Assembly (NCBI RefSeq): GCF_900176505.1
Contig: NZ_FWYB01000001.1
Coordinates: forward strand, 893,298-957,297
Length of the DNA: 64,000 bases
Source: Pedobacter nyackensis
Lineage (GTDB): Bacteria; Bacteroidota; Bacteroidia; Sphingobacteriales; Sphingobacteriaceae
Direction of reading: 5' to 3'
Shown here: one piece after another, positions 1 through 64,000 of the stretch
How the letters are laid out: each line of letters opens with the position of its first letter
Numbering within the stretch: the stretch's first letter is position 1
Position numbers and translations under genes: made by a program
The notes under the pieces: generated by a model
Database searches by the model: none
The model's input: only the letters and a program-made list of their open reading frames with translations
Told to the model about the DNA's origin: nothing

Positions 1-307
1 CCACATACAAACCATACAGGTTTCCTTCCGAGCCGCCATTGGTTACATATCCCCACCAATTGTCGGTCGGTGCATGGAATAAATCCGCAAAAAAACGAAG
101 AACTTCCTGTTCAAGAGATCTGGAGTTCAGGTCGTAAGTTGATTCCACCTGTGGATCACCCACGTTATTTAAAGGAAGTTTTAATAAGGGGTAAAGTTCT
201 GAATAATCAAAATCCTGTGCTATAGGATAACCGATAAAATATTTAGAACGTTCTTCCGCCTTTTTCATGTAGGCATTTAATCTTTCACTATCAGTTTTTT
301 GAAGCAT
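1..307 (-). CDS. hdc: Histidine decarboxylase, PLP-dependent (5' part only)
   Basis: The gene runs off the left edge; only the first 102 codons are present, starting at the ATG at 307. The protein has the N-terminal pattern of PLP-dependent (group II) histidine decarboxylases: GYP...DFDY near residue 27, then NNVGDP, an acidic EQEV..FFADLF segment and WWGYVTNGGSEGN near residue 88. In the family this last stretch leads into the cofactor pocket. The reaction would be histidine to histamine plus CO2 in the cytoplasm. The PLP lysine lies outside the window, so activity cannot be judged. It is divergent from the Lrp/AsnC gene at 458, which may control it (inference). Another group II amino-acid decarboxylase is possible but fits less well. 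Confidence 0.8.
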   Translation of the reverse strand, partial: MLQKTDSERLNAYMKKAEERSKYFIGYPIAQDFDYSELYPLLKLPLNNVGDPQVESTYDLNSRSLEQEVLRFFADLFHAPTDNWWGYVTNGGSEGNLYGLYV

Positions 308-457
308 TATTTCTTAGTATTTGGTATTGCAAAATTGAGAAATTGTGGATTAATTGTCTACTAATAAGAAATATTCAGGAAATACTTCTGTTAATATGTA
401 TTTGATCAGATTAAATAACTTATTTTGTTCTTTAAATCTTCATTTAAAGGAAATACT

Positions 458-925
458 ATGGCATCGGCACTAGACTTAATGGATATAAAAATCCTAAACC
501 TCTTGCAAAGAGACTCATCCCTGCATGTAAAGGAAATCGCAAGTCGGATCGGACTCAGTCAATCACCGACCTATGAGCGTATTAAGAAGCTGGAGAAGGA
601 GGGGTATATTGATCGGTACGTAGCGCTGGTTAACCGCGAGAAGCTTGGAAAGCATTTGATGGTTATTTGTACCGTAACGCTTAAAGAGCAGTCTATCGCT
701 TCTTTAAAGGAATTTGAGCAATCCATCATTAAGTTTAAAGAGGTGCTTGAAGTATTGTGTATCGCCGGAAGTAGCGATTATCTTCTTAAAATAGCTGTGG
801 AAGATGTAAATACTTATCATACGTTTGTAATTGAACAAATATCATCTATTGCAAACATATCTAATCTGAGTAGTAGCTTTGTGCTGAAGGAGCTTAAAAA
901 AGATACAGCGATTGAAATAGGGTAG
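458..925 (+). CDS. Lrp/AsnC family transcriptional regulator
   Basis: A 155-residue protein, the usual Lrp/AsnC length. Residues 1-60 form the winged helix-turn-helix (LDLMDIKILNLLQRDSS, then IASRIGLSQSPTYERIKKLE). Residues about 65-140 form the RAM/AsnC ligand-binding domain, with the GSSDYLLKI strand that normally lines the effector site. The ATG at 458 is chosen over a TTG at 425 because AAAGG precedes it by 7 bases and it gives the standard N terminus. Family members bind DNA as multimers and respond to amino acids. It is divergently transcribed from the histidine decarboxylase gene across 150 bp, so local control of that gene is a reasonable inference. Confidence 0.88.
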   Translation: MASALDLMDIKILNLLQRDSSLHVKEIASRIGLSQSPTYERIKKLEKEGYIDRYVALVNREKLGKHLMVICTVTLKEQSIASLKEFEQSIIKFKEVLEVLCIAGSSDYLLKIAVEDVNTYHTFVIEQISSIANISNLSSSFVLKELKKDTAIEIG

Positions 926-1048
926 GATAATAAATCACTATTACTATGAGATACGAAGCACAAATAAACTTATATCCAGATTAAAAACACTAGATTGTTA
1001 TTAATGCATCGGTAGGTGCAGTGTTGTTATTTATTAATCAAGCGTCTT

Positions 1049-2269
1049 ATGGAGCAATCAGATCTTTCCGAACAAAAGTTCAATACCATTTTTACTTATG
1101 CGCCGATGGGATTGGCTGAAATTGACCAGGATGGCAAAATGATAAGGTTGAATTTAATGGGGCAGGCCTTACTAAATCCTATATGTGAGATTTACGAAAT
1201 TGATGCAGAGAATATTTACCCAATTCTGGACCGTATCTTCCCGGGGATTTCCCAGAAAATTCGGGATTACAAAGAACCCATGGGGCAGATCATTTACAAC
1301 CATTTGCATAATTTTAAACTACCTCTTCCAAACAACCTATCTGAAAAGCATTTCCAGTTCAACGTTACTAAAATGTTTGAGGATTGTATCATCGTTGGCT
1401 TTGAAGACCTTACCAATAAGTATCTGGAAGAAAAAGCCATGCAACAGGCTAATCTGGATAGTGCCGTGGCACAGGGGAAATTCGAAATTGCATCTGAAGT
1501 ATTGCACGATATAGGTAATGCTGTAGTTGGTTTTGGCTCTTATTTAACACGTATCAGTCGTTCCATGGAACAGAACAATGTGGCGAACCTGCAAAATGTA
1601 GTCCTGTTCCTAAAAGGACAGCAAATTGCTTTAAGCACCGTGTTGGGGCAGGAAAAGGCAGAAGCGCTGGTGAATTTAATGGAAGGGATTGCCAAAACGC
1701 AAAAAGATAGCTACGAAGAAACCAATGGCTCCATTACCGAACAGCTCAATATCATCAGCCATATTCAGGAAATCCTGGCCATACAACGTCACTATGTAAC
1801 TGGTCATGGTGCACCGGAACGCAAAGCGGTTAACCTGAAAGAGATTGTTCACGATTGCCAGTCTATGCTATTCGCTTCTTATGATAAAAAGGGGATTGCC
1901 CTTAGTTTTAATGCTGCTGAGCAAATGCCAATGATTAAAGGTGATCGCACCAAATTGATGCAGGTGATTTTAAACTTGCTGAAGAACAGTGTAGAGGCAA
2001 TTGACATGGATGCTCCCCAAAAGAGAATTACTATTGATTTACAGTTTAAAGATAAACTGCTACAACTACGCATACAGGATACCGGAAAGGGTTTTGATAC
2101 CCATACGGCTGCCAGGATTTTTGAGCGGGGATTTACAACTAAAGACACAGGGACCGGTCTGGGTCTGTACAATTGCAGGTCTATTATAGAGAGCCATGCA
2201 GGCTCCATAGATGTGCATAGCGAAGGCACTGGCCAGGGTGCAACTACCCTGATCAGGTTTGCCAGCTAA
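1049..2269 (+). CDS. PAS-domain sensor histidine kinase
   Basis: A 406-residue soluble kinase with no membrane segment. An N-terminal PAS-like domain (about residues 8-125; FNTIFTYAPMGLAEIDQDGK) is followed by a helix leading to the phosphoacceptor box LHDIGNAVVGF, with His153. The H box is the HDIGN variant rather than the commoner HELRTP type. The HATPase domain shows the N box (QVILNLLKNSVEAI), G1 (DTGKGFD) and G2 (GTGLGLYN). A GTG at 1016 is an alternative start but adds a poor leader. It ends 32 bp before the next kinase gene, so the two are probably co-transcribed and may form one relay. The signal is unknown. Confidence 0.85.
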   Translation: MEQSDLSEQKFNTIFTYAPMGLAEIDQDGKMIRLNLMGQALLNPICEIYEIDAENIYPILDRIFPGISQKIRDYKEPMGQIIYNHLHNFKLPLPNNLSEKHFQFNVTKMFEDCIIVGFEDLTNKYLEEKAMQQANLDSAVAQGKFEIASEVLHDIGNAVVGFGSYLTRISRSMEQNNVANLQNVVLFLKGQQIALSTVLGQEKAEALVNLMEGIAKTQKDSYEETNGSITEQLNIISHIQEILAIQRHYVTGHGAPERKAVNLKEIVHDCQSMLFASYDKKGIALSFNAAEQMPMIKGDRTKLMQVILNLLKNSVEAIDMDAPQKRITIDLQFKDKLLQLRIQDTGKGFDTHTAARIFERGFTTKDTGTGLGLYNCRSIIESHAGSIDVHSEGTGQGATTLIRFAS

Positions 2270-2301
2270 GTTTATCAATTCATCTCCCTAAATATTTTAT
2301 A

Positions 2302-3873
2302 ATGAGCCAAGTAAATACATCCGTATTAGTAATCGACGATGAAGAAATGGTACGTGATAATATTGAAGAAATATTGTTGCCCCGGAAAGTTGCCGTAATA
2401 GACAGTAAGATTAGTAAAGCAGCTAGCATTTTATTTGATACCCCACAAGAAATACTGATTCCTCGCGCCAGTAAAATCCCTGTTTTTACTGTTGACAAAG
2501 CTGCCAATGGAATGGATGGGGTGGAAATGGTAAAAAAGGCGAAAGCTGCAAACCGGCCCTATGCGGTAATTTTCCTGGACATTAGGATGCCTGGTTGGGA
2601 TGGACTGGAAACGGCTATGCAAATCCGTAAACATGACAGCCAGGCGGAAATTATTTTTATCACTGCTTACAGCGACCGCTCCATAGAGGATATTGTAGAT
2701 AAGGCAGGGCAAAATGTAGGTTATCATTGTAAGCCTTATGCAGCAGAGGAAATAATATTGCTGGCCACCAAAGCAATAACAGATTACGACCGATTGCGTA
2801 GCCTGGAGAAATTGATTGAATCGATATCCTCAATTGGTTTAAACGAGCACCAGTTAAACGCTTTGCTTAAGAATATTTTGGAACAGCTGGCTATGTCCCT
2901 GGGTACAGATATGGCTTTACTGGGTAAATTAAATGAAGATTTTAGTTACGAAAAAATACTTTCCATTGGTGCGATTGATTCAAAGATAAATCTGGATGAG
3001 CTGATTACCAGGGTGAAAACTATTGAAATTGAGCCGGATGAGGTAGTGCAGCAGGAGGAACTTGTACTGGCACGGCTAGATAGTTACTCGGTTTTTGCCG
3101 TACTACAAAAACAGGAGAAGCTGAAAACAGAGAAAATGTATTTGCTTAAATTGTTTGTAAAAAATGCGGCACAGGCCATTAGAAACGCAGAACTAACCGA
3201 AAAACTAATCCAAAAAGAAAAACTTTCTATCGTAGGAAAGGCTATCGGTATGGTGATGCACGATCTGCGTTCGCCCATCAAAAATATGAGGATCATCACT
3301 ACGATGATGCAGGAAGAAAATGACCCAAAGGATTTGATCCCGATGCTGGATCAATGTGCAGTGCAGGCCTCCGAAATATTCGAAGACTTTTTAGATTTTA
3401 TTAGGGAAAGCCCGGTGAAAAAAGAAACCGTAAACCTTAAACACGTAATTGATGCGGCGGTGAACCTTGCACTGGGTGCTGGTAACCAACAGCAGGTAGT
3501 TATTCATACGGATATTCCTGCTGACCTGGTTGCACAGCTTGATGAGCGGAAAATAAAAAGGGCAGTAATGAATTTGTTAAACAATGCTCTCGAGATCCTC
3601 CAAAACAAACAGATAGCCGATCCTGCTATCGGAATTAAAGTAAGTACTGATGAAATAAAAGATCAGTTGACTATCATCATCCGGGATAATGGACCTGGAA
3701 TTGATCCAGAAATTATTAAAACAGTTTTTGAGGCCTTTGTGACCACAAATATAAATAATGGAACCGGACTTGGGCTGGCGATTGTAAAACAATGCATTAC
3801 CGCACATCGTGGCACCATCGTTGCAGGTAATGACGAAGGAGCTGTTTTCACTATCCATCTCCCCCGTAAATGA
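2302..3873 (+). CDS. Hybrid response regulator / histidine kinase
   Basis: A 523-residue protein with a receiver domain first and a kinase last. The receiver starts with VLVIDDEEMVRDNI and has the phosphoacceptor in AVIFLDIRMPG (Asp93). It carries an extra stretch of about 35 residues (about 28-65) between the first acidic strand and the next helix, which is unusual for a receiver. A GAF-like linker (about 165-300) leads to the H box VMHDLRSPIKN with His320, an N box (NLLNNALEIL), DNGPGID and GTGLGLAIV. All kinase residues look intact. It follows the HDIGN-type kinase by 32 bp and likely takes phosphate from it or from itself. Output is probably a phosphorelay, because no DNA-binding domain is present. 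Confidence 0.85.
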   Translation: MSQVNTSVLVIDDEEMVRDNIEEILLPRKVAVIDSKISKAASILFDTPQEILIPRASKIPVFTVDKAANGMDGVEMVKKAKAANRPYAVIFLDIRMPGWDGLETAMQIRKHDSQAEIIFITAYSDRSIEDIVDKAGQNVGYHCKPYAAEEIILLATKAITDYDRLRSLEKLIESISSIGLNEHQLNALLKNILEQLAMSLGTDMALLGKLNEDFSYEKILSIGAIDSKINLDELITRVKTIEIEPDEVVQQEELVLARLDSYSVFAVLQKQEKLKTEKMYLLKLFVKNAAQAIRNAELTEKLIQKEKLSIVGKAIGMVMHDLRSPIKNMRIITTMMQEENDPKDLIPMLDQCAVQASEIFEDFLDFIRESPVKKETVNLKHVIDAAVNLALGAGNQQQVVIHTDIPADLVAQLDERKIKRAVMNLLNNALEILQNKQIADPAIGIKVSTDEIKDQLTIIIRDNGPGIDPEIIKTVFEAFVTTNINNGTGLGLAIVKQCITAHRGTIVAGNDEGAVFTIHLPRK

Positions 3874-3962
3874 ACATCACTAGTCCGTAACCAGTTAGTC
3901 CTTTCAGCAAGAGATTAACTCTGCCAGATGCCAATTATTTTCACGCTGACTAAAAATGTAAT

Positions 3963-6050
3963 ATGTTAACGCTAGAAAATGTAACCACTGTTTTTAGATC
4001 TTCTCCAAATGGTTATATGGTGCTGCTACCCAATAGGCCTTATTTTACAATTGCAGCTGTAAACAAGCCATTTCTTGATGTATTAAAGGCCAATCGTGTT
4101 GATCTGGTTGGAAAAGGAATTTTTGAAACCATTTACGATAGGCCTGCCATTTGGGGCCCAAAGGGAATGAAAAGTCTGAAAAATGCACTGGAACATACGA
4201 TGCAGTCTAAAAAGGCCTCCAATTATAACGTGGCAGACTGGGAAATTAATACCTTTCCATTACTGGATGATGAAGAAAAGATAAAGTTTATTGTTCACAA
4301 TCTGACTGATACCACTAACTATGACCAACAAACAGCGTTAAATAATACGCTTCTGATTCAAAACAGTTTTCAGCACCCCCTTTTCAATGATTATCCTGAT
4401 GCAGTTTTTACGCTTGATCCCGAAGGAAATTTCCTTAGCGCCAACAAAGCGTTAATTGATCTGACTGAATGTAGGGAGGAAGAGCTATTTAAGCTTTCCT
4501 TTACACCGTTTATAGCACCTGGAGATGTTGAAAAAGCGCATGATCATTTCAAAAAGACCATTCAGGGCGAACTCCAGAATTTCGATATCAGGATTATCAG
4601 TGCAAAAGGCATGCATCGGATGCTAAATGTGACCAATCTTCCTATTGTAATTAATCAGGAAGTAATTGGCGTACATGTGATCGCTAAAGACATCACTGCT
4701 ATTACTAAAACACAAAAACAATTGGACGATTACCACTATAGGATATCGGACATTCTGGAAAGTATTACAGATGCCTTTATTGCGTTGGATAGAGATTTAA
4801 TTGTGACCTATTGGAACAAGGAAGCAGAGCGGCTATTGCTCATGTCCCGGGAGCATATGATAGGAAAAAATATTTGGGAGGTGTACCAGGATACCATCCC
4901 AACAAAGTTTTATTCTGAGTATCGCAGAGCGGTTGATGAAAATATTTCAGTAAGGTTTGATGAGTATTTCTCACGCTTAAAGATTTGGGTTGAGGTATCT
5001 GTATTTCCTTCTGAGGAAGGTTTGTCGCTTTATTTTAAAGATATTACCAAAAGAAAACATGGAGAAGAACAGCTGCAGCAGGAAAAAGAAAAATACCTGG
5101 AACTGTTTAATCTTAGTCCATTGCCCCAATGGGTATTTGATGCAGAAACCCTTCAATTTTTAGATGTGAATAATGCCGCAGTTAAACACTATGGTTATAG
5201 TAAGGAAGAATTTTTGGAGATGACCATAAAGGACATCAGACCGGCAGCGGATGTTAAACGATTGGGGAAAATACTGAAGATGACCTTTAACACGGGTATA
5301 TTCCAGGCGAGAATGGTAAGGCATCTGAAAAAGTCCGGAGAACTTATGCACATTTGTGTAGAGGCCAATGCGGTGACTTTTGAAGGTAAGGCTGCTATGC
5401 TGGTACTGGCAATTGATTATACAGAAAAACTGAAATCTGAGCGTGCCCTGGCCGCAAGTGAGCAGCGGTTTAAAGCGCTTGTACAGGATGGATCTGATTT
5501 AGTAGCCATACTAGATCCTACTGGCAATTATAAATATGTTAGTCCTACCTCGAAATCTATTTTGGGAATAGATCCTGAACTGCTTATAGGAAAAAATGTG
5601 TTTGATTTTATTCATAAAGATGACAAAGGAAAGGTGATTAGTGACTTTGGTTTGCTGACTGAACAAAAAAGGATTAAAATTATGCCTTTCCGTTTTAAGG
5701 GTTTTAACGGTCAGTATCATTGGATAGAGACCATCATTACGGATATGACAGAAGATCCTGTTGTTGCTGGTATAGTGGCCAATTCAAGAGATGTAACCCT
5801 GCGAATGGAAGAAGAACTTAAAACCCAGAATGGCATTGACCGTTTGCGGGAAATTGCCTGGATGCAATCCCATGAGGTGAGAGCCCCTTTAGCATGTGTT
5901 ATGGGGTTATCCAAAATCCTTTTGGATAATAAGGAAGACGAAAGTTCAAGGAAGGAATCTTTACAGCATCTTATGCGTTCGGCGGGTGAACTGGACTCCA
6001 TTATCAGAGAAATTATAAAGAAAGCTGAAGATTTACCTACAGGCCTATAA
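3963..6050 (+). CDS. Multi-PAS sensor protein ending in a DHp helix, no catalytic domain
   Basis: A 695-residue protein built from about five PAS units, visible as repeated starts such as PDAVFTLDPEGNFLSAN, ITDAFIALDRDLIVTYWN, PLPQWVFDAETLQFLDVN and SDLVAILDPTGNYKYVS. The last 70 residues form a dimerisation/phosphoacceptor helix pair with the H box MQSHEVRAPL (His637), but the protein stops before any N, G1 or G2 box. The ATPase domain is therefore absent by sequence. It may be phosphorylated in trans by the kinases encoded just upstream (90 bp gap), or it may act as a sensor that heterodimerises with them; both are inference. No transmembrane segment is seen. A stable terminator follows at 6169. 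Confidence 0.85.
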   Translation: MLTLENVTTVFRSSPNGYMVLLPNRPYFTIAAVNKPFLDVLKANRVDLVGKGIFETIYDRPAIWGPKGMKSLKNALEHTMQSKKASNYNVADWEINTFPLLDDEEKIKFIVHNLTDTTNYDQQTALNNTLLIQNSFQHPLFNDYPDAVFTLDPEGNFLSANKALIDLTECREEELFKLSFTPFIAPGDVEKAHDHFKKTIQGELQNFDIRIISAKGMHRMLNVTNLPIVINQEVIGVHVIAKDITAITKTQKQLDDYHYRISDILESITDAFIALDRDLIVTYWNKEAERLLLMSREHMIGKNIWEVYQDTIPTKFYSEYRRAVDENISVRFDEYFSRLKIWVEVSVFPSEEGLSLYFKDITKRKHGEEQLQQEKEKYLELFNLSPLPQWVFDAETLQFLDVNNAAVKHYGYSKEEFLEMTIKDIRPAADVKRLGKILKMTFNTGIFQARMVRHLKKSGELMHICVEANAVTFEGKAAMLVLAIDYTEKLKSERALAASEQRFKALVQDGSDLVAILDPTGNYKYVSPTSKSILGIDPELLIGKNVFDFIHKDDKGKVISDFGLLTEQKRIKIMPFRFKGFNGQYHWIETIITDMTEDPVVAGIVANSRDVTLRMEEELKTQNGIDRLREIAWMQSHEVRAPLACVMGLSKILLDNKEDESSRKESLQHLMRSAGELDSIIREIIKKAEDLPTGL

Positions 6051-6168
6051 GTCTTGATTAAGGGGCTCTACTTATCAAAAATAGCAGTTGAATGAAACTT
6101 ATTATAACCTTCCGGTAGCGTATTAATAACCTATGATTGATTAAAGAGTACAGGTATGTTTTAAATAA

Positions 6169-6199
6169 AAAAGGGAGGATTTAAAAAATCCTCCCTTTT
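6169..6199. terminator. Rho-independent terminator, strong hairpin
   Basis: A 14-bp perfect stem (6169-6182 with 6186-6199) and AAA loop, A-rich on one side and T-rich on the other, so it can work in both directions. It sits 118 bp after the multi-PAS gene. It directly abuts a tmRNA 3'-end-like piece, the same arrangement as the real ssrA terminator at 38397-38424. Confidence 0.8.
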
Positions 6200-6216
6200 G
6201 TGGAGCCGAAGGGGTT
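6200..6216 (-). other. Candidate attachment site: tmRNA 3'-end-like fragment
   Basis: Read on the minus strand this gives CCCCTTCGGCTCCA, one mismatch from the 3' end of the tmRNA at 38428 (CCCCTTCGACTCCA). It has the same orientation and, like the real gene, a terminator hairpin directly beyond it. This is what a distal att scar looks like after an element integrates into the 3' end of ssrA and restores it. The matching core is only about 16 bp, so chance or a tRNA 3' end cannot be excluded. Confidence 0.45.
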
Positions 6217-6489
6217 ACAGTCGCACAGTTATTACCTATTTTAACTTACCTTGAAAACTTGAAAATTAATTCATAAACATCTTGTTATTAGGATGTTGTG
6301 TTTTTATTGTTCCTTCTATGTCTATGTGTTTCGTTAATTTTGTAATTATGTGCTTTAACAAATTCTGTCCCTGGATTTCATTTTTTAGTGAAAAAAGGTG
6401 AAATCTCTTGCGTTTTGAAGGTCACTTATCGAACACTTAAATACTAGATGTTGAGATCAGTTTTTAATTAAGATTTAATTTTTAGAAAT
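6205..6489. repeat. Long diverged repeat, copy A (about 285 bp)
   Basis: Collinear with 13461-13743. The first 23 bases (6205-6227) are identical to 13461-13483. A second strongly conserved block around 6412-6450 (GTTTTGAAGGTCACTT, then CGAACACT) lies at exactly the same spacing. No open frame is conserved through it, so it is more likely a DNA or RNA element than a gene. This region otherwise holds nothing I can name between the terminator and the nuclease gene. Confidence 0.7.
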
Positions 6490-6602
6490 ATGTAGAATTT
6501 TCTTAATTCTACATACTTCAGTCATCATGTTTGGAAATCTGATTGCTTATGTTTGTGTAAGTCTAAAGGGACTTATAGCTGTTTACTTTACTAAAAATAA
6601 AA

Positions 6603-7046
6603 ATGCAACTTATAATACTCGGAAAAAACTCAGACGACAAGGGGACGCAATTGGAAAAACTTACATCATCGATTTTAAGAGAACAAGGCTATACCGAGGT
6701 TCATACAAATGTTGTAAGGGCCGGAGCAAGCGAAGTTGACATTACTGCTATCTTTTCACAGCAATATTTTGGGACTACCTTGATCAGAGAGGTAATTGGC
6801 GAATGTAAGGCATACAGTAAGCCGATCTCTCTTCCAGACTGGCTTAAGTTTCTGGGCAAAGTGTTTTCAGAAGAGATAAACGATAAAAAAATACAGGGTT
6901 GTTTTATTGCCCTGTCAGGGGTTAACGGTAATGTCACAGGGCATTACAATACAATCAAAGCTAAGAGTGTATATTTCGGGAAAAGTGGTTCTTCGTCACT
7001 TTTGGTGAAAACCCTAAAAGATAAAATCATAGACTTTGCATTCTAA
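6603..7046 (+). CDS. Mrr-like restriction endonuclease domain protein, probably truncated
   Basis: A 147-residue protein with the PD-(D/E)xK nuclease fold of the Mrr catalytic family. It shows KGTQLEKLTSSILREQGY (helix), then ASEVDITA with the metal-binding Asp, then VIGECKAYSKPI with the E-x-K pair, then a helix and the strand GCFIALSG. It starts at the ATG at 6603. As I recall, relatives in Bacteroidota are longer, with further domains after this point, and no methylase is nearby. The last 15 or so codons run through one arm of a 26-bp inverted repeat (6984-7009 / 7106-7131), so the natural C terminus may have been replaced by a rearrangement. DNA cleavage in vivo is unproven. Confidence 0.6.
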   Translation: MQLIILGKNSDDKGTQLEKLTSSILREQGYTEVHTNVVRAGASEVDITAIFSQQYFGTTLIREVIGECKAYSKPISLPDWLKFLGKVFSEEINDKKIQGCFIALSGVNGNVTGHYNTIKAKSVYFGKSGSSSLLVKTLKDKIIDFAF

Positions 7047-7131
7047 GCATAGTGATAACTTTTGGAGCGACAGAATCGATATGGTAAATAATGCAGGACG
7101 AATCCTTCACCAAAAGTGACGAAGAACCACT
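6984..7131. repeat. Perfect 26-bp inverted repeat around the end of the nuclease gene
   Basis: Bases 6984-7009 and 7106-7131 are exact reverse complements, separated by 96 bp. A third related piece (CACTTTTGGCGAAA, 7186-7199) repeats part of the left arm in direct orientation with one mismatch. The spacer (7010-7105) has no gene beyond the nuclease stop. The arms are too far apart for a good terminator. They look like the footprint of a small mobile element or an inverted duplication. Confidence 0.75.
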
Positions 7132-7274
7132 ATGCAGCGGAATATCCACGGAATTAAGTGTCAGTTTAAATGCGGAACGAATGACCACTTTTGGCGAAAT
7201 ACCCAGTAAGCTACTGATTATTGGTTAAAAGCCGATATGTTGATGACATTTTATATATTTGATTACCTAAAAAA

Positions 7275-7853
7275 ATGAACTATCAAGATTTAACCGATGT
7301 CGAGCTTTTGGCCTTAATGAAGGACGATGATGAAAAGGCTTTTGAAGAGATTTATTCGCGTTTTCATGATTTTTTATATACATATGCATTTAAATTAACT
7401 GGTGAAGAAAATGAAACCAGCGATATCTTACAGGTTCTTTTTGTAAATCTATGGACTAAAAGACATCATCTCGAAATATCAGGAAAGTTAGTTAATTATC
7501 TACATCAAGGAATTAAGTATGGCTTCCTTAATGAAGAGCGTAGACGTGCCACGCTGAGTAAATATCAGGAAAGTCTTAAACAGTATTTGAGTGAAGGTTA
7601 TACACATACAGAAGAACAACTATTCGAAAAGGAACTTGTAAATCGCTTACGTAAGATTGCAGAAGAAATACCTGGAAAAGGGGGACAGATATTTTTGATG
7701 ACATATTTTGATAATCTAAGTGTTTCTGAAGTTGCAGAAACGCTTGGTATTTCAGAGAAAACGGTAAGAAACCTACAATCAAAAGCTACAAAAGATGTGC
7801 GTTTGAAATCAGGATTAAGTATAGCTTTATTCTTTTTGTCGACTGGCCTCTAA
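7275..7853 (+). CDS. ECF RNA polymerase sigma factor, FecI-like
   Basis: A 192-residue sigma-70 family protein of the Bacteroidota FecI type. Sigma region 2 spans about residues 10-80 (DDEKAFEEIYSRFHDFLYTYAF, then a WTKR end). Region 4 spans about 125-180, with the helix-turn-helix SVSEVAETLGISEKTVRNLQSKA. The C-terminal hydrophobic tail (LSIALFFLSTGL) is common in this subgroup. It heads the first surface-sensing module: sigma, anti-sigma FecR at 7989, TonB receptor at 9332, TlpA at 12148. By analogy, substrate at the receptor relays through FecR to release this sigma and activate the receptor operon. Confidence 0.9.
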   Translation: MNYQDLTDVELLALMKDDDEKAFEEIYSRFHDFLYTYAFKLTGEENETSDILQVLFVNLWTKRHHLEISGKLVNYLHQGIKYGFLNEERRRATLSKYQESLKQYLSEGYTHTEEQLFEKELVNRLRKIAEEIPGKGGQIFLMTYFDNLSVSEVAETLGISEKTVRNLQSKATKDVRLKSGLSIALFFLSTGL

Positions 7854-7988
7854 CCATTAGGCATATATCCTACAAGCCAGTAATTTCCAATAATTCATTC
7901 TTTTCAAAAAAAAATAAAATAAATCGGGATTATTTGTGGTCATGTGTTTCTTAATATAAAGGGGAAAACACTATTATCTAAAAGCGAT

Positions 7989-9140
7989 ATGCAAGAAGAA
8001 AGGATAAACGAGCTTATAGCAGCTTATTTGGAGGGTAGGTGTACTCCCGAAGAAAAGGGACTTATTGAAGGACATTTTATAAGGTATCTAGATAATTCTT
8101 CATATCGACCTTCTGTTAGTCAGCTAGAAACCTCTTTTAAGAGAACCTATAATAATATCGTAGAGGAAATTAAAAAGGAACCCGTAAAACAGCAAACTAC
8201 TAAAAGACTTTATCTGAAATGGATCGGATATGCTGCCGCAGTTTTTTTTACTATAGGTTTATCTACATTTTTATCTATTCATTTTAAAGGTAATACCTTA
8301 AATCAAAGTGCTAAACAAGTTAGTGTTGAGCCTCCTATTGGTCCTGGTCAGGAAAGAGCTACCCTTACCTTATCTAATGGTAAAGAAATTGTTTTAGATA
8401 GGAGAAGTAAAGGGGAGGTGCTTGCGGATCAGGGACTTGAAATCATTAAAGGAAATGATGGGCAACTTGTCTATAAAGTGATAGATGGTCAGGTAAGTGC
8501 TATAGGAGAGAATACATTGAGTACTAATAAAGGAGAGACATATGCTGTTGTATTGTTAGACGGAACCAAAGTATGGTTGAATGCTTCATCTTCCTTAACC
8601 TATAATACTGCTTTCTTTAAGGAAGGCAAAAGAAGTGTGAAACTTAAAGGAGAAGGATACTTTGAAGTTGCGAAGGATAAGCATAGACCGTTTATCGTAG
8701 AAGTCAATCAGACAGTAGTAAAGGTATTTGGAACCCATTTTAATATTCATGCTTATGAGGATGAAAGTGTGATGAAAGCTACCTTATTAGAAGGATCTAT
8801 TGGCATGAGTAAGGGGACTGAGAGTTCTTTATTGAGTCCCGGTGAAGAAGCGAGTGTGCGTAAAAATAGTACTAAGATTACAGTGAAAAAAAGCATCAAT
8901 TTGAGCGAAGCTATTGCCTGGAAAAACGGCTATTTTCAGTTTGATAATGCTGATGTTCAATCGGTCATGCGGCAGTTAGCAAGATGGTATGACATCAATG
9001 TAGTTTATCAGGGAGAAATTCCAACGGTAAAGTTTAAAGGCAAAATACAACGCAATCTCGATTTATCTTACATACTTGAGTATCTTAAAAACGACATTCA
9101 TTATGAAAGAAATGGTAATACTATCATTATTAAGCCCTAA
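7989..9140 (+). CDS. FecR family anti-sigma factor
   Basis: About 383 residues from the ATG at 7989, which opens MQEERINELIAAYLEG; a GTG at 7944 would add 15 residues and is less likely. An N-terminal cytoplasmic sigma-binding part (1-75) is followed by one membrane helix (about 77-97, WIGYAAAVFFTIGLSTFLS). The periplasmic FecR domain follows, with the repeated pattern ATLTLSNGKEIVLD and VVLLDGTKVWLNASSSLTY, and then the C-terminal DUF4974 domain (FDNADVQSVMRQLARWYDI). It would hold the preceding sigma factor inactive until the TonB receptor's periplasmic N-terminal domain signals. Confidence 0.9.
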   Translation: MQEERINELIAAYLEGRCTPEEKGLIEGHFIRYLDNSSYRPSVSQLETSFKRTYNNIVEEIKKEPVKQQTTKRLYLKWIGYAAAVFFTIGLSTFLSIHFKGNTLNQSAKQVSVEPPIGPGQERATLTLSNGKEIVLDRRSKGEVLADQGLEIIKGNDGQLVYKVIDGQVSAIGENTLSTNKGETYAVVLLDGTKVWLNASSSLTYNTAFFKEGKRSVKLKGEGYFEVAKDKHRPFIVEVNQTVVKVFGTHFNIHAYEDESVMKATLLEGSIGMSKGTESSLLSPGEEASVRKNSTKITVKKSINLSEAIAWKNGYFQFDNADVQSVMRQLARWYDINVVYQGEIPTVKFKGKIQRNLDLSYILEYLKNDIHYERNGNTIIIKP

Positions 9141-9235
9141 CGATTGCCTATGAGATAAATAGATACGAAAACTATTTTTTCTTCGCCTCGGGGCGTTGAT
9201 CTAAACTAATACCATTTATTTTAGGCCATAAAAAA

Positions 9236-9260
9236 CCGCCTCGTGGACTAGACGAGACGG
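9236..9260 (+). promoter_or_regulatory. Leader hairpin before TonB receptor gene
   Basis: A 9-position stem (9236-9244 with 9252-9260, one C-A mismatch) preceded by a run of A and followed 9-10 bases later by GGTCT. An equivalent A-run, hairpin and GGTCT arrangement sits at the same place in the second module (16757-16795), although the stem sequences differ. It could be an attenuator or an RNA-stability element for the receptor message. Confidence 0.45.
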
Positions 9261-9331
9261 CATAATTCGGTCTGGTAAAATGGTACAATTCTTCACCATT
9301 GTTTATTTTTTAACCTAAACCAATTAAAGGT

Positions 9332-12076
9332 ATGATTTTAACCAAATTAAACCAGCGTATTCTCGTTCAAAAAAAGAAAAAACGAAGTAAACGCTTAAAC
9401 AAACTATTGCTAAGTATGAAATTAATCATTCTAATGGTTTTTGCCACAACTCTGCAGGTCAGTGCAGAGACGTTTGCACAAACTATTTCCTTCACAGGTA
9501 AGAAGGTCAGTATTGAGACTATATTTGAAAGTGTCGAAAGACAATGTAACTATGTTTTCTTTTATAACGCTGAATCATTGAAAAATTCCTCACCTGTATC
9601 TGTCAATTTGAAAAATGTGTCAATTGAAACTCTACTACAGGAAAGTTTGAAGAATCAGCCTATTCGCTATTACATAAAAGACCATACGATTTTCATCGTG
9701 CGAAAAGAGGCTACAGTCTCTGCAGAAGAAAGAGCAGCTGTTTTTTTCCAATCTCAGCAAAAAAGTACCATAGAAGGGAATGTGAAAGGTGAAGATGGAA
9801 AAGCAATTAAAGATGTAAGTATTAAGGTGAAAGGGACCAACAGAGGTACAGTCACAGATATGAATGGTAACTTTTCTATTAAAGCTGAAAAAGGAGATGT
9901 TTTATTAATTTCATCTTTAAACTATCGTAGTAAAGAGGTTATTGTTGGTAACGATTTTCTATCTATTCGTTTGGAATCTTACGTGAATCCTTTGGAGGCA
10001 GTTGTAATTGGTGGAAACTTAACTGCAACCAAACGTAAGGCAGATGTGTCTTCTATAACCACGCTTACAGCAGAGCAGTTGCAAAGATCACCTTATCAAT
10101 CTGTAGATCAGGTTTTGACGGGCTTGGTTCCGGGTGTTTCAGTGGTGAGGTCTTCAGAAGGTGGAACATATAGTTCCCAAGGTAGTGTTCAGATTAGAGG
10201 GGCAGCAGGCGTTGGTATGGGAAGTTTGTATTCAGGAAAAATTGCTGTTTATGTAGATGGAGTTGAAATGCCAGGTGGTTCATATTTTCTATCCACACTT
10301 GATAAAAATATTGTTGACCGGATAGAGGTAGTGAAAGGGCCTTCAGCAGCAACACTCTATGGTAGTGGGTCTAATGGAGGAGTGATTTTAGTTTATACTA
10401 AAAAGGGGAAGAAAGATCTGATGTCTATCGACGCAGGTGTTTATGCCGGCTGGTATGATTCAAAATGGCAAGATAAGAAACCTTTCAGGCACATGGAGAA
10501 TTTTAATATCAAACAAGGTTTCGCTAAAGACTTTGTTTATAATATTGGAGGAAGTCATGAATCTGCACAAACTTACCAACCCGGTGGTCTGAACAGAACG
10601 GATAATCTTTTCGGAAACTTAACTTATTCCAAAGGTAAATTCGATGTAACACTTGGAGGACGTTACAACAATACCTATATAGAACCCTCTCGTAATGCAA
10701 GATATGACACTTCAAATGTGGCTTATTTTAATAAGGTAGGTAGGAAGTTACTGGATACCATCAATTATTACGAACAGGCAAGTAAATCAGCGAGTCTTAA
10801 CCTAGGTTACAAGGCAAGCGATTTCTGGAAGCACAATTTAGTGATGGGATATTCTTCGGCATCTTATAAATCTAGAAACAGAGAGAAATATGCATTTACA
10901 CCAGGTAATTCAGTGTCAGATAACTTATATACAGAGCCAACAATAAGATATTTTAACGCTTTAGAGCTCGGGAATAAAGAAGCGTTCAGTGTTAATCTAC
11001 TTACAGGTGTTGAATATAAAAAGCAGGTATATAAGAATATGTTTAATTATCAACCTAGTGGTAAAGCAACTGTATATGCAGATGATGTGCAAGAAACAAC
11101 AGGGCTTTTTGGACAATTATTACTCGGTTTTAAAGATAGATACTTTTTAACGCTTGGAGCTCGAGAAGATTGGGATAAAAATATAGGCTCAGGCCATGTT
11201 TTTTCACCTAGACTTGGATTCACAACCAATTTTACGCTGAATGATTTTATGGTAAAACCAAGGGTAAGCTGGGGTAAAGGTACAACTGCGCCTTTGGCTG
11301 ATTACAGACATTTTGCCGGGCCAAATCCTAGTAATGGGAGTTATAGGATTGACAATCCCGATATTAAATCTCAAGAGCAAGCCGGTTGGGATTATGGTTT
11401 AGAAGTATATTCTAATTCAGGCAATTTAAAATTTGAAGCTGTATATTATAATAATATAATTTCTAATGCTTTTTCCAATGAATTTAAAAATGGCGTAGTA
11501 ACACCTGATCCGAATGTTACGACTACATGGAAGGTTATCAACATAGGTAAAGTAGCCAACAGTGGTTGGGAATTCTCAGCAGATTATAAGTGGAATATAT
11601 TTTATATTAATGCAAATTATAGCATTATAAATTCAACGTTAAAAGAATCCCAAAAGACATTGGATCCTAATTATGATTACCCACTGGTGGGAGAGAGAAC
11701 TTTTAATAATCCCAAAAGTATTGTAGGTGCAGAATTGGGTGCTAATCTACCTAAACTTTTTAGAGCCAGAGATAGGTTTGTTGTTAGCGTTAATTTGAGT
11801 CGACAAAGTGATATTGTGGGCTCTGATGAATACAAAAGTAATATGATTTTTGCTTTTGGAGGTAAATATAGTCCACGAAATACAATGACTGTATTCCCAG
11901 GTGCAAATATCTATAATATTAACTTGGCGTATAGCATTACTTCAGTATTGGAGTTTTCTGCCCAATGCCGAAACTTAACCAATAATATTGATCCTATGCA
12001 TTTTGGCAGAACAAGTGTAGGTAGGGGATGGTTGTTTGGTCTGAAATACAATTTCAACAATTTTGTAAAACAATAA
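9332..12076 (+). CDS. TonB-dependent outer-membrane receptor with STN signalling domain
   Basis: A 914-residue outer-membrane transporter. It has a long basic N terminus and signal peptide (to about 50, ending in a FAQ-type site). An STN/secretin N-terminal domain (about 52-125) contacts FecR. A carboxypeptidase-regulatory-like domain (about 143-218, IEGNVKGEDGKAIKDVSIKV) follows, then the plug (SVDQVLTGLVPGVSVV, VKGPSAATLYGSGSNGGVI) and a beta-barrel ending in aromatic strands (FGLKYNFNN). It resembles SusC/RagA in domain order but is shorter, and no SusD gene follows; a TlpA-like gene does. The substrate is unknown. The ATG at 9332 has AAAGG just upstream. Expression is probably under the FecI/FecR pair immediately upstream. 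Confidence 0.9.
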   Translation: MILTKLNQRILVQKKKKRSKRLNKLLLSMKLIILMVFATTLQVSAETFAQTISFTGKKVSIETIFESVERQCNYVFFYNAESLKNSSPVSVNLKNVSIETLLQESLKNQPIRYYIKDHTIFIVRKEATVSAEERAAVFFQSQQKSTIEGNVKGEDGKAIKDVSIKVKGTNRGTVTDMNGNFSIKAEKGDVLLISSLNYRSKEVIVGNDFLSIRLESYVNPLEAVVIGGNLTATKRKADVSSITTLTAEQLQRSPYQSVDQVLTGLVPGVSVVRSSEGGTYSSQGSVQIRGAAGVGMGSLYSGKIAVYVDGVEMPGGSYFLSTLDKNIVDRIEVVKGPSAATLYGSGSNGGVILVYTKKGKKDLMSIDAGVYAGWYDSKWQDKKPFRHMENFNIKQGFAKDFVYNIGGSHESAQTYQPGGLNRTDNLFGNLTYSKGKFDVTLGGRYNNTYIEPSRNARYDTSNVAYFNKVGRKLLDTINYYEQASKSASLNLGYKASDFWKHNLVMGYSSASYKSRNREKYAFTPGNSVSDNLYTEPTIRYFNALELGNKEAFSVNLLTGVEYKKQVYKNMFNYQPSGKATVYADDVQETTGLFGQLLLGFKDRYFLTLGAREDWDKNIGSGHVFSPRLGFTTNFTLNDFMVKPRVSWGKGTTAPLADYRHFAGPNPSNGSYRIDNPDIKSQEQAGWDYGLEVYSNSGNLKFEAVYYNNIISNAFSNEFKNGVVTPDPNVTTTWKVINIGKVANSGWEFSADYKWNIFYINANYSIINSTLKESQKTLDPNYDYPLVGERTFNNPKSIVGAELGANLPKLFRARDRFVVSVNLSRQSDIVGSDEYKSNMIFAFGGKYSPRNTMTVFPGANIYNINLAYSITSVLEFSAQCRNLTNNIDPMHFGRTSVGRGWLFGLKYNFNNFVKQ

Positions 12077-12147
12077 TTATAATGAGTAGGGTTATTTATC
12101 AATCATTTTGGTGATGATAGGTAACCCTATTTTTAAAATGATTAGCA

Positions 12148-13284
12148 ATGAAAAAAATATTAATATTACTTGCTTTATTATCGACAATTTTTCAAAAAGG
12201 AATTGCTCAACAGGAAAAACAACTCATCATCAAAGGTGATGTAAGTAGGGTTAAAGAGCATATAGAACAAGTGAAAATTTATGTAGGTAAGGCATGGGAT
12301 TCTTGCAAGGTTGTTAATGGAAAGTATTCTTTTAACATTAAGTCCCATAAACCTTCTGCTATGGTGATAGATTTTTGTCCAAAAATCGGAGTATTCCCTT
12401 TAACAAGGGATAAAGTTACGGAAAAGTATCGCCACAGATTATATTTAGAGCCAGGTGTAGTAATAATTACCTGCATAGATTCGCTTTTCACTTGTAAAAC
12501 GGAGGGTTCGAAGTACAATTTAGCATTTCAGGATTTTAGTAGGAAAAGAAAGGCCCGATTAGATCTACTAAATTCCATTAAAAATGAAATAGAAAAGGCT
12601 GAAAGAGATAATGATACAACTAAATCGAAAAGTCTTCGAGCAGATTATAGAATTAAATACGATGGTATTGATACTGAATTTTGTTGTGATTATGCTTTAA
12701 GTAATTCCAATAGTCCAATACTGTTTTATATACTGAAAGAAGCGGCAGGTTATCCTTTTAATGCGGAACGGGTAAAGCCTGTTTTTAAAAAATTACCGAA
12801 GCATATTCAGCAGTCAACAAAAGGTAAAGATTTTATTGAAAGAATTGGGAACTCTTTTAAAGTGGGAATTGGAAAAATGGCTCCCACCTTTACACAAGCA
12901 GATACTTCCGGAAATCTAGTTAATCTTTCTGATTTCCGCGGTAAATATGTATTGCTGGAGTTTTGGGGCAGTTGGTGTGTTTTCTGTAGATTGGAGACGC
13001 CAAATATGTTGCAGGCCTTTAAAAATTACAAAGATAAAGGGTTTACGATTTTAAGTGTAGCTGCTGATGACAGTAAGAAAAAGTGGATGGATGCTATCCA
13101 TGAGGATAAAACAGGCGTATGGACGCATATATCAGATTTGAAAGGTAGCAGCAATGGAGTCGCGAAATTGTATAATGTAACAGGTTATCCAACCAATTAT
13201 TTGATTGATCCTGATGGTAAAATAATTGCAGAAAACCTAAGGGGTAAAGCTTTAGAAAAGAAGTTGTTAGAAGTTGTAAGGTAG
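12148..13284 (+). CDS. TlpA-family thiol-disulfide oxidoreductase (DUF4369-type N terminus)
   Basis: 378 residues with a signal peptide (KKILILLALLSTIF, cleavage after IAQ). A DUF4369-like beta domain spans about 25-130, a helical linker follows, and a C-terminal thioredoxin fold spans about 245-378 with the active site WCVFC (Cys277, Cys280). The cis-Pro region is TGYPTNYLIDPDG. It probably works in the periplasm or at the outer membrane, reducing disulfides. It lies 71 bp after the TonB receptor gene and is followed by a terminator, so it closes the first module. It may reduce the ligand that the receptor imports (inference). Confidence 0.88.
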   Translation: MKKILILLALLSTIFQKGIAQQEKQLIIKGDVSRVKEHIEQVKIYVGKAWDSCKVVNGKYSFNIKSHKPSAMVIDFCPKIGVFPLTRDKVTEKYRHRLYLEPGVVIITCIDSLFTCKTEGSKYNLAFQDFSRKRKARLDLLNSIKNEIEKAERDNDTTKSKSLRADYRIKYDGIDTEFCCDYALSNSNSPILFYILKEAAGYPFNAERVKPVFKKLPKHIQQSTKGKDFIERIGNSFKVGIGKMAPTFTQADTSGNLVNLSDFRGKYVLLEFWGSWCVFCRLETPNMLQAFKNYKDKGFTILSVAADDSKKKWMDAIHEDKTGVWTHISDLKGSSNGVAKLYNVTGYPTNYLIDPDGKIIAENLRGKALEKKLLEVVR

Positions 13285-13412
13285 AAAGTTCTGTTGTTGC
13301 TATTTTAGCTTTTTTAGGATTATAATTTCTACTAGATATGAATTCATTTTTGCATATCTACTATATAACTTATTTAAGCAGCATCGTTTTTCAACCGTTT
13401 TAAGACCTTTTC

Positions 13413-13446
13413 CAGACTGGCAATTTTTGCCAGTCTGAATTTTTCT
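13413..13446 (+). terminator. Rho-independent terminator after first module
   Basis: An 11-bp perfect stem (13413-13423 with 13427-13437), three-base T loop and a T-rich tail. It ends the receptor-TlpA transcript and lies just before repeat copy B at 13461. Confidence 0.85.
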
Positions 13447-13460
13447 TTATACTGTTCGGG

Positions 13461-13743
13461 GCCGAAGGGGTTACAGTCGCACAACTATTGCCGATTTTAA
13501 CCTACTTTGAAAGCTTGAAAGTTAATATTTAAATCATTTGTGTTGAGTCGTTTATGTTTTTTTGTCTTACTTCTGTATAAATATGGGTTACTTAATTCTG
13601 TCTTTTCACTTTAACGAATTCTGTGTCAGAATTTCATTGTTAAGCGAAATAAGGCTAAATTCCTAATGTTTTGAAGGTCACTTGTCGAACACTCAAATGT
13701 TAGAGAGTGAGATAAATTTTAAATAACATTAACTTTTAGAAAT
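13461..13743. repeat. Long diverged repeat, copy B
   Basis: The partner of 6205-6489, starting with the identical 23 bases and keeping nearly constant spacing throughout. Its left flank (GGGGCCGAAGGGGTT) is again similar to the tmRNA 3' end and again has a terminator a little further left. It may mark the end of a second, nested element. Confidence 0.7.
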
Positions 13744-14135
13744 TTCTTAATTTCCAATACGTAGGAAAGATGGATTGCAATAGTATTAAGTTTAAGAAAA
13801 TAGGATAATTTAGCACGGTGTCTACCATCTGAGGAACATATTTCATTGTTATGATTCGTATCTGTATCGTAAAGTAGATATTTGATATTTTAATAAGATA
13901 CTCTTTGTCACCGCACTCCTTTCTTTTAAGAATGGATGATACTTTATTACATCATCATATGACACTTAAAGGGATTATAGACGTATCGTCGGCCTCTTCG
14001 ATTTTGACGAAGTTCAAAGAATGTATGTGTTTTTTTTAATTGTGCGCTATGTATTAAAATATAATTTTGCTAGACTTGCATTATCACAACTAATCTCATC
14101 CTTTTTTTTGTTTTATGGGTAAGTTATTCGGGGTA
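13744..14135. other. AT-rich stretch without a recognisable gene
   Basis: About 390 bp between repeat copy B and the second sigma gene. Only very short frames are present, such as a 35-codon one from 13932, and none has a recognisable motif. I see no stable hairpin in it. Confidence 0.5.
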
Positions 14136-14173
14136 TTAACTATCTTTCCTATAATTAACGATCTTTCCTATAA
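14136..14173 (+). promoter_or_regulatory. Tandem 19-bp direct repeat before sigma gene
   Basis: Two adjacent 19-bp copies (14136-14154 and 14155-14173) of TTAACxATCTTTCCTATAA differ at one base. They end 34 bp before the start of the sigma-factor gene. The position and near two-turn period suit a tandem protein-binding site or a promoter duplication. Confidence 0.45.
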
Positions 14174-14207
14174 TTTAAAGCGTTTGGCAGGGTGAAAAAA
14201 TAACGTA

Positions 14208-14798
14208 ATGAAGAAAGATACTGAAGATAGTATAATTTGGGATAATATTATTGGCGGCGATCAAAAGTCTTATCAAAAGATTTACAATAAATTTTTTGAT
14301 ATGCTGTATGAATATGGAATGCGTATCAACTATGATGAAGAATTGGTCAAAGAATGTATTCAAAATCTGTTTATAAAGCTTTGGGTAAACAGGCATACCA
14401 TTCATTCAATCAGTAATTTTAAACCTTATCTGCTGGTATCATTACGGAGTGCAATTTACAACAGTATCCGCGATCAAAAAAGAGACAGAATAATTTCGTT
14501 AACAGGCGAATATACTTTCCAGCTGGAGTTTTCTGCCGAATCCGCCTATATAAAAAAAGAGATCGACAAAGAACAGGCTGCCAAGATTTTAAATGCGCTT
14601 AATAAGTTAAGCACCCGTCAAAAAGAGATCATCTTTCTTCGTTATTTTGAGGAACTGGATTATAAGGAAATCTCACAAATAATGAATATCTCCATAAAAG
14701 GGGGATATAAGCTTACTGCCCGGGCTTTGGATGCACTCAGAGATATCCTTCATGTTTCACTGCCAACTTTGATTTACTACCTGAAGTTAATGTCCTAA
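14208..14798 (+). CDS. ECF RNA polymerase sigma factor, FecI-like
   Basis: 196 residues. Region 2 spans about 10-80 (GGDQKSYQKIYNKFFDMLYEYG, LVKECIQNLFIKLW). Region 4 spans about 130-185, with ALNKLSTRQKEIIFLRYFEELDYKEISQIMNIS and a following recognition helix. It ends in a hydrophobic tail (LPTLIYYLKLMS), typical of Bacteroidota FecI proteins. It is separated from its FecR by 594 bp, unlike the compact first module; the gap contains an inverted-repeat-bounded segment at 14904-15135. It probably drives the SusCD-peptidase operon. Confidence 0.9.
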   Translation: MKKDTEDSIIWDNIIGGDQKSYQKIYNKFFDMLYEYGMRINYDEELVKECIQNLFIKLWVNRHTIHSISNFKPYLLVSLRSAIYNSIRDQKRDRIISLTGEYTFQLEFSAESAYIKKEIDKEQAAKILNALNKLSTRQKEIIFLRYFEELDYKEISQIMNISIKGGYKLTARALDALRDILHVSLPTLIYYLKLMS

Positions 14799-14903
14799 AT
14801 TCATTACGGCAATCTAACAATTTAGCCATTTAGTTTAGTGTTTTTGGGAAGCTTATACTGTATTAAACATTCTTAACAGTACAATTGGACATGGTAAATA
14901 ACG

Positions 14904-15135
14904 TGAGTTCGGGATAAGAAACCTCATAACCTGAACCGAGGCTTTGGCGAGTTCATGAAAATAATTAAAAACATAACACTTTTGAATAAAAACCTGCGTC
15001 CGTGCCTGATGCACCTGACGTTTGTGTTGTGGCTAATTATTGCATCCCGCATCAGTCAGGCCGACTTAAGCAGAACGGGGAGGTATTACCCTGGCTTGAG
15101 ATGGCCTAAATAGTATGGTGTTTATCCCGAGCTCA
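14904..15135. repeat. Small segment bounded by imperfect 14-bp inverted repeats
   Basis: TGAGTTCGGGATAA at 14904-14917 and TTATCCCGAGCTCA at 15122-15135 are inverted repeats with 13 of 14 bases matching. They bound about 232 bp inserted between the sigma and FecR genes. This is the shape of a miniature inverted-repeat element, but I see no target duplication. The segment contains one small frame (14955-15113). The rest of the 14799-15392 gap is AT-rich and appears empty. Confidence 0.4.
14955..15113 (+). CDS. Small ORF, 52 residues, signal-peptide-like N terminus
   Basis: It opens MKIIKNITLLNKNLRPC, runs through a hydrophobic stretch (LTFVLWLIIAS) and stops soon after. The N terminus resembles the leader of Bacteroidota TonB receptors and could be a broken-off start of one. 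No function is recognised and it may not be translated. Confidence 0.25.
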   Translation: MKIIKNITLLNKNLRPCLMHLTFVLWLIIASRISQADLSRTGRYYPGLRWPK

Positions 15136-15392
15136 TTAGATTTTATATCTGATTTTCCCTATGTTTTAAAATAATATAAAAATATTTATCCTTTTTGGGG
15201 TGTTTTTATTTTTTGTTGTGTCCTGTGTTAAAATAAAGTTAAGGACTTGAGCCATTTAATAGGCTTACATAATTTGTAAATTAGATGGAGTTAAATGTAA
15301 TTAATGGGTTTTAATATTTTTTAATCTTTGATAGCTTATATAGTAAGCCCGGAGATTACGCAAGTTCAATTGACAAATAAAAAATAATTCAA

Positions 15393-16631
15393 ATGAGTTC
15401 AAAGCATAACCAATACACAAAGGAGGATTTCATGTCCGACAAATTCTTTTTGGAATACGTTAAGTACGCAAGTCTTGAGTCAGTGGCGTATTGGGAAAGC
15501 TGGGTGGCATCAGCTCCTGAGAATTTGGCAGAGATGCAGGCAGCTAAGATGGAGATAAGATTTTTATTGTCAGCAAAAAGGATAGAAATTCCATCTGCCA
15601 TTCGTGAAGAAGTTTGGGATGCAATTAAAAACAAATGCGATGAAGCGGACAACTCGGTTCCGGAGGTTACTAATCAACCAAAAATAAGAACACTTTGGCA
15701 ATCAATTGGCCGCATAGCTGTCGCTGCAGCCATCCTGGTTGGCATCGGGACTAGTATTTATCTTTATCAACATCATACAGAATCAATAGTCAACAATAAT
15801 CAAGTGGCTGCAGATGTTGCTCCTGGTGGTAACAAGGCAATGTTAACTTTGGCTGATGGCAAAAAGGTAATACTTGATCATGCACAAAATGGCCTCCTGG
15901 CACAACAAGGTAGTATTATGGTTAATAAAACTGCTGATGGACAATTAACCTATCAAGGTGCCAATGGTAAAAATGGTGCAAAGGTGATGATGAATAAACT
16001 CGAAGTGCCAAGAGCAGGGCAATATCAGTTAACCTTGCCTGATGGTACTAAGGTGTGGTTAAATGCCGCGTCCACATTAATCTACCCTGCTGTATTCACA
16101 GGTAATGAACGTAAAGTAACGTTGATTGGAGAGGCATACTTTGAAGTTGCAAAAAATAAGGCCCTGCCTTTCCGCGTAATCAGCCATAACCAAGTGGTAG
16201 AGGTATTGGGTACACATTTCAATATCAAAGCCTATACTGATGACGCAGTTACTAAAACAACGCTGTTAGAAGGTGCTGTTAAAGTTTCGCAGCTTAGAAC
16301 GCATAATTCAAAACTTTTACAACCCGGACAGCAATCACTTCTTCAATCATCAACCTATTCGCTTAGCGTTCAGCAAGCTGACATAGAACAAGCTATGGGC
16401 TGGAAAAACGGCGATTTTATTTTCAAGAAAGAGTCGTTAACAGAAATTATGAAAGCATTAAACAGGTGGTATGATATTGAAGTTGAATATCAGGGCAATG
16501 TTAAAACCGACCAAACTTATAGCGGTTCAATATCACGATCAATGAATTTATCGGCCGTTTTGGAGAGGCTTGAGTCAACCGGTCAGATTAAATTTAAGAT
16601 TACAGGTAAAAAAATCACCGTATTGGAGTAA
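15393..16631 (+). CDS. FecR family anti-sigma factor
   Basis: 412 residues. A cytoplasmic N-terminal part (1-105) is followed by a membrane helix (about 110-130, IAVAAAILVGIGTSIYLY) and the FecR domain (MLTLADGKKVILD, LTLPDGTKVWLNAASTLIY, GEAYFEVAKNKALPFRV). The C-terminal DUF4974 domain follows (FKKESLTEIMKALNRWYDIEVEYQG). It is the anti-sigma partner of the sigma gene at 14208 and lies just upstream of the SusC-like receptor whose STN domain would signal to it. The start at 15393 is an ATG with a plausible cytoplasmic N terminus. Confidence 0.9.
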   Translation: MSSKHNQYTKEDFMSDKFFLEYVKYASLESVAYWESWVASAPENLAEMQAAKMEIRFLLSAKRIEIPSAIREEVWDAIKNKCDEADNSVPEVTNQPKIRTLWQSIGRIAVAAAILVGIGTSIYLYQHHTESIVNNNQVAADVAPGGNKAMLTLADGKKVILDHAQNGLLAQQGSIMVNKTADGQLTYQGANGKNGAKVMMNKLEVPRAGQYQLTLPDGTKVWLNAASTLIYPAVFTGNERKVTLIGEAYFEVAKNKALPFRVISHNQVVEVLGTHFNIKAYTDDAVTKTTLLEGAVKVSQLRTHNSKLLQPGQQSLLQSSTYSLSVQQADIEQAMGWKNGDFIFKKESLTEIMKALNRWYDIEVEYQGNVKTDQTYSGSISRSMNLSAVLERLESTGQIKFKITGKKITVLE

Positions 16632-16756
16632 AATCTGATATATATATAAATTACAATAACTAAATATCATTAACTAATCAAATAAACTAAACTAAACCAA
16701 ATGCAAGAAAAATACGCACAAGATCCCTGAATACGAGTGGTTAGGCTAAAAAAATA

Positions 16757-16822
16757 GCCGGAAATGTTGCAACATTCCCGGCCGTAAGTTTGGTCTATTC
16801 ATTAATCCCGACGTTAATCGGG
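16757..16822 (+). promoter_or_regulatory. Leader hairpins before SusC-like gene
   Basis: The first hairpin, 16757-16782, has a GC-rich base (GCCGG...CCGGC) and a near-perfect palindromic top. The second, 16807-16822 (CCCGA/TCGGG), is followed by a T-rich stretch. An A-run precedes the first and GGTCT follows it, matching the layout before the first receptor gene (9236-9260). Transcription attenuation is possible but unproven. Confidence 0.45.
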
Positions 16823-16912
16823 TTGCTTTTACACATTATTAATGAACCATTGTAAAGTGTTGCCGAACCATTAAATCAGGCTCACTTGACGAACTTAAAC
16901 TCAACCAAAAGT

Positions 16913-19900
16913 ATGAAATTTTACATTAAAAATGTATGCAGGCCACCGCTATGCATAATTAAAATTTTAAATGTTATGAAACTGATAATTGTGTTGTTAA
17001 CAACAACTATTCTCCAGGTGAATGCTAGTGTTTACGGGCAGCAAATTTCTATCAAACAAAATAATGTTACCCTTGTACAGGTATTTAAGGAAATTAGGAA
17101 ACAAACAGGATATGATTTCTTTTATAGCGATCAGTTAATAGAGCAGGCTCATAAGGTAAACCTTAACCTTAAAAATGTTACCATCGAGGAGGCACTCAAA
17201 GTCTGTTTTATTAACCAACCATTAACCTATTCGATTAAAAATAAGACCGTAACCATTAAAGCAAAGGAAAAACTTTTTTCAGGTATAATTGGTGCTGATA
17301 TACTGATTAGCGGTAGTGTAAAAGATGAAAAAGGTAATCCACTTGAAGGGGTAACAATTGCCTTAAAGGGTACAACTAAAGGTGTAATTAGTGATAAACA
17401 GGGGAGATATTCTTTTAAAGTGCCAGAAAAAGGTATCCTTATCTTTTCTTTAGTTGGTTACGTTTCTAAGGAAATTGAAATAAACGGACAAATCTTGTTG
17501 AACGTTCAACTGCATGAGGATATAAAAGCTATGGATGAGTTGGTGGTAACGGGCTATTCTGCACAGAAGAAAAAATCAATTACAGGTTCGGTGTCAACGA
17601 TTACAGAGGAAGATCTGAAAAATGTGCCGGTTACCAGCATATATGAAGCACTTCAAGGAATGATACCTGGGCTTGCTATTCAAAATTCTAATTATCAACC
17701 GGGCAAGAACGACTTCAATGTACAAGTACGGGGCAAAACTACAGGACTAGATATAGGCAGCTCAAACCCCTATGGGCTAACCTCACCACCTTCTATGAAT
17801 AATTTTAGCCTTGGTAATAGCAATCCTTTAGTGATAATTGATGGTATAGAAGGTAATATGGATTTGATTAACACAAATGATGTAGAATCTATTACCGTAT
17901 TGAAAGATGCATCGGCTGCCATTTACGGCATTAAGGCTGCCAATGGTGTAATATTGGTTACCACTAAAAAGGGGACAACCAATGGGTTAAATATAAATTA
18001 CAGTAATTTTTTTGCAGTGAAAGAACTCAAAAGGCAGATTAAATATTTACCCTCTTGGCAGCAAGCTGTGCTTATTAATGAAGCATTGAATAATGAACCA
18101 GGCAGTAGTGGAAGCGGTGGAGTAGGCGGTGGAGTAGGCGGTGGCATAATTGGTCCTGGTGGCGCTACAGGTGGATTTGGCGACCAACTTGTACCTATTT
18201 CCCAGAGTGACATTGAAAAATACAAAGCAGGGGCTCCGGGTTATTATAATACCAATTGGGAAGATCTGTTTTATTCGCCTGTATCATACAGACAAAAACA
18301 TGCACTGAGCATTTCGGGCGGCGATGCCAAGACGACCTTTAGAGCATCGTTAGGATATGGGCAAGACAATGGTAATGTAAAAAAAGTATCCAGTAAAGAA
18401 TATACGGCAATGCTAAATTTTAAAAGCCGATTTAGCAGTAAATTTTATATATCCGGAGGGGCAGACTTCGTATATAACCCTGTAATGGAACCAAGTGGCA
18501 AAGGCTTATCAGGCGTGGGTGAATTAATGGCTGAGACATCCTTCTTATCTCCTATGATACCGAGTGTATTTGAAAACGGGGCGCCAGGCTATAACCGGGG
18601 TGCTATTAATCCTCTTGCTTGGTTAAATTCCCCTTCATATATGCAAACGATCACGCGTAATGGCAGGGGAAATTTAAATCTAAATTGGACACCCATAAAA
18701 GAGTTAACGCTTAATGGAACGGTTGGGATTGCCTACGGCAACACGAGTAGGGAAACGTTCAAAAGCGAATTATATGCTTATACCGGTGGGCCTGAGGGTA
18801 CCTCACTTAATGTTATACCGTATCTGTCTGAATATATAAACAAATTAGATAAATTAGAAAGTCAGGGGGCGAGTTTGCAAAACTCGATAACAGCAAATTA
18901 CGATAAATATTTTGGTAACCATCAAATTACATTTTTAGCTGGTTACCAAGCTAGTAGTTCAACCCAAAATAGCATGCAGGGCAGTAAGCAGGGCTTGCTT
19001 AATGATAAGATTCTGAATTTTAGTCTCGCTCCTAATGAGGGGCAGCAATTAATAGGCAGTAGATTAGAAACGGGGCAAAAATCGGTATTCGGTAAATTAT
19101 CTTATAATTACAACGATATTTTTTTTACAGACTTTACATTGCGCAGCGATGCCACATCGGCATTTTCGCCGGAGCATTATTGGGGCTTGTTTCCATCTGT
19201 TGGAGCTGCCTGGGTAGTTTCCAATCATTCTTGGTGGGCCGAAAACCAGAAATTAAAAGATGCCATAAGTTACTTGAAATTACGAGGTACACGGGGTACT
19301 TTGGGTAATGCATCTGTTGGTTATTTTTCATATTTAAGAACGTTTCAGCAATATAATTATTCATTTAACCAGCAAAATGTTCCTGCAGTTTACCCCACTA
19401 ATGGCTATGACCCGAATATTACATGGGAAAAAACGAAAATGACTAATGTTGGGCTTGATATACGCTTTCTGAAAGATAAAATGAACTTTTCTTTCGATTG
19501 GTATCATAAAAATACGGTTGATATTTTAACAAGCTTGGGTGCTCCCCTTAGTTATGGTCTTGGCTCAGTGCCCTTTGAAAACGTGGGGTCAATGGTAAAT
19601 AAAGGGTTTGAAATGCAATTGGGTACAAGGGGACGCAACGGTGATTTTTCTTGGGCACTAATCGGCTTTTTTACATACAACCAAAATAAGATTACAAAAT
19701 ATAAGGCTATAAATCGAACCACGTCATTAAGCTCATCATCGGAAATGGTAGTGGGCAATGAGGCTAGTGCTATTTACGGGTTGGAGGCGGATGGGATTAT
19801 GCAAAGCCAGGAAGAAGTAGATGCGGCACCTAAAATAGCGGGTATAAACCCAGCGAATTATGGTCCTGGTGATATTAAGTATATAGATCAAAACGGAGAT

Positions 19901-20431
19901 GGACTTATTGATTATAAAGACAGGGTGAAATTGGGTGTTAACACCGCTCCTGTTAAATATGGGTTGACGATGCAGGGCTCATGGAAGAGACTTAGCGTTT
20001 CGCTGCTATTTCACGGCTCAACAGGTAATAAAGCCTATATTGGTGAGGCTTTGGGTGCTATTGGAAACGATCGAGGCAAAGCATCGGTTTATTTTTGGGA
20101 TAGGTGGACACCCGAAAATAAAACAAACACTATGCCCAGGGCATATAACTCGTATTGGCAAAACAATCCCAATCAAGTGTTTTCTTCTTTTTGGCTAAGA
20201 GATGTTTCTTATGTGCGTTTAAGAACGTTAACGGTTACCTACGATTTGCCCTTAAACGTATGTAAAAAAATAAGTGCAAAATACTTGAAGGTTTTTTATA
20301 GCGGTGAAAATCTGGCTACTTTCAGTAATTTTTATAAGGGTCTTGATCCAGAAACTTCGGCGCCATATGTATCTGCACTTAGTTTCTCTGCACCGGTAGT
20401 ACATTCATTTGGGATAAACGTACAATTTTAA
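16913..20431 (+). CDS. SusC/RagA-type TonB-dependent outer-membrane transporter
   Basis: About 1172 residues from the ATG at 16913 (a TTG at 16886 is the alternative). A signal peptide is followed by an STN domain (about 35-110, KQNNVTLVQVFKEIRKQTGYDF). The carboxypeptidase-regulatory-like domain spans about 130-210 (ISGSVKDEKGNPLEGVTIAL), then the SusC plug (MDELVVTGYSAQKKKSITGS, NPLVIIDGIEG, VLKDASAAIYGIKAANGVI) and a large barrel. The length and motifs fit SusC. It is followed 28 bp later by SusD, so the two form the usual transporter-lid complex. A glycine-rich loop at about residues 398-424 is unusual. With peptidases downstream instead of glycosidases, a peptide substrate is more likely than a glycan (inference). 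Confidence 0.93.
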   Translation: MKFYIKNVCRPPLCIIKILNVMKLIIVLLTTTILQVNASVYGQQISIKQNNVTLVQVFKEIRKQTGYDFFYSDQLIEQAHKVNLNLKNVTIEEALKVCFINQPLTYSIKNKTVTIKAKEKLFSGIIGADILISGSVKDEKGNPLEGVTIALKGTTKGVISDKQGRYSFKVPEKGILIFSLVGYVSKEIEINGQILLNVQLHEDIKAMDELVVTGYSAQKKKSITGSVSTITEEDLKNVPVTSIYEALQGMIPGLAIQNSNYQPGKNDFNVQVRGKTTGLDIGSSNPYGLTSPPSMNNFSLGNSNPLVIIDGIEGNMDLINTNDVESITVLKDASAAIYGIKAANGVILVTTKKGTTNGLNINYSNFFAVKELKRQIKYLPSWQQAVLINEALNNEPGSSGSGGVGGGVGGGIIGPGGATGGFGDQLVPISQSDIEKYKAGAPGYYNTNWEDLFYSPVSYRQKHALSISGGDAKTTFRASLGYGQDNGNVKKVSSKEYTAMLNFKSRFSSKFYISGGADFVYNPVMEPSGKGLSGVGELMAETSFLSPMIPSVFENGAPGYNRGAINPLAWLNSPSYMQTITRNGRGNLNLNWTPIKELTLNGTVGIAYGNTSRETFKSELYAYTGGPEGTSLNVIPYLSEYINKLDKLESQGASLQNSITANYDKYFGNHQITFLAGYQASSSTQNSMQGSKQGLLNDKILNFSLAPNEGQQLIGSRLETGQKSVFGKLSYNYNDIFFTDFTLRSDATSAFSPEHYWGLFPSVGAAWVVSNHSWWAENQKLKDAISYLKLRGTRGTLGNASVGYFSYLRTFQQYNYSFNQQNVPAVYPTNGYDPNITWEKTKMTNVGLDIRFLKDKMNFSFDWYHKNTVDILTSLGAPLSYGLGSVPFENVGSMVNKGFEMQLGTRGRNGDFSWALIGFFTYNQNKITKYKAINRTTSLSSSSEMVVGNEASAIYGLEADGIMQSQEEVDAAPKIAGINPANYGPGDIKYIDQNGDGLIDYKDRVKLGVNTAPVKYGLTMQGSWKRLSVSLLFHGSTGNKAYIGEALGAIGNDRGKASVYFWDRWTPENKTNTMPRAYNSYWQNNPNQVFSSFWLRDVSYVRLRTLTVTYDLPLNVCKKISAKYLKVFYSGENLATFSNFYKGLDPETSAPYVSALSFSAPVVHSFGINVQF
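18116..18144 (+). repeat. 12-bp tandem repeat coding a glycine-rich loop
   Basis: Two full copies and a partial third of GGTGGAGTAGGC lie in the centre of a glycine-rich segment (18102-18183) of the SusC-like gene. Repeats like this can change length by slippage, in steps of four codons without frameshift. Confidence 0.7.
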
Positions 20432-20459
20432 ATAGAATTAAAGACAAAAAGTTAAGCAC

Positions 20460-22145
20460 ATGAAAAAACTACGTTATAGTATCAATATTAGTATAGCCAT
20501 AATGTTATTAACAATTGGCTGCAAGAAAAATATATTGGATGTGGCTCCGCAAGATGCTTATTCCGATAAAACCTTTTGGAGTACCAAAAAAGATGTAATA
20601 GCCGCCATAAATGGTTGTTATGCCAATTGGGAAAGTGCAAGTAATATATTACGGAACGACTGTTTTACAGATAATGAGTATTACAATGGATACAGTGGGA
20701 TGTATGAATTGTTTGCTTCAGGCAGAGTTACGGCTGCGATAAATTTTAGCCCTGTTTTTTATGAATATGGTACTATTTATACCTGCAATTGGTTTTTAGA
20801 AAATGTAGATAAGGTAAATAGTTCTATTGTGGATGGCAGTTTAAGGGAAAGAGTAAAAGCCGAAGCCCGTTTTATACGGGTCTACCGTTACTTTATTTTA
20901 ACCCAGTATTACCGGGATGTGCCTTTAATAACGGCCACACAAACGGCGGCAGAGGCAAGAGTCGGTAAACAAAAATCTAAAGCAGCAATTACCGATTTTA
21001 TGTTAAATGAACTGGCGGCGATTGCCCCTAACCTGCCTGTCGAATATACTGATTTTGCCGATGTTGGACGTATAACAAGAGGGGCAGCGCTGGCGTTAAA
21101 AGCAAGGATAGAATTATTTAATAAAAAATATACCGATTGTATTGCCACCTGCACACAATTAATGACTGCTCCATTCAATTACAGTGTATATACTTTACCC
21201 AATCCTAACGCTAATGCGTACGAAGAATTATTCAGGCCAGGGAATGTAAATGCAATAGTGAATAAGGAGGATATTTTAGATATACAATATAAAATAAACC
21301 AAAATGAAAAAAATGTTTTATCGGAGATTGGTATTTATCCTGTTGGAAATAGTGCAGTAGGTATGACACAAAGTTTGGTGGATGAATACGAAACAATTAA
21401 TGGCTTAACTATTGCCAACGACCCTAGCTATGATCCTTCACAACCGTATAAGAATCGCGACAAGCGATTGGATGCTAGTATTATTAGACCGGGATTATGG
21501 TACAATGGCATTTATTTTGATCCTATTACCCCTTCCGATCCCTCTGAATGGCCTATGCCGGTTCCTAATTCTTATCTTTTTTTGAGTAACGATAAAGCGG
21601 TTCCCTCTAATTCACCTACAGGGTATAACCTCAAAAAATACCTAAGTATTATAAAAGATTATTATGGTACTCCTTACGGAACAACCGCTGGGCTGAGTAA
21701 TACCGGAGGCAATGTAATGGTGATACGCTACGCTGAAGTATTACTTACCTATGCCGAGGCGAAAATAGAAGCAGGACAGATAGATGCAAGTGTATATGAC
21801 GCCATTAATCAATTACGAAGTAGGGCCGGTTTGCCTAATGCTACACCCTCTAATCAAACAGCCATGCGGGACTTGGTGCGCCGAGAACGTAGAGTGGAGC
21901 TGGTTGGCGAGGGTTTGCGCTGGTTCGATATTGTTCGCTGGAATATAGGACCTACAGTAATCACCCCTGTAATGGCCTGCCCCGAAGGTACTGTAGACAG
22001 GACAAACGGAAATATTACCTTACAGGTTGGTTCCAATGCAGTAGTTGCACCACGTTCTTATACACCTAAATATAATATATTTCCTATTCCTGCAATGGAA
22101 CTCCAACAAAATTCTAATATTCTACAAAATATAGAATATAGATAG
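20460..22145 (+). CDS. SusD/RagB-type nutrient-binding lipoprotein
   Basis: 561 residues with a lipoprotein signal (IAIMLLTIGC, lipid Cys21). The N-terminal SusD-like domain (about 25-220; LDVAPQDAYSDKTFW, AAINGCYANWE, AEARFIRVYRYFILTQYY) holds the TPR helices. The C-terminal SusD/RagB part carries the near-invariant RRERRVELVGEGLRWFDIVR and a final IPAMELQQN. It would be surface-exposed, lying over the SusC barrel encoded directly upstream (28 bp gap). The binding specificity cannot be read from the sequence. Confidence 0.93.
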   Translation: MKKLRYSINISIAIMLLTIGCKKNILDVAPQDAYSDKTFWSTKKDVIAAINGCYANWESASNILRNDCFTDNEYYNGYSGMYELFASGRVTAAINFSPVFYEYGTIYTCNWFLENVDKVNSSIVDGSLRERVKAEARFIRVYRYFILTQYYRDVPLITATQTAAEARVGKQKSKAAITDFMLNELAAIAPNLPVEYTDFADVGRITRGAALALKARIELFNKKYTDCIATCTQLMTAPFNYSVYTLPNPNANAYEELFRPGNVNAIVNKEDILDIQYKINQNEKNVLSEIGIYPVGNSAVGMTQSLVDEYETINGLTIANDPSYDPSQPYKNRDKRLDASIIRPGLWYNGIYFDPITPSDPSEWPMPVPNSYLFLSNDKAVPSNSPTGYNLKKYLSIIKDYYGTPYGTTAGLSNTGGNVMVIRYAEVLLTYAEAKIEAGQIDASVYDAINQLRSRAGLPNATPSNQTAMRDLVRRERRVELVGEGLRWFDIVRWNIGPTVITPVMACPEGTVDRTNGNITLQVGSNAVVAPRSYTPKYNIFPIPAMELQQNSNILQNIEYR

Positions 22146-22186
22146 TTTTTAAATTAAAATTTTTTAATCATTAAATAAAAAAAGAT

Positions 22187-23473
22187 ATGAAACAATTAAA
22201 ATTAGTAATGGCTATAGTTATTTTATTATGGGTTAGCAGTATGGTTACTGTTCATGCTCAGGATTCTAAAAAACCAGGAGACAATATACCGGCTTTAAAA
22301 GGGCTGGTGCCGCTTGATCCGTTTAAAATAACGCCAGAGCAAGGCAAAACCTTTAACCCTACCTTAGGTAAAGACGTTTATTTTGAAGATGGGACGTCCC
22401 TAACAGGAGATCAGTTTATGCAAAAAATGATGGATCCAAATATTATAGTGGTACCCTATGTAAAAAAGGAAGACCTCAATACCATATTGGCCATGCTGAT
22501 ACGTAGGGCATCTGCCGAGGAAAAAGAAGCAAAAGAGGCAATTATGAAAAAAGCTGGTATGGGGGAAGTACGAAATTTGGGTGATGGGGAGGATATTAAT
22601 AATCCAGAACTGATGAAACCCATTGAATTTGACCCGAATACCAAGTACGAAGAATTTACAAAAGGCTTAACTAAATTCGTAAAAAAGCCGGGTGATCCGG
22701 TAATAAGAGGTGGTTCATTCTCGAATCCTACCCGGGTAGCTTTTTTTGATCCTGAAGGGAAATTTATTCCTGCATTCACTAAAGACGATAGTGATATGGA
22801 TAAAAACAAAGGGTTGAGTAAAGAATTATGTAAATATTTCTTTAATGTTAAAGATTATGTAAATGGGGAAACTTTTGTTGATGGTAAAAATACCATAAAA
22901 GCGATTAAGTTTAGAAAGGCAACAATGGAGGAAAGAAAAAATGCACCAAATATGGCTTCAACATCGGTTAATGCTGAGGATGCCGGCTCAACAATGGCTT
23001 CCAGTTCCTCTAAATTAAGTGTTGATTATGAAAACAACACTTTGAAAGATAAGTTAGTTGGTACAAAGGCTGGTGATATCAATGTAATAGATATAAACGG
23101 CAACAAATTTAATATGGCCGAAGCCAAAGGGAAGGTAGTGGTGTTAAATTTTTGGTATGTAGAATGCATGCCTTGTAGAGAAGAAATGCCTTTATTGAAT
23201 AAATTGGTAGATGCATACAAAGGCAAAGACGTAGAGTTTATAGGCGTTGCTACGAACAATAGGGAGTCTTTAATTAAATTTTTAAAAACAAAAGAGTTTA
23301 AATATCGCATTATTTCGAATGGACTCTCAATAGCTAACACCTGGGAAGTAGGCGCTTTTCCAACCAATATCGTGATTGATAAAAAAGGAAAAATAATCCT
23401 TGTAGAAACAGGCTATGTTGGGGATATCGATGCTAAAATAAAAGCGAAAATTGAAGAGGCCCTAAAAAAATAA
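22187..23473 (+). CDS. TlpA-like thioredoxin-fold protein with long novel N-terminal region
   Basis: 428 residues with a signal peptide (MAIVILLWVSSMVTVHAQ). Residues about 30-290 match nothing I recognise: they are charged, rich in Lys/Glu, with the segment SAEEKEAKEAIMKKAG. The C-terminal thioredoxin domain (about 295-428) has the active site WYVECMPC (Cys327, Cys330) and the cis-Pro region VGAFPTNIVID. It lies 42 bp after susD and is probably in the same transcript. The role is likely thiol-disulfide exchange outside the cytoplasm, perhaps on the imported ligand or on its co-encoded peptidases. It differs from the other three TlpA proteins here, which have DUF4369-type N termini. Confidence 0.8.
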   Translation: MKQLKLVMAIVILLWVSSMVTVHAQDSKKPGDNIPALKGLVPLDPFKITPEQGKTFNPTLGKDVYFEDGTSLTGDQFMQKMMDPNIIVVPYVKKEDLNTILAMLIRRASAEEKEAKEAIMKKAGMGEVRNLGDGEDINNPELMKPIEFDPNTKYEEFTKGLTKFVKKPGDPVIRGGSFSNPTRVAFFDPEGKFIPAFTKDDSDMDKNKGLSKELCKYFFNVKDYVNGETFVDGKNTIKAIKFRKATMEERKNAPNMASTSVNAEDAGSTMASSSSKLSVDYENNTLKDKLVGTKAGDINVIDINGNKFNMAEAKGKVVVLNFWYVECMPCREEMPLLNKLVDAYKGKDVEFIGVATNNRESLIKFLKTKEFKYRIISNGLSIANTWEVGAFPTNIVIDKKGKIILVETGYVGDIDAKIKAKIEEALKK

Positions 23474-23543
23474 GTGGATAAAATGCCTGATAAGGAAGGA
23501 TTTATCAGGCATTTTATTTTCAAACAATCTGTAAAATAAAAAT

Positions 23544-25604
23544 ATGATACAACGATTTTTTTTGTTAATAAACCTCTTTTTGCTGGTTGTTACCTCTAAC
23601 TGCCTCTATGCACAACAGGTAGAGAATGATAATGGTAATCAAATTTTTCATAGTGTAAGTCAAACCCTCAAGAAGAACTCATTTATTGGGAAATCCCTGT
23701 TTAATGATGCTTTTTCAGGTAAGTTGTTTCACTTGTACCTTAACTCGCTAGATGAAGAACACCTTATTCTATTGCAAACCGATATTGATTATTTGAAGAA
23801 ATATGCCCTTACCCTGGATGATGAATTAAATGGAAATCCTCCCTTATTTTATATAGAGGTGCTGAAACGTTATAAAATAAGGGTAGATGAATTTGAAAAA
23901 AATTGCGAGGATATTTTAAAGAAACCTTTTAATCTGAATAATGAAGCGATTGATTTGCAAACGATATCCAAAACTTACCCAGCTAGCAGTTCAGTACAAA
24001 AAAGTAAACTGAAAAAATATTTGATGTACGAGGTGCTTAAAGCGATGGGGGTATTGCGAAAAAGCAATGTTAATGCAGGTATAGCTAATATACAAAAACA
24101 GGCGATGGCCTTAGTAAACACGAAGTTTGTAAATAGGTGCGCTAAAATTAAAATGGGCTTTTCTACGATTGATTTCTTAGGGGATTATTTAAAACAAGTA
24201 TGCCTCACCGTTGACCCCCATACCGCTTATAATACTCCTAAAGAAGCGAGCGTAATGGATTCTAGAAATAAAGGGAATATTTGTGGCGTGGGCATGCAAC
24301 TGGATGAAAAAAATGGCTATTTCAGCGTATTATCACTAATTAAAGGTGGGTCGGCATTATTATCAGGTAAAATAAAGAACGGTGATTTATTGTTAGCTAT
24401 TCAGGAGCCGGGTAAAGAGACTCAAAACATTGCAGGCTGGAATCTTGGGGAAGTTATCCAACGTATAATAGGTGAAGAAGACAGTGAGGTGATTTTGTTT
24501 TTCCGTAATGCAAATGCTGAAAATTTTTCTGTAACACTAAAAAGAGGACAAATAGCAAATGCTGCCGCCAAAGTACGGGGTTTTATTATTAAAAAAGAAA
24601 ATCGGAAAACCGGCTATATAGTTATACCGGAATTTAATAATAATGTAGCCCTTGATTTGGAGGGGCAATTAATAGCGCTAATAAAAGAAGGGGTGGATGG
24701 TATTGTCATCGATCTACGATCAAATCCTGGTGGTGCGCATGAGCTGGTCGCAACGTGTGCCGGCTATTTTATTCCTCAGGGGCCAATTTCACAAGAACGT
24801 TCTAGCAAAGAAGGAAAGGTAAGTGTAACGGTCGACCGTGACCCCACAATGCTTTACAAAGGGCCTCTGGCTATTTTAGTAAGCGAGCGTAGTGCCTCTG
24901 CCTCTGAATTATTTTCTTCCTGCCTGCAGGATTATAACCGGGCTATTATTATTGGCCTCCCTACATTGGGTAAAGGATCAATGTTTATGTCTTTCTCGCT
25001 AGCTATTGAGGGCGAATCAGCTGAGGATATACGCAATAATAAATATGGGCAGTTAAATATTACAATGGGCAAGTATTATAGAATTAAAGGGCCTTCGGTA
25101 CAGTTAACTGGTGTAATACCCGATGTAATCGTACCCGACTATAGAGAAATGCCTCAGATAAGAGAGCGGAAACGCCCATGTGCGCTCCAAGCAGATACAG
25201 TACCTCCTGCCAATTATACCTATTATAATTTTGGGTATGACATCCCCAAGGCAAAACGCATACTTAATGAGCAGGTAAAAAAAGACCCACAATTTGCTGC
25301 TATACAGAAAGCAAAAACTTGGCTGCAAAAGCAGCAAACGAAACCTATACCTCTAAACTGGGAAAAGTTTGTAGCTCATGAAAAAGCAACCGCTAATGGA
25401 ATAGGTGAAGCCGTACGTGTTTCTCTTTTAAAAGAGAAACTAATAGTGGGGCTACCTACTTTAAAGCAGCAGGAATTTATTATAAACGGCCAAGAGGAAG
25501 ATGAGGAAGACAAAGCAAAACTCAACAAACAATGGCAGGAATATTTATCTGGAGATGTACAATTAAATCTGGCCGTCAAGGCGATAAAACTAATGCAAAA
25601 ATAA
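23544..25604 (+). CDS. S41 family C-terminal processing peptidase (Tsp/Prc-like)
   Basis: 686 residues with a signal peptide and the layout of the long Tsp/Prc proteins. A helical N-terminal region (about 30-225) comes first, then a PDZ domain (about 240-330, GVGMQLDEKNGYFSVLSLIKGGSA). The S41 protease core follows (VDGIVIDLRSNPGGA, then the nucleophile in ERSASASELFSS, Ser452). The general base is Lys477 in LGKGSM, 25 residues away, the same spacing as in E. coli Prc. A C-terminal helical tail (about 545-686) ends the protein. Prc enzymes cleave periplasmic proteins from the C terminus. Here it is part of a peptidase-rich operon, 70 bp after a TlpA gene and 8 bp before a TraB gene. Confidence 0.9.
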   Translation: MIQRFFLLINLFLLVVTSNCLYAQQVENDNGNQIFHSVSQTLKKNSFIGKSLFNDAFSGKLFHLYLNSLDEEHLILLQTDIDYLKKYALTLDDELNGNPPLFYIEVLKRYKIRVDEFEKNCEDILKKPFNLNNEAIDLQTISKTYPASSSVQKSKLKKYLMYEVLKAMGVLRKSNVNAGIANIQKQAMALVNTKFVNRCAKIKMGFSTIDFLGDYLKQVCLTVDPHTAYNTPKEASVMDSRNKGNICGVGMQLDEKNGYFSVLSLIKGGSALLSGKIKNGDLLLAIQEPGKETQNIAGWNLGEVIQRIIGEEDSEVILFFRNANAENFSVTLKRGQIANAAAKVRGFIIKKENRKTGYIVIPEFNNNVALDLEGQLIALIKEGVDGIVIDLRSNPGGAHELVATCAGYFIPQGPISQERSSKEGKVSVTVDRDPTMLYKGPLAILVSERSASASELFSSCLQDYNRAIIIGLPTLGKGSMFMSFSLAIEGESAEDIRNNKYGQLNITMGKYYRIKGPSVQLTGVIPDVIVPDYREMPQIRERKRPCALQADTVPPANYTYYNFGYDIPKAKRILNEQVKKDPQFAAIQKAKTWLQKQQTKPIPLNWEKFVAHEKATANGIGEAVRVSLLKEKLIVGLPTLKQQEFIINGQEEDEEDKAKLNKQWQEYLSGDVQLNLAVKAIKLMQK

Positions 25605-25612
25605 TTTATTAA

Positions 25613-26521
25613 ATGAATTGTATGATACAGATACGAACAATAATCTTCCTTATGATAGGGCTTGTTGTTTCAACAAGGCTGCCTGCGCAAAGTAATGTCC
25701 CTGTTGTAAATACTTTATTTTGGAAAATCTCCGGCAATGGGTTAACCCAACCATCGTATTTGTTTGGCAGTAACCATCTCATTTGTAAAAAAGATGCAGA
25801 AGGCTTAATAAGCGATTTAGTAAAGCAGGCGATTAAAAGTGTAGATGAAGTTTGTTTTGAGGTTGACTTGAGCAATTCAGCACAAATGGTTATTGCACAG
25901 AAGTATAACGATATGGTTAATGATGTAAAACTTAATCAATTACTAACTACAAAGGAAATGGATACGGTAAACAATTATTATCAAAAACACCCAGAGATTG
26001 GAGTTCCGAAAGAAGCGCTAAACACGCTGAAGCCTGCGCTTTTTAATTCGATCATTAGCGTGGCTTTATTACCCTGCCCCAATGAGATAAGCAATATGGA
26101 AGATGCTATTTTAACATTGGGTAAGGAGAATGATAAAAAATTAACCGGCATTTCTACTTACAAAGAGCAAGCAGGGTTTATGGATAGCATACCTTATGAG
26201 GAGCAGGCAAAAGGCTTGATGGCAAAAATCAGGTTACTGAACAACCTTACCGAAGAAAATAATGGTTACTTAAAAACCTTAAAATTATATATAGGGCAAG
26301 ATGCAGTAAAATTAGATAGTGTTCTCAGGAGCGGAACTTCCGATAGGTTTGCTAAAATTATAGGTGAAGAGCGTAATAAACTATGGATGCCTCGTTTTAA
26401 GCAAAAGTTGCAAACTCAAAGCCTATTTATTGCTGTTGGGTTTGCACACTTATTTGGCTCAGAAGGGTTAATTAATTTATTTATAAAAAACGGATACACC
26501 GTTGAAGGCATAAAAAATTAA
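25613..26521 (+). CDS. TraB/GumN family protein
   Basis: 302 residues with a signal peptide (IIFLMIGLVVSTRLPAQ). The TraB/GumN family marks are present: LFWKISGNGLTQPSYLFGSNHL near the N terminus, a central helical region, and a C-terminal SLFIAVGFAHLFGSEGLINLF followed by GYTVEGI. In the family the paired GSNH- and GxxH-type motifs are thought to form a metal site related to Tiki peptidases; His and Glu residues at these places are present. It is tightly packed in the operon: 8 bp after the S41 gene, with the next ATG directly after its stop. A proteolytic role would fit the context but is inference. Confidence 0.85.
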   Translation: MNCMIQIRTIIFLMIGLVVSTRLPAQSNVPVVNTLFWKISGNGLTQPSYLFGSNHLICKKDAEGLISDLVKQAIKSVDEVCFEVDLSNSAQMVIAQKYNDMVNDVKLNQLLTTKEMDTVNNYYQKHPEIGVPKEALNTLKPALFNSIISVALLPCPNEISNMEDAILTLGKENDKKLTGISTYKEQAGFMDSIPYEEQAKGLMAKIRLLNNLTEENNGYLKTLKLYIGQDAVKLDSVLRSGTSDRFAKIIGEERNKLWMPRFKQKLQTQSLFIAVGFAHLFGSEGLINLFIKNGYTVEGIKN

Positions 26522-27682
26522 ATGGTTATGAAAAATAGAGGTTTAATAATAGTGGTGGTCATAATCACTGTCTTTTTTGCAGAGCCAATTTATGCCCAGC
26601 AATCGGGTTTGTTTCAAATAAATGGCACATTTAGTAATATTTCCAATGTGGAAAAAGTAATTCTTGAATATAGTAGAGCCGAAGGTCAAATAAAAGATAC
26701 GCTGCTGGTAACCAACGGGCAGTATGCCTTTTCAGGCAAGATTAATGAGCCTCAAGTAATTACTTTAAAAGTAGAATATTTCGCAGATAAAGAATCGAAG
26801 AGGCGCCAAGAAAGGACAGCGAAGGATTTTGCTTATGTGTACATTGATCCTTCTGAAATTACGATAAGCTCAGAAAATGAATTTAGAAATATTACAGTTG
26901 AAGGCAGCAAATGGCAACATGATTATGTAGAATTAATGAATGGACAAAAATTTTGGGCAGATTCTGCGAAGCGAGCACTCGCCGTTTTTCGGAGCTATCA
27001 ATCAAAAGGAGATACTGTAAATATGCACCGTACAGATGGTGATTATATAGGCGCCTTTGAACAAATGAATAAACGAGTTATGCTGCCTTATATAAAAGCA
27101 AAGCCCCAATCGCCATTGGCATTATATGCTTTAAAAACATATGCAGGCGTTGATGTTAAAAATTATCAGGAAATTGAACAATTATTTCAATCGCTTTCGC
27201 CCGAAATACGACAAATGCCTTCGGCCCAAAAATACGCGGCCTATTTAAGAAAAATTTCAACAGCGGCATCAGGTGCCATGGCCCCAGATTTTACATTATT
27301 AGATACAGTAGGTAAAAAAGTAAAATTATCCTCTTTTAAAGGTAAGTACGTGTTTCTTGATTTTTGGGCAAGTTGGTGCGGGCCTTGTATGGCCGAAATG
27401 CCCAGTGTAGTAAGGGCATATAACGGGTATAAAAATAAAAATTTTACGGTGGTTGGCATATCTTCTGATACGCCAGATAATTCGGAAAAATGGATGAAAG
27501 CTATTCGTACCAATAATTTGTTTTGGACACAACTTATTCAAGATAGGGGTAACGTATCTAAGCTTTATAACGTAACCAGCATCCCTAGAAATTTTTTAAT
27601 CAATCCCGAAGGCGAAATTATTGCCAACGATTTAATGGGTGAAAAATTAGAAGAAAAATTAAAAGAAATATTTAGAAAGTAG
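26522..27682 (+). CDS. TlpA-family thiol-disulfide oxidoreductase
   Basis: 386 residues. The ATG immediately follows the TraB stop codon, which suggests translational coupling; an ATG two codons later is also possible. A signal peptide (FFAEPIYAQ) leads to a DUF4369-like beta domain (about 30-140), then a helical region and the thioredoxin domain (about 250-386) with the active site WCGPC (Cys286, Cys289) and the cis-Pro segment TSIPRNFLINPEG. This is the classical TlpA/ResA motif. It closely resembles the next gene product in layout, so the pair probably arose by duplication. Confidence 0.9.
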   Translation: MVMKNRGLIIVVVIITVFFAEPIYAQQSGLFQINGTFSNISNVEKVILEYSRAEGQIKDTLLVTNGQYAFSGKINEPQVITLKVEYFADKESKRRQERTAKDFAYVYIDPSEITISSENEFRNITVEGSKWQHDYVELMNGQKFWADSAKRALAVFRSYQSKGDTVNMHRTDGDYIGAFEQMNKRVMLPYIKAKPQSPLALYALKTYAGVDVKNYQEIEQLFQSLSPEIRQMPSAQKYAAYLRKISTAASGAMAPDFTLLDTVGKKVKLSSFKGKYVFLDFWASWCGPCMAEMPSVVRAYNGYKNKNFTVVGISSDTPDNSEKWMKAIRTNNLFWTQLIQDRGNVSKLYNVTSIPRNFLINPEGEIIANDLMGEKLEEKLKEIFRK

Positions 27683-27739
27683 CCCTTATCACAAATTTAA
27701 ATAATGATGCTGCCAGTTTGCAGCGTAAAATCTAAGCAT

Positions 27740-28897
27740 ATGAAAAAAATAGTTATTTTAATTGTTATTTTATTTTCTTTTTTATTGAAAGTAAAAGCTC
27801 AATACCCAGCTTTATTACAATTAAATGGGACACTGACAAATATCCCCTCGGCAAAAAAAATTATTTTTTACTACGTGAACGCAGAAGGGAAATCTGTTGT
27901 CGATTCAGCAAATGTTGAAAATAACGAATATACTTTTGTTGCGCAAATATTGCAACCTCACGATGCTACTTTAAAAGTAATCCGTCAATATCCTAAAGGG
28001 GAAAAGCCCACCGTAAACCCTTTATATTCTCCTGAAAATATTGCCAAAATTTTTATTAATGCAGGCACTATTTCTGTCAATTCTACCGATTCTTTTTCAA
28101 ACATTGCAGTAAACGGGGCTACCTGGCAAAAAGATTTTGAGTATATAAAAAAAGCCGAAGAAAAACTTAGGGCAACTGCAGGGGAGGGACAGAAAGAATG
28201 GTATGCGTATAAAGAGAAAGGCGATACGGCAGCCATGAGCAGAATAATAGAAGAAGGAAAACAAGACTCGGAAGCAATCATTAAAAAATTATATTACCCC
28301 TATGCTAAAACGCATCCCGAATCTCCTATGTCTATTTGGGCATTACGGGTGATCTGTAACGAAGGCAAATCCATCGGTAACAAAGAAATTATGGAGGCGT
28401 TTAATGCACTAATGCCTAACATAAAATCTTTGCCTGCCGCAAAAGATTTGGAGCGCTATATAAAGTTTACCGCAACAACGGAAATAGGAAGTCCGGCGCC
28501 GCAGTTTAGTTTACAAGATGTAGATGGAAAATCAGTTGCACTCTCTTCATTTAAAGGTAAATATGTGCTGGTGGATTTTTGGGCAAGTTGGTGTACGCCT
28601 TGCCGTGCTCAAAATCCATATATACAAGCCGCATTAGCGCAATATGGCAATAAAAAATTTACTGTTTTAAGTATTACATCGCCAAAAGAATCAAGTAGGG
28701 AAGCATGGTTAAAAGCTATTGAAGACGATAAAATGACTTGGATAAATGTGTGGGATAAAGAAGGAACTGTATCTAAAATGTATAATGTAGTCTCCATCCC
28801 CCGTAACTTTTTAATTAACGACAATGGAATTATTATTGGTAAAGATCTGTTTGGCGGAGAGTTGGATGAAAAACTGAAAGAAATATTGGACAAATAA
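27740..28897 (+). CDS. TlpA-family thiol-disulfide oxidoreductase
   Basis: 385 residues from the ATG at 27740, which gives a clean signal peptide (KKIVILIVILFSFLLKVKAQ); an upstream ATG at 27704 is less likely. It has a DUF4369-like domain, a Lys/Glu-rich helical middle (EYIKKAEEKLRATAGEGQKE) and a C-terminal thioredoxin fold with the active site WCTPC (Cys285, Cys288) and VSIPRNFLINDNG. It appears paralogous to the previous gene. WCTPC and WCGPC differ in the dipeptide that tunes redox potential, so the two may prefer different partners (inference). Confidence 0.9.
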   Translation: MKKIVILIVILFSFLLKVKAQYPALLQLNGTLTNIPSAKKIIFYYVNAEGKSVVDSANVENNEYTFVAQILQPHDATLKVIRQYPKGEKPTVNPLYSPENIAKIFINAGTISVNSTDSFSNIAVNGATWQKDFEYIKKAEEKLRATAGEGQKEWYAYKEKGDTAAMSRIIEEGKQDSEAIIKKLYYPYAKTHPESPMSIWALRVICNEGKSIGNKEIMEAFNALMPNIKSLPAAKDLERYIKFTATTEIGSPAPQFSLQDVDGKSVALSSFKGKYVLVDFWASWCTPCRAQNPYIQAALAQYGNKKFTVLSITSPKESSREAWLKAIEDDKMTWINVWDKEGTVSKMYNVVSIPRNFLINDNGIIIGKDLFGGELDEKLKEILDK

Positions 28898-29004
28898 TGT
28901 TAAATAGGTTGCCTGTATAGGGAACTTTTTTTTACCAAGAGCTAAGAAAAATACATAAAGCCTATTTTTTGACAGTTCATTCTTTAATAATTATTATAAA
29001 AAAA

Positions 29005-29892
29005 ATGAAAAATAGCAAAATAATCATGATCATGCTTTTTGTATTCATTGCTTTTTCGAGCAAGGCGCAAAAGGGTTTACAATTGAAACTACAGGTTGGT
29101 AGTAAGTGGTATTGTGAACAAAACAATAACAATATCCGAAAAATGAAAAAGGAGGGCGATAGTATAGTTCTCGTTATGGAAAATACTTTAGGCAGTACAT
29201 TCGAAGTATTGAGTGAAGACAAAGGACTTTATAATATTAAACTCACATTTAGCGATATAAAGTCTCGTAACAAATCCCCAATGGCAGAAAACGATATTTT
29301 ATTTGATTCGAAAAAGGAAGAAGATATGGCCGGAGAGATGGGTGAAAATGTGAAAAATATTCTTGGTAAAAGCTATGTGTTTACCATTACAACCGACACT
29401 CGAAAAGTTACAGCCATCAAAGAAAGGCCAGATCTAGAGAATCTATCCCAGCCCAATGATTTAGAACCAGATGTAAGGTTATTTCCCCAAACCGATGACG
29501 AATTGAATAAGTTCGTTAAAAAAATATTTGGAGGGGGGATCCCTGATGCTCAACTGGTAACGGGTTTAAAGTGGGATACCACCTTATCTGTGAATGCAGA
29601 GGGTGTTAATCATACGGTTAATGCTATTTATACGATTAACCGCATTGAAGGGCACATAATTTTTATCGATGTGACATCGAAGCGGTCGGCCGATGGGACA
29701 CCGAACGGTACTGACTTCAAGTTTTCTGGCAATTTTACCACTAAAGGAACAGCATCAGTAGATCAAACAACGGGGCTTTTAATAGAAAGTAAAAGTGAGG
29801 AGAATGGTAATGAGGTTATGAAATCAGATAAGGGCGAAGATAAATGGACTGTAACTAAATTGAATTTGTTTACCATCAAAAAGTTGCAATAA
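29005..29892 (+). CDS. DUF6263-like exported protein
   Basis: 295 residues from the ATG at 29005, with a signal peptide (IIMIMLFVFIAFSSKAQ). The mature part is beta-rich, beginning LKLQVGSKWYCEQ, with a central TTDTRKVTAIKERPDLENL and a late TGLLIESKSEENGNEV. This pattern of a measured signal followed by a correction term resembles DUF6263 proteins, which have no known function. No catalytic residues can be pointed to. It sits inside the peptidase/TlpA cluster, 107 bp after a TlpA gene and 74 bp before the M61 gene, and could be a periplasmic chaperone or binding protein (inference). Confidence 0.55.
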   Translation: MKNSKIIMIMLFVFIAFSSKAQKGLQLKLQVGSKWYCEQNNNNIRKMKKEGDSIVLVMENTLGSTFEVLSEDKGLYNIKLTFSDIKSRNKSPMAENDILFDSKKEEDMAGEMGENVKNILGKSYVFTITTDTRKVTAIKERPDLENLSQPNDLEPDVRLFPQTDDELNKFVKKIFGGGIPDAQLVTGLKWDTTLSVNAEGVNHTVNAIYTINRIEGHIIFIDVTSKRSADGTPNGTDFKFSGNFTTKGTASVDQTTGLLIESKSEENGNEVMKSDKGEDKWTVTKLNLFTIKKLQ

Positions 29893-29966
29893 ATAGTCTA
29901 TTCGCCTTTTGTGTTCGATAAAAACAGTAAATAAAGCATTTAACATTAAAAACATATCCGGATTCA

Positions 29967-31838
29967 ATGAAACATTTTTTGTTTTCTATTTTGTTTGCAG
30001 GCTTTGTGGCTGCAAACCCTCTAAGCCTTTTTGCCCAGGCTAAATACCAGTATAAAATTGACCTTACCAAGGCAACCGATCATACTTTACAGGTGGAATT
30101 GTTAACCCCAGAAATCAATCATCCGAGTATTGAATATTTCTTTCCTGCTATTGTTCCTGGCACCTATTCCATCAGTGATTATGGCCGCTTTGTACACAAT
30201 CTGAAAGCGTTTGATAAAACAGGGAAAGAATTAACAGTTGAGCATAAAAATGTAAATAGCTGGAAGATTGACCATGCGCAACAGCTGTATAAAATCACTT
30301 ATGTGGTGGAAGATACTTGGCATACTAAAATTAGTGAAAATGCTATTTATCCCATGGGGGGCACCAATATCGAGCTAAACAAACAGTATGTTATCAATAC
30401 ACCCGGGTTTTTTGGCTATTTCGATAAACTAGAAAAATTACCCTTTGATGTAGAGTTTCAGAAACCTGCTGGTTTTTATGGGTCAACAGCGCTTACTCCA
30501 TCCATCAGTACAAAAACGACTGATCTGTTTCAATTAAAAAATGTGCACGAGTTATATGATTCGCCCATTATGTATTGCAAACCCGATACTGTTAGTGTAA
30601 ATCTGGGTCGCACGCAGGTGCTTGTTTCCGTTTATTCCCCAGATAAGCGGGTAGAAGCTGCAATTTTGGCCAAAACAATGGGGAATTTGCTTACCGCTAC
30701 ACAGACTTATCTTGGCGGAAAGTTACCTGTAAAAAAATACGCTTTCCTGTATAGTTTTAATGATGAGGTAAACCCGAAAGAGGTAATGGGCGCATTGGAA
30801 CATAGCTATTCTTCTTTTTATGCATTTCCACAAATTAACGAGGCCAAAGTAAAATCAATGGTAGTCGATATGTCGGCGCATGAGTTTTTTCATATCATTA
30901 CGCCATTGGCCATCAGCTCAAAAGAAATCCGTGAGTTCAATTATCAGCAACCTATTTTGTCAAAACATTTGTGGTTGTACGAAGGATCAACAGAATACGA
31001 TGCACATCATGTGCAGGTTAAGGCAGGTATAACAACAGTGTCCAAATTTTTCAAGGAGCTCACCTCAAAAATCATCAAGTCTAAAAAGGAATTTAAAGAT
31101 ACCCTTGCGTTTACTGTAATGAGTAAAGAAGTAGCGACTACTTATGCCGATCAATACCCGAATGTGTACTTAAAGGGAGCGTTGATCAATGCCTGTCTTG
31201 ATATATACCTACTGCATCTTTCTAAAGGGCGTTATGGATTAATGGAACTGAAACACGATTTGGGAATAAAATTCGGCGGAGGTAAATATTTTGAAGATGA
31301 TCAGTTATTTGATGAAATAGCTGCACTCAGCTTTCCCGAAATAAAAGATTTCCTCAATAAATACGTAGCAGGCAAAGCGCCTATACCTTACACCGAATTT
31401 TTTGCAATGGCTGGGGTGTCTTACCACGATTATTTCAAACGAGAGGTAAATTCTATCGGTAATATCAGTATAACATCTCTTGGTGGGAGCAAAGTTAATA
31501 TTGTGAATGCAAGCAAAATGGATGCTTTTGGAAAGCTTATGCAATACAAACTCATGGATGAGCTAGTGCAAATTAACAATATAGATGTTAATACAGATAA
31601 TTATATGGAAGTAATCGAGACTGTAAAACGAAAAATAAAGCAAGGCGATACGCTGACTGTAGTTGTAAAACGTAAAAATGATTCAGGGGAAATGAAGGAA
31701 GTAAAACTATCCGCACCTGTTTCATCGTTGAGGGAAATAGAAGAGGAACGATATAAAATGCTGTTGATGGAGGAAAACGAACTTACCCCATCTCAACATC
31801 TTGTAAGAGATTCATGGTTAAAAAGTAACTGTTATTAA
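29967..31838 (+). CDS. M61 family metallopeptidase (glycyl-aminopeptidase type)
   Basis: 623 residues with a signal peptide. An N-terminal beta domain (about 25-190; PSIEYFFPAIVPGTYSISDYG) leads to the gluzincin core. The zinc motif HEFFH (His305, Glu306, His309) is followed by the third ligand in LYEGSTEYD (Glu339). A helical region and a C-terminal PDZ-like domain (about 500-600) complete the M61 layout. All metal residues are intact. Known members remove N-terminal glycine or alanine from peptides. It is 18 bp from the M16 gene downstream, so the two are surely co-transcribed. Confidence 0.92.
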   Translation: MKHFLFSILFAGFVAANPLSLFAQAKYQYKIDLTKATDHTLQVELLTPEINHPSIEYFFPAIVPGTYSISDYGRFVHNLKAFDKTGKELTVEHKNVNSWKIDHAQQLYKITYVVEDTWHTKISENAIYPMGGTNIELNKQYVINTPGFFGYFDKLEKLPFDVEFQKPAGFYGSTALTPSISTKTTDLFQLKNVHELYDSPIMYCKPDTVSVNLGRTQVLVSVYSPDKRVEAAILAKTMGNLLTATQTYLGGKLPVKKYAFLYSFNDEVNPKEVMGALEHSYSSFYAFPQINEAKVKSMVVDMSAHEFFHIITPLAISSKEIREFNYQQPILSKHLWLYEGSTEYDAHHVQVKAGITTVSKFFKELTSKIIKSKKEFKDTLAFTVMSKEVATTYADQYPNVYLKGALINACLDIYLLHLSKGRYGLMELKHDLGIKFGGGKYFEDDQLFDEIAALSFPEIKDFLNKYVAGKAPIPYTEFFAMAGVSYHDYFKREVNSIGNISITSLGGSKVNIVNASKMDAFGKLMQYKLMDELVQINNIDVNTDNYMEVIETVKRKIKQGDTLTVVVKRKNDSGEMKEVKLSAPVSSLREIEEERYKMLLMEENELTPSQHLVRDSWLKSNCY

Positions 31839-31855
31839 AGAAGATTATATATTTT

Positions 31856-34816
31856 ATGAAACATAAACTTGTTCAGCTGTTTATTGCATTTTGTTATTTG
31901 TTGTTATGTGTTTTACCAGACGATGCTACTGCTCAAAATAAATACAATTGGAAAGAAGCAGGCACGGGTAAATATAAATACCGCTATGTAACAAATGATC
32001 CAGAGAAAGTCAGGTTCTATACTTTGGAAAATGGTTTGCAGGTAATACTGCATCTAAATAAAAAAGAACCCCGTGTAACGTACAAAATGATGGTGAGGAC
32101 CGGAAGCAATAATGACCCAGCCGACCATACCGGTCTTGCACATTACCTGGAGCATTTATTGTTTAAGGGAACCGATAAATTCGGAACGCTCAATTGGGAA
32201 AAGGAAAAACCATATCTGGGTCAGATAGAAGAATTGTACGAAGCCTATAATCATACTTCTAATGAAGGCGAACGAAAAACCATTTACCGGAAAATAGATT
32301 CAATTTCGGGCATTGCTTCTAAATATGCCGTTGCCAATGAGTATACCAATATCATGAAGGAAATGGGCTCGCAGGGTACCAATGCGCATACGGAGTTTGA
32401 TGCGACCGTATATGATGAAAATATACCTGCTGCTGCATTGGATAAATTGCTAAAAGTACAGGCCGAACGTTTCCGTAATCCCATCTTTCGCCTTTTTCAT
32501 ACTGAGCTGGAAGCGGTGTATGAAGAGAAGAACAAAGGTTTGGATGGCGATGAGTTCAGAATGTTCGAAACTGTAAATTCAATCCTGTATCCCCACAGTA
32601 ATTATGGACAACAAACCACGATTGGTACCATTGAACATTTAAAAAATCCTTCTTTAAGGGCTATTAAAAAGTATTACGACACCTATTATGTGCCGAACAA
32701 TATGGGGCTTATTTTATCGGGCGATTTTAATCCTGATGAAGTTATTCAAAAGATAGATCAGAATTTTTCCTACATGCGGCGGGGTAAGATCATTGAGTTT
32801 CAGCAAGCCGCGGAACCCGATTTCGCTGCTCCGGTTGTAAAGGAAATTGTTAGCCCTACACCGGAGATGGCCGTACTCGCTTTTCGGGTGCCCTTTAAAG
32901 GCGCTCACAGTAAAGATGAGCTGTTGGCCAACCTGCTTTCTCAGCTATGTTCTAATGGAAAAGCAGGGCTGTTTGATATCAATCTCACAATGCCACAAAA
33001 AATGCAAATGGCATCGATTGAGCTTTTGCCAACCTATCAAAAATATAATACAGTGTTGGGCGTAGCGATGCCTAAAGCTGGACAAACTGCAGACCAGGCA
33101 TTGGAATTACTATGGCAGGAAATTAAAAAGGTGCAGCATGGCGATTTTGACGAGAAGCTTTTAACGGCTATTAAAAATAATATGGAACTGGAAGTAACGA
33201 TGGCCAAAAGAAATAACATGGCCAGTGTTATGACATTGGAAAGAGATTTTATTGCCGACAGATGTCAAACCTGGGACAAAGAGTCAGCTTTTTTAGAGAT
33301 TATGAATACCGTTTCTAAACAAGACATCGTAGATTATGCCAACCGGGTATTTTCAGGTAATTATGCTTGCATCTATAAACGTAAAGGAAAACGGACTTCC
33401 GCTACAAAAATAAAGAAGCCTAAAATTACGCCCATTACGATTAATAAAACCGACCGCTCTGCATTTGCAAAAAAACTGGATGCTGTTCCTGTTCCTGCCA
33501 CAAAACCGGTATGGATAAATTTTGAGAAAGCGATTTCGAAGAGCAACATAAATAATGCAAGATTCCTGTATGTAACCAACAAGGAGAATGGTTTTTTTGA
33601 ACTGCAATACCGGTTCGATATGGGAAGCTGGAATTCGAATTTATTGCCTGTTGCAGTGGACTACCTGAGTTTATTGGGTACAGATAAGTATTCTGCTGAA
33701 GAGATCAGTAGAGAATTTTACCAGATGGCCTGTGAATATTCAATACGTGTTAGTGATAAAGGCACATCCATTGTTGTTTCTGGTATTCAGAAGAATTTTG
33801 ATAAAGCGCTTGCTTTATTGGAACACTTACTGGCGAATTGCAAACCAACAGCAGAAAGTCTTGATAAGCTGAAAGAAAAACTGAAGAAGGAACGCGCCGA
33901 CGCGAAAACGTCAAAAGAAGCACTGATGCAGGCTCTGGTTAGTTATGCCAGTTATGGAGCCAAAAATCCATTTAATGAGGCGGGCCGTTTGCAGCCCGAC
34001 CAACTGAATGCTTCAATATTGGTAAATCTCTTGCATCAGCTTACGGGGTACAAGCATCTGGTTACCTATTACGGACCAGAATCTATTCTGTCTATTACAC
34101 AAAAAATAAAAAGCGTTCATCGCATTCCGGCTGCTTTTTTACCTATTCCGGCTCCGGCTGTAACATTTCAGCCCCGCATCCAGGAAAAAAATGAAGTGTA
34201 TACTGCCGATTTTGATATGTTACAAACACAAATACAATGGATCAGGAATATACCGGGCTACCAGCCTTCGTTGCAACCTGGTATAAACCTGTTTAACAGT
34301 TATTTTGGCGGTGGAATGGGATCTGTTGTTTTTCAGCAGTTGCGGGAATCAAAAGCACTTGCTTATTCAACCTCTGCAACATTTCAAGCGCCTGCTTATA
34401 AAAATGACCCTTACCAAATGAACGCTTTTATTGGTTGCCAGGCCGATAAAATGGATGATGCCATTAATGGAATGGACTCTCTGATAAATGACCTGCCCCG
34501 ATCTGACGATGGCATAAAAAATGCCAAAATGAGCCTCCGGAAATCACTCGAAACACAGCGGTTTACGGATGAAAAGGTGGTTGATTTTTATTTAGCGTTG
34601 GAGAATAAAGGGTTAACAACTGATTTCCGTCAGCAGATCTATGAAAAATTGGGAACGTTAAACTACAATGATCTTAAAGCCTTTGCAGATAAATACATCG
34701 CCCATAAAAAATATGCTTATTGCATAATAGGATCAAAAGAGGTAGTAGAAGGAGCGAATTTGAAGAACTATGGAGACGTGAAAAAGCTAACATTTGAGGA
34801 GTTGTTTGGGTATTAA
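31856..34816 (+). CDS. M16 family zinc metallopeptidase, two-lobed
   Basis: 986 residues with a signal peptide (to DATAQ). The N-terminal lobe has the inverted zinc motif HYLEH (His96, Glu99, His100) and the downstream acidic site EEKNKG (Glu223/224), the latter further away than the usual 76 residues because of an insertion at about 120-170. The C-terminal lobe (about 580-960) has the inactive-partner fold and a typical GGGMGSVVFQQLRESKALAYS segment. Such full-length M16 enzymes degrade peptides in a closed chamber. Its stop overlaps the untranslated leader of the S8 gene, which starts 65 bp later. Confidence 0.92.
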   Translation: MKHKLVQLFIAFCYLLLCVLPDDATAQNKYNWKEAGTGKYKYRYVTNDPEKVRFYTLENGLQVILHLNKKEPRVTYKMMVRTGSNNDPADHTGLAHYLEHLLFKGTDKFGTLNWEKEKPYLGQIEELYEAYNHTSNEGERKTIYRKIDSISGIASKYAVANEYTNIMKEMGSQGTNAHTEFDATVYDENIPAAALDKLLKVQAERFRNPIFRLFHTELEAVYEEKNKGLDGDEFRMFETVNSILYPHSNYGQQTTIGTIEHLKNPSLRAIKKYYDTYYVPNNMGLILSGDFNPDEVIQKIDQNFSYMRRGKIIEFQQAAEPDFAAPVVKEIVSPTPEMAVLAFRVPFKGAHSKDELLANLLSQLCSNGKAGLFDINLTMPQKMQMASIELLPTYQKYNTVLGVAMPKAGQTADQALELLWQEIKKVQHGDFDEKLLTAIKNNMELEVTMAKRNNMASVMTLERDFIADRCQTWDKESAFLEIMNTVSKQDIVDYANRVFSGNYACIYKRKGKRTSATKIKKPKITPITINKTDRSAFAKKLDAVPVPATKPVWINFEKAISKSNINNARFLYVTNKENGFFELQYRFDMGSWNSNLLPVAVDYLSLLGTDKYSAEEISREFYQMACEYSIRVSDKGTSIVVSGIQKNFDKALALLEHLLANCKPTAESLDKLKEKLKKERADAKTSKEALMQALVSYASYGAKNPFNEAGRLQPDQLNASILVNLLHQLTGYKHLVTYYGPESILSITQKIKSVHRIPAAFLPIPAPAVTFQPRIQEKNEVYTADFDMLQTQIQWIRNIPGYQPSLQPGINLFNSYFGGGMGSVVFQQLRESKALAYSTSATFQAPAYKNDPYQMNAFIGCQADKMDDAINGMDSLINDLPRSDDGIKNAKMSLRKSLETQRFTDEKVVDFYLALENKGLTTDFRQQIYEKLGTLNYNDLKAFADKYIAHKKYAYCIIGSKEVVEGANLKNYGDVKKLTFEELFGY

Positions 34817-34880
34817 AAAACTGTTTTTTGCAATAATACCACTAGTCGGATATATTAATAACATAAGAATTTATTTGGAT

Positions 34881-36059
34881 ATGAGAAGGACAATACGCTA
34901 CTTTTTAACGGCAGTACTGAGTGTTTTTGTAACATTCTGTACGTTGGCTCAAAACAATAATGGCCCAAGTGTATCACTGAAAGGGTGGTATTTGCTTGAC
35001 TGGAAACAGGATCATGTATATGGCATCAGTTTGCAACAGGCTTATGATTTTCTCAAGGCTCGTCATTTAAAACCAAATTCCACAATTTTGGGGGTGATTG
35101 ATTCCGGTGTAGACACTACACATGAAGACCTGAAAAATGTTTTATGGACAAATCGTAGTGAAATTGCGGGCAATGGAAAAGATGATGACGGGAACGGGTA
35201 TGTGGATGATGTTCATGGCTGGAATTTTTTAGGCAATAAAGACGGAAAGAATGTAGGCAAAGAATCCCTTGAGGAGGAAAGGGTGTACCAGGCATATAAA
35301 TCGAAATGGGAAAATATAGACAGCGCCGGGATTTCAAGGTTATCCAGGGATGAACTCTATGATTATAATATGTGGCAAAGAGCTGCTAAAATGGCCAGGC
35401 GTTTTGCCAGCAAAAGTCAGGCTACCACAAAGGATTCCGAGATGTACAATTCTAAACCTAAAAATCACCGGGACGAAGTGGTAGGGGATAATTACAACGA
35501 TATTAATGACAGCAATTATGGTAATGGCGATGTAACGGCTACTGATCCTATGCATGGCACTCATGTAGCTGGTATCATTGGTGCGCAACAAAATAATAAT
35601 CCTGGGGTAAATGGCGTAGCAGATAATGTGCAAATTATGGTATTGAGAGCCGTTCCCGATGGCGATGAATACGATAAAGATATTGCCTTAGCTATCCGCT
35701 ATGCTGTTGATAACGGGGCCAGAGTTATTAACATGAGTTTCGGCAAATTTTATTCACCGGGAAAAAAATGGGTAGATGATGCGGTGAAATATGCACAAAA
35801 AAAGGATGTCCTTTTGGTGCATGCGGCCGGTAACGATTCAAAAAATATTGATAAGGAATTTAATTATCCTTCGCCGGTATCGAAAGACAGTTTGTTTACT
35901 GCCTCTAACTGGATAACTGTAGGAGCCAGCGGCATGTCAGGCAGCGGGATAGCTGCCCCTTTTTCAAATTATGGAAAGCAAAATGTCGATGTTTTTGCCC
36001 CAGGTGTAAGGATCTACTCAACTCTTCCGAAAGCTAACAAATATGTGATGTGCCTTTAA
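34881..36059 (+). pseudogene. S8 subtilisin-like peptidase, C-terminally truncated
   Basis: 392 codons from the ATG at 34881, with a signal peptide (FVTFCTLAQ). The catalytic Asp (GVIDSGVD, Asp74) and His (HGTHVAG, His225) are present, as is the oxyanion Asn in HAAGND. The frame leaves subtilase sequence right after DVFAPGVRIYSTLPKANKY and stops within a few codons, before the GTSMA(S/A)P motif with the catalytic Ser. The enzyme cannot be active. The break (about 36038-36047) is also where the serine recombinase fragment begins, so one deletion removed the end of this gene and the start of that one. Confidence 0.88.
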
Positions 36060-36915
36060 ATATAATTGGTGAGGAAGCAAAAAAAATGGGATATCTGCGA
36101 AAAGGAAAGATGACAATTGAGAGGATCTTGAAAAACCCGTCTTATGTTGGAATGGTCTACGCAAGAGCCTTCAAAGAACATCCTGGGGGATTGTTCCCGG
36201 CTAGGCATGAGCCACTAATTGATCTCACGACATGGGAAATGGTTCAAAACAAATTGCGGAGGCCAGAGAAAACCAGAACAATTTTTGACGAAAATATTCC
36301 ATTAAGAGGGATATTAAAATGTCATTGCGGACAACCTTTAACCGGTGCACCATCCAGAGGGAAAGCAGGTAGATATTACTATTATTATAAATGCAAATTA
36401 CCACGTCATAGCAATATTAGTGCAATCAAAGCACATGATCAGATGCTTGGCATAACTGAATTGATGAGTCTGGAAGGATCTGATGTTAAGTACATAAAGG
36501 AAACAATTGAAAAAGGACTTGATAAAGAAGCAGTTTTAAATAAAAAGGCGATAGTTGGTAAGAGAGAAGAGTTAGACAGTGTTCAAGACAAACTGAATGC
36601 AGTAGAAGAAAAGTTTATTAGTGATCAAATTACCCGTGAGACCTATGATAGATGGACTTCAAATTATAATAGCCAAATATTTTCTTTAAAGGCCGCCATT
36701 CAGCGTATGGGAACAGATATTAATAAGGCATTTAAAATTTTGGCGAGACATATTGACCTTCTAACTGATATGAAACATGTTTATACTGCATCTGATTTGC
36801 TCGGAAAGAGAGAATTCGTAAAATTGGTGTTCGACAGCAATTTATACTATTTTGAGGGTATCTATCGAACACCTACGATGCTACAGATGTTTGATCATAA
36901 TGCGTTGAAAATGAA
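36038..36915 (+). pseudogene. Large serine recombinase, C-terminal part only, then split by IS
   Basis: The open frame from 36038 (possible GTG at 36050) encodes the recombinase domain (ILKNPSYVGMVYARAFKEHP), the zinc ribbon (CHCGQPL...YYKCK) and a coiled coil (about 150-215; KREELDSVQDKLNAVEEKF). The N-terminal resolvase domain with the catalytic serine is missing. After 36915 the reading frame enters an insertion sequence and ends with foreign residues at 37009. Before the insertion it continued at 38360 (KMKEKGLLIYEKK) and overlapped ssrA antisense. This position next to tmRNA is typical for an integrase; this one can no longer catalyse recombination. Confidence 0.85.
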
Positions 36916-36959
36916 GGATCAATCCCAAAAGTTGTGGAGCAGGAATGATTTTTCCGTTG

Positions 36960-37952
36960 CTAAGCATATAGTTGAGTTAGTCTATACAGGAAGAATTCAA
37001 TGTTTTTGACTCCCCTAAACTGTGATCTGAAAGCCTTTATCTTAGCGTTGAAAGATTCTGCAGAAGCATTCGTGGATCTATTATCAAAGTAGTTGAGAAT
37101 GGTTTGATAGTGGTTTTGTATCGAACGAGCAATTGTATTAAAAGCCTTGAAACCAGTTTGCCTTACTTTTTCATGCCATTTGGCCAGATTAGCTAGTGCA
37201 AAGACTTTATCTGTTGTATTTTCAAAGATCTGACTAAGTCCGATACTGAGTCCGTAGGCGATTCTAAGATCAGGAAATCTTCCAAATAAGAGTTCTGCAC
37301 GATCTTTTTGACTATCTGTCCAGCCCGAAGGCTTTTTGTACAGCACATACCTACTACGAGCTAGCAATTGTTTGATTGTATCTCCATTATGGAGTACTTC
37401 CGCTTGAAATGGGCGGCCTCTCTTTTTTGATTGTTCTATGGCTTCATTTTCTGCGTCCATAGCTTCCCACCTGTATTTGATCCGCATCTCTTGGAGCGCT
37501 TCAGTAGCTAGTTTCTGTACATGAAACCGGTCGGTCACTCTAGTTGCCTGTGGAAAACAACGTTTGCAGATCAATTCCATATTACCTGCCATATCCAGGG
37601 TAACTTCAGTTACCTTTTTCCTGGCTCTTTCAGGAATCTTTTTCAGTACTGAAATGACGGTTTCCGCTTTGGTTCCTGCTACAATGGCAACAATGGCCCC
37701 TTTCTTACCTTTTGCTGCTTTGTTGGTAAGGATCGTGTAAAGTTCGCCATGGGACAAACTGGTTTCGTCTATAGAAAGCTGTTCACCGAGGTTTTCTGGA
37801 TATAACAGCCAGTCTTTTGCATGTGATTTCTGATCCCAGCTTTTAAAATCACTGAGGTAATCACGATATTGACGAAGTAGGTTTTTAGTCTTTACACCAT
37901 AGAATGAACTGATGGCATCTACGCTACTCGGGGCTGTATCGATTGATTTCTT
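36960..37952 (-). CDS. ISAon1-type transposase, catalytic ORF2
   Basis: DDE transposase of the ISL3 superfamily. The frame is open from 37952 to the stop at 36960. It runs through SSFYGVKTKNLLRQY, the first catalytic Asp in LSIDETSLSHGELY, the second region LDMAGNMELICKRCFP and RVTDRFHVQKLA, and the final Glu region STNASAESFNAKIKAFRSQF. No ATG lies at its beginning; a TTG at 37757 is too late because it would remove the first Asp. Its frame is +1 to ORF1 and overlaps it by about 29 bases, so it is probably made by frameshifting or coupled re-initiation. All catalytic residues look intact. Confidence 0.85.
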   Translation of the reverse strand, partial: KKSIDTAPSSVDAISSFYGVKTKNLLRQYRDYLSDFKSWDQKSHAKDWLLYPENLGEQLSIDETSLSHGELYTILTNKAAKGKKGAIVAIVAGTKAETVISVLKKIPERARKKVTEVTLDMAGNMELICKRCFPQATRVTDRFHVQKLATEALQEMRIKYRWEAMDAENEAIEQSKKRGRPFQAEVLHNGDTIKQLLARSRYVLYKKPSGWTDSQKDRAELLFGRFPDLRIAYGLSIGLSQIFENTTDKVFALANLAKWHEKVRQTGFKAFNTIARSIQNHYQTILNYFDNRSTNASAESFNAKIKAFRSQFRGVKNIEFFLYRLTQLYA

Positions 37953-38289
37953 TTAAAAAAGCCGCGAAATCTCCTGTCATTCGCGTTCCCTTTTCTACTA
38001 AAGTCCAATTTCGGTAAACTACCTGAGAAGTCTCTGTATTGAGCCATCTACGTCTTCTGATGTGATAAAATACTTTATGCCCACGGATAGGGAAATCCTG
38101 AATCACAATCTGAGGGAAAAAACCTTTGGACAAAACTTTAATACCATCCCATTCCGAGGGTGGAGCATTCAGTTCTTCGAGTTCGATGTGAAAGGTTTCA
38201 CTATCCTCAATAACTCCTTTGAATTCAAAATTCTCTAGTATAAAATCTGGCAGAAATAATCTGAGTAAAGATGCAGCAGCTGATGGCAT
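37924..38289 (-). CDS. ISAon1-family transposase N-terminal region protein, ORF1
   Basis: 121 residues, the small first frame of ISAon1 elements (SAAASLLRLFLPDFILENFEF, then FFPQIVIQDFPIRGHKVFYHIRRRRW). It probably contributes the N-terminal DNA-binding part of the transposase when joined to ORF2. An A/T-rich run (TTTTTTAAAAG on the coding strand, about 37951-37961) precedes the overlap. It reads toward the left end of the element. Confidence 0.85.
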   Translation of the reverse strand: MPSAAASLLRLFLPDFILENFEFKGVIEDSETFHIELEELNAPPSEWDGIKVLSKGFFPQIVIQDFPIRGHKVFYHIRRRRWLNTETSQVVYRNWTLVEKGTRMTGDFAAFLKEINRYSPE

Positions 38290-38359
38290 AAATATAAAAT
38301 GGTATAAAAATGCAAATCTATATTTTTAACCGCTGCTCCACAACATTTGGGATTGATCC

Positions 38360-38536
38360 AAAATGAAGGAGAAAGGCTTGTTGATTTATGAAAAAAAAAG
38401 GGGAATCATAAGTGATTCCCCTTTGGGTGGAGTCGAAGGGGTTCGAACCCTTGTCCAGTCGTGTGATAAATTATGCCTTCTACATGCTTATTTTCCAATT
38501 GATTGTAGGGATCTGGCGGGCTGGAAACCGACCTAA
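38360..38536 (+). pseudogene. Displaced 3' end of the serine recombinase gene
   Basis: Removing the insertion sequence and one 8-bp duplicate joins the recombinase frame to KEKGLLIYEKKRGIISDSPL. The frame then stays open antisense through the ssrA 3' end to a stop at 38534-38536. The true protein may have depended on this extension or on an earlier stop lost at integration. It shows that the recombinase gene directly abutted the tmRNA gene. Confidence 0.6.
38397..38424 (-). terminator. ssrA terminator
   Basis: A 12-bp perfect stem (38397-38408 with 38413-38424), loop TAAG, and a run of nine T on the minus strand beyond it. It starts four bases after the mature tmRNA 3' end. Confidence 0.9.
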
Positions 38537-38790
38537 CCGTTCACCTTAGGTACTTCATCTCGCAATTGTATCGTACCTTACAATTGCCAGCGTTGTTATT
38601 TCGATGCCCCAGATTCTAACCTAACATCGCAGCAGTTAGAGGGACAAAAGCTATTTAATTCTAAATTAAGCAGCTAAGGCGTAGTTATTTTCGCCAATTA
38701 TAGTGTGAACGTTCTCTTTTAAGTGCTCTCCGTACAACGCACTGCATGCTAACATACTTAGCGTCACCCTGTCAAATCCAAAACGACCCC
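38428..38790 (-). ncRNA. ssrA: tmRNA (transfer-messenger RNA)
   Basis: 363 nt. The 5' end GGGGTCG pairs with the 3' end CGACTCC to form the acceptor stem. The T arm is GGGTTCGAACCC and the T-loop region is intact. The tag frame at 38666-38695 encodes GENNYALAA followed by TAA. The CCA tail is not fully encoded (CCACCC). With SmpB it rescues stalled ribosomes and tags the protein for ClpXP or similar proteases. The 3' end is a classic integration site, and here it is bordered by a recombinase remnant. Confidence 0.96.
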
Positions 38791-38795
38791 AGTAC

Positions 38796-38849
38796 GCGTT
38801 GATGGTGTGTGGCTAACTACTCCTTTCCAACCATCAACGCACAAATATA
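38796..38849 (-). promoter_or_regulatory. ssrA promoter -7 element and 5' leader hairpin
   Basis: On the minus strand, TATATTTG (38849-38842) matches the Bacteroidota -7 element. Between it and the mature 5' end the transcript can form an 11-bp perfect hairpin (38796-38806 with 38830-38840), which would sit just upstream of the RNase P cut site. Strong promoter match; the role of the hairpin is inference. Confidence 0.6.
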
Positions 38850-38855
38850 CGAATA

Positions 38856-40058
38856 TTATGCCATAGTTCTACCAGGATACTGTTTTAATGCAATATCCAG
38901 ACAATCCATAGCTTTATTAAGGTCTTCTGTATTAAGAACGTAAGCCATTCTTACCTGATTTTTACCTGAACCTTCAGTTGAATAAAATCCTGTTGCCGGA
39001 GCCATCATGACAGTCTCACCATTGTTGCTGAAACTTTCTAACATCCACTGACAGAACTGATCTGCATCATCAATAGGTAATTTAGCTACTACATAGAACG
39101 CGCCACCTGGATTAGGGCAAAACACACCTTCCATGTCGTTTAGCCTTTTTACCAGGGTATCTCTACGTAAAGTATACTCCTTGTTCACAGCTTCAAAATA
39201 ACTATCAGGAGTATCAACTGCCGCAGTACCTGCAATTTGTTCAACCATACCCGGACTTAACCTTGCCTGCGCAAATTTTAATCCTGATTTGATCACTTCT
39301 TTGTTTTTAGTAATTAAACAACCCAATCTTGCACCGCAAGCACTATAACGCTTAGATACTGTATCCATAATGACCACATTTTCATCTAAGCCCTCAAGGT
39401 GCATAGGAGAGATGAATTCTCTGCCATCATAGCAAAACTCACGGTAGGCTTCATCCGAAAATAAGAACAGATCATATTTTAAGCACAGCTCTTTTAAAGC
39501 ATCTAACTCTTCTCTTGAGTACAGGTAACCTGTGGGGTTGTTTGGATTACAAATGATGATGGCTTTAGTGCGATCCGTAATCAGTTTTTCAAATTCAGCA
39601 ATAGCCGGTAAAGCAAAACCATTTTCAATATGAGAAAGGATAGGTTTCACTACTACGTTACTCATGCAGGCAAAACCATTGTAATTTGCATAAAAAGGCT
39701 CTGGAATGATGATTTCATCACCTTCATTAACGCAGGTTTGCATAGCAATAGTAATGGCTTCCGATCCACCGACAGTAACAAGAATGTCCTCCGGCGTAAT
39801 ATTGTAACCAAGTTTGTTGTAATATTCAGTAAGTTTAGTTCTATAACTAAGCGTTCCCTCAGATGGGGTATAAGCCCAAACATCAAAGTCGATATTTTTA
39901 ATAGCATTCAACATGCCCTCTGGCGTAGCAATATCAGGCTGACCAATATTTAAATGATATACTTTTTTACCCTCTCTTTTTGCCTGATCAGCAAACGGAG
40001 TTAGTTTTCTTATAGGCGAAGCGGGCATTTGCAGCCCTTTTTCTGAAATATTTGGCAT
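38856..40058 (-). CDS. Pyridoxal-phosphate aminotransferase, class I (aspartate/aromatic type)
   Basis: 400 residues, the usual length. It shows the fold-type I marks: LNIGQPDIATPEGM near the N terminus, the NPNNPTG motif, the DEAYREF aspartate, the PLP-binding Lys236 in DTVSKRYSACGARLG, and the carboxylate-binding Arg in QVRMAYVL. Family members move the amino group between aspartate or aromatic amino acids and 2-oxoglutarate. It is close to, but not in, the aromatic biosynthesis operon, so a tyrosine/phenylalanine aminotransferase role is possible. Upstream is the terminator of the DUF1573 gene, so it likely has its own promoter. Confidence 0.9.
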   Translation of the reverse strand: MPNISEKGLQMPASPIRKLTPFADQAKREGKKVYHLNIGQPDIATPEGMLNAIKNIDFDVWAYTPSEGTLSYRTKLTEYYNKLGYNITPEDILVTVGGSEAITIAMQTCVNEGDEIIIPEPFYANYNGFACMSNVVVKPILSHIENGFALPAIAEFEKLITDRTKAIIICNPNNPTGYLYSREELDALKELCLKYDLFLFSDEAYREFCYDGREFISPMHLEGLDENVVIMDTVSKRYSACGARLGCLITKNKEVIKSGLKFAQARLSPGMVEQIAGTAAVDTPDSYFEAVNKEYTLRRDTLVKRLNDMEGVFCPNPGGAFYVVAKLPIDDADQFCQWMLESFSNNGETVMMAPATGFYSTEGSGKNQVRMAYVLNTEDLNKAMDCLDIALKQYPGRTMA

Positions 40059-40104
40059 GATGGAAAATAAACAGGATTAATATGTTAGTCTGGGACAAAA
40101 ATAA

Positions 40105-40130
40105 AAAACCTCGTTGATTAACGAGGTTTT
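40105..40130 (-). terminator. Terminator of DUF1573 gene
   Basis: An 11-bp perfect stem (40105-40115 with 40120-40130) with an A/T run on both sides, between the DUF1573 stop and the aminotransferase start. Confidence 0.85.
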
Positions 40131-40154
40131 AATAAAAAAATATCTCTTTAACGA

Positions 40155-40547
40155 TTATTTACTTGCTGCAGCTACTGTTTCTCCTTTAATGTACAATACT
40201 TTGGTAGTAGTTTTTGCATTTGAAGTAATAGTAATGCTTTTGCTAAATGGAAGCGCAGCACCTGTTGGATTGTAAGTTACTTTAATCACACCTGATTCAC
40301 CTTTTTTAATTGGGGTTTGGGTATACTCAGGAACAGTACAGCCACAAGTCGACTCAACTTTAGTAATGATTAACGGCTGATCACCAATGTTGGTGAACTT
40401 AAAGTCTACCTTAGCTGGTTTGTTCAAAGGTATTTTACCAAAGTCATGGGTTTCTTTTTCAAACTTGAATTCAGCTGGTTTCGACTGAGCATTCGCCGCA
40501 ACACTTATACCTAAGATTAACGTAAATAACAGAATTAGTTTTTTCAT
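40155..40547 (-). CDS. DUF1573 domain exported protein
   Basis: 130 residues with a signal peptide (LILLFTLILGISVAANAQ). The single DUF1573 domain, an immunoglobulin-like beta fold, shows the typical FEKETHDFGKIP, the repeated KFTNIGDQPLIIT and VESTCGCTVPEY with a conserved CGC, and a final SNAKTTTKVLYIKG. Function is unknown; such proteins are abundant in the periplasm or outer membrane of Bacteroidota. It is a monocistronic unit with its own promoter and terminator. Confidence 0.9.
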   Translation of the reverse strand: MKKLILLFTLILGISVAANAQSKPAEFKFEKETHDFGKIPLNKPAKVDFKFTNIGDQPLIITKVESTCGCTVPEYTQTPIKKGESGVIKVTYNPTGAALPFSKSITITSNAKTTTKVLYIKGETVAAASK

Positions 40548-40565
40548 TTCAATGTTGTTTTAGAA

Positions 40566-40596
40566 CAAATTTAATGTTTTCATTTATAAAACAAAA
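40566..40596 (-). promoter_or_regulatory. Promoter of DUF1573 gene
   Basis: On the minus strand TAAATTTG (40573-40566) matches the TAnnTTTG -7 element, with a TTTTGT -33-like element about 18 bases upstream. It lies 19 bp before the ATG. Confidence 0.6.
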
Positions 40597-40651
40597 AGTA
40601 TTCCATGATATAAATTACCGCTCACTGTTAAGTCATACTTTAGATTTTATG

Positions 40652-40659
40652 TATCTTTG
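40652..40659 (+). promoter_or_regulatory. Promoter -7 element of the E1 gene
   Basis: TATCTTTG matches the Bacteroidota -7 consensus. It lies 20 bp before the ATG pair at 40679/40682 and so rules out the earlier in-frame start at 40574. Confidence 0.65.
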
Positions 40660-40678
40660 CCGCATAATCGATTTACTT

Positions 40679-43102
40679 ATGATGCCAAATAATAAACTTA
40701 CTACAAATCCAATAGACACTTCGGAGTTAAGTTTTGATGACTTCAAAACCATTGTTGTGAACGACTATAAAATAGCTTTCGAAAGCAGACAAGCTAGTTT
40801 ATTGGGCCGAAAGGAAGTATTGACCGGGAAGGCTAAATTCGGAATTTTTGGTGATGGTAAGGAGCTTCCGCAAATTGCCATGGCTAAGGCCTTTAAAAAG
40901 GGCGACTGGCGCTCGGGATATTACAGAGACCAGACTTTCGCTTTTGCTGCCGGAATTTGTACCATAAAAGAATTTTTCGCCCAATTATATGCTAACCCAA
41001 GCGTAGAGGCAGACCCGGCATCAGCAGGAAGACAAATGAACTGCCATTTTGCAACACGTTCCATTAATGAAGACGGCAGTTGGAAGGATTTAACAGAAAT
41101 GAAAAACTGTTCTTCTGACATTGCACCTACAGGTGGACAAATGGCCAGGTTAGTTGGATTGGCTTATGCCTCTAAATTATATCGACAAAACCCGGAACTT
41201 GAATACCTAAAGAATTTCTCTGTAAAAGGTAATGAAGTGGCATTTGGAACAATAGGAAATGCATCTACATCAGAAGGTGTGTTTTTTGAAGCCATCAATG
41301 CTGCAGGTGTTTTACAGGTGCCTATGGCAATGTCTGTTTGGGACGATGGATACGGAATTTCTGTTCCGGCAAAATACCAGACTACAAAAGAAGATATATC
41401 AGAAATATTAAAAGGCTTTCAGCGTGATGAAAATGCTGCCGGTTATGAAATATTTAAAGTAAAAGGCTGGGATTATCCCGCATTATGCGAAACATACCAG
41501 CGTGCAGTAGATATATGCAGGGATGAACACGTTCCGGTACTGATCCACGTAACGGAAGTAACTCAGCCGCAAGGCCATTCTACTTCAGGATCGCATGAAC
41601 GCTACAAGGATAAAGCTAGATTAGATTGGGAGAAAGAGTTCGATTGTATCGTTCAAATGCGGAAATGGATGCTGGAATCGGCAATCATCGCTGAAGAAGA
41701 ACTGCTGGAACTTGAAAATGCCGCCAAGAAACTTGTTCGTGAATTCCAAAAAGAAGCCTGGAATGAATTCCTTGCTGCTATAAAAACAGAGAAAGATCAG
41801 GCTATTGAATTGATCAACGGATTGGCTAATGGCGATCCCGCACTGATTAAAATTACTGCGCTGTTGGCTAGTACACCTGATGCACAGAGGAGAGAAGTGA
41901 TCTCTTCAGCAAGAAAGGCATTGCGCTCAACAGTTCGTGATACTTCTTCTGAAAGAAAAGCACTTTTAGCCTGGTATAATGATCAGATTGGACTAAACGA
42001 AGACAGATACAATTCGAAACTATTTACTGATGGGGCCGAAAGTCCATTTTTAGTAAATGAACTGAAACCTGTATTCAACGAAGATAGTAAAATGGTCGAC
42101 GGCCGTGAGTTGTTGAACGCTTGTTTCGACTCGAACTTTGCACGCGACCAGCGCCTTGTAGCCTTTGGCGAAGACCTGGGGGCTATTGGTGATGTAAATC
42201 AAGGCTTCGCAGGTTTGCAGGCAAAATATGGCGATCTGAGGGTTACTGATACAGGAATCAGAGAAATGACCATAGTAGGACAGGGGATAGGTTTGGCTAT
42301 GCGTGGTTTACGCCCAATTGCCGAAGTTCAGTACCTGGATTACCTGTTGTTTGCGCTAAACATATTAAGTGACGATCTGGCCAGTTTGTCGTACCGCACC
42401 AAAGCAGGTCAAAAAGCACCTGTTATTATCAGAACACGTGGACACAGACTGGAAGGTGTATGGCATTCGGGCTCTCCAATCGGAATGATCCTCGGATCAT
42501 TAAGAGGTATGCACATCTGCGTGCCACGTAACATGACACAAGCTGCCGGAATGTACAATACCCTGTTCAGATCTGATGAACCAGCATTGGTAATCGAATG
42601 TTTGAACGGTTACCGTTTGAAAGAGAAATTACCTGAAAATGTAGGTGAATATACCGTGCCATTCGGAAAAGCCGAGGTAATTAAAGAAGGAACAGATATT
42701 ACCGTAGTTTCTTACGGTTCTACTTTAAGGATTGTGGAAGAAGCAGCTGAAGAACTGCAACAAATGGGTATTTCTATTGAAATTGTAGATCCTCAAACTT
42801 TATTGCCTTTCGATACAGATCATATCTGTGCAAAATCATTAGCCAAAACAAATAAATTACTGGTGGTTGATGAGGATGTGCCGGGTGGCGGAACAGCCTA
42901 TCTGTTACAGCAGATTCTGGAAGTACAAAAAGGATATTATCACCTGGACAGTCAACCTAAAACGCTGAGCGCTAAAGCACATCGTCCGCCATACGGATCT
43001 GATGGTGATTACTTTAGTAAGCCTTCTGTTGATGATGTAATCGAAGCTATATATAGCATGATGAATGAAAGTAATCCGGGTAAATTCCCAGGTATATTTT
43101 AG
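40679..43102 (+). CDS. 2-oxoacid dehydrogenase E1, alpha-beta fusion (branched-chain type)
   Basis: 807 residues from the ATG at 40679 (the next codon is also ATG). Residues about 40-400 are the alpha part with the thiamine-diphosphate site (AFGTIGNASTSEGVFFEAI, SVWDDGYGISVP). Residues about 475-800 are the beta part (VAFGEDLGAIGDVNQGFAGL, EVQYLDYLLFALNILSDDLA, a C-terminal transketolase-like LVVDEDVPGGGTAYL). Fusion of the two subunits in one chain is common in Bacteroidota. It decarboxylates 2-oxoisovalerate and related acids for branched-chain fatty acid and acyl-CoA synthesis. The E2 and E3 genes are not nearby. Pyruvate or 2-oxoglutarate specificity cannot be fully excluded. Confidence 0.9.
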   Translation: MMPNNKLTTNPIDTSELSFDDFKTIVVNDYKIAFESRQASLLGRKEVLTGKAKFGIFGDGKELPQIAMAKAFKKGDWRSGYYRDQTFAFAAGICTIKEFFAQLYANPSVEADPASAGRQMNCHFATRSINEDGSWKDLTEMKNCSSDIAPTGGQMARLVGLAYASKLYRQNPELEYLKNFSVKGNEVAFGTIGNASTSEGVFFEAINAAGVLQVPMAMSVWDDGYGISVPAKYQTTKEDISEILKGFQRDENAAGYEIFKVKGWDYPALCETYQRAVDICRDEHVPVLIHVTEVTQPQGHSTSGSHERYKDKARLDWEKEFDCIVQMRKWMLESAIIAEEELLELENAAKKLVREFQKEAWNEFLAAIKTEKDQAIELINGLANGDPALIKITALLASTPDAQRREVISSARKALRSTVRDTSSERKALLAWYNDQIGLNEDRYNSKLFTDGAESPFLVNELKPVFNEDSKMVDGRELLNACFDSNFARDQRLVAFGEDLGAIGDVNQGFAGLQAKYGDLRVTDTGIREMTIVGQGIGLAMRGLRPIAEVQYLDYLLFALNILSDDLASLSYRTKAGQKAPVIIRTRGHRLEGVWHSGSPIGMILGSLRGMHICVPRNMTQAAGMYNTLFRSDEPALVIECLNGYRLKEKLPENVGEYTVPFGKAEVIKEGTDITVVSYGSTLRIVEEAAEELQQMGISIEIVDPQTLLPFDTDHICAKSLAKTNKLLVVDEDVPGGGTAYLLQQILEVQKGYYHLDSQPKTLSAKAHRPPYGSDGDYFSKPSVDDVIEAIYSMMNESNPGKFPGIF

Positions 43103-43121
43103 GATCTGCTGCCTAAACATA

Positions 43122-43155
43122 AAAAGCCGCGTAAGTCTATACTTACACGGCTTTT
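43122..43155. terminator. Convergent bidirectional terminator
   Basis: A 15-position stem with one mismatch (43122-43136 with 43141-43155), flanked by A and T runs. It separates the E1 gene from the convergent aroC gene. Confidence 0.88.
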
Positions 43156-43178
43156 CTTTTTAAAGACTTCTTTTGTTA

Positions 43179-44267
43179 TTAAAGCCTGCTTGTTCTGTTT
43201 CTAAGCAAATGATCTGCAAGTACCAGTGCAGCCATTGCCTCAACAATAACTACTGCTCTCGGTACCACACAAGGATCATGTCTGCCTTTACCTTTAATCT
43301 CAGCGGCTTCGCCTGCCGCATTAATGGTCTGCTGGTTGTGCATAATTGTGGCAACCGGTTTAAAAGCAACTGTAAAATTGATCTCCATACCATTGGAAAT
43401 ACCACCCTGTATGCCACCCGAAAAATTGGTTAGCGTTTTAGGCTGATCACCATTGGCGAGGAAAATATCGTTATGTTCTGAACCCCTCATCTCACTACCG
43501 CTAAAGCCCGAGCCATATTCAAAACCGTGTACAGCATTAATGCTCAACATAGCCTTACCCAGATCCGCATGTAGCTTATCGAATACCGGATCGCCTAGGC
43601 CCACCGGACAATTTTTTACGATGCAGCTCACTTTTCCACCTACTGTATCACCATCTTTCCTTACCCCATCAATAAATTCTATCATCTGGTGAGCCGTTGC
43701 AGGATCTGCACATCTCACAATATTCTCTTCTCTTATCGCCAATAAGGTATCTACATCATCGTGGGCTAAATTTGGTGCCTGAATCTGACCTACAGCCGAA
43801 ACATGGGCAAATATTTCGATACCGTGATGCTTCAATAATAACTTTGCAATGGCACCTGCCGCTACACGAGCCGCAGTTTCACGTGCAGAAGAACGTCCCC
43901 CACCACGGTGATCGCGGATGCCATATTTCGCATCGTAGGTATAATCAGCATGAGAAGGACGGTAAACGTCGGTATTGTGACTGTAATCCTTACTGCGCTG
44001 ATCTTCATTAGGGATCAGCATGGCAATAGGAGTGCCGGTACTTTTACCTTCAAATGTTCCCGATAAGATCTGAACAGTATCGCTCTCTTTACGTTGTGTC
44101 GTGATTTTTGATTGTCCTGGTTTGCGTTTATCCAATTCCGACTGGATAAACTCCAGATCGATAGGTAATTGCGCAGGACAGCCATCTAAAACAACACCTA
44201 TGGCCACTCCATGTGATTCACCAAAGGTAGTGATGCGAAATAACTGACCAAATGTATTGCCTGCCAT
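43179..44267 (-). CDS. aroC: Chorismate synthase
   Basis: 362 residues. The family signatures are [17 protein letters not shown] near residue 12, [20 protein letters not shown] near residue 118, and an FMN-binding C-terminal [14 protein letters not shown]. It makes chorismate from EPSP, the last shikimate step, in the cytoplasm. It is the last gene of the minus-strand aromatic operon, 44 bp after aroA. Confidence 0.97.
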
Positions 44268-44311
44268 ATTTATGATTTTAGATTTAAATTTACTGTTTAG
44301 ATTTTAAGGTT

Positions 44312-45571
44312 CTAAACTTCCCTAACTGTAAAGCCAGCTTTTTCCAGGTCTTTCCAAAAATCAGGATACGATTTTTCAACCACCTGGTAATCTTCCATCT
44401 CTACCTCATCAATAAATAAACTCAATGGGGCAAAAGCCATAGCCATCCGATGATCATCATAGGTTTGGAACTTTACCTTCTGCGGGAAATTCAGGTTCTC
44501 ACAATCTAAAGTATACACCTCATTGCCCTCTATCAGCAAAACGCCAATTTTAGCCAATTCCTGTTGCAGGGCCAGAACCCTGTTGGTTTCTTTAATTTTA
44601 AGTGTTTCCAGTCCTGTAAAGGAAAGATTTAAGCCCTTTGCAGCAGCACATACAATAATTGTTTGTGCTAAATCAGGACAATCCTTTAGGTTCAATACCT
44701 CTTTAATCGCTACTGATGTTCCAGATTTTAAAGCAATGCCGTTGGGGATATACGAAGTGCGCACACCAAAGGGAATCATGATCTCGCTGATCTCGCTATC
44801 GCCCTGCAGACTTTCTTCCTTTAAATTCGGTAAGGTAATTGATGCCTGATCTGCCAAAGCTGCAATGCTATACCAATAAGAGGCTGCACTCCAGTCCGGC
44901 TCTACAGTTAAGTTACATTCCTTAAATGACTGGTGATCAATATGAATGGTGTTGCCTGCCCAATTGTGTTTAATACCTGCTTCTTCAAGCATGCTTAAAG
45001 TCATTTCCAGATATGGTCTGGAAGTTAACTCACCCTCAATTTCCAGCGATAATCCCTGAGGTAAAGCAGGAGCGATCATCAAGAGTGCAGATAAGTACTG
45101 ACTGCTGATGTTCCCCTGGATTTTAATATTCCGGGTAATCTGTTTGAAATTGTCGTTAATATTTAATGGTGGATAACCTTCCTGTTCGGCATAGCTGATT
45201 GCTGCACCTAATTTTTGTAAGGCTTCTACCAGCAATTTTATAGGTCGCTCTTTCATCCTACCGGAGCCAGTTAGGTGAAATAAGCCTTTTGCGATAGATA
45301 AATAAGCTGTTAAGAACCGCATAGCAGTTCCTGCGTGACCAACATCAACCGTAATGTAATCGCCACCTTCAGTATGCCCACTGATGGTATTAAGTATGTT
45401 ATTAAGGGTTACTGTATCAACAGCATCAGATAGGTTGTTAACTTTAACCAGGTTGTCAGACAGGGCGCTGATGATCAGCGCCCTGTTGCTTTCGCTTTTA
45501 GAACCGGTTAAGGCTATTTCAGCATTTATATCTTTAATCCCTTTAAAAGAAACAATTGCGTCTTTACCCAT
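44312..45571 (-). CDS. aroA: 3-phosphoshikimate 1-carboxyvinyltransferase (EPSP synthase)
   Basis: 419 residues. The shikimate-3-phosphate and PEP contact motifs are present: ALTGSKSESNRALIISAL near residue 20, VGHAGTAMRFLTAY near 82, and YDDHRMAMAFAPLSL near 375 with the catalytic acidic pair region. It follows the DAHP synthase gene with a 2-bp gap, so translation is likely coupled. Cytoplasmic enzyme of the shikimate pathway. Confidence 0.96.
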   Translation of the reverse strand: MGKDAIVSFKGIKDINAEIALTGSKSESNRALIISALSDNLVKVNNLSDAVDTVTLNNILNTISGHTEGGDYITVDVGHAGTAMRFLTAYLSIAKGLFHLTGSGRMKERPIKLLVEALQKLGAAISYAEQEGYPPLNINDNFKQITRNIKIQGNISSQYLSALLMIAPALPQGLSLEIEGELTSRPYLEMTLSMLEEAGIKHNWAGNTIHIDHQSFKECNLTVEPDWSAASYWYSIAALADQASITLPNLKEESLQGDSEISEIMIPFGVRTSYIPNGIALKSGTSVAIKEVLNLKDCPDLAQTIIVCAAAKGLNLSFTGLETLKIKETNRVLALQQELAKIGVLLIEGNEVYTLDCENLNFPQKVKFQTYDDHRMAMAFAPLSLFIDEVEMEDYQVVEKSYPDFWKDLEKAGFTVREV

Positions 45572-45573
45572 TG

Positions 45574-46713
45574 TTAAGATTTAACTTCAGTGTGAGTTTC
45601 TGCTGCAATACCTTTTTCTGCTTTACCTGCATTCATAATCTCAGTTTGCTTACGAATAGACTCTCCGTGAACAAGCTCCAGGAATTTCTCGGTAAAGTTT
45701 AAATCAAGTTTTAAAGCCTTTGCAAATGAAATTCCTTTTTTAATGATGGCATCCCAACGGTTTACCTGTAAAATAGTTACCTGGTTATCACGTTTGTATT
45801 CGCCGATTTTACCCACGATAGCCATACGCTCACCTAGCTTTTGTAACAAAAGGTCGTCAATTTTATCAATTTGTTTACGTAATTCAGCAAGCTGATCTGT
45901 AAAAGCTTCGTTTTGAGATTCTGGTTCACGAACAGTTAAACGTTCAGCAAGTTCACCAAGAGCAGCAGGAGTAAGCTGTTGTTTAGCATCTGTCCAGGCT
46001 ATAGAAGGATCTACGTGCGACTCGATCATTAATCCTTGCATGTCCAAATCCAATGCTTTCTGAGAGATGTAAGGAATCAGTTCGCGGTTACCACAGATAT
46101 GACTTGGGTCGTTAATGATTGGAAGATCAGGTAATAATGTTTTCAATTGGATAGCCAGTTCCCACATTGGTTCATTGCGGAATGAGCTTTTCTCATAAGA
46201 AGAGAAACCACGGTGAATAGCACCTAATTTAGTGATACCTGCACGGTTGATACGCTCTAAAGCACCAGCCCATAATTGCAGATCAGGGTTTATTGGGTTT
46301 TTAACCAATACCGGGATGTCTACACCTTGTAAAGCATCAGCAATCTCCTGAACAGTGAAAGGGTTAACAGTTGAACGGGCACCAATCCATAGGATATCAA
46401 CACCGGCAGCTAAAGCTTCTTCAACGTGTTTCGCATTTGCAACCTCTACAGCTGTAGGTAAACCTGTTTCCGCTTTTGCTCTTTTTAACCACTCTAATCC
46501 GATGCTTCCAATTCCTTCAAATTCTCCCGGACGAGTACGAGGCTTCCAGATACCAGCTCTTAATACAGATACTTTTCCGGTTGCAGCCAATAAATGAGCT
46601 GTGGTTAATAGTTGCTCCTCAGTCTCCGCACTGCATGGGCCAGAAATGATTAGTGGTTCGTTTTTAATGTTAAGCCAGGTGTTTAATGGCTGAATGTTCA
46701 ATTGTAGTTTCAT
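45574..46713 (-). CDS. Bifunctional DAHP synthase / chorismate mutase
   Basis: 379 residues. The N-terminal KDO8P-type DAHP synthase (about 15-265) shows LIISGPCSAET, LRAGIWKPRTRPGEFEG, AIHRGFSSYEKSSFRN and NDPSHICGNRELI. The C-terminal AroQ chorismate mutase (about 280-365) shows LRKQIDKIDDLLLQKLGERM and GEYKRDNQVTILQVNRW. The enzyme both starts the pathway and turns chorismate to prephenate. Such fusions let the mutase domain act as an allosteric sensor of the synthase. It lies between pheA (54 bp) and aroA in the attenuator-controlled operon. Confidence 0.94.
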   Translation of the reverse strand: MKLQLNIQPLNTWLNIKNEPLIISGPCSAETEEQLLTTAHLLAATGKVSVLRAGIWKPRTRPGEFEGIGSIGLEWLKRAKAETGLPTAVEVANAKHVEEALAAGVDILWIGARSTVNPFTVQEIADALQGVDIPVLVKNPINPDLQLWAGALERINRAGITKLGAIHRGFSSYEKSSFRNEPMWELAIQLKTLLPDLPIINDPSHICGNRELIPYISQKALDLDMQGLMIESHVDPSIAWTDAKQQLTPAALGELAERLTVREPESQNEAFTDQLAELRKQIDKIDDLLLQKLGERMAIVGKIGEYKRDNQVTILQVNRWDAIIKKGISFAKALKLDLNFTEKFLELVHGESIRKQTEIMNAGKAEKGIAAETHTEVKS

Positions 46714-46767
46714 TTTTTTGGGGTTTAAATTGTTGTTTTTATTTTACGAAGGCTGTTTTATAGAAGA

Positions 46768-47601
46768 TTATACTTTGTCATTCTTCTGGTATTCACCCAT
46801 GATGTTAAAGTTTACAGTGTATTTTAGTGCCTGGCGGATCGCTTTGTCATATTTTTCCATACTGGTCCATTCCATGTCCACATAGAAATAGTAATCGTTA
46901 CGTTTCCCTAAAACCGGCATACTTTGTATTTTGGATAAGTTAACCTGCTGTTCTGCAAAAATATTCAGGACTTTAGCAAGGGCACCTACGTGGTTGCCTA
47001 CCTGGAAACAAATAGAAGCTTTGTTAGTATCCGGCTGTTCTTCGGTCTTGTCCTGTTTAAGAATCAGGAAACGGGTAAAGTTCTTTTTGTTCGATTCTAT
47101 TCTTCTTTCAATAATATTCAAGCCATACAATTCGGCAGCAAGGGTATTGGCAATAGCAACCGTATCCGTTAATTGTTCCTCTTTGATTCTTTTAGCGCAA
47201 GCTGCGGTATCGTTACCTTCAATTACCTGAATATTTGGGTAATCGTAAAAGAAATCTACACACTGACGAATAGCGATGGGGTGGGAGGTAGCAAATTTAA
47301 CATCTTCAAATTTAACTCCTGGTAAAGCCATCAGGTGCAATTGAATAGGCAGGTATACTTCGCCTACCACTGCAAAATTATACTCGCGGATCAAGGTGTA
47401 GTTAGGCAAAAGGCTACCGGCGATAGAGTTTTCTATAGCCATGACAACGAAATCTGATTCTTTGTTTTCTAAACTCTCGCAAGTTTGTTTAAAAGAATTG
47501 CATTCAATGGTTTGAATGTCCTTTCCGAAGAATTTGAAAGCCGCTTCCTCGTGAAAAGATGCTTTGATGCCTTGAATTGCTACTCTTGTTCCTGTTTTCA
47601 T
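46768..47601 (-). CDS. pheA: Prephenate dehydratase
   Basis: 277 residues from the ATG at 47601, which gives the standard start RVAIQGIKASFHEEAAFKFF; a longer frame upstream runs into the attenuator. The catalytic PDT domain (1-180) has the NKKNFTRFLIL motif. The ACT domain (about 195-270) keeps GALAKVLNIFAEQQVNLSKI, but the usual ESRP is IQSMP here, so phenylalanine feedback may be altered. It converts prephenate to phenylpyruvate. It is the first gene after the attenuator and so the main regulated product. No tyrA gene is in the operon. Confidence 0.94.
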   Translation of the reverse strand: MKTGTRVAIQGIKASFHEEAAFKFFGKDIQTIECNSFKQTCESLENKESDFVVMAIENSIAGSLLPNYTLIREYNFAVVGEVYLPIQLHLMALPGVKFEDVKFATSHPIAIRQCVDFFYDYPNIQVIEGNDTAACAKRIKEEQLTDTVAIANTLAAELYGLNIIERRIESNKKNFTRFLILKQDKTEEQPDTNKASICFQVGNHVGALAKVLNIFAEQQVNLSKIQSMPVLGKRNDYYFYVDMEWTSMEKYDKAIRQALKYTVNFNIMGEYQKNDKV

Positions 47602-47650
47602 TAGTTTATTGTTTTTCTTTTTTTTATGGTTCGGTTTGGCGTAAAACCAA

Positions 47651-47679
47651 AAAAGTCCCGGCGTTTGGCCGGGACTTTT
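47651..47679 (-). terminator. Attenuator terminator of the pheA operon
   Basis: A 12-bp perfect stem (47651-47662 with 47668-47679) and 5-base loop, followed by a T run on the minus strand, 50 bp before pheA. Its upstream arm contains AGTCCCGGC (47676-47668 on the minus strand), which can instead pair over nine bases with GCCGGGACT in the end of the leader peptide frame (47723-47715). The two structures exclude each other. Confidence 0.92.
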
Positions 47680-47712
47680 CGTATACATTTATCGTGTTGA
47701 TATTAGTGCATA

Positions 47713-47775
47713 TTAGTCCCGGCTCTTACTAAAATAGTAGAAGTAACCAAACCAATATGTAGTAATATTTCTCAT
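47713..47775 (-). CDS. pheL: Aromatic leader peptide of the pheA attenuator
   Basis: A 20-codon frame, ATG at 47775, TAA at 47715-47713. The peptide holds YWFGYFYYF, eight aromatic residues in nine, covering all three aromatic amino acids. Its last codons (SRD and stop) overlap the antiterminator arm. If aromatic aminoacyl-tRNA is scarce, the ribosome stalls at 47757-47731, leaving the arm free to pair and block the terminator. With plentiful tRNA it reaches the stop, covers the arm and the terminator forms. Too short for standard gene callers. A clear Bacteroidota -7 element lies 66 bp upstream. Confidence 0.93.
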   Translation of the reverse strand: MRNITTYWFGYFYYFSKSRD

Positions 47776-47840
47776 CTGTTTTTCTATTGTCTTTTATTTT
47801 GTTGCGGCTCGTACACAAGCCTTTTTATATTTTGTTTTTC

Positions 47841-47870
47841 CAAATGTACTAACAAAATTTAATTTGTCAA
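47841..47870 (-). promoter_or_regulatory. Promoter of the pheA operon
   Basis: On the minus strand TTGAC (47870-47866) and TACATTTG (47848-47841) are 17 bases apart, an excellent Bacteroidota sigma-ABfr-type promoter. The transcript would start near 47835, giving a leader of about 230 nt before pheA. Confidence 0.8.
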
Positions 47871-47940
47871 TAGTTAAATAAAAAAAATATTTTTTTGTGG
47901 TTAAAGTTTTTCTTCGTGAGTCTCAAAACTTTAGCCCCGT

Positions 47941-49008
47941 TTATGAATTATTAATGGCATTAAAGTAGGCAAAACTCTCTAATATGTCACTTTCCGATAC
48001 CCTGCAGTTATAATCGCACTTACCAATGCTGCTCAATAATGAAAACATGATTTGCCCGTTTTCATTTTTCTTATCACTCTGCATCAACTCCATTAATTGT
48101 GTAAAACTGTCGGCTTTAAGATGGTAAGCTGGGTATAGCTTACTGATATAGTCAGTGATGTCTTCTAAATCTGCTTCAGATAAAGTATTGTTTTTATGAG
48201 AAAGGAACGCCTCGCAAATCATACCTATAGCAATGGCTTCACCATGTGTTAAAGGCTTTTTGTCGTTAGTCAAGGCATAAGTTTCAACAGCATGGCCAAT
48301 AGTATGTCCGTAATTAAGGATTTTTCTTAATCCTTTTTCATGAGGATCTTCCGTTACCACTTCGTTCTTTATCTCTACTGAACGGTAAATGGCTTGTGGA
48401 TCAATTTGCAGGTAATCACTGTTTTTAAGCTCATTGTAATAGTTGCGGTCGACAATTAAACCATGTTTAATCATTTCAGCAAAGCCAGAAAGCAATTCTC
48501 TTGCAGGTAATGTTTTTAAAAAGGCAGTTTCAATAAAAACAGCTTGGGGAAGGGTAAAGGTACCCACCATGTTCTTAACATTATCTATATCGATACCTGT
48601 TTTTCCACCTACAGAAGCATCAACCTGGGAAAGTAAAGTAGTAGGAATATTGATGAAATCAATTCCACGCTTATAAGTAGATGCTACAAAACCACCCATG
48701 TCTGTAATTACACCGCCACCAAGATTAATCATCAGACACTTGCGGTCGGCACCAAAATCAAGTAATGTTTTCCATATACCTATACAAAAATCAATATTCT
48801 TGTTCTCTTCTCCCGGATCAGTTTCAATCAGGTCGAAACCATTAAAATCATCCAGCATCTCACGAAAAAGAGGCAAACACACCTCTGAAGTATTGCTATC
48901 CGCAAAAACAAATATTTTGCTGTACCTGCCAGATTCGAACACCTCTGTTAAAGGTGCGAGTTGAGTCTCAAAATGGATGGTGTGGCCAGCGCTATCTAGC
49001 TTATTCAT
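47941..49008 (-). CDS. aroB: 3-dehydroquinate synthase
   Basis: 355 residues with the NAD-binding and zinc-site pattern of the family: INLGGGVITDMGGFVASTYK near residue 95, TTLLSQVDASVGGKTGIDI near 127, the zinc region with EMIKHGLI, and LNYGHTIGHAVE near 235. It converts DAHP to 3-dehydroquinate. Its start overlaps the stop of the S4 protein gene (TAATG), so the two are coupled, and it is separated from the pheA operon by the promoter and attenuator. Confidence 0.95.
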   Translation of the reverse strand: MNKLDSAGHTIHFETQLAPLTEVFESGRYSKIFVFADSNTSEVCLPLFREMLDDFNGFDLIETDPGEENKNIDFCIGIWKTLLDFGADRKCLMINLGGGVITDMGGFVASTYKRGIDFINIPTTLLSQVDASVGGKTGIDIDNVKNMVGTFTLPQAVFIETAFLKTLPARELLSGFAEMIKHGLIVDRNYYNELKNSDYLQIDPQAIYRSVEIKNEVVTEDPHEKGLRKILNYGHTIGHAVETYALTNDKKPLTHGEAIAIGMICEAFLSHKNNTLSEADLEDITDYISKLYPAYHLKADSFTQLMELMQSDKKNENGQIMFSLLSSIGKCDYNCRVSESDILESFAYFNAINNS

Positions 49009-49214
49009 TAAATTACTTTTATTTTTTGTCCCATAAAATCAATCACATCGCCAACACGAACTTTTAATCGTTTACGGTAATCAACTTTTCCGTTGTACTT
49101 TACCAAACCATCCTCAACAACGGTTTGCGCTTCGCCTCCGCTCTGAACCAGTGCAGCTGCTTTTAACAATTGGATAAGGGGAATAAATTCACCTTCTAAT
49201 TTAAATTCTATCAT
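49008..49214 (-). CDS. Small S4-domain RNA-binding protein (YbcJ/RlbA type)
   Basis: 68 residues consisting of a single S4 domain: EFIPLIQLLKAAALVQSGGE, then KYNGKVDYRKRLKVRVGD and a final beta strand. Such short proteins bind structured or ribosomal RNA. It overlaps aroB by one base. Confidence 0.88.
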   Translation of the reverse strand: MIEFKLEGEFIPLIQLLKAAALVQSGGEAQTVVEDGLVKYNGKVDYRKRLKVRVGDVIDFMGQKIKVI

Positions 49215-49272
49215 TGTATGGCAAACTTACAATTAATTATAAAGTGTTTACCACCAATAACAGGGGAATTTA

Positions 49273-49280
49273 TACTTTTG
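49273..49280 (+). promoter_or_regulatory. Promoter -7 element of the proline dehydrogenase gene
   Basis: TACTTTTG matches TAnnTTTG, 29 bp before the ATG, with a GTTTAC -33-like element about 20 bases upstream. Confidence 0.5.
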
Positions 49281-49309
49281 CATCCAAAATAATTAATAGA
49301 TATTCTTAA

Positions 49310-50494
49310 ATGGAACTTTCCCCCAAAAAATTATTAAATTTTGATAATACTGAAATTGCATTCCGCAATAAATCAAATAATGAATTAAATGCTGCCTATT
49401 GGTTGTTTAAGATGATTAGTAGTAACTTCTTGACAAAAGTAGGTCCTCCTATCACTAACTTTTTCCTTAACATCGGTTTGCCTATTAAGGGGATAATCAA
49501 AGCCACAATATTTAAACATTTCTGTGGTGGCGAAACCATTGCCGAATGTGAACATACCATCCAGCAATTGGCATTAGGTCGTGTTGGAACCATTTTGGAT
49601 TATTCTGTTGAGGGAGAAGAAGAGGAAGAAGTTTTTGATTTTACCTGTGCTGAAATTATCAGAACAATTGAGCGCGCTGTGGGTGATAAGCGTATTCCTA
49701 TTACTGTATTTAAAGTGACAGGTATTGGTCGTTTTGGCTTACTGGAAAAATTAGATGCTAAAAAAGAGTTGAGCCCGGTAGAGCAGGCGGAATTTGATCG
49801 CGTGAAACAACGTTGTGAGAAAATCTGCAGAACTGCTTTTGAAAAGAACGTACCAATTATGGTTGATGCAGAAGAAACCTGGATTCAGGATACTATCGAC
49901 GAATTGGCTATAGATATGATGCGTTTATTTAATCAGAAAAGCATTATCGTTTACAACACTTACCAGATGTACCGCCATGATAAACTGGCCGACATGAAAG
50001 CCGATCACCTGATTGCCAGAGCTTCGGGCTTTATTTTAGGCGTGAAAATGGTACGTGGTGCCTATATGGAAAAAGAACGTAAACGTGCTGAAGAAATGGG
50101 ATACCCTTCCCCAATTCAACCTGATAAAGCATCATCAGACAGAGATTACGATGCTTCTTTAAACTACTGCATGGAGCATATCAATGAGATTGCTATTGTT
50201 TGTGGAACCCATAATGAAGAAAGCTGCCGCGCTTTAGCTCAGTTACTGGATGCTAATAATGTAGCGCACGATCATCCTCACGTTTACTTCGCACAATTAT
50301 TGGGCATGAGCGATAACCTAAGTTTCAACTTATCAGATGCAGGTTATAATGTAACGAAATATGTGCCTTACGGGCCAATTAAAGCGGTTATGCCGTACTT
50401 GTTCAGAAGAGCACAAGAGAACACTTCGATTGCCGGACAAACCAGCAGAGAGCTTGGACTGATCATGAAAGAAAAGCAGCGTAGAAGATTGTAA
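49310..50494 (+). CDS. Proline dehydrogenase
   Basis: 394 residues, a monofunctional FAD enzyme lacking the P5C dehydrogenase part of PutA. It shows the TIM-barrel ProDH motifs: an N-terminal helical arm, VFKVTGIGRFGLLEKL, IMVDAEETWIQDTID, KMVRGAYMEKERKRAEEMGYP, VCGTHNEES and the proline-binding end YLFRRAQENTSIAGQT. It oxidises proline to pyrroline-5-carboxylate and passes electrons to quinone at the membrane. It is monocistronic, with a terminator at 50515. Confidence 0.94.
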   Translation: MELSPKKLLNFDNTEIAFRNKSNNELNAAYWLFKMISSNFLTKVGPPITNFFLNIGLPIKGIIKATIFKHFCGGETIAECEHTIQQLALGRVGTILDYSVEGEEEEEVFDFTCAEIIRTIERAVGDKRIPITVFKVTGIGRFGLLEKLDAKKELSPVEQAEFDRVKQRCEKICRTAFEKNVPIMVDAEETWIQDTIDELAIDMMRLFNQKSIIVYNTYQMYRHDKLADMKADHLIARASGFILGVKMVRGAYMEKERKRAEEMGYPSPIQPDKASSDRDYDASLNYCMEHINEIAIVCGTHNEESCRALAQLLDANNVAHDHPHVYFAQLLGMSDNLSFNLSDAGYNVTKYVPYGPIKAVMPYLFRRAQENTSIAGQTSRELGLIMKEKQRRRL

Positions 50495-50514
50495 TAACCT
50501 CAATCTTTTTAAAC

Positions 50515-50550
50515 AAAAAAGGCAGTTGAATCCATTCAACTGCCTTTTTT
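50515..50550. terminator. Convergent bidirectional terminator
   Basis: A 17-bp perfect stem (50515-50531 with 50534-50550) including A and T runs, between the convergent proline dehydrogenase and HAD genes. Confidence 0.9.
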
Positions 50551-50602
50551 GTTTCTATTAAATGTAAATATCTATACCGTTATAGAAAATTTATGTTTTT
50601 TG

Positions 50603-51238
50603 TTACAAAATCCGATGCTCAATTAACACCTGTTCCAGATACTTTGGATGCTTAGTCATCAGCAATGTATTTAATCCGGCCAGTTTAGCTCCTTCAATGT
50701 GCTGCGGACTATCATCTATAAACAAGGTTTCGGTCGGATCGAGGTTATTCTCCCTAATTACCTGTTCAAAAATTTCAACATTAGGTTTGCGCAAAAACAT
50801 CTGCTGAGAATAATAAGCCCTTTCAAAAAGCTCACTGTTATCTGCCATATTGAATTCTCTTTTCAGGTACTCAACAATATAGTTGTAATGCGTTTCATTA
50901 TTGTTGCTGAGTAAAAACGTGCGGTACTTCTGTTTTACCGTAAGCAATACCTCGTGAATTCCAGGAGGGACACCAATCAACAGGCTATTCCATGCTGCAT
51001 CAATCTCCTCATCAGTCAGGTCGTTGTTATTTGCAGCTTCGCGAATGCCAGCTCTGAATTCGGCAGGCGTAATGGCAGCAGTTTCAAAATCATTGAAAAG
51101 ATCATGGTGACTTTTATGTGCGAAAAACTCGGTACTGTTACTTATCCCGAGTTGTAACAGGGCATCTTGAGTTCTTTGAAAGTCTATTTCGAAGATCACG
51201 TTACCGTAATCGAATATAATGTTTTTAATTTTTTGCAT
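50603..51238 (-). CDS. HAD-superfamily hydrolase (subfamily IA, YihX-like)
   Basis: 211 residues. HAD motif I is IIFDYGNVIFEIDF, with Tyr where DxD members have a second variable residue, as in the D-x-GN-V subgroup. Motif II is FLLSNNNETHYN and motif IV is LFIDDSPQHIEGAKLAG. The helical cap lies between residues 15 and 90. It is probably a cytoplasmic sugar-phosphate or nucleotide phosphatase; the substrate is unknown. It is transcribed alone. Confidence 0.9.
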   Translation of the reverse strand: MQKIKNIIFDYGNVIFEIDFQRTQDALLQLGISNSTEFFAHKSHHDLFNDFETAAITPAEFRAGIREAANNNDLTDEEIDAAWNSLLIGVPPGIHEVLLTVKQKYRTFLLSNNNETHYNYIVEYLKREFNMADNSELFERAYYSQQMFLRKPNVEIFEQVIRENNLDPTETLFIDDSPQHIEGAKLAGLNTLLMTKHPKYLEQVLIEHRIL

Positions 51239-51331
51239 AAAGAAGTTTCAAACTACAAATATGAGATAATGAACTCAATAAAATAATGGAATGTATTTTA
51301 TTGTTTACAAAGTGATTTTTGGGGTGTGTTT

Positions 51332-51351
51332 TGTGTAATATTGATTACACA
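51332..51351. promoter_or_regulatory. Operator-like palindrome
   Basis: TGTGTAAT and ATTACACA (8-bp inverted repeat, 4-base spacer) lie 14 bp before the ATG at 51366, a good size and place for a dimeric repressor site. The regulator is unknown. Confidence 0.35.
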
Positions 51352-51365
51352 CAAATGTAAACTCT

Positions 51366-52130
51366 ATGAAAAAATTACTCATGGTAGTCATGGCAAGTTA
51401 TGCCCTGACCGCTCGTGCCCAAATGCACGAATCTAAAAACTTTCTTCGCCTCTATTCCGACTCTGTGATCTATGCCAGGACGATTAAATTGCGACCCGAT
51501 TTTGCAGGTTACTGGCAGCTCCGGGCCGATTCACGTCGCGTTCCAACCGAGCAGGTCAAGTTCTTTAATAATGAAGATGGATTTTTTGCCAATACCCGAA
51601 GGTTGAATTTAGGAGGGGAGACTTCATTTTCGGAACGGATTGTGGAGGGTAGGATCAATGTTTTTCAGGAAATGACCTATGATCCGTTTCTGCATGAAAG
51701 AGGACCCAGATACAGACACAGAAGGGAACCAGTTGTTGACTTTGGAATGTATTACAATAAAGGCTTTGGTGATCTGAAAAAGATGAATTACAACAACCTG
51801 AAGAAGGATATGGCCGACCATCCGGAGAGTATCGACTTACTCAATAATTATAGGAAAAGCATGACTACGAGCAAAATGCTGTATACGGCTGCCGGGGTAT
51901 CAGTTGTAGCAGGATTGGTTTCATTCCTGGTTGCAGGTAGCAGCAATGGCTCTAGTTCATCTTTTGGTGATCATAAATTCGGTAGTTCCAGTATGAGCAG
52001 TTCAGGAGCGAATTTTACATCTAGTTTTGTATTGTTAGGGCTGGGGACCGGCCTCGCTATTGGTGGTTATTCTGTGCAAATATCCGGTTCCAGAAAACTG
52101 GAAAATGTAATAGATGCTTATAACAGGTAG
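51366..52130 (+). CDS. Hypothetical exported protein with C-terminal membrane helices
   Basis: 254 residues. A signal peptide (LLMVVMASYALTARAQ) leads to a charged domain (about 20-160) with an Arg-rich HERGPRYRHRREPV near 105-120. A membrane helix (about 172-192, AAGVSVVAGLVSFLVAG), a Ser/Gly-rich loop and a second helix (about 222-242, FVLLGLGTGLAIGGYSV) follow. No family is recognised. It stands alone between a palindrome and a terminator. Confidence 0.75.
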   Translation: MKKLLMVVMASYALTARAQMHESKNFLRLYSDSVIYARTIKLRPDFAGYWQLRADSRRVPTEQVKFFNNEDGFFANTRRLNLGGETSFSERIVEGRINVFQEMTYDPFLHERGPRYRHRREPVVDFGMYYNKGFGDLKKMNYNNLKKDMADHPESIDLLNNYRKSMTTSKMLYTAAGVSVVAGLVSFLVAGSSNGSSSSFGDHKFGSSSMSSSGANFTSSFVLLGLGTGLAIGGYSVQISGSRKLENVIDAYNR

Positions 52131-52141
52131 CATTACAGCTG

Positions 52142-52185
52142 AAATCTGATCTTATACCCGTTGGATCCGGTATAAGATCAGATTT
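52142..52185 (+). terminator. Long hairpin, probable terminator
   Basis: A 17-bp perfect stem (52142-52158 with 52169-52185) with a 10-base loop, 12 bp after the hypothetical protein gene. The T tract is short, so it may also be a transcript-stabilising structure. Confidence 0.65.
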
Positions 52186-52402
52186 TGCAGAAACATCCTC
52201 TAAGCACCCAGAAATCTTAATAATGGGATGGGAAATGTACAGCAGCTTACTGTAGCTTTATTAAAAACATTGTACGATTACCCAGGTTTGGGAAATATTA
52301 TGTTAGCTTTAGAAACTTACAAAAGGGAAATACTTTCCTTCTTACACATTATCCAATTCATATTTTCACTGTATTTTCAAAGTTTCACCTTTTATTAAGG
52401 AT

Positions 52403-53590
52403 ATGAAAAAAAACGATTCTAATGAATTGATCATTGCTAACAGAAAGATTGCATTTCAACATCAGGAAAAAGAGAACCGCGCAGCAGAATTAATCATCGC
52501 TAATAAAGAACTTGTTTTTCAAAACGAAGAGAAAGAGAATCGCGCAGCAGAATTAGTGATTGCTAACAAAGAGCTGATTTTCCAAAATGAAGAAAAGGAA
52601 AACCGGGCAGCTGAACTGATTATTGCCAACAAGGAACTCGCCTTCCAAAATGAAGAAAAGGAAAACCGGGCAGCTGAACTGATTATTGCCAACAAAGAAC
52701 TCGCCTTCCAGAATGAAGAGAAGGAAAACAGGGCAGCAGAACTCATCATCGCCAATAAAGAACTCGCATTCCAAAATGAAGAGAAGGAAAAAAGAGCAGA
52801 AGAGCTAATTATTGCCAATAGAGAGCTTAAAAATGCAGAAGATGATATTCGTAAATTAAATGACGAATTAGAGCAAAAAGTAGTCGAACGCACCGCTCAG
52901 TTAGAATCTGTCAATAAAGAATTAGAATCCTTTTCCTATTCTGTCTCACATGATTTACGTGCTCCAATCAGGGCTATCAATGGATACACCAGAATTTTGG
53001 TAGAAGATTATGCCGATAAATTTGATACGGATGGTGTAAAAATCCTTCAGTCAATTATTAACAACTCAAAAAAAATGGGTGAATTAATTGATGATCTACT
53101 CGCATTTTCAAAATTAGGAAGGAAACAGGTAACGGTATCGGAAATTGATATGACTGATCTTCTTGATAGGGTTCAGGAGGAATTATCATTTGAGGACTAC
53201 GAAAATATACCTGAATTTAATATAGGAACCCTTCCAAATGCTATAGGAGATAAATCCCTGATTAAGCAGGTATGGATCAACTTAATTTCCAATGCCGTTA
53301 AATATTCAAAACATAAAATAAAGACAAGTATCGAAATCGGTGCTTATAAAAAAGACAATCTAGTTGTATATTATATAAAAGATGGTGGTGCTGGGTTTGA
53401 TATGCAATATTATGATAAGCTTTTCGGGGTTTTTCAGAGATTACATTCCCAGGAAGAATTTGAGGGCACGGGCATAGGTCTGGCCATCGTACAAAAAATA
53501 GTGCATCGGCACAATGGAACAGTTTGGGCCGAATCGGAATTGAACGAAGGGTCCTGCTTTTATTTTAGCTTGCTCAGCGTAAACCATTAA
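52403..53590 (+). CDS. Sensor histidine kinase with repeated coiled-coil N terminus
   Basis: 395 residues. Residues 8-133 are six 21-residue repeats (ELIIANKELAFQNEEKENR plus AA) and a partial seventh, predicted as one long coiled coil. The DHp domain has FSYSVSHDLRAPIRAI with His183. The HATPase shows WINLISNAVKYSK, DGGAGFDMQYYDKLF and GTGIGLAIVQKIV. No sensory domain is visible; the coil may join it to another receptor. It is followed 13 bp later by a response regulator and then a hybrid kinase, so the three form one relay cluster. Confidence 0.9.
   Translation: MKKNDSNELIIANRKIAFQHQEKENRAAELIIANKELVFQNEEKENRAAELVIANKELIFQNEEKENRAAELIIANKELAFQNEEKENRAAELIIANKELAFQNEEKENRAAELIIANKELAFQNEEKEKRAEELIIANRELKNAEDDIRKLNDELEQKVVERTAQLESVNKELESFSYSVSHDLRAPIRAINGYTRILVEDYADKFDTDGVKILQSIINNSKKMGELIDDLLAFSKLGRKQVTVSEIDMTDLLDRVQEELSFEDYENIPEFNIGTLPNAIGDKSLIKQVWINLISNAVKYSKHKIKTSIEIGAYKKDNLVVYYIKDGGAGFDMQYYDKLFGVFQRLHSQEEFEGTGIGLAIVQKIVHRHNGTVWAESELNEGSCFYFSLLSVNH
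52424..52801 (+). repeat. 63-bp coding tandem repeat, six copies
   Basis: Six in-frame 63-bp units code the 21-residue coil repeats; a partial copy follows to about 52822. The fourth and fifth units are nearly identical in DNA, which suggests recent duplication and possible copy-number change. Confidence 0.9.
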
Positions 53591-53603
53591 AATCAAAAAA
53601 GAA

Positions 53604-54044
53604 ATGAACTACCATAACGTTGAAATTTTATTTGTCGAAGACAGTACTGACGATGCTGCACTCACCATCCGGGCGCTTAAAAAAAGCGGTTTTACCAACA
53701 AACTCCATCATGTTATTAATGGGGCGGAAGCACTGGATTTTATTTATTGCAAAGGGACTTATGCTTCAAGGAGCGATAAGGAGTTTCCAAAATTAATTTT
53801 GCTGGACTTAAAGATGCCAAAAGTATCGGGCGTACAGGTATTGGAAAAAATAAAATCTGATCCGAATCTTAAGTCCATACCTGTAGTTATGCTCACTTCA
53901 TCAAATGAGGGGCCGGATATTGAAAAATGCTTCGAGCTTGGTGCAAACAGCTATATCGTAAAACCTGTCGACAGCGATAAATTTTTCAATGCAGTAAAAG
54001 AGATTGGATTGTATTGGATGATATTAAGTCAGTCGCCCCATTAA
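53604..54044 (+). CDS. Single-domain response regulator (Rcp1-like)
   Basis: 146 residues, only a receiver domain. The acidic pair is in ILFVEDSTDD, the phosphoacceptor is Asp68 in LILLDLKMPKVSG, the Thr is in VVMLTSSNE and the Lys is in YIVKPVD. With no output domain it acts as a phosphate shuttle or by protein binding. It is 13 bp after one kinase gene and 1 bp before the next, so all three genes are co-transcribed. Confidence 0.95.
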   Translation: MNYHNVEILFVEDSTDDAALTIRALKKSGFTNKLHHVINGAEALDFIYCKGTYASRSDKEFPKLILLDLKMPKVSGVQVLEKIKSDPNLKSIPVVMLTSSNEGPDIEKCFELGANSYIVKPVDSDKFFNAVKEIGLYWMILSQSPH

Positions 54045-54045
54045 C

Positions 54046-55572
54046 ATGCTAAATCTTAAAATACTTATTCTTGAAGACAACGAGAGTGATGCTGATCTGC
54101 TTAACCGTGAATTGAAGAAATCCGGGTTAAGTTTTACTACTGAAATTGTTCAGACCCGTACAGAATTTGAGAACGCTCTCGACAGCTTTGATCCTGATCT
54201 GATTTTATCAGATTATTCTCTTCCCTCTTTTGATGCAGTTACAGCTTTCCGTATCAAACAAAATAAGCATCCTCACACGCCATTTATTATTGTTTCAGGT
54301 ATAATTGGAGAGGAGAATGCTGTTGAATTAATTAAGGCAGGGGTGACCGATTACGTCTCTAAGAGTAAGTTGTTTACCTTATCCACAAAAATTAACAGGG
54401 CATTAAATGACACGCAGGTTAGGAAAGAAAAGATAGAAATCGATGAAAAACTAAAAGTCATTAACCAGGAGCTTTCAGAATTGAATCAGGAGCTGGAAGT
54501 CCGGGTGGTTAACCGCACAAAAGCGCTTGCAGAAAGTGAAAGTCGGTTCCGGAGTATGATGGAAACAATTCCCCAGATCGCCTGGACAAACACAGTTAAA
54601 GGTGAAGTAGACTTTTACAACCAGCGATGGTATAATTATACAGGATTGCATGGAAAGCAGACTAAGTTGCTGGAGTTTAGAGAAATCATTCATCCTGATG
54701 ATGTTAAGATTAGTTTCGATCAATTCAGGTCGATCCTCAAGACCAGTGATGGAGGGGAGTTCCAGATCCGCATAAAGCGTATAGATGGACTTTATATGTG
54801 GCACCTGATCCGTTTAATGCCAATCACAGATCAAAATGGCAATTTGCAGCTTTGGGTAGGTACTGCCACCGATATACAGGAACTCAGAGTACTGCAACAA
54901 CATAAAGACGATTTCATCATTATTGCCAGTCACGAGCTTAAAACACCAGTAACGAGTTTAAAAGCATCGCTTCAGCTTTTGGATAGAATAAAGGATAATC
55001 CTCCTTCAACCATGTTATCTAAACTCATTGTGCAAGCTAATAAGAGTTTGGGAAAAGTTAATGCACTTATTGAAGACCTATTGAATTCAAGCATGGCTAA
55101 TCAAGGGCAACTTCACATCAATCAACAACATTTTGTTTTATCCGAGGCCATTAAAGAGTGTTGCTATGATGTATGTGAGGAGGGAATTTATACGATCAAA
55201 ATCGAAGGAGACATGCGGGTTGAGGTATATGCGGATACCGTCCGGATCGGACAAATCGTTAGTAACTTCATCAATAACGCAATAAAATATGCGCCAGAAT
55301 CAAAAGAAATACGCATCTGTATCGAAAAAGTAAACGATATGGTCAAAGTATCGGTCATTGACAATGGACCAGGTATACAGCCGGAAAAGCAACGTTACCT
55401 TTTTGATCGCTATTACCGTGCGGAAAATACTGGAAGTCAATATACAGGGCTAGGGCTCGGACTTTACATTTGTGCGGAGATTATTAAAAAACATTGTGGA
55501 CTGATAGGCGTGGAAAGTGAATTAGATAAGGGTAGTGCTTTTTGGTTTACATTACCCCTGGTTTGTGATTAG
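54046..55572 (+). CDS. Hybrid receiver-PAS-histidine kinase
   Basis: 508 residues. The receiver (about 1-120) has ILILEDNESDADLL and the phosphoacceptor in LILSDYSLPSFDA. A coiled linker (about 125-165) and a PAS domain (about 165-285; MMETIPQIAWTNTVKGEVDFYNQRWYNYTG) follow. The DHp box is IIASHELKTPVTSLKAS. The HATPase shows VSNFINNAIKYAPESK, DNGPGIQPEK and GLGLGLYICAEII. It receives phosphate from the neighbouring regulator or another kinase and signals back. It is convergent with the peroxidase gene, with a 3-bp gap between the stops. Confidence 0.92.
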   Translation: MLNLKILILEDNESDADLLNRELKKSGLSFTTEIVQTRTEFENALDSFDPDLILSDYSLPSFDAVTAFRIKQNKHPHTPFIIVSGIIGEENAVELIKAGVTDYVSKSKLFTLSTKINRALNDTQVRKEKIEIDEKLKVINQELSELNQELEVRVVNRTKALAESESRFRSMMETIPQIAWTNTVKGEVDFYNQRWYNYTGLHGKQTKLLEFREIIHPDDVKISFDQFRSILKTSDGGEFQIRIKRIDGLYMWHLIRLMPITDQNGNLQLWVGTATDIQELRVLQQHKDDFIIIASHELKTPVTSLKASLQLLDRIKDNPPSTMLSKLIVQANKSLGKVNALIEDLLNSSMANQGQLHINQQHFVLSEAIKECCYDVCEEGIYTIKIEGDMRVEVYADTVRIGQIVSNFINNAIKYAPESKEIRICIEKVNDMVKVSVIDNGPGIQPEKQRYLFDRYYRAENTGSQYTGLGLGLYICAEIIKKHCGLIGVESELDKGSAFWFTLPLVCD

Positions 55573-55575
55573 CAT

Positions 55576-57384
55576 TTAATTGTCATCCAATGTTTTTAGG
55601 AAAGCAATAATGTTTTTTATCTCTTGTTTGGTTAGGTTCAATGGATCAGGAGATAAGGTCTGGTTGTCCAGTTTAATCCCAATTCCGGCACCACCGCCAC
55701 GATTGTAAAAGTCCAACACTTGCTCTAAGGTCGTGTAAGCTCCGTTGTGCATATATGGGGCAGTCTTAGAAACATTGCGCAGTGTTGTTGTTTTAAAAGC
55801 ATATTTATATTGAGGGTATGGATTTAATGTGAAGCGCCCCTGGTCTTTATCAATTTCAGCATTTGCAGTATCGGGTTTAGCGGGTACCCCTAATACTTCG
55901 GCCTCACTTTTATTAAACAAAGGGGATTGTGTACCGTTAAAAAGTGGGGCAAAATGACAACTTCCACATTTAGCCTTACCCATAAATAAGTTAAAGCCCA
56001 TTTTCTCTTCCTCATTTAGCTGCCTATGATCTCCCTGCATGTACTTGTCCAGTCTGGATGAGAATGGAGCCAGAGAACGGATGTAACTAGACAATGCATG
56101 CTGAATTTTCCATGGGTTTGCGGTGGCATTTTTGCTGCCAAAAGCGCTTATGAATGCATCATTAAAACTCTGTTTTTGGTTTATTCTGGAAGATGCCTGT
56201 TCCAAAGAACCATCCATCTCATGCTTGTTGTGTACCACATCAAGGGCTTGATCTTCCAGCGTTCCTGCTTTAAGGTCGTAAAAGAAGCCACGTTGAAAAC
56301 CTGCATAAGTTAATGTAGGAGTATTTCTAAGTAGCGTAATCGTTTTCCCGGATCCGTCTTTCTGAATGCTGATAGGTGTAACCAGGCCATCTGTAAATGC
56401 TTTGCTTTCATGGTGACAGCTGGCACAACTTTTATTTCCTCCATTTGAAAGCATTGTACTGTTAAAAAGCAATTTTCCCAGATTTACCTTTTCTTTTGAA
56501 ATGTACTCTGTATAATTGCCAACGAATTTATTGATGTTCAAAGCATTTTTCTGAAACAAACTTATGGCATCATCGGTCATGGCCGAGCCGCCGGAAACCA
56601 TGTCAATAAGCTGATCCTGACGCAACTGGTCTATGCCTTTGCTGATGGGCTGCAGGTGTCTGGTGATAAAATCCAATCTGTTAAAGGAATTGAAATCAGG
56701 AGATCGCTGAATGTAGGTTATTGCATCATCCAGCATTTTATCCAGGCGGTCATTACCTTTATAAATCAGTACTATAGTTTTAATGCCTTGTAATGCCGAG
56801 GCAGCCTCCGGTAAAGACTGCAATGCAGTCGGGGTGTCAAATCCGGTAATGCCCAGGCTGGTAATCCTCAATATTTCCAGTCTTACAGCGTCAAATACCT
56901 GCGCATCAGTAATCTCATATTGAGCATTGTATCTTGCTGTACGTTGTAGGTTCAGTTGCATTTTACGCACTTCATTTAGCAGCGCCTCCCGGTTTTGCTG
57001 GTTGAGTATTTCGTAGATCAATTCTTCCATTACTTGAAATCCTGTAGGTTGTTCAACAAGGTTTTCGCCAAGCTCTATTTCATCAATTGGTGCACCATTT
57101 ACAAGTACAGATGTAGTTGGAAAGAAATACTCCATGTAATATTCAATTTTTTTATATTGTTTACGTGCATCGAGGAAACTTTGTTGGATCTGCGCTTCAC
57201 GCTTCTTTTCTACTGCTGGTAGAAGCTCCCGGTCTATGATTCCCTGAAGTGTCTCGAGTTCCTTTTCAAAAGCAGTCTTTACCTGCAGGTTTTGTACTGG
57301 TTCTTTTGTGCTGCAAAAAATAGAAAGGAGCGTGGTAACGGCAATTAGGATGAAAAAAACAATGATCTTTTTTATTCCGGTCAT
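55576..57384 (-). CDS. Di-heme cytochrome c peroxidase / MauG-type lipoprotein
   Basis: 602 residues from the ATG at 57384; a TTG at 57402 is less likely. A lipoprotein signal (VTTLLSIFC) is followed by a long helical N-terminal region (about 25-295). The peroxidase part has two heme sites, CASCHHE near residue 317 and CGSCHFAPL near 470, with a MauG-like MHNGAYTTLEQVLDFYNRGGG at the end. Activity would be hydrogen-peroxide reduction or substrate oxidation at the periplasmic face. It follows the PhoX-like gene and is probably in the same transcript. Confidence 0.9.
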   Translation of the reverse strand: MTGIKKIIVFFILIAVTTLLSIFCSTKEPVQNLQVKTAFEKELETLQGIIDRELLPAVEKKREAQIQQSFLDARKQYKKIEYYMEYFFPTTSVLVNGAPIDEIELGENLVEQPTGFQVMEELIYEILNQQNREALLNEVRKMQLNLQRTARYNAQYEITDAQVFDAVRLEILRITSLGITGFDTPTALQSLPEAASALQGIKTIVLIYKGNDRLDKMLDDAITYIQRSPDFNSFNRLDFITRHLQPISKGIDQLRQDQLIDMVSGGSAMTDDAISLFQKNALNINKFVGNYTEYISKEKVNLGKLLFNSTMLSNGGNKSCASCHHESKAFTDGLVTPISIQKDGSGKTITLLRNTPTLTYAGFQRGFFYDLKAGTLEDQALDVVHNKHEMDGSLEQASSRINQKQSFNDAFISAFGSKNATANPWKIQHALSSYIRSLAPFSSRLDKYMQGDHRQLNEEEKMGFNLFMGKAKCGSCHFAPLFNGTQSPLFNKSEAEVLGVPAKPDTANAEIDKDQGRFTLNPYPQYKYAFKTTTLRNVSKTAPYMHNGAYTTLEQVLDFYNRGGGAGIGIKLDNQTLSPDPLNLTKQEIKNIIAFLKTLDDN

Positions 57385-57407
57385 GGTTAGCTTATTGTAC
57401 AAAATAT

Positions 57408-57433
57408 CCCTCCCCGGTACTAATCGGGGAGGG
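57408..57433 (-). terminator. Intercistronic hairpin between PhoX-like and peroxidase genes
   Basis: A 9-bp GC-rich perfect stem (57408-57416 with 57425-57433). The T tract after it is weak, so partial termination or RNA processing that lowers peroxidase expression seems more likely than full stop. Confidence 0.55.
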
Positions 57434-57456
57434 ACGGTTTTAATAGATAGAGGTAA

Positions 57457-58935
57457 TTATTTTTCGATACCACGAACGATCACGATTTGTCCGCCTTCGC
57501 TATTGTTTGTTAAGCGGGTAGTTCCACCATCGGCGTTTTTATATTTAGCATCAGTCCAGGTATGTGGATGCAGGTTTATTACAAAAGTGTTAGGTATACC
57601 TGTTAATGAGGATACATCATACATCGCACCGTATTCCCACGAGCTGGTACGCAGATCATTGGAAGGGTTGTATTTAGTATTGAAAGCAGTTTCTGTTCTG
57701 CGGTGGTTCATCTGCAACATTGGCTTTAGGGTCTTTTGAGTTATTGAAAACTTCCAGATCGTTCCATCATGGTCGTTATTCTTATAATAAGAGTCGCCGT
57801 CCTCCTGGATGTAAACAAAGTTTTCAGTCACACATACATTGTCAGGATTTACTATGCTTTTACCTGGATTGTCATTACCATCAACAGCAACTTCCAGTTT
57901 ACCTTTTAAAGGATCATTAGCATCTAATACCAATTTGTAAACACGGCCCCACATGGTTTTACCGCTAACTGGAGTCTCTTTATCTGCCTGGCTCACACCA
58001 GTTGCTGTAAAGTAAACCTCACGACCGTTAGCCGCACTGCCTTTTCTATAGTCGATATCTTCAACACGTGCCAACATCAATGCTTTTTTGTCGACAGTTT
58101 GTTGCTGTAACTGTGTACCGGTAGAGGTTTTTGGGTTGTCAAGTTCTACAAACTCCACATCATAGCTTTGGCCTTTCGACATATTGGTCTCAATCGGATC
58201 GTTGTTCGTGCGTCTCATCACATAAAGCTTACCATTGTTAAGATCGCCTTGCGTATTAGATAGATACATGGCCAGCTGACCATCTGTTTCATCCTCACCA
58301 ATTAGAATTACTGTTTTACCAGCAAATGCACCTTTTGGAAGTGGAACGGCGTTTTCCGCACTCCATCTGCCCAAAGCACTTAATGTACGTTGGTTATTTT
58401 TCTTGTCGGGAGCTGCTAATGGGTCGATGGCATGAATCATAGATTCGGAGCCACTTTCTCCGGCAGTAAGGAATGTTGTTTTAGCAAAGCCATGTTCTTC
58501 AGGAGTTGCCATAGTAGCAGAACATAAACGTGTCATACCACCATCAGAATCTACAATGTATTCACCCTTTACAGGTTTAAAGTTTTTGTCCAGATATACC
58601 CTTGAAACTGATTGAAGGATCTCATGGTTATTGATCATAATAAAACCTTCACCTGCCGGATTTCTTATAATTCCGGCACCATCTGGTTGCGCGCCAAAAA
58701 TAAAGCCAGGAGATTCAGGAAGCACATCATCACTGCTGATCAGTGTAGTGATCTTAAGACTTTCAAAACCGCTCATTGTTTTTACCAACGATGGGTTTAC
58801 CGAATAATCTTTAAGTTCAACTGCCGATTCATCGTTTTTTTTGTCCTTCTTACAAGCCGAAATAGCTACTGCAGAGGCTGCAAAAGCTGCAATGGCAAAT
58901 GCCAGAGTTTTAGTTTTAAGTAGTTTTTTTTTCAT
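57457..58935 (-). CDS. PhoX-like (DUF839) lipoprotein
   Basis: 492 residues with a lipoprotein signal (AFAASAVAISACKKD, lipid Cys28). The DUF839/PhoX-type beta-propeller features are present: EGFIMINNHEIL, SDGGMTRLCSATMATPEEHG, KTVILIGEDETDGQLAMYLS, LMLARVEDIDYRKGS and a late WSFxxxDGTIWKF-like segment. PhoX enzymes are calcium/iron phosphatases. This is a more distant member, so phosphatase activity is likely but not proven. Pairing with a di-heme peroxidase gene is seen downstream. Confidence 0.8.
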   Translation of the reverse strand: MKKKLLKTKTLAFAIAAFAASAVAISACKKDKKNDESAVELKDYSVNPSLVKTMSGFESLKITTLISSDDVLPESPGFIFGAQPDGAGIIRNPAGEGFIMINNHEILQSVSRVYLDKNFKPVKGEYIVDSDGGMTRLCSATMATPEEHGFAKTTFLTAGESGSESMIHAIDPLAAPDKKNNQRTLSALGRWSAENAVPLPKGAFAGKTVILIGEDETDGQLAMYLSNTQGDLNNGKLYVMRRTNNDPIETNMSKGQSYDVEFVELDNPKTSTGTQLQQQTVDKKALMLARVEDIDYRKGSAANGREVYFTATGVSQADKETPVSGKTMWGRVYKLVLDANDPLKGKLEVAVDGNDNPGKSIVNPDNVCVTENFVYIQEDGDSYYKNNDHDGTIWKFSITQKTLKPMLQMNHRRTETAFNTKYNPSNDLRTSSWEYGAMYDVSSLTGIPNTFVINLHPHTWTDAKYKNADGGTTRLTNNSEGGQIVIVRGIEK

Positions 58936-59031
58936 TGGTTTGATTCGTTTTATAAAGCAAACCTAACCATCTAATGTTGTGCGAAATTTAACGCTATGTT
59001 AAATGAAGCATGCAGGAGCAGCTATCCACTC

Positions 59032-59931
59032 TTATTCCAACGATTCCCTATCCCATTTCGCTAAATCGGCACCAATACTATAAGTGCTGCGGAGGAATTC
59101 AATTAATTTGTCATCTGGCTTCTCTGCGGACTGTACAGCGGAATAAGGCAAAATGAACTCGCCTAATGTTTGGTGGTAATAGGCTTCATCGGGTTTAACT
59201 TTTGCGCTTTTGTATCCTTTTGGTTCGGGATATAAATAACAATAGAATGCGGCTTCCATCAAGGCAGCCCCGCCAGTCCAAAAGCCACAGCTGCTTACCT
59301 CTTTACAATATGCATCCTCTGCAACCCAATTAGGCATACCCGGTATTCCTCCTGGGTGCTTTGGGGCATTGCGACCGGAAAAAAAGGATAATGCTAAATC
59401 AAAACTTCCCCAAAAAAAATGAATAGGGCTGCACTTACCCCTAAATTCACTTCTGAACTTCATAAAGACGTCCTGAATATTAAGCAGAGCCCCATGAAAA
59501 GCAATGACATGTTCATCCTCATAGGTAGCATGAACAGTATCTTGTACGAAGGGAATAGGATCAACAAGCTCTACAGGAACCGGTTTGATCGATAAATCGA
59601 TTTTCAGTTCCTTTAACAGGTTGAAAATTTTTCTGTAAAAATCAGCGACAGCAATCCCATGTAAATCAAATTGTCTAATTTCCCCGTTGCTGGTCGTAAT
59701 TTTTAACTGATGTGCTATAAAATCAAAATCTATCTGAAAATGTTGATCATTATATCGCATCGATTCTGTGGTCAAGCCGGTGGATGTAATGTGCAGTGCG
59801 ATATGCCAGGCATGGTTTACCCATGGAAGAGTTGCAAGTTTTATTTTTCCAACAATTTGCGACCATAATTGCAAAGTTTCGTAGGTAGACTTTCCCTTTT
59901 CATAAGAAAGTATTGGCCAATTCTGTTCCAT
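59032..59931 (-). CDS. DUF5996 family protein
   Basis: 299 residues from the ATG at 59931, which gives the typical start NWPILSYEKGKSTYETLQLW. Further family features are SQIVGKIKLATLPWVNHAWH, PIHFFWGSFDLALSFFSGR and FILPYSAVQSAEKPDD near the end. No signal peptide or membrane segment. Function unknown. The start at 59991 would add an unrelated leader. Transcribed alone. Confidence 0.85.
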   Translation of the reverse strand: MEQNWPILSYEKGKSTYETLQLWSQIVGKIKLATLPWVNHAWHIALHITSTGLTTESMRYNDQHFQIDFDFIAHQLKITTSNGEIRQFDLHGIAVADFYRKIFNLLKELKIDLSIKPVPVELVDPIPFVQDTVHATYEDEHVIAFHGALLNIQDVFMKFRSEFRGKCSPIHFFWGSFDLALSFFSGRNAPKHPGGIPGMPNWVAEDAYCKEVSSCGFWTGGAALMEAAFYCYLYPEPKGYKSAKVKPDEAYYHQTLGEFILPYSAVQSAEKPDDKLIEFLRSTYSIGADLAKWDRESLE

Positions 59932-60203
59932 AATAAGAATTACAACTACATCGCTACTATTGTTTGACTCCATCCGTCGTATGCAAAACATTTAGTAGGC
60001 TTTATTGTTCCTGTTTGTGTCTGAATGAGAATAAAATCGATAATATTTATAAATAGGTTGACTATGTACAAGTTACAGTTTTTGCCTTGTGCTTCTTGCT
60101 AGTTTTACTAACTTCGATTGATTTTATTCCATTTATCGAAGGAAAAACTTCATTGCCACAAGGACTCCATGTGTTTTAAAAAATGTGAATAGGGGAAACG
60201 AAT

Positions 60204-60737
60204 ATGAAAGAAGAGATAAAGTTATACCGCAATTTTAAAAAAACGAGAACATTATTATTATCGTCATTAGGCATCTGCATACTGCTGGCTCTGGTGATAT
60301 TGTACAGTATAGGCCTGTTTGATGGCGAGATGAAAGTAAAACCAGCGGTTTTTTCTACAGGTGCATTCCTGATCATGCTATTTTTGACTATAAAGTGTCT
60401 GCTTAGTTTGAAAGACAAATCTCCATTAATAGAATTTAGTAAGGAGATGTTTATTGGAAAAACAACTCCAATATCAAAAGCTGTTGGTCAGGTAGACTGG
60501 ATAGACGTAAATGATATCCAATTGCAAAAAATGGGTGGGGATACCCTGGTAGTTGTGACTATTGGCAATACAGATAAATACGAGGGCAGGATTTCCAAAA
60601 TGTTATGGAATATGGCTTTTGATAAGCCTTCGCAACAATTACAGTTGATGTACTCTTCTTCTGAGGTAGATATAGAACCGAAGCCGCTTTTTGACTTATT
60701 TATATCCTTTTGGGAAAGTGCTAATAAAAAGAACTAA
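60204..60737 (+). CDS. STM3941-like small membrane protein
   Basis: 177 residues. Two membrane helices (about 17-38, LLLSSLGICILLALVILYSIG, and about 50-68) precede a soluble beta domain (VDWIDVNDIQLQKMGGDTLVVVTIGN...). This is the layout of the STM3941 family of unknown function. It probably sits in the inner membrane with the domain in the cytoplasm. Confidence 0.7.
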   Translation: MKEEIKLYRNFKKTRTLLLSSLGICILLALVILYSIGLFDGEMKVKPAVFSTGAFLIMLFLTIKCLLSLKDKSPLIEFSKEMFIGKTTPISKAVGQVDWIDVNDIQLQKMGGDTLVVVTIGNTDKYEGRISKMLWNMAFDKPSQQLQLMYSSSEVDIEPKPLFDLFISFWESANKKN

Positions 60738-60884
60738 ACCAGCCTTCCTTTATTTTTTGCATATTTCTTAGGTGGGAATTTCATGCAAAATTACCATATT
60801 GTAAATTGGAACAATTGATGTGCCGAGCGCAATGGAGATTTAGTATATGGAAAAGGCATTAAAATAATCGACAAACAAATACAT

Positions 60885-61343
60885 ATGTTAGTAATTAATA
60901 ATTTCGAAGAGTATCAATCGCATTTAGGTAAAGAATTAGGTGTTTCTAATTGGCATACAATAGATCAGGAACAGATTAATAAATTCGCTGATGCAACATT
61001 GGATCACCAATGGATACATGTAGATACTGAAAAAGCTAAAAGTGAAGGGCCATTTAAAGCGACTATTGCACATGGTTATTTAACTTTGTCATTAATTCCA
61101 TATTTATGGAAGCAGATTGCAGATGTTCGCAATATCAAAATGGAAATAAACTATGGTATAGAGAGTTTCAAATTTGGTCAGCCAGTTTTGGTAGATAGTG
61201 AGATTCAACTAAAGGCTAAACTTAATTCCATTACAAATTTGAGAGGAACTACCAAAGTCGTAATTGAAGCTACGCTTGTTATTAAAGATCAACCGAAACC
61301 GGCTTATACTGGTAATGTAGTATTCTTATATCATTTTATATAA
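60885..61343 (+). CDS. MaoC-like (R)-specific enoyl-CoA hydratase
   Basis: 152 residues with the hot-dog fold. The catalytic Asp-His pair lies in FADATLDHQWIHVD, followed by AHGYLTLSLIPYLW and NYGIESFKFGQPVLVDSEI. It would hydrate enoyl-CoA esters in fatty-acid or polyhydroxyalkanoate metabolism. The start is the ATG at 60885. It is monocistronic, with a terminator at 61368. Confidence 0.9.
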   Translation: MLVINNFEEYQSHLGKELGVSNWHTIDQEQINKFADATLDHQWIHVDTEKAKSEGPFKATIAHGYLTLSLIPYLWKQIADVRNIKMEINYGIESFKFGQPVLVDSEIQLKAKLNSITNLRGTTKVVIEATLVIKDQPKPAYTGNVVFLYHFI

Positions 61344-61367
61344 CTGAAAATACTGGCAGGTCATCTG

Positions 61368-61400
61368 GAAGCCGTTTTTCTTTAAGGAAAGCGGCTTTTT
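61368..61400 (+). terminator. Terminator of the MaoC gene
   Basis: The stem AAGCCG/CGGCTT with an imperfect A/T-rich top and a T6 tail. From here to 61602 I see no gene or clear structure. Confidence 0.75.
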
Positions 61401-61602
61401 TGTCATCTTACAGATTTATAATTGTTTCCGTAACAATTGTTTTAATACGATAACCACAAGCGCTGGGAGTTTCAAAAACGAATAAATTCCTTTCAATTAT
61501 GTTGAAAAATGGAAGTGAGCCTCACTAGTCAGCCGGAATCTTTGTTACTTTAAAATCACGATGGTCGAATAAATTGGTGACCAAGCAATTAAACCCATGA
61601 TT

Positions 61603-63921
61603 ATGAAAAAACAGTTTTACCTGTATGTGATGTTTTTTGTTGTTCAATTGGCAGCTTTTACAACAAAAGGTTATGCTCAAATCCAGGCGGATGTGATTTG
61701 GAAAGAGGTGGATGGTGTGTCGATGCCCGTACCTCCCAAAGTTCATCCGCGGTTATATCTCCGTGAACAACATATTCCGGATCTAAAAAACAGAATGAAT
61801 GACCCGGAACTGAAAAAAGTTTGGGCCGATATGGTCAAGATGCAGGAAGACTGGAAACCGGAGGAGATTCCGGAAGTCAAAGACTTTCGTTTTTATTTCA
61901 ATCAGAAAGGGCTTACTGTCAAGGCTCAATTAAATGCCCTGAACTATCTGATCACCAAAGACCCTAAATTGGGACGGGAAGCCATCACTTCGATTATCGA
62001 TACCCTTGAAACAGCAACTTTTAAGGAAGCTGGTGATATTTCAAGAGGGATTGGCCTGTTTATGGTGTCGGGGGCCATTGTGTACGACTGGTGTTACGAC
62101 CAGTTAAAACCTGAAGAGAAAACGCGTTTTGTGAAAGCATTTGTTAGGTTGGCCAAAATGCTCGAATGTGGTTATCCACCGGTAAAAGACAAGTCTATTG
62201 TAGGACATGCTTCGGAGTGGATGATCATGCGGGATCTGCTCTCGGTAGGGATCGCCATTTACGATGAGTTTCCCGAGATGTACAACCTGGCTGCCGGTCG
62301 TTTTTTCAGCGAACACCTGGTTGCCCGCAACTGGTTTTATCCTGCGCATGCCTATCATCAGGGTATGTCATACCTGAATGTAAGGTTCAGTAATGATCTT
62401 TTTGCCCTCTGGATATTAGACCGCATGGGGGCCGGTAATGTATTTCATCCAGGACAGCAGTTTGTTCTTTATGACATGATATACAAACGCCGACCAGATG
62501 GTCAGATTTTGGCAGGTGGTGATGTAGATTATTCCAGAAAAAAGACCAAATATTATACATTGCCGGCATTGCTTGCCGGTAGCTATTATAAAGATGAGTA
62601 CCTGAATTACGAATTCTTGAAAAACACTAAACATGAAGCGCATACCAAATTATTCGAATTTTTATGGCGCGATACCAAACTTGGCAGCCGAAAACCTGAT
62701 GATTTGCCGCTTTCCCGCTACTCTGGTTCTCCTTTTGGATGGATGATTGCCCGTACCGGCTGGGGCGCGGAAAGTGTGATTGCGGAGATGAAAATCAACG
62801 AGTATTCCTTCCTTAACCATCAGCATCATGATGCCGGAGCATTTCAGATTTACTACAAAGGTCCTCTGGCAATTGATGCCGGGTCGTACACGGGTTCTTC
62901 GGGTGGCTATAATAGTGCGCACAATAAAAACTTTTTTAAGCGAACTATCGCACACAACAGCTTATTGATTTACGATCCCAAAGAAACTTTCCGCTCGTCG
63001 GGCTATGGTGGTAACGATCAGACAGAATTTGCCGCTAACGATGGAGGTCAACGTTTGCCTGGAGAAGGCTGGACCGCACCACGTGAACTTAAAGAAATGT
63101 TAGCAGGCGATTTCAAAACAGGCAAAATTCTTGCCCAGGGGTTTGGTCAAGATAGTCAAACTCCTGATTATACTTATCTGAAAGGTGACATCACAGCAGC
63201 TTATTCAACAAAAGTGAAGGAAGTAAAGCGTTCATTTCTGTTTCTGAATCTTAAAGATGCCAAAGTTCCTGCAGCTATGATCGTTTTTGACAAGGTGGTT
63301 TCGTCTAAGTCCGATTTTAAAAAGTTCTGGTTGTTACACAGTATTGAACAGCCTGAAATAAAAGGAAACCAGGTTACTATAAAGCGCACAAAAAACGGTG
63401 ATAGCGGCATGTTGGTTAATACTGCTTTGCTGCCGGATGTGGCTAATGCCGACATTAAGTCTGTTGGCGGCAAGGGTAAAGATTTCTGGGTGTTTGGCAC
63501 CAACTACACCAATGATCCTAAACCAGGTACTGACGAAGCTCTTGAAAGAGGTGAATGGCGCATAGAAATCACACCCAAAAAGGCAGCACTCGAAGATTAT
63601 TATCTGAATGTGATGCAAATTGCCGACAACAAGCAGCAGAATTTACACAAGGTTAAGCGTATTGATGGTGATAAGGTTGTTGGTGTGCAACTGGCTGATA
63701 GGGTAGTTACTTTCAGCAGAACTTCAGAAACGATAGATCGTCCCTTTAACTTTTCCGTTGCTGGGAAAGGCATATTCAAGTTTGTGATTACCGACCTTTT
63801 ACCCGGTACCTGGCAGGTATTGAAAGACGGAAAAATACTTCATCCTGCGCTTTCTGTCCGAAGTGATGATGGTGCCCTTTATTTCGAAGGAACTGAAGGG
63901 ACATACCGTTTTCTGAGATAG
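61603..63921 (+). CDS. hepB: Heparinase II (heparin/heparan sulfate lyase)
   Basis: 772 residues from the ATG at 61603; an in-frame ATG at 61597 is also there, but 61603 gives the length and numbering of P. heparinus HepII. The signal peptide ends at GYAQ, with mature Gln26. Known HepII catalytic residues fall at the same numbers: His202 and Glu205 (GHASEW), Tyr257 and Arg261 (YLNVR), His406, Tyr436. The zinc ligands are His408, Asp425 and His451. It cleaves both high- and low-sulfated parts of heparin and heparan sulfate by beta-elimination in the periplasm. No sulfatase, glucuronidase or SusCD genes lie beside it. It is isolated, with its own terminator. Confidence 0.97.
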
Positions 63922-63924
63922 CAA

Positions 63925-63961
63925 AAAAAAGCCGTTCTTCTTTATGAAAAACGGCTTTTTT
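63925..63961 (+). terminator. Terminator of hepB
   Basis: A 12-bp perfect stem (63925-63936 with 63950-63961) including A and T runs, just after the hepB stop. The last 39 bases of the window hold nothing identifiable. Confidence 0.9.
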
Positions 63962-64000
63962 GTTGTGGATATGATGGGCAACTTAACCAATATATCCCGC

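Follow-up and report, generated by a model that had tools for sequence, protein, structure and literature searches.

A candidate transcription attenuator with a mixed aromatic leader peptide upstream of the pheA operon in Pedobacter nyackensis and other Bacteroidia

The window, meaning here the whole stretch of 64,000 nucleotides of Pedobacter nyackensis DNA that was analysed, has on its minus strand an operon of aromatic amino acid biosynthesis in which pheA (start at 47601) is followed by genes for a DAHP synthase/chorismate mutase fusion, EPSP synthase and chorismate synthase (Table 1). The order pheA-aroG/CM-aroA-aroC is found in 75 of 80 relatives and is partial in the remaining five. Upstream of pheA, on the same strand, a putative attenuator spans positions 47870-47650. 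An in-frame ATG at 47688 would lengthen the pheA frame to 306 amino acids by taking in a part of this element (47688-47602), and automatic annotation could wrongly place the pheA start there. The window also has a tmRNA gene on the minus strand (38425-38790; Rfam RF00023, 119 bits).

Table 1. Positions in the window of the parts of the putative attenuator and of the genes of the operon behind it
Feature	Position	Strand	Remarks
Bacteroidota-type promoter, TTGACA-N16-TACATTTG, -33 and -7 boxes	47841-47870	minus	motif match
Leader peptide gene, 20 codons, MRNITTYWFGYFYYFSKSRD	47713-47775	minus	ATG at 47775, stop at 47713; aromatic run is codons 7-15
Strand 1, Tyr-Trp-Phe-Gly-Tyr codons	47741-47759	minus	forms protector hairpin 1:2 with strand 2
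Strand 2, core GCCGGGACT at 47723-47715 (end of leader frame) and TATGCA at 47712-47707	47707-47730	minus	partner is strand 1 or strand 3
Strand 3, TGTATA at 47687-47682 and AGTCCCGGC at 47676-47668	47668-47687	minus	antiterminator partner of strand 2; 47680-47668 is the terminator 5' arm
Strand 4, intrinsic terminator 3' arm with U-run	47650-47662	minus	pairs with strand 3
pheA, prephenate dehydratase, first gene of operon	46768-47601	minus	PF00800, 181.6 bits; ACT domain match weak
DAHP synthase/chorismate mutase fusion	45574-46713	minus	PF00793 and PF01817
aroA, EPSP synthase	44312-45571	minus	domain/gene assignment
aroC, chorismate synthase	43179-44267	minus	domain/gene assignment

The short frame ahead of pheA had been predicted to have 20 codons at 47775-47713 with eight aromatic residues in nine, and these coordinates proved to be exact. 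Its run YWFGYFYYF precedes genes of aromatic biosynthesis, and it is the sole ORF of 10-40 amino acids with at least 7/9 aromatic residues on the two strands of the 64-kb window. The promoter announced ahead of the leader was also confirmed, with TTGACA...TACATTTG at 47870-47841. The second of its boxes fits the TAnnTTTG box of the main sigma factor of Flavobacterium psychrophilum, and as the latter is placed at -12 to -5 in the description of that factor (PMC9723704), transcription would be expected to start near 47836.

Between leader and pheA stands an intrinsic terminator (helix 3:4), originally described as a 12-bp hairpin with a T run; the terminator itself stands, while its stem has 13 bp (47680-47650) and takes in part of the U-run. 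The antiterminator (helix 2:3) contains the perfect 9-bp pairing that had been proposed between 47723-47715 (GCCGGGACT) and 47676-47668 (AGTCCCGGC), with 9/9 bases pairing and the coordinates exact, and is extended by 6 bp (TATGCA with TGTATA) to reach -22.1 kcal/mol. It excludes the terminator by sharing its 5' arm. In the predicted fold, the regulatory aromatic codons of strand 1 are themselves paired to the antiterminator arm, forming the protector hairpin 1:2. When the attenuator was first called complete, this hairpin and the 6-bp extension were overlooked, although the leader, terminator and antiterminator on which that description was built all hold. In an RNA that ends at strand 3, before strand 4 exists, helix 2:3 is computed to be favoured over 1:2 at equilibrium even without a ribosome, so that termination in the absence of translation would depend on folding order (and pausing). 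The whole leader RNA folds at -41.9 kcal/mol (z -5.5), with 0 of 200 shuffles equally good, and genome-wide searches for the 136-base element and for the antiterminator pattern each returned only the window's own site.

Relatives of the element were collected via pheA. The close set consists of 80 loci (the best 80 of 153; mostly Pedobacter and Mucilaginibacter, with one Nubsella) together with 30 from same-genus genomes, which include the window itself and in some cases duplicate species of the 80; leaving out three loci with too little upstream sequence (L003, L071, L073) gives 107 loci, with 91 distinct leader-to-pheA sequences. A leader with at least 7/9 aromatic residues is present in all 107, the window included. 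For the rest of the Sphingobacteriaceae, 41 of 134 prephenate dehydratase places were picked to span 21 genera, and the aromatic frame was found in 40 of these 41, with a looser rule (5/8) passed by all 41; L147 was left out of the leader count as doubtful, its pheA being just 41% identical and its peptide unlike the others. In other families of the class, a leader lies within 220 nt of pheA under the looser rule in 32 of 43 loci and 13 of 19 families, which makes 14 families with the Sphingobacteriaceae counted, and 27 of the 43 loci have leader, terminator and an antiterminator of at least 6 bp. No leader near pheA was found in 11 of these 43 loci, including all four of family f12 (L172, L203, L204, L210), where aromatic synthesis control may differ. 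In family f29, L211 was scored as a miss, its frame MLQTRFFFGYYYFYAAA lying beyond the 220-nt limit upstream of pheA; this may be the same element with another gene in between. None of the 15 loci sampled from other classes of the phylum showed an aromatic leader (0/15). It is also worth mentioning that a PF00800 match is absent in 16 of 151 family genomes, some of which are incomplete, 12 of the 16 belonging to groups g34, g29 and g46, and that several small family genomes without prephenate dehydratase may need external Phe.

A terminator accompanies the leader in 164 loci (107 close, 37 family and 20 class). These were obtained with a finder for perfect stems, which replaced one demanding a T-rich tail beyond the stem; the latter missed 60 of 169 loci because the stems run into the U-run. 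A perfect-stem terminator was not found in L121, L122, L146, L147 and L164 despite their leader frame, and in L121 and L122 a terminator with a mismatch was detected by the finder that was replaced. Within 140 nt upstream of the leader, a TTG-N17-24-TAnnTTTG motif is present in 86 of the 107 close loci; among 600 mononucleotide shuffles made from three loci, 7 contained it. The position of aroB, located upstream in the same orientation with its end at 47941, would suit a constitutive terminator or processing element behind the aroB operon, to which the leader frame would be incidental. Against this, a promoter motif stands between aroB and the hairpin, the leader frame, antiterminator and spacing recur class-wide, and no dinucleotide shuffle of the region (0/1500) yields a frame with 8/9 aromatic residues, the shuffle maximum being 5. 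This explanation was rejected on these grounds and appears extremely unlikely.

Strands 2, 3 and 4 change together among the relatives. The commonest triple is GCCGGGACT/AGTCCCGGC/GCCGGGACT, present in 56 of the 164 loci, while L028 has GCCAGGACT/AGTCCTGGC/GCCAGGACT and L089 has GCCGGGGCT/AGCCCCGGC/GCCGGGGCT. Further triples are found in other families, namely AGGCGGGA/TCCCGCCT/AGGCGGGA in L153, AGGATT/AATCCT/AGGATT in L155 and L170, and ACGGGACT/AGTCCCGT/ACGGGACT in L167. Over 28 loci, with alternatives re-optimised, exchanging an arm for that of a different family gave poorer pairing than the locus's own in 89% of comparisons (ties counted as half), and 117 of 5600 shuffled arms, each re-optimised, match the real one. 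Within the Sphingobacteriaceae the value for own arm against swap is 0.549, which says little because the arms there are nearly identical. A separate covariation count was set aside in favour of these re-optimised controls, as it was biased by a register picked for best pairing before counting. The antiterminator has at least 9 bp in 105 of 107 close loci, with L033 and L109 retaining 6 bp. The pairing becomes shorter with distance, and at least 8 bp is reached by 28 of the 37 family loci and by 10 of the 20 class loci. The alignment across the Sphingobacteriaceae that had been proposed as a check of the original prediction thus finds the aromatic frame, terminator and competing pairing kept and the three arms changing in coordination, and at the level of sequence the attenuator reading is supported.

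When the leader is redrawn 60 times with synonymous codons, hairpin 1:2 is on average less stable than in the real sequence. This applies to all 78 distinct close sequences (mean z -2.5), to 34 of the 36 family sequences and to 18 of the 20 class sequences, counts which are not independent trials, the sequences being related. In the window a TTC codon brings a C.A mismatch into the inner 1:2 helix found in other sequences and weakens it. The outer 1:2 helix has single exceptions in L069 and L077, with no compensation on the opposite side.

The leader peptides were scored from the start codon closest to the aromatic run, and true starts may be further upstream in some relatives; L070, for example, has an additional ATG two codons upstream of its scored start. 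In a group of Pedobacter relatives, the leaders of L005, L013, L015-L018, L023, L046 and L089 start with TTG instead of ATG, which may tune how frequently they are translated. Within Pedobacter both the run YWFGYFYYF and the tail SKSRD are highly alike, as would be expected of an arrest peptide, in which a specific nascent chain and not slow decoding stops the ribosome. Across families, however, it is the aromatic content and the spacing that are kept, while residues swap (FYFFFYFYF, YFWFYYYFF, FYYFFFYF), and the tail, which encodes the RNA arm, varies or is lost. A one-base insertion in L065 and L072 truncates the peptide (FYFYFNR*) but leaves the arm GAGCCGGGACT intact after the stop, and in L126-L128 the leader frame stops ahead of the arm. 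The arm is therefore maintained as RNA and not as peptide, and an arrest peptide was rejected as very improbable.

The distance between the aromatic run and strand 2 is narrowly held. Measured from where the last aromatic codon begins, strand 2 starts 9-14 nt downstream in 107 of 107 close loci. The figure is 10-14 nt for the family (36 of 37 loci) and 9-16 nt for the class (19 of 20 loci, s.d. 2.5), in a search that permitted about -3 to +48 nt. In the same class loci the distance from strand 2 to the stop codon runs from -30 to +7, a span of 37 nt (s.d. 10). With class loci added later, the spacing is 9-16 nt in 25 of 28 and the full range is 6-20.

A ribosome in E. coli covers 13 nt from the A-site codon onward, and this value was used to model masking of the RNA, with 11 and 15 nt also run. 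At 13 nt, helix 2:3 in the window would retain 9 bp for a ribosome at codons 1-14, 6 bp at the last Phe (codon 15) and 0 from codon 16. In 104 of 107 close, 32 of 36 family and 16 of 20 class loci, the modelled switch point and the last aromatic codon are no more than one codon apart (L123 is omitted from these counts for its misplaced terminator). The corresponding numbers are 105, 31 and 17 with a 15-nt mask, and 85, 16 and 17 with an 11-nt mask, where the switch tends to come one or two codons later. Taken with the spacing, the masking model suggests that the choice between 2:3 and 3:4 is set by where the ribosome stands, within the aromatic run or beyond it.

The element is therefore best read as a transcription attenuator of the classical ribosome-mediated type whose sensor mixes aromatic codons, with a probability of roughly 0.93 as judged from sequence. 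The logic of trp/phe attenuation invoked in the original prediction is borne out by the frame, terminator, competing pairing and spacing across relatives. In the proposed mechanism, RNA polymerase would start at about 47836 and a ribosome would begin the leader peptide. When charged tRNAs for Phe and Tyr (and here also Trp) are plentiful, the ribosome would pass the aromatic codons and cover strand 2, allowing 3:4 to pair and transcription to end ahead of pheA. When aromatic tRNA is short, it would halt on codons 7-15 over strand 1 and leave strand 2 free; 2:3 would then pair, no terminator would form, and pheA-DAHP synthase/chorismate mutase-aroA-aroC would be transcribed. From this arrangement we infer the starvation response, the amino acids that count and the coupling of ribosome and polymerase.

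The original prediction had the leader sensing all three aromatic amino acids, which would apply at most to part of the group. Phe and Tyr codons are present in 164 of 164 leaders scored. A Trp codon is found in 89 of the 164 leaders (62/107 close, 18/37 family, 9/20 class), and its presence has undergone at least 14 state changes on a quickly built pheA tree (100 rows, with 41 of 97 inner branches weak). It is conceivable on these grounds that the sensor consists of Phe and Tyr only, with the Trp codon a tolerated neighbour and Trp starvation of little effect. Another leader, with two Trp codons (MINNIHTWQWR...), stands before trpE in the window's genome, which would fit such a division. On the other hand, a ribosome at the Trp codon (codon 8) would leave strand 2 fully free, so that a shortage of Trp should count where the codon is present, and the last Trp codon lies 28-34 nt before strand 2 in 79 of the 89 leaders. 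A sensor restricted to Phe and Tyr is accordingly given somewhat less than an even chance. With its Trp codon placed where a stalled ribosome would free strand 2, the attenuator in the window's genome would likely respond to Trp, yet Trp does not seem to be what selection holds fixed.

The probable Trp leader mentioned above, MINNIHTWQWRSTPQKSLVVALCTL, is located in the window's genome on contig 19 (L195, 1297-1374) and has a strong terminator ending about 55 nt before trpE. No antiterminator was seen in its fold, and a search of the window's genome with RF01692, in which 150 of 1329 candidates were scored, gave no match and did not report the trpE leader. A probable His leader, MKHLLNHHLHLHHRLSAMYM, precedes hisG on contig 10 (L196, 1408-1470); no strong intrinsic terminator was found after it and its mechanism may differ. 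With probable leaders at trpE and hisG as well, the lineage seems to use leader peptides repeatedly. The gene tyrA adjoins an aminotransferase gene on contig 15 (886-888 kb, L198), just left of the window and apart from the pheA operon, and no aromatic leader was found in the 900 nt before tyrA or the 1200 nt before the neighbouring aminotransferase gene.

At the site of the attenuator, Rfam model RF01692 (Bacteroid-trp) scores 22.2 bits, below its cut-off of 49, and RF01859 (Phe_leader), on the right strand, 18.2 bits, below its cut-off of 55. A structured leader that carries a terminator ahead of biosynthetic genes could also belong to a metabolite-binding riboswitch or a T-box that controls the terminator. 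However, no Rfam family is found at the site at gathering threshold, the 19 relaxed Rfam matches include no T-box or amino-acid riboswitch, and the structure is explained by arms that overlap the coding frame. This possibility was rejected on account of the Rfam result and the overlapping arms, and is scarcely credible.

The leader peptide of E. coli pheA is Phe-rich. An attenuator at pheA has been described for Escherichia coli and Salmonella, as have those of trp and his in enterobacteria (PMC1183508). The element resembles the RF01859 pheA attenuator in that a leader precedes pheA, terminator and antiterminator compete, and the position of the ribosome decides; it differs in that Tyr, Phe and sometimes Trp make up the sensor and that the operon adds DAHP synthase/chorismate mutase, aroA and aroC. 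The Bacteroid-trp RNA RF01692, which appears in a list of 2010 (PMC2864571), is according to Rfam a tryptophan peptide leader RNA of Bacteroidota, the same phylum as here, named for tryptophan, unlike the mixed sensor described here. The Leu/phe leader RF01743 of Lactococcus comes from that same source (PMC2864571). Codons of several amino acids are joined in that leader, as they are here. The same applies to the enterobacterial mixed-codon attenuators of ilvGMEDA (Ile/Val/Leu) and thr (Thr/Ile), and we know of no mixture of aromatic amino acids in any of these three.

In 2010 leader peptides were said to be known only from Proteobacteria and Actinobacteria, to which Firmicutes were added (PMC2965389). 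A map of Bacteroides thetaiotaomicron has since included short ORFs in 5' UTRs that are reminiscent of leader peptides (PMC7366714). In F. psychrophilum, clues to leader peptides before amino-acid operons have been reported together with a 5' element of pheA that is conserved in Flavobacteriaceae and has no Rfam hit (PMC9723704). That element shares gene and phylum with the present one, and the section of the report on 5' cis-regulatory RNAs gives no peptide, codons or competing helices for it (PMC9723704); here, unlike in that report, the pheA element is dissected and traced in 14 families. The original prediction knew the logic of attenuation from Proteobacteria and took the sensing of all three aromatic amino acids by one leader in a Bacteroidota operon as the unusual part; leader-peptide attenuation as such is not new to Bacteroidota, having already been reported there (RF01692; PMC9723704). 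Judged by its sequence, the element is a mixed-aromatic variant of known attenuation with no Rfam match. Among the matches listed, a Bacteroidota attenuator for mixed aromatic amino acids is named in no title and in no opening of an abstract. An earlier prediction is possible, the work of Lopatovskaya from 2010 being a likely earlier survey. The present analysis contributes the dissection of the switch, the mixed aromatic sensor, its class-wide spread and the spacing rule. The last of these, about 12 nt from the last regulatory codon to strand 2, offers a way to find leaders that are missed by Rfam models.

The element may represent an ancient, class-wide sensor of the whole aromatic pool in Bacteroidia, one that lets Phe and Tyr codons replace each other freely and gains or loses Trp, and which does by attenuation what DNA-binding repressors such as TyrR and TrpR do in enterobacteria. 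Such a sensor, an interpretation that we place just on the probable side, would set the expression of prephenate dehydratase and, at least in Pedobacter and Mucilaginibacter, of the first step of the common pathway as well as its last. Translation start signals in Bacteroidota differ from the Shine-Dalgarno sequence (PMC9723704). An attenuator of this kind works only with a ribosome close behind the polymerase, and could thus provide a simple genetic assay for coupling in this phylum; if the proposal is true, an aromatic-pool sensor at work would be evidence that Bacteroidota couple translation to transcription.
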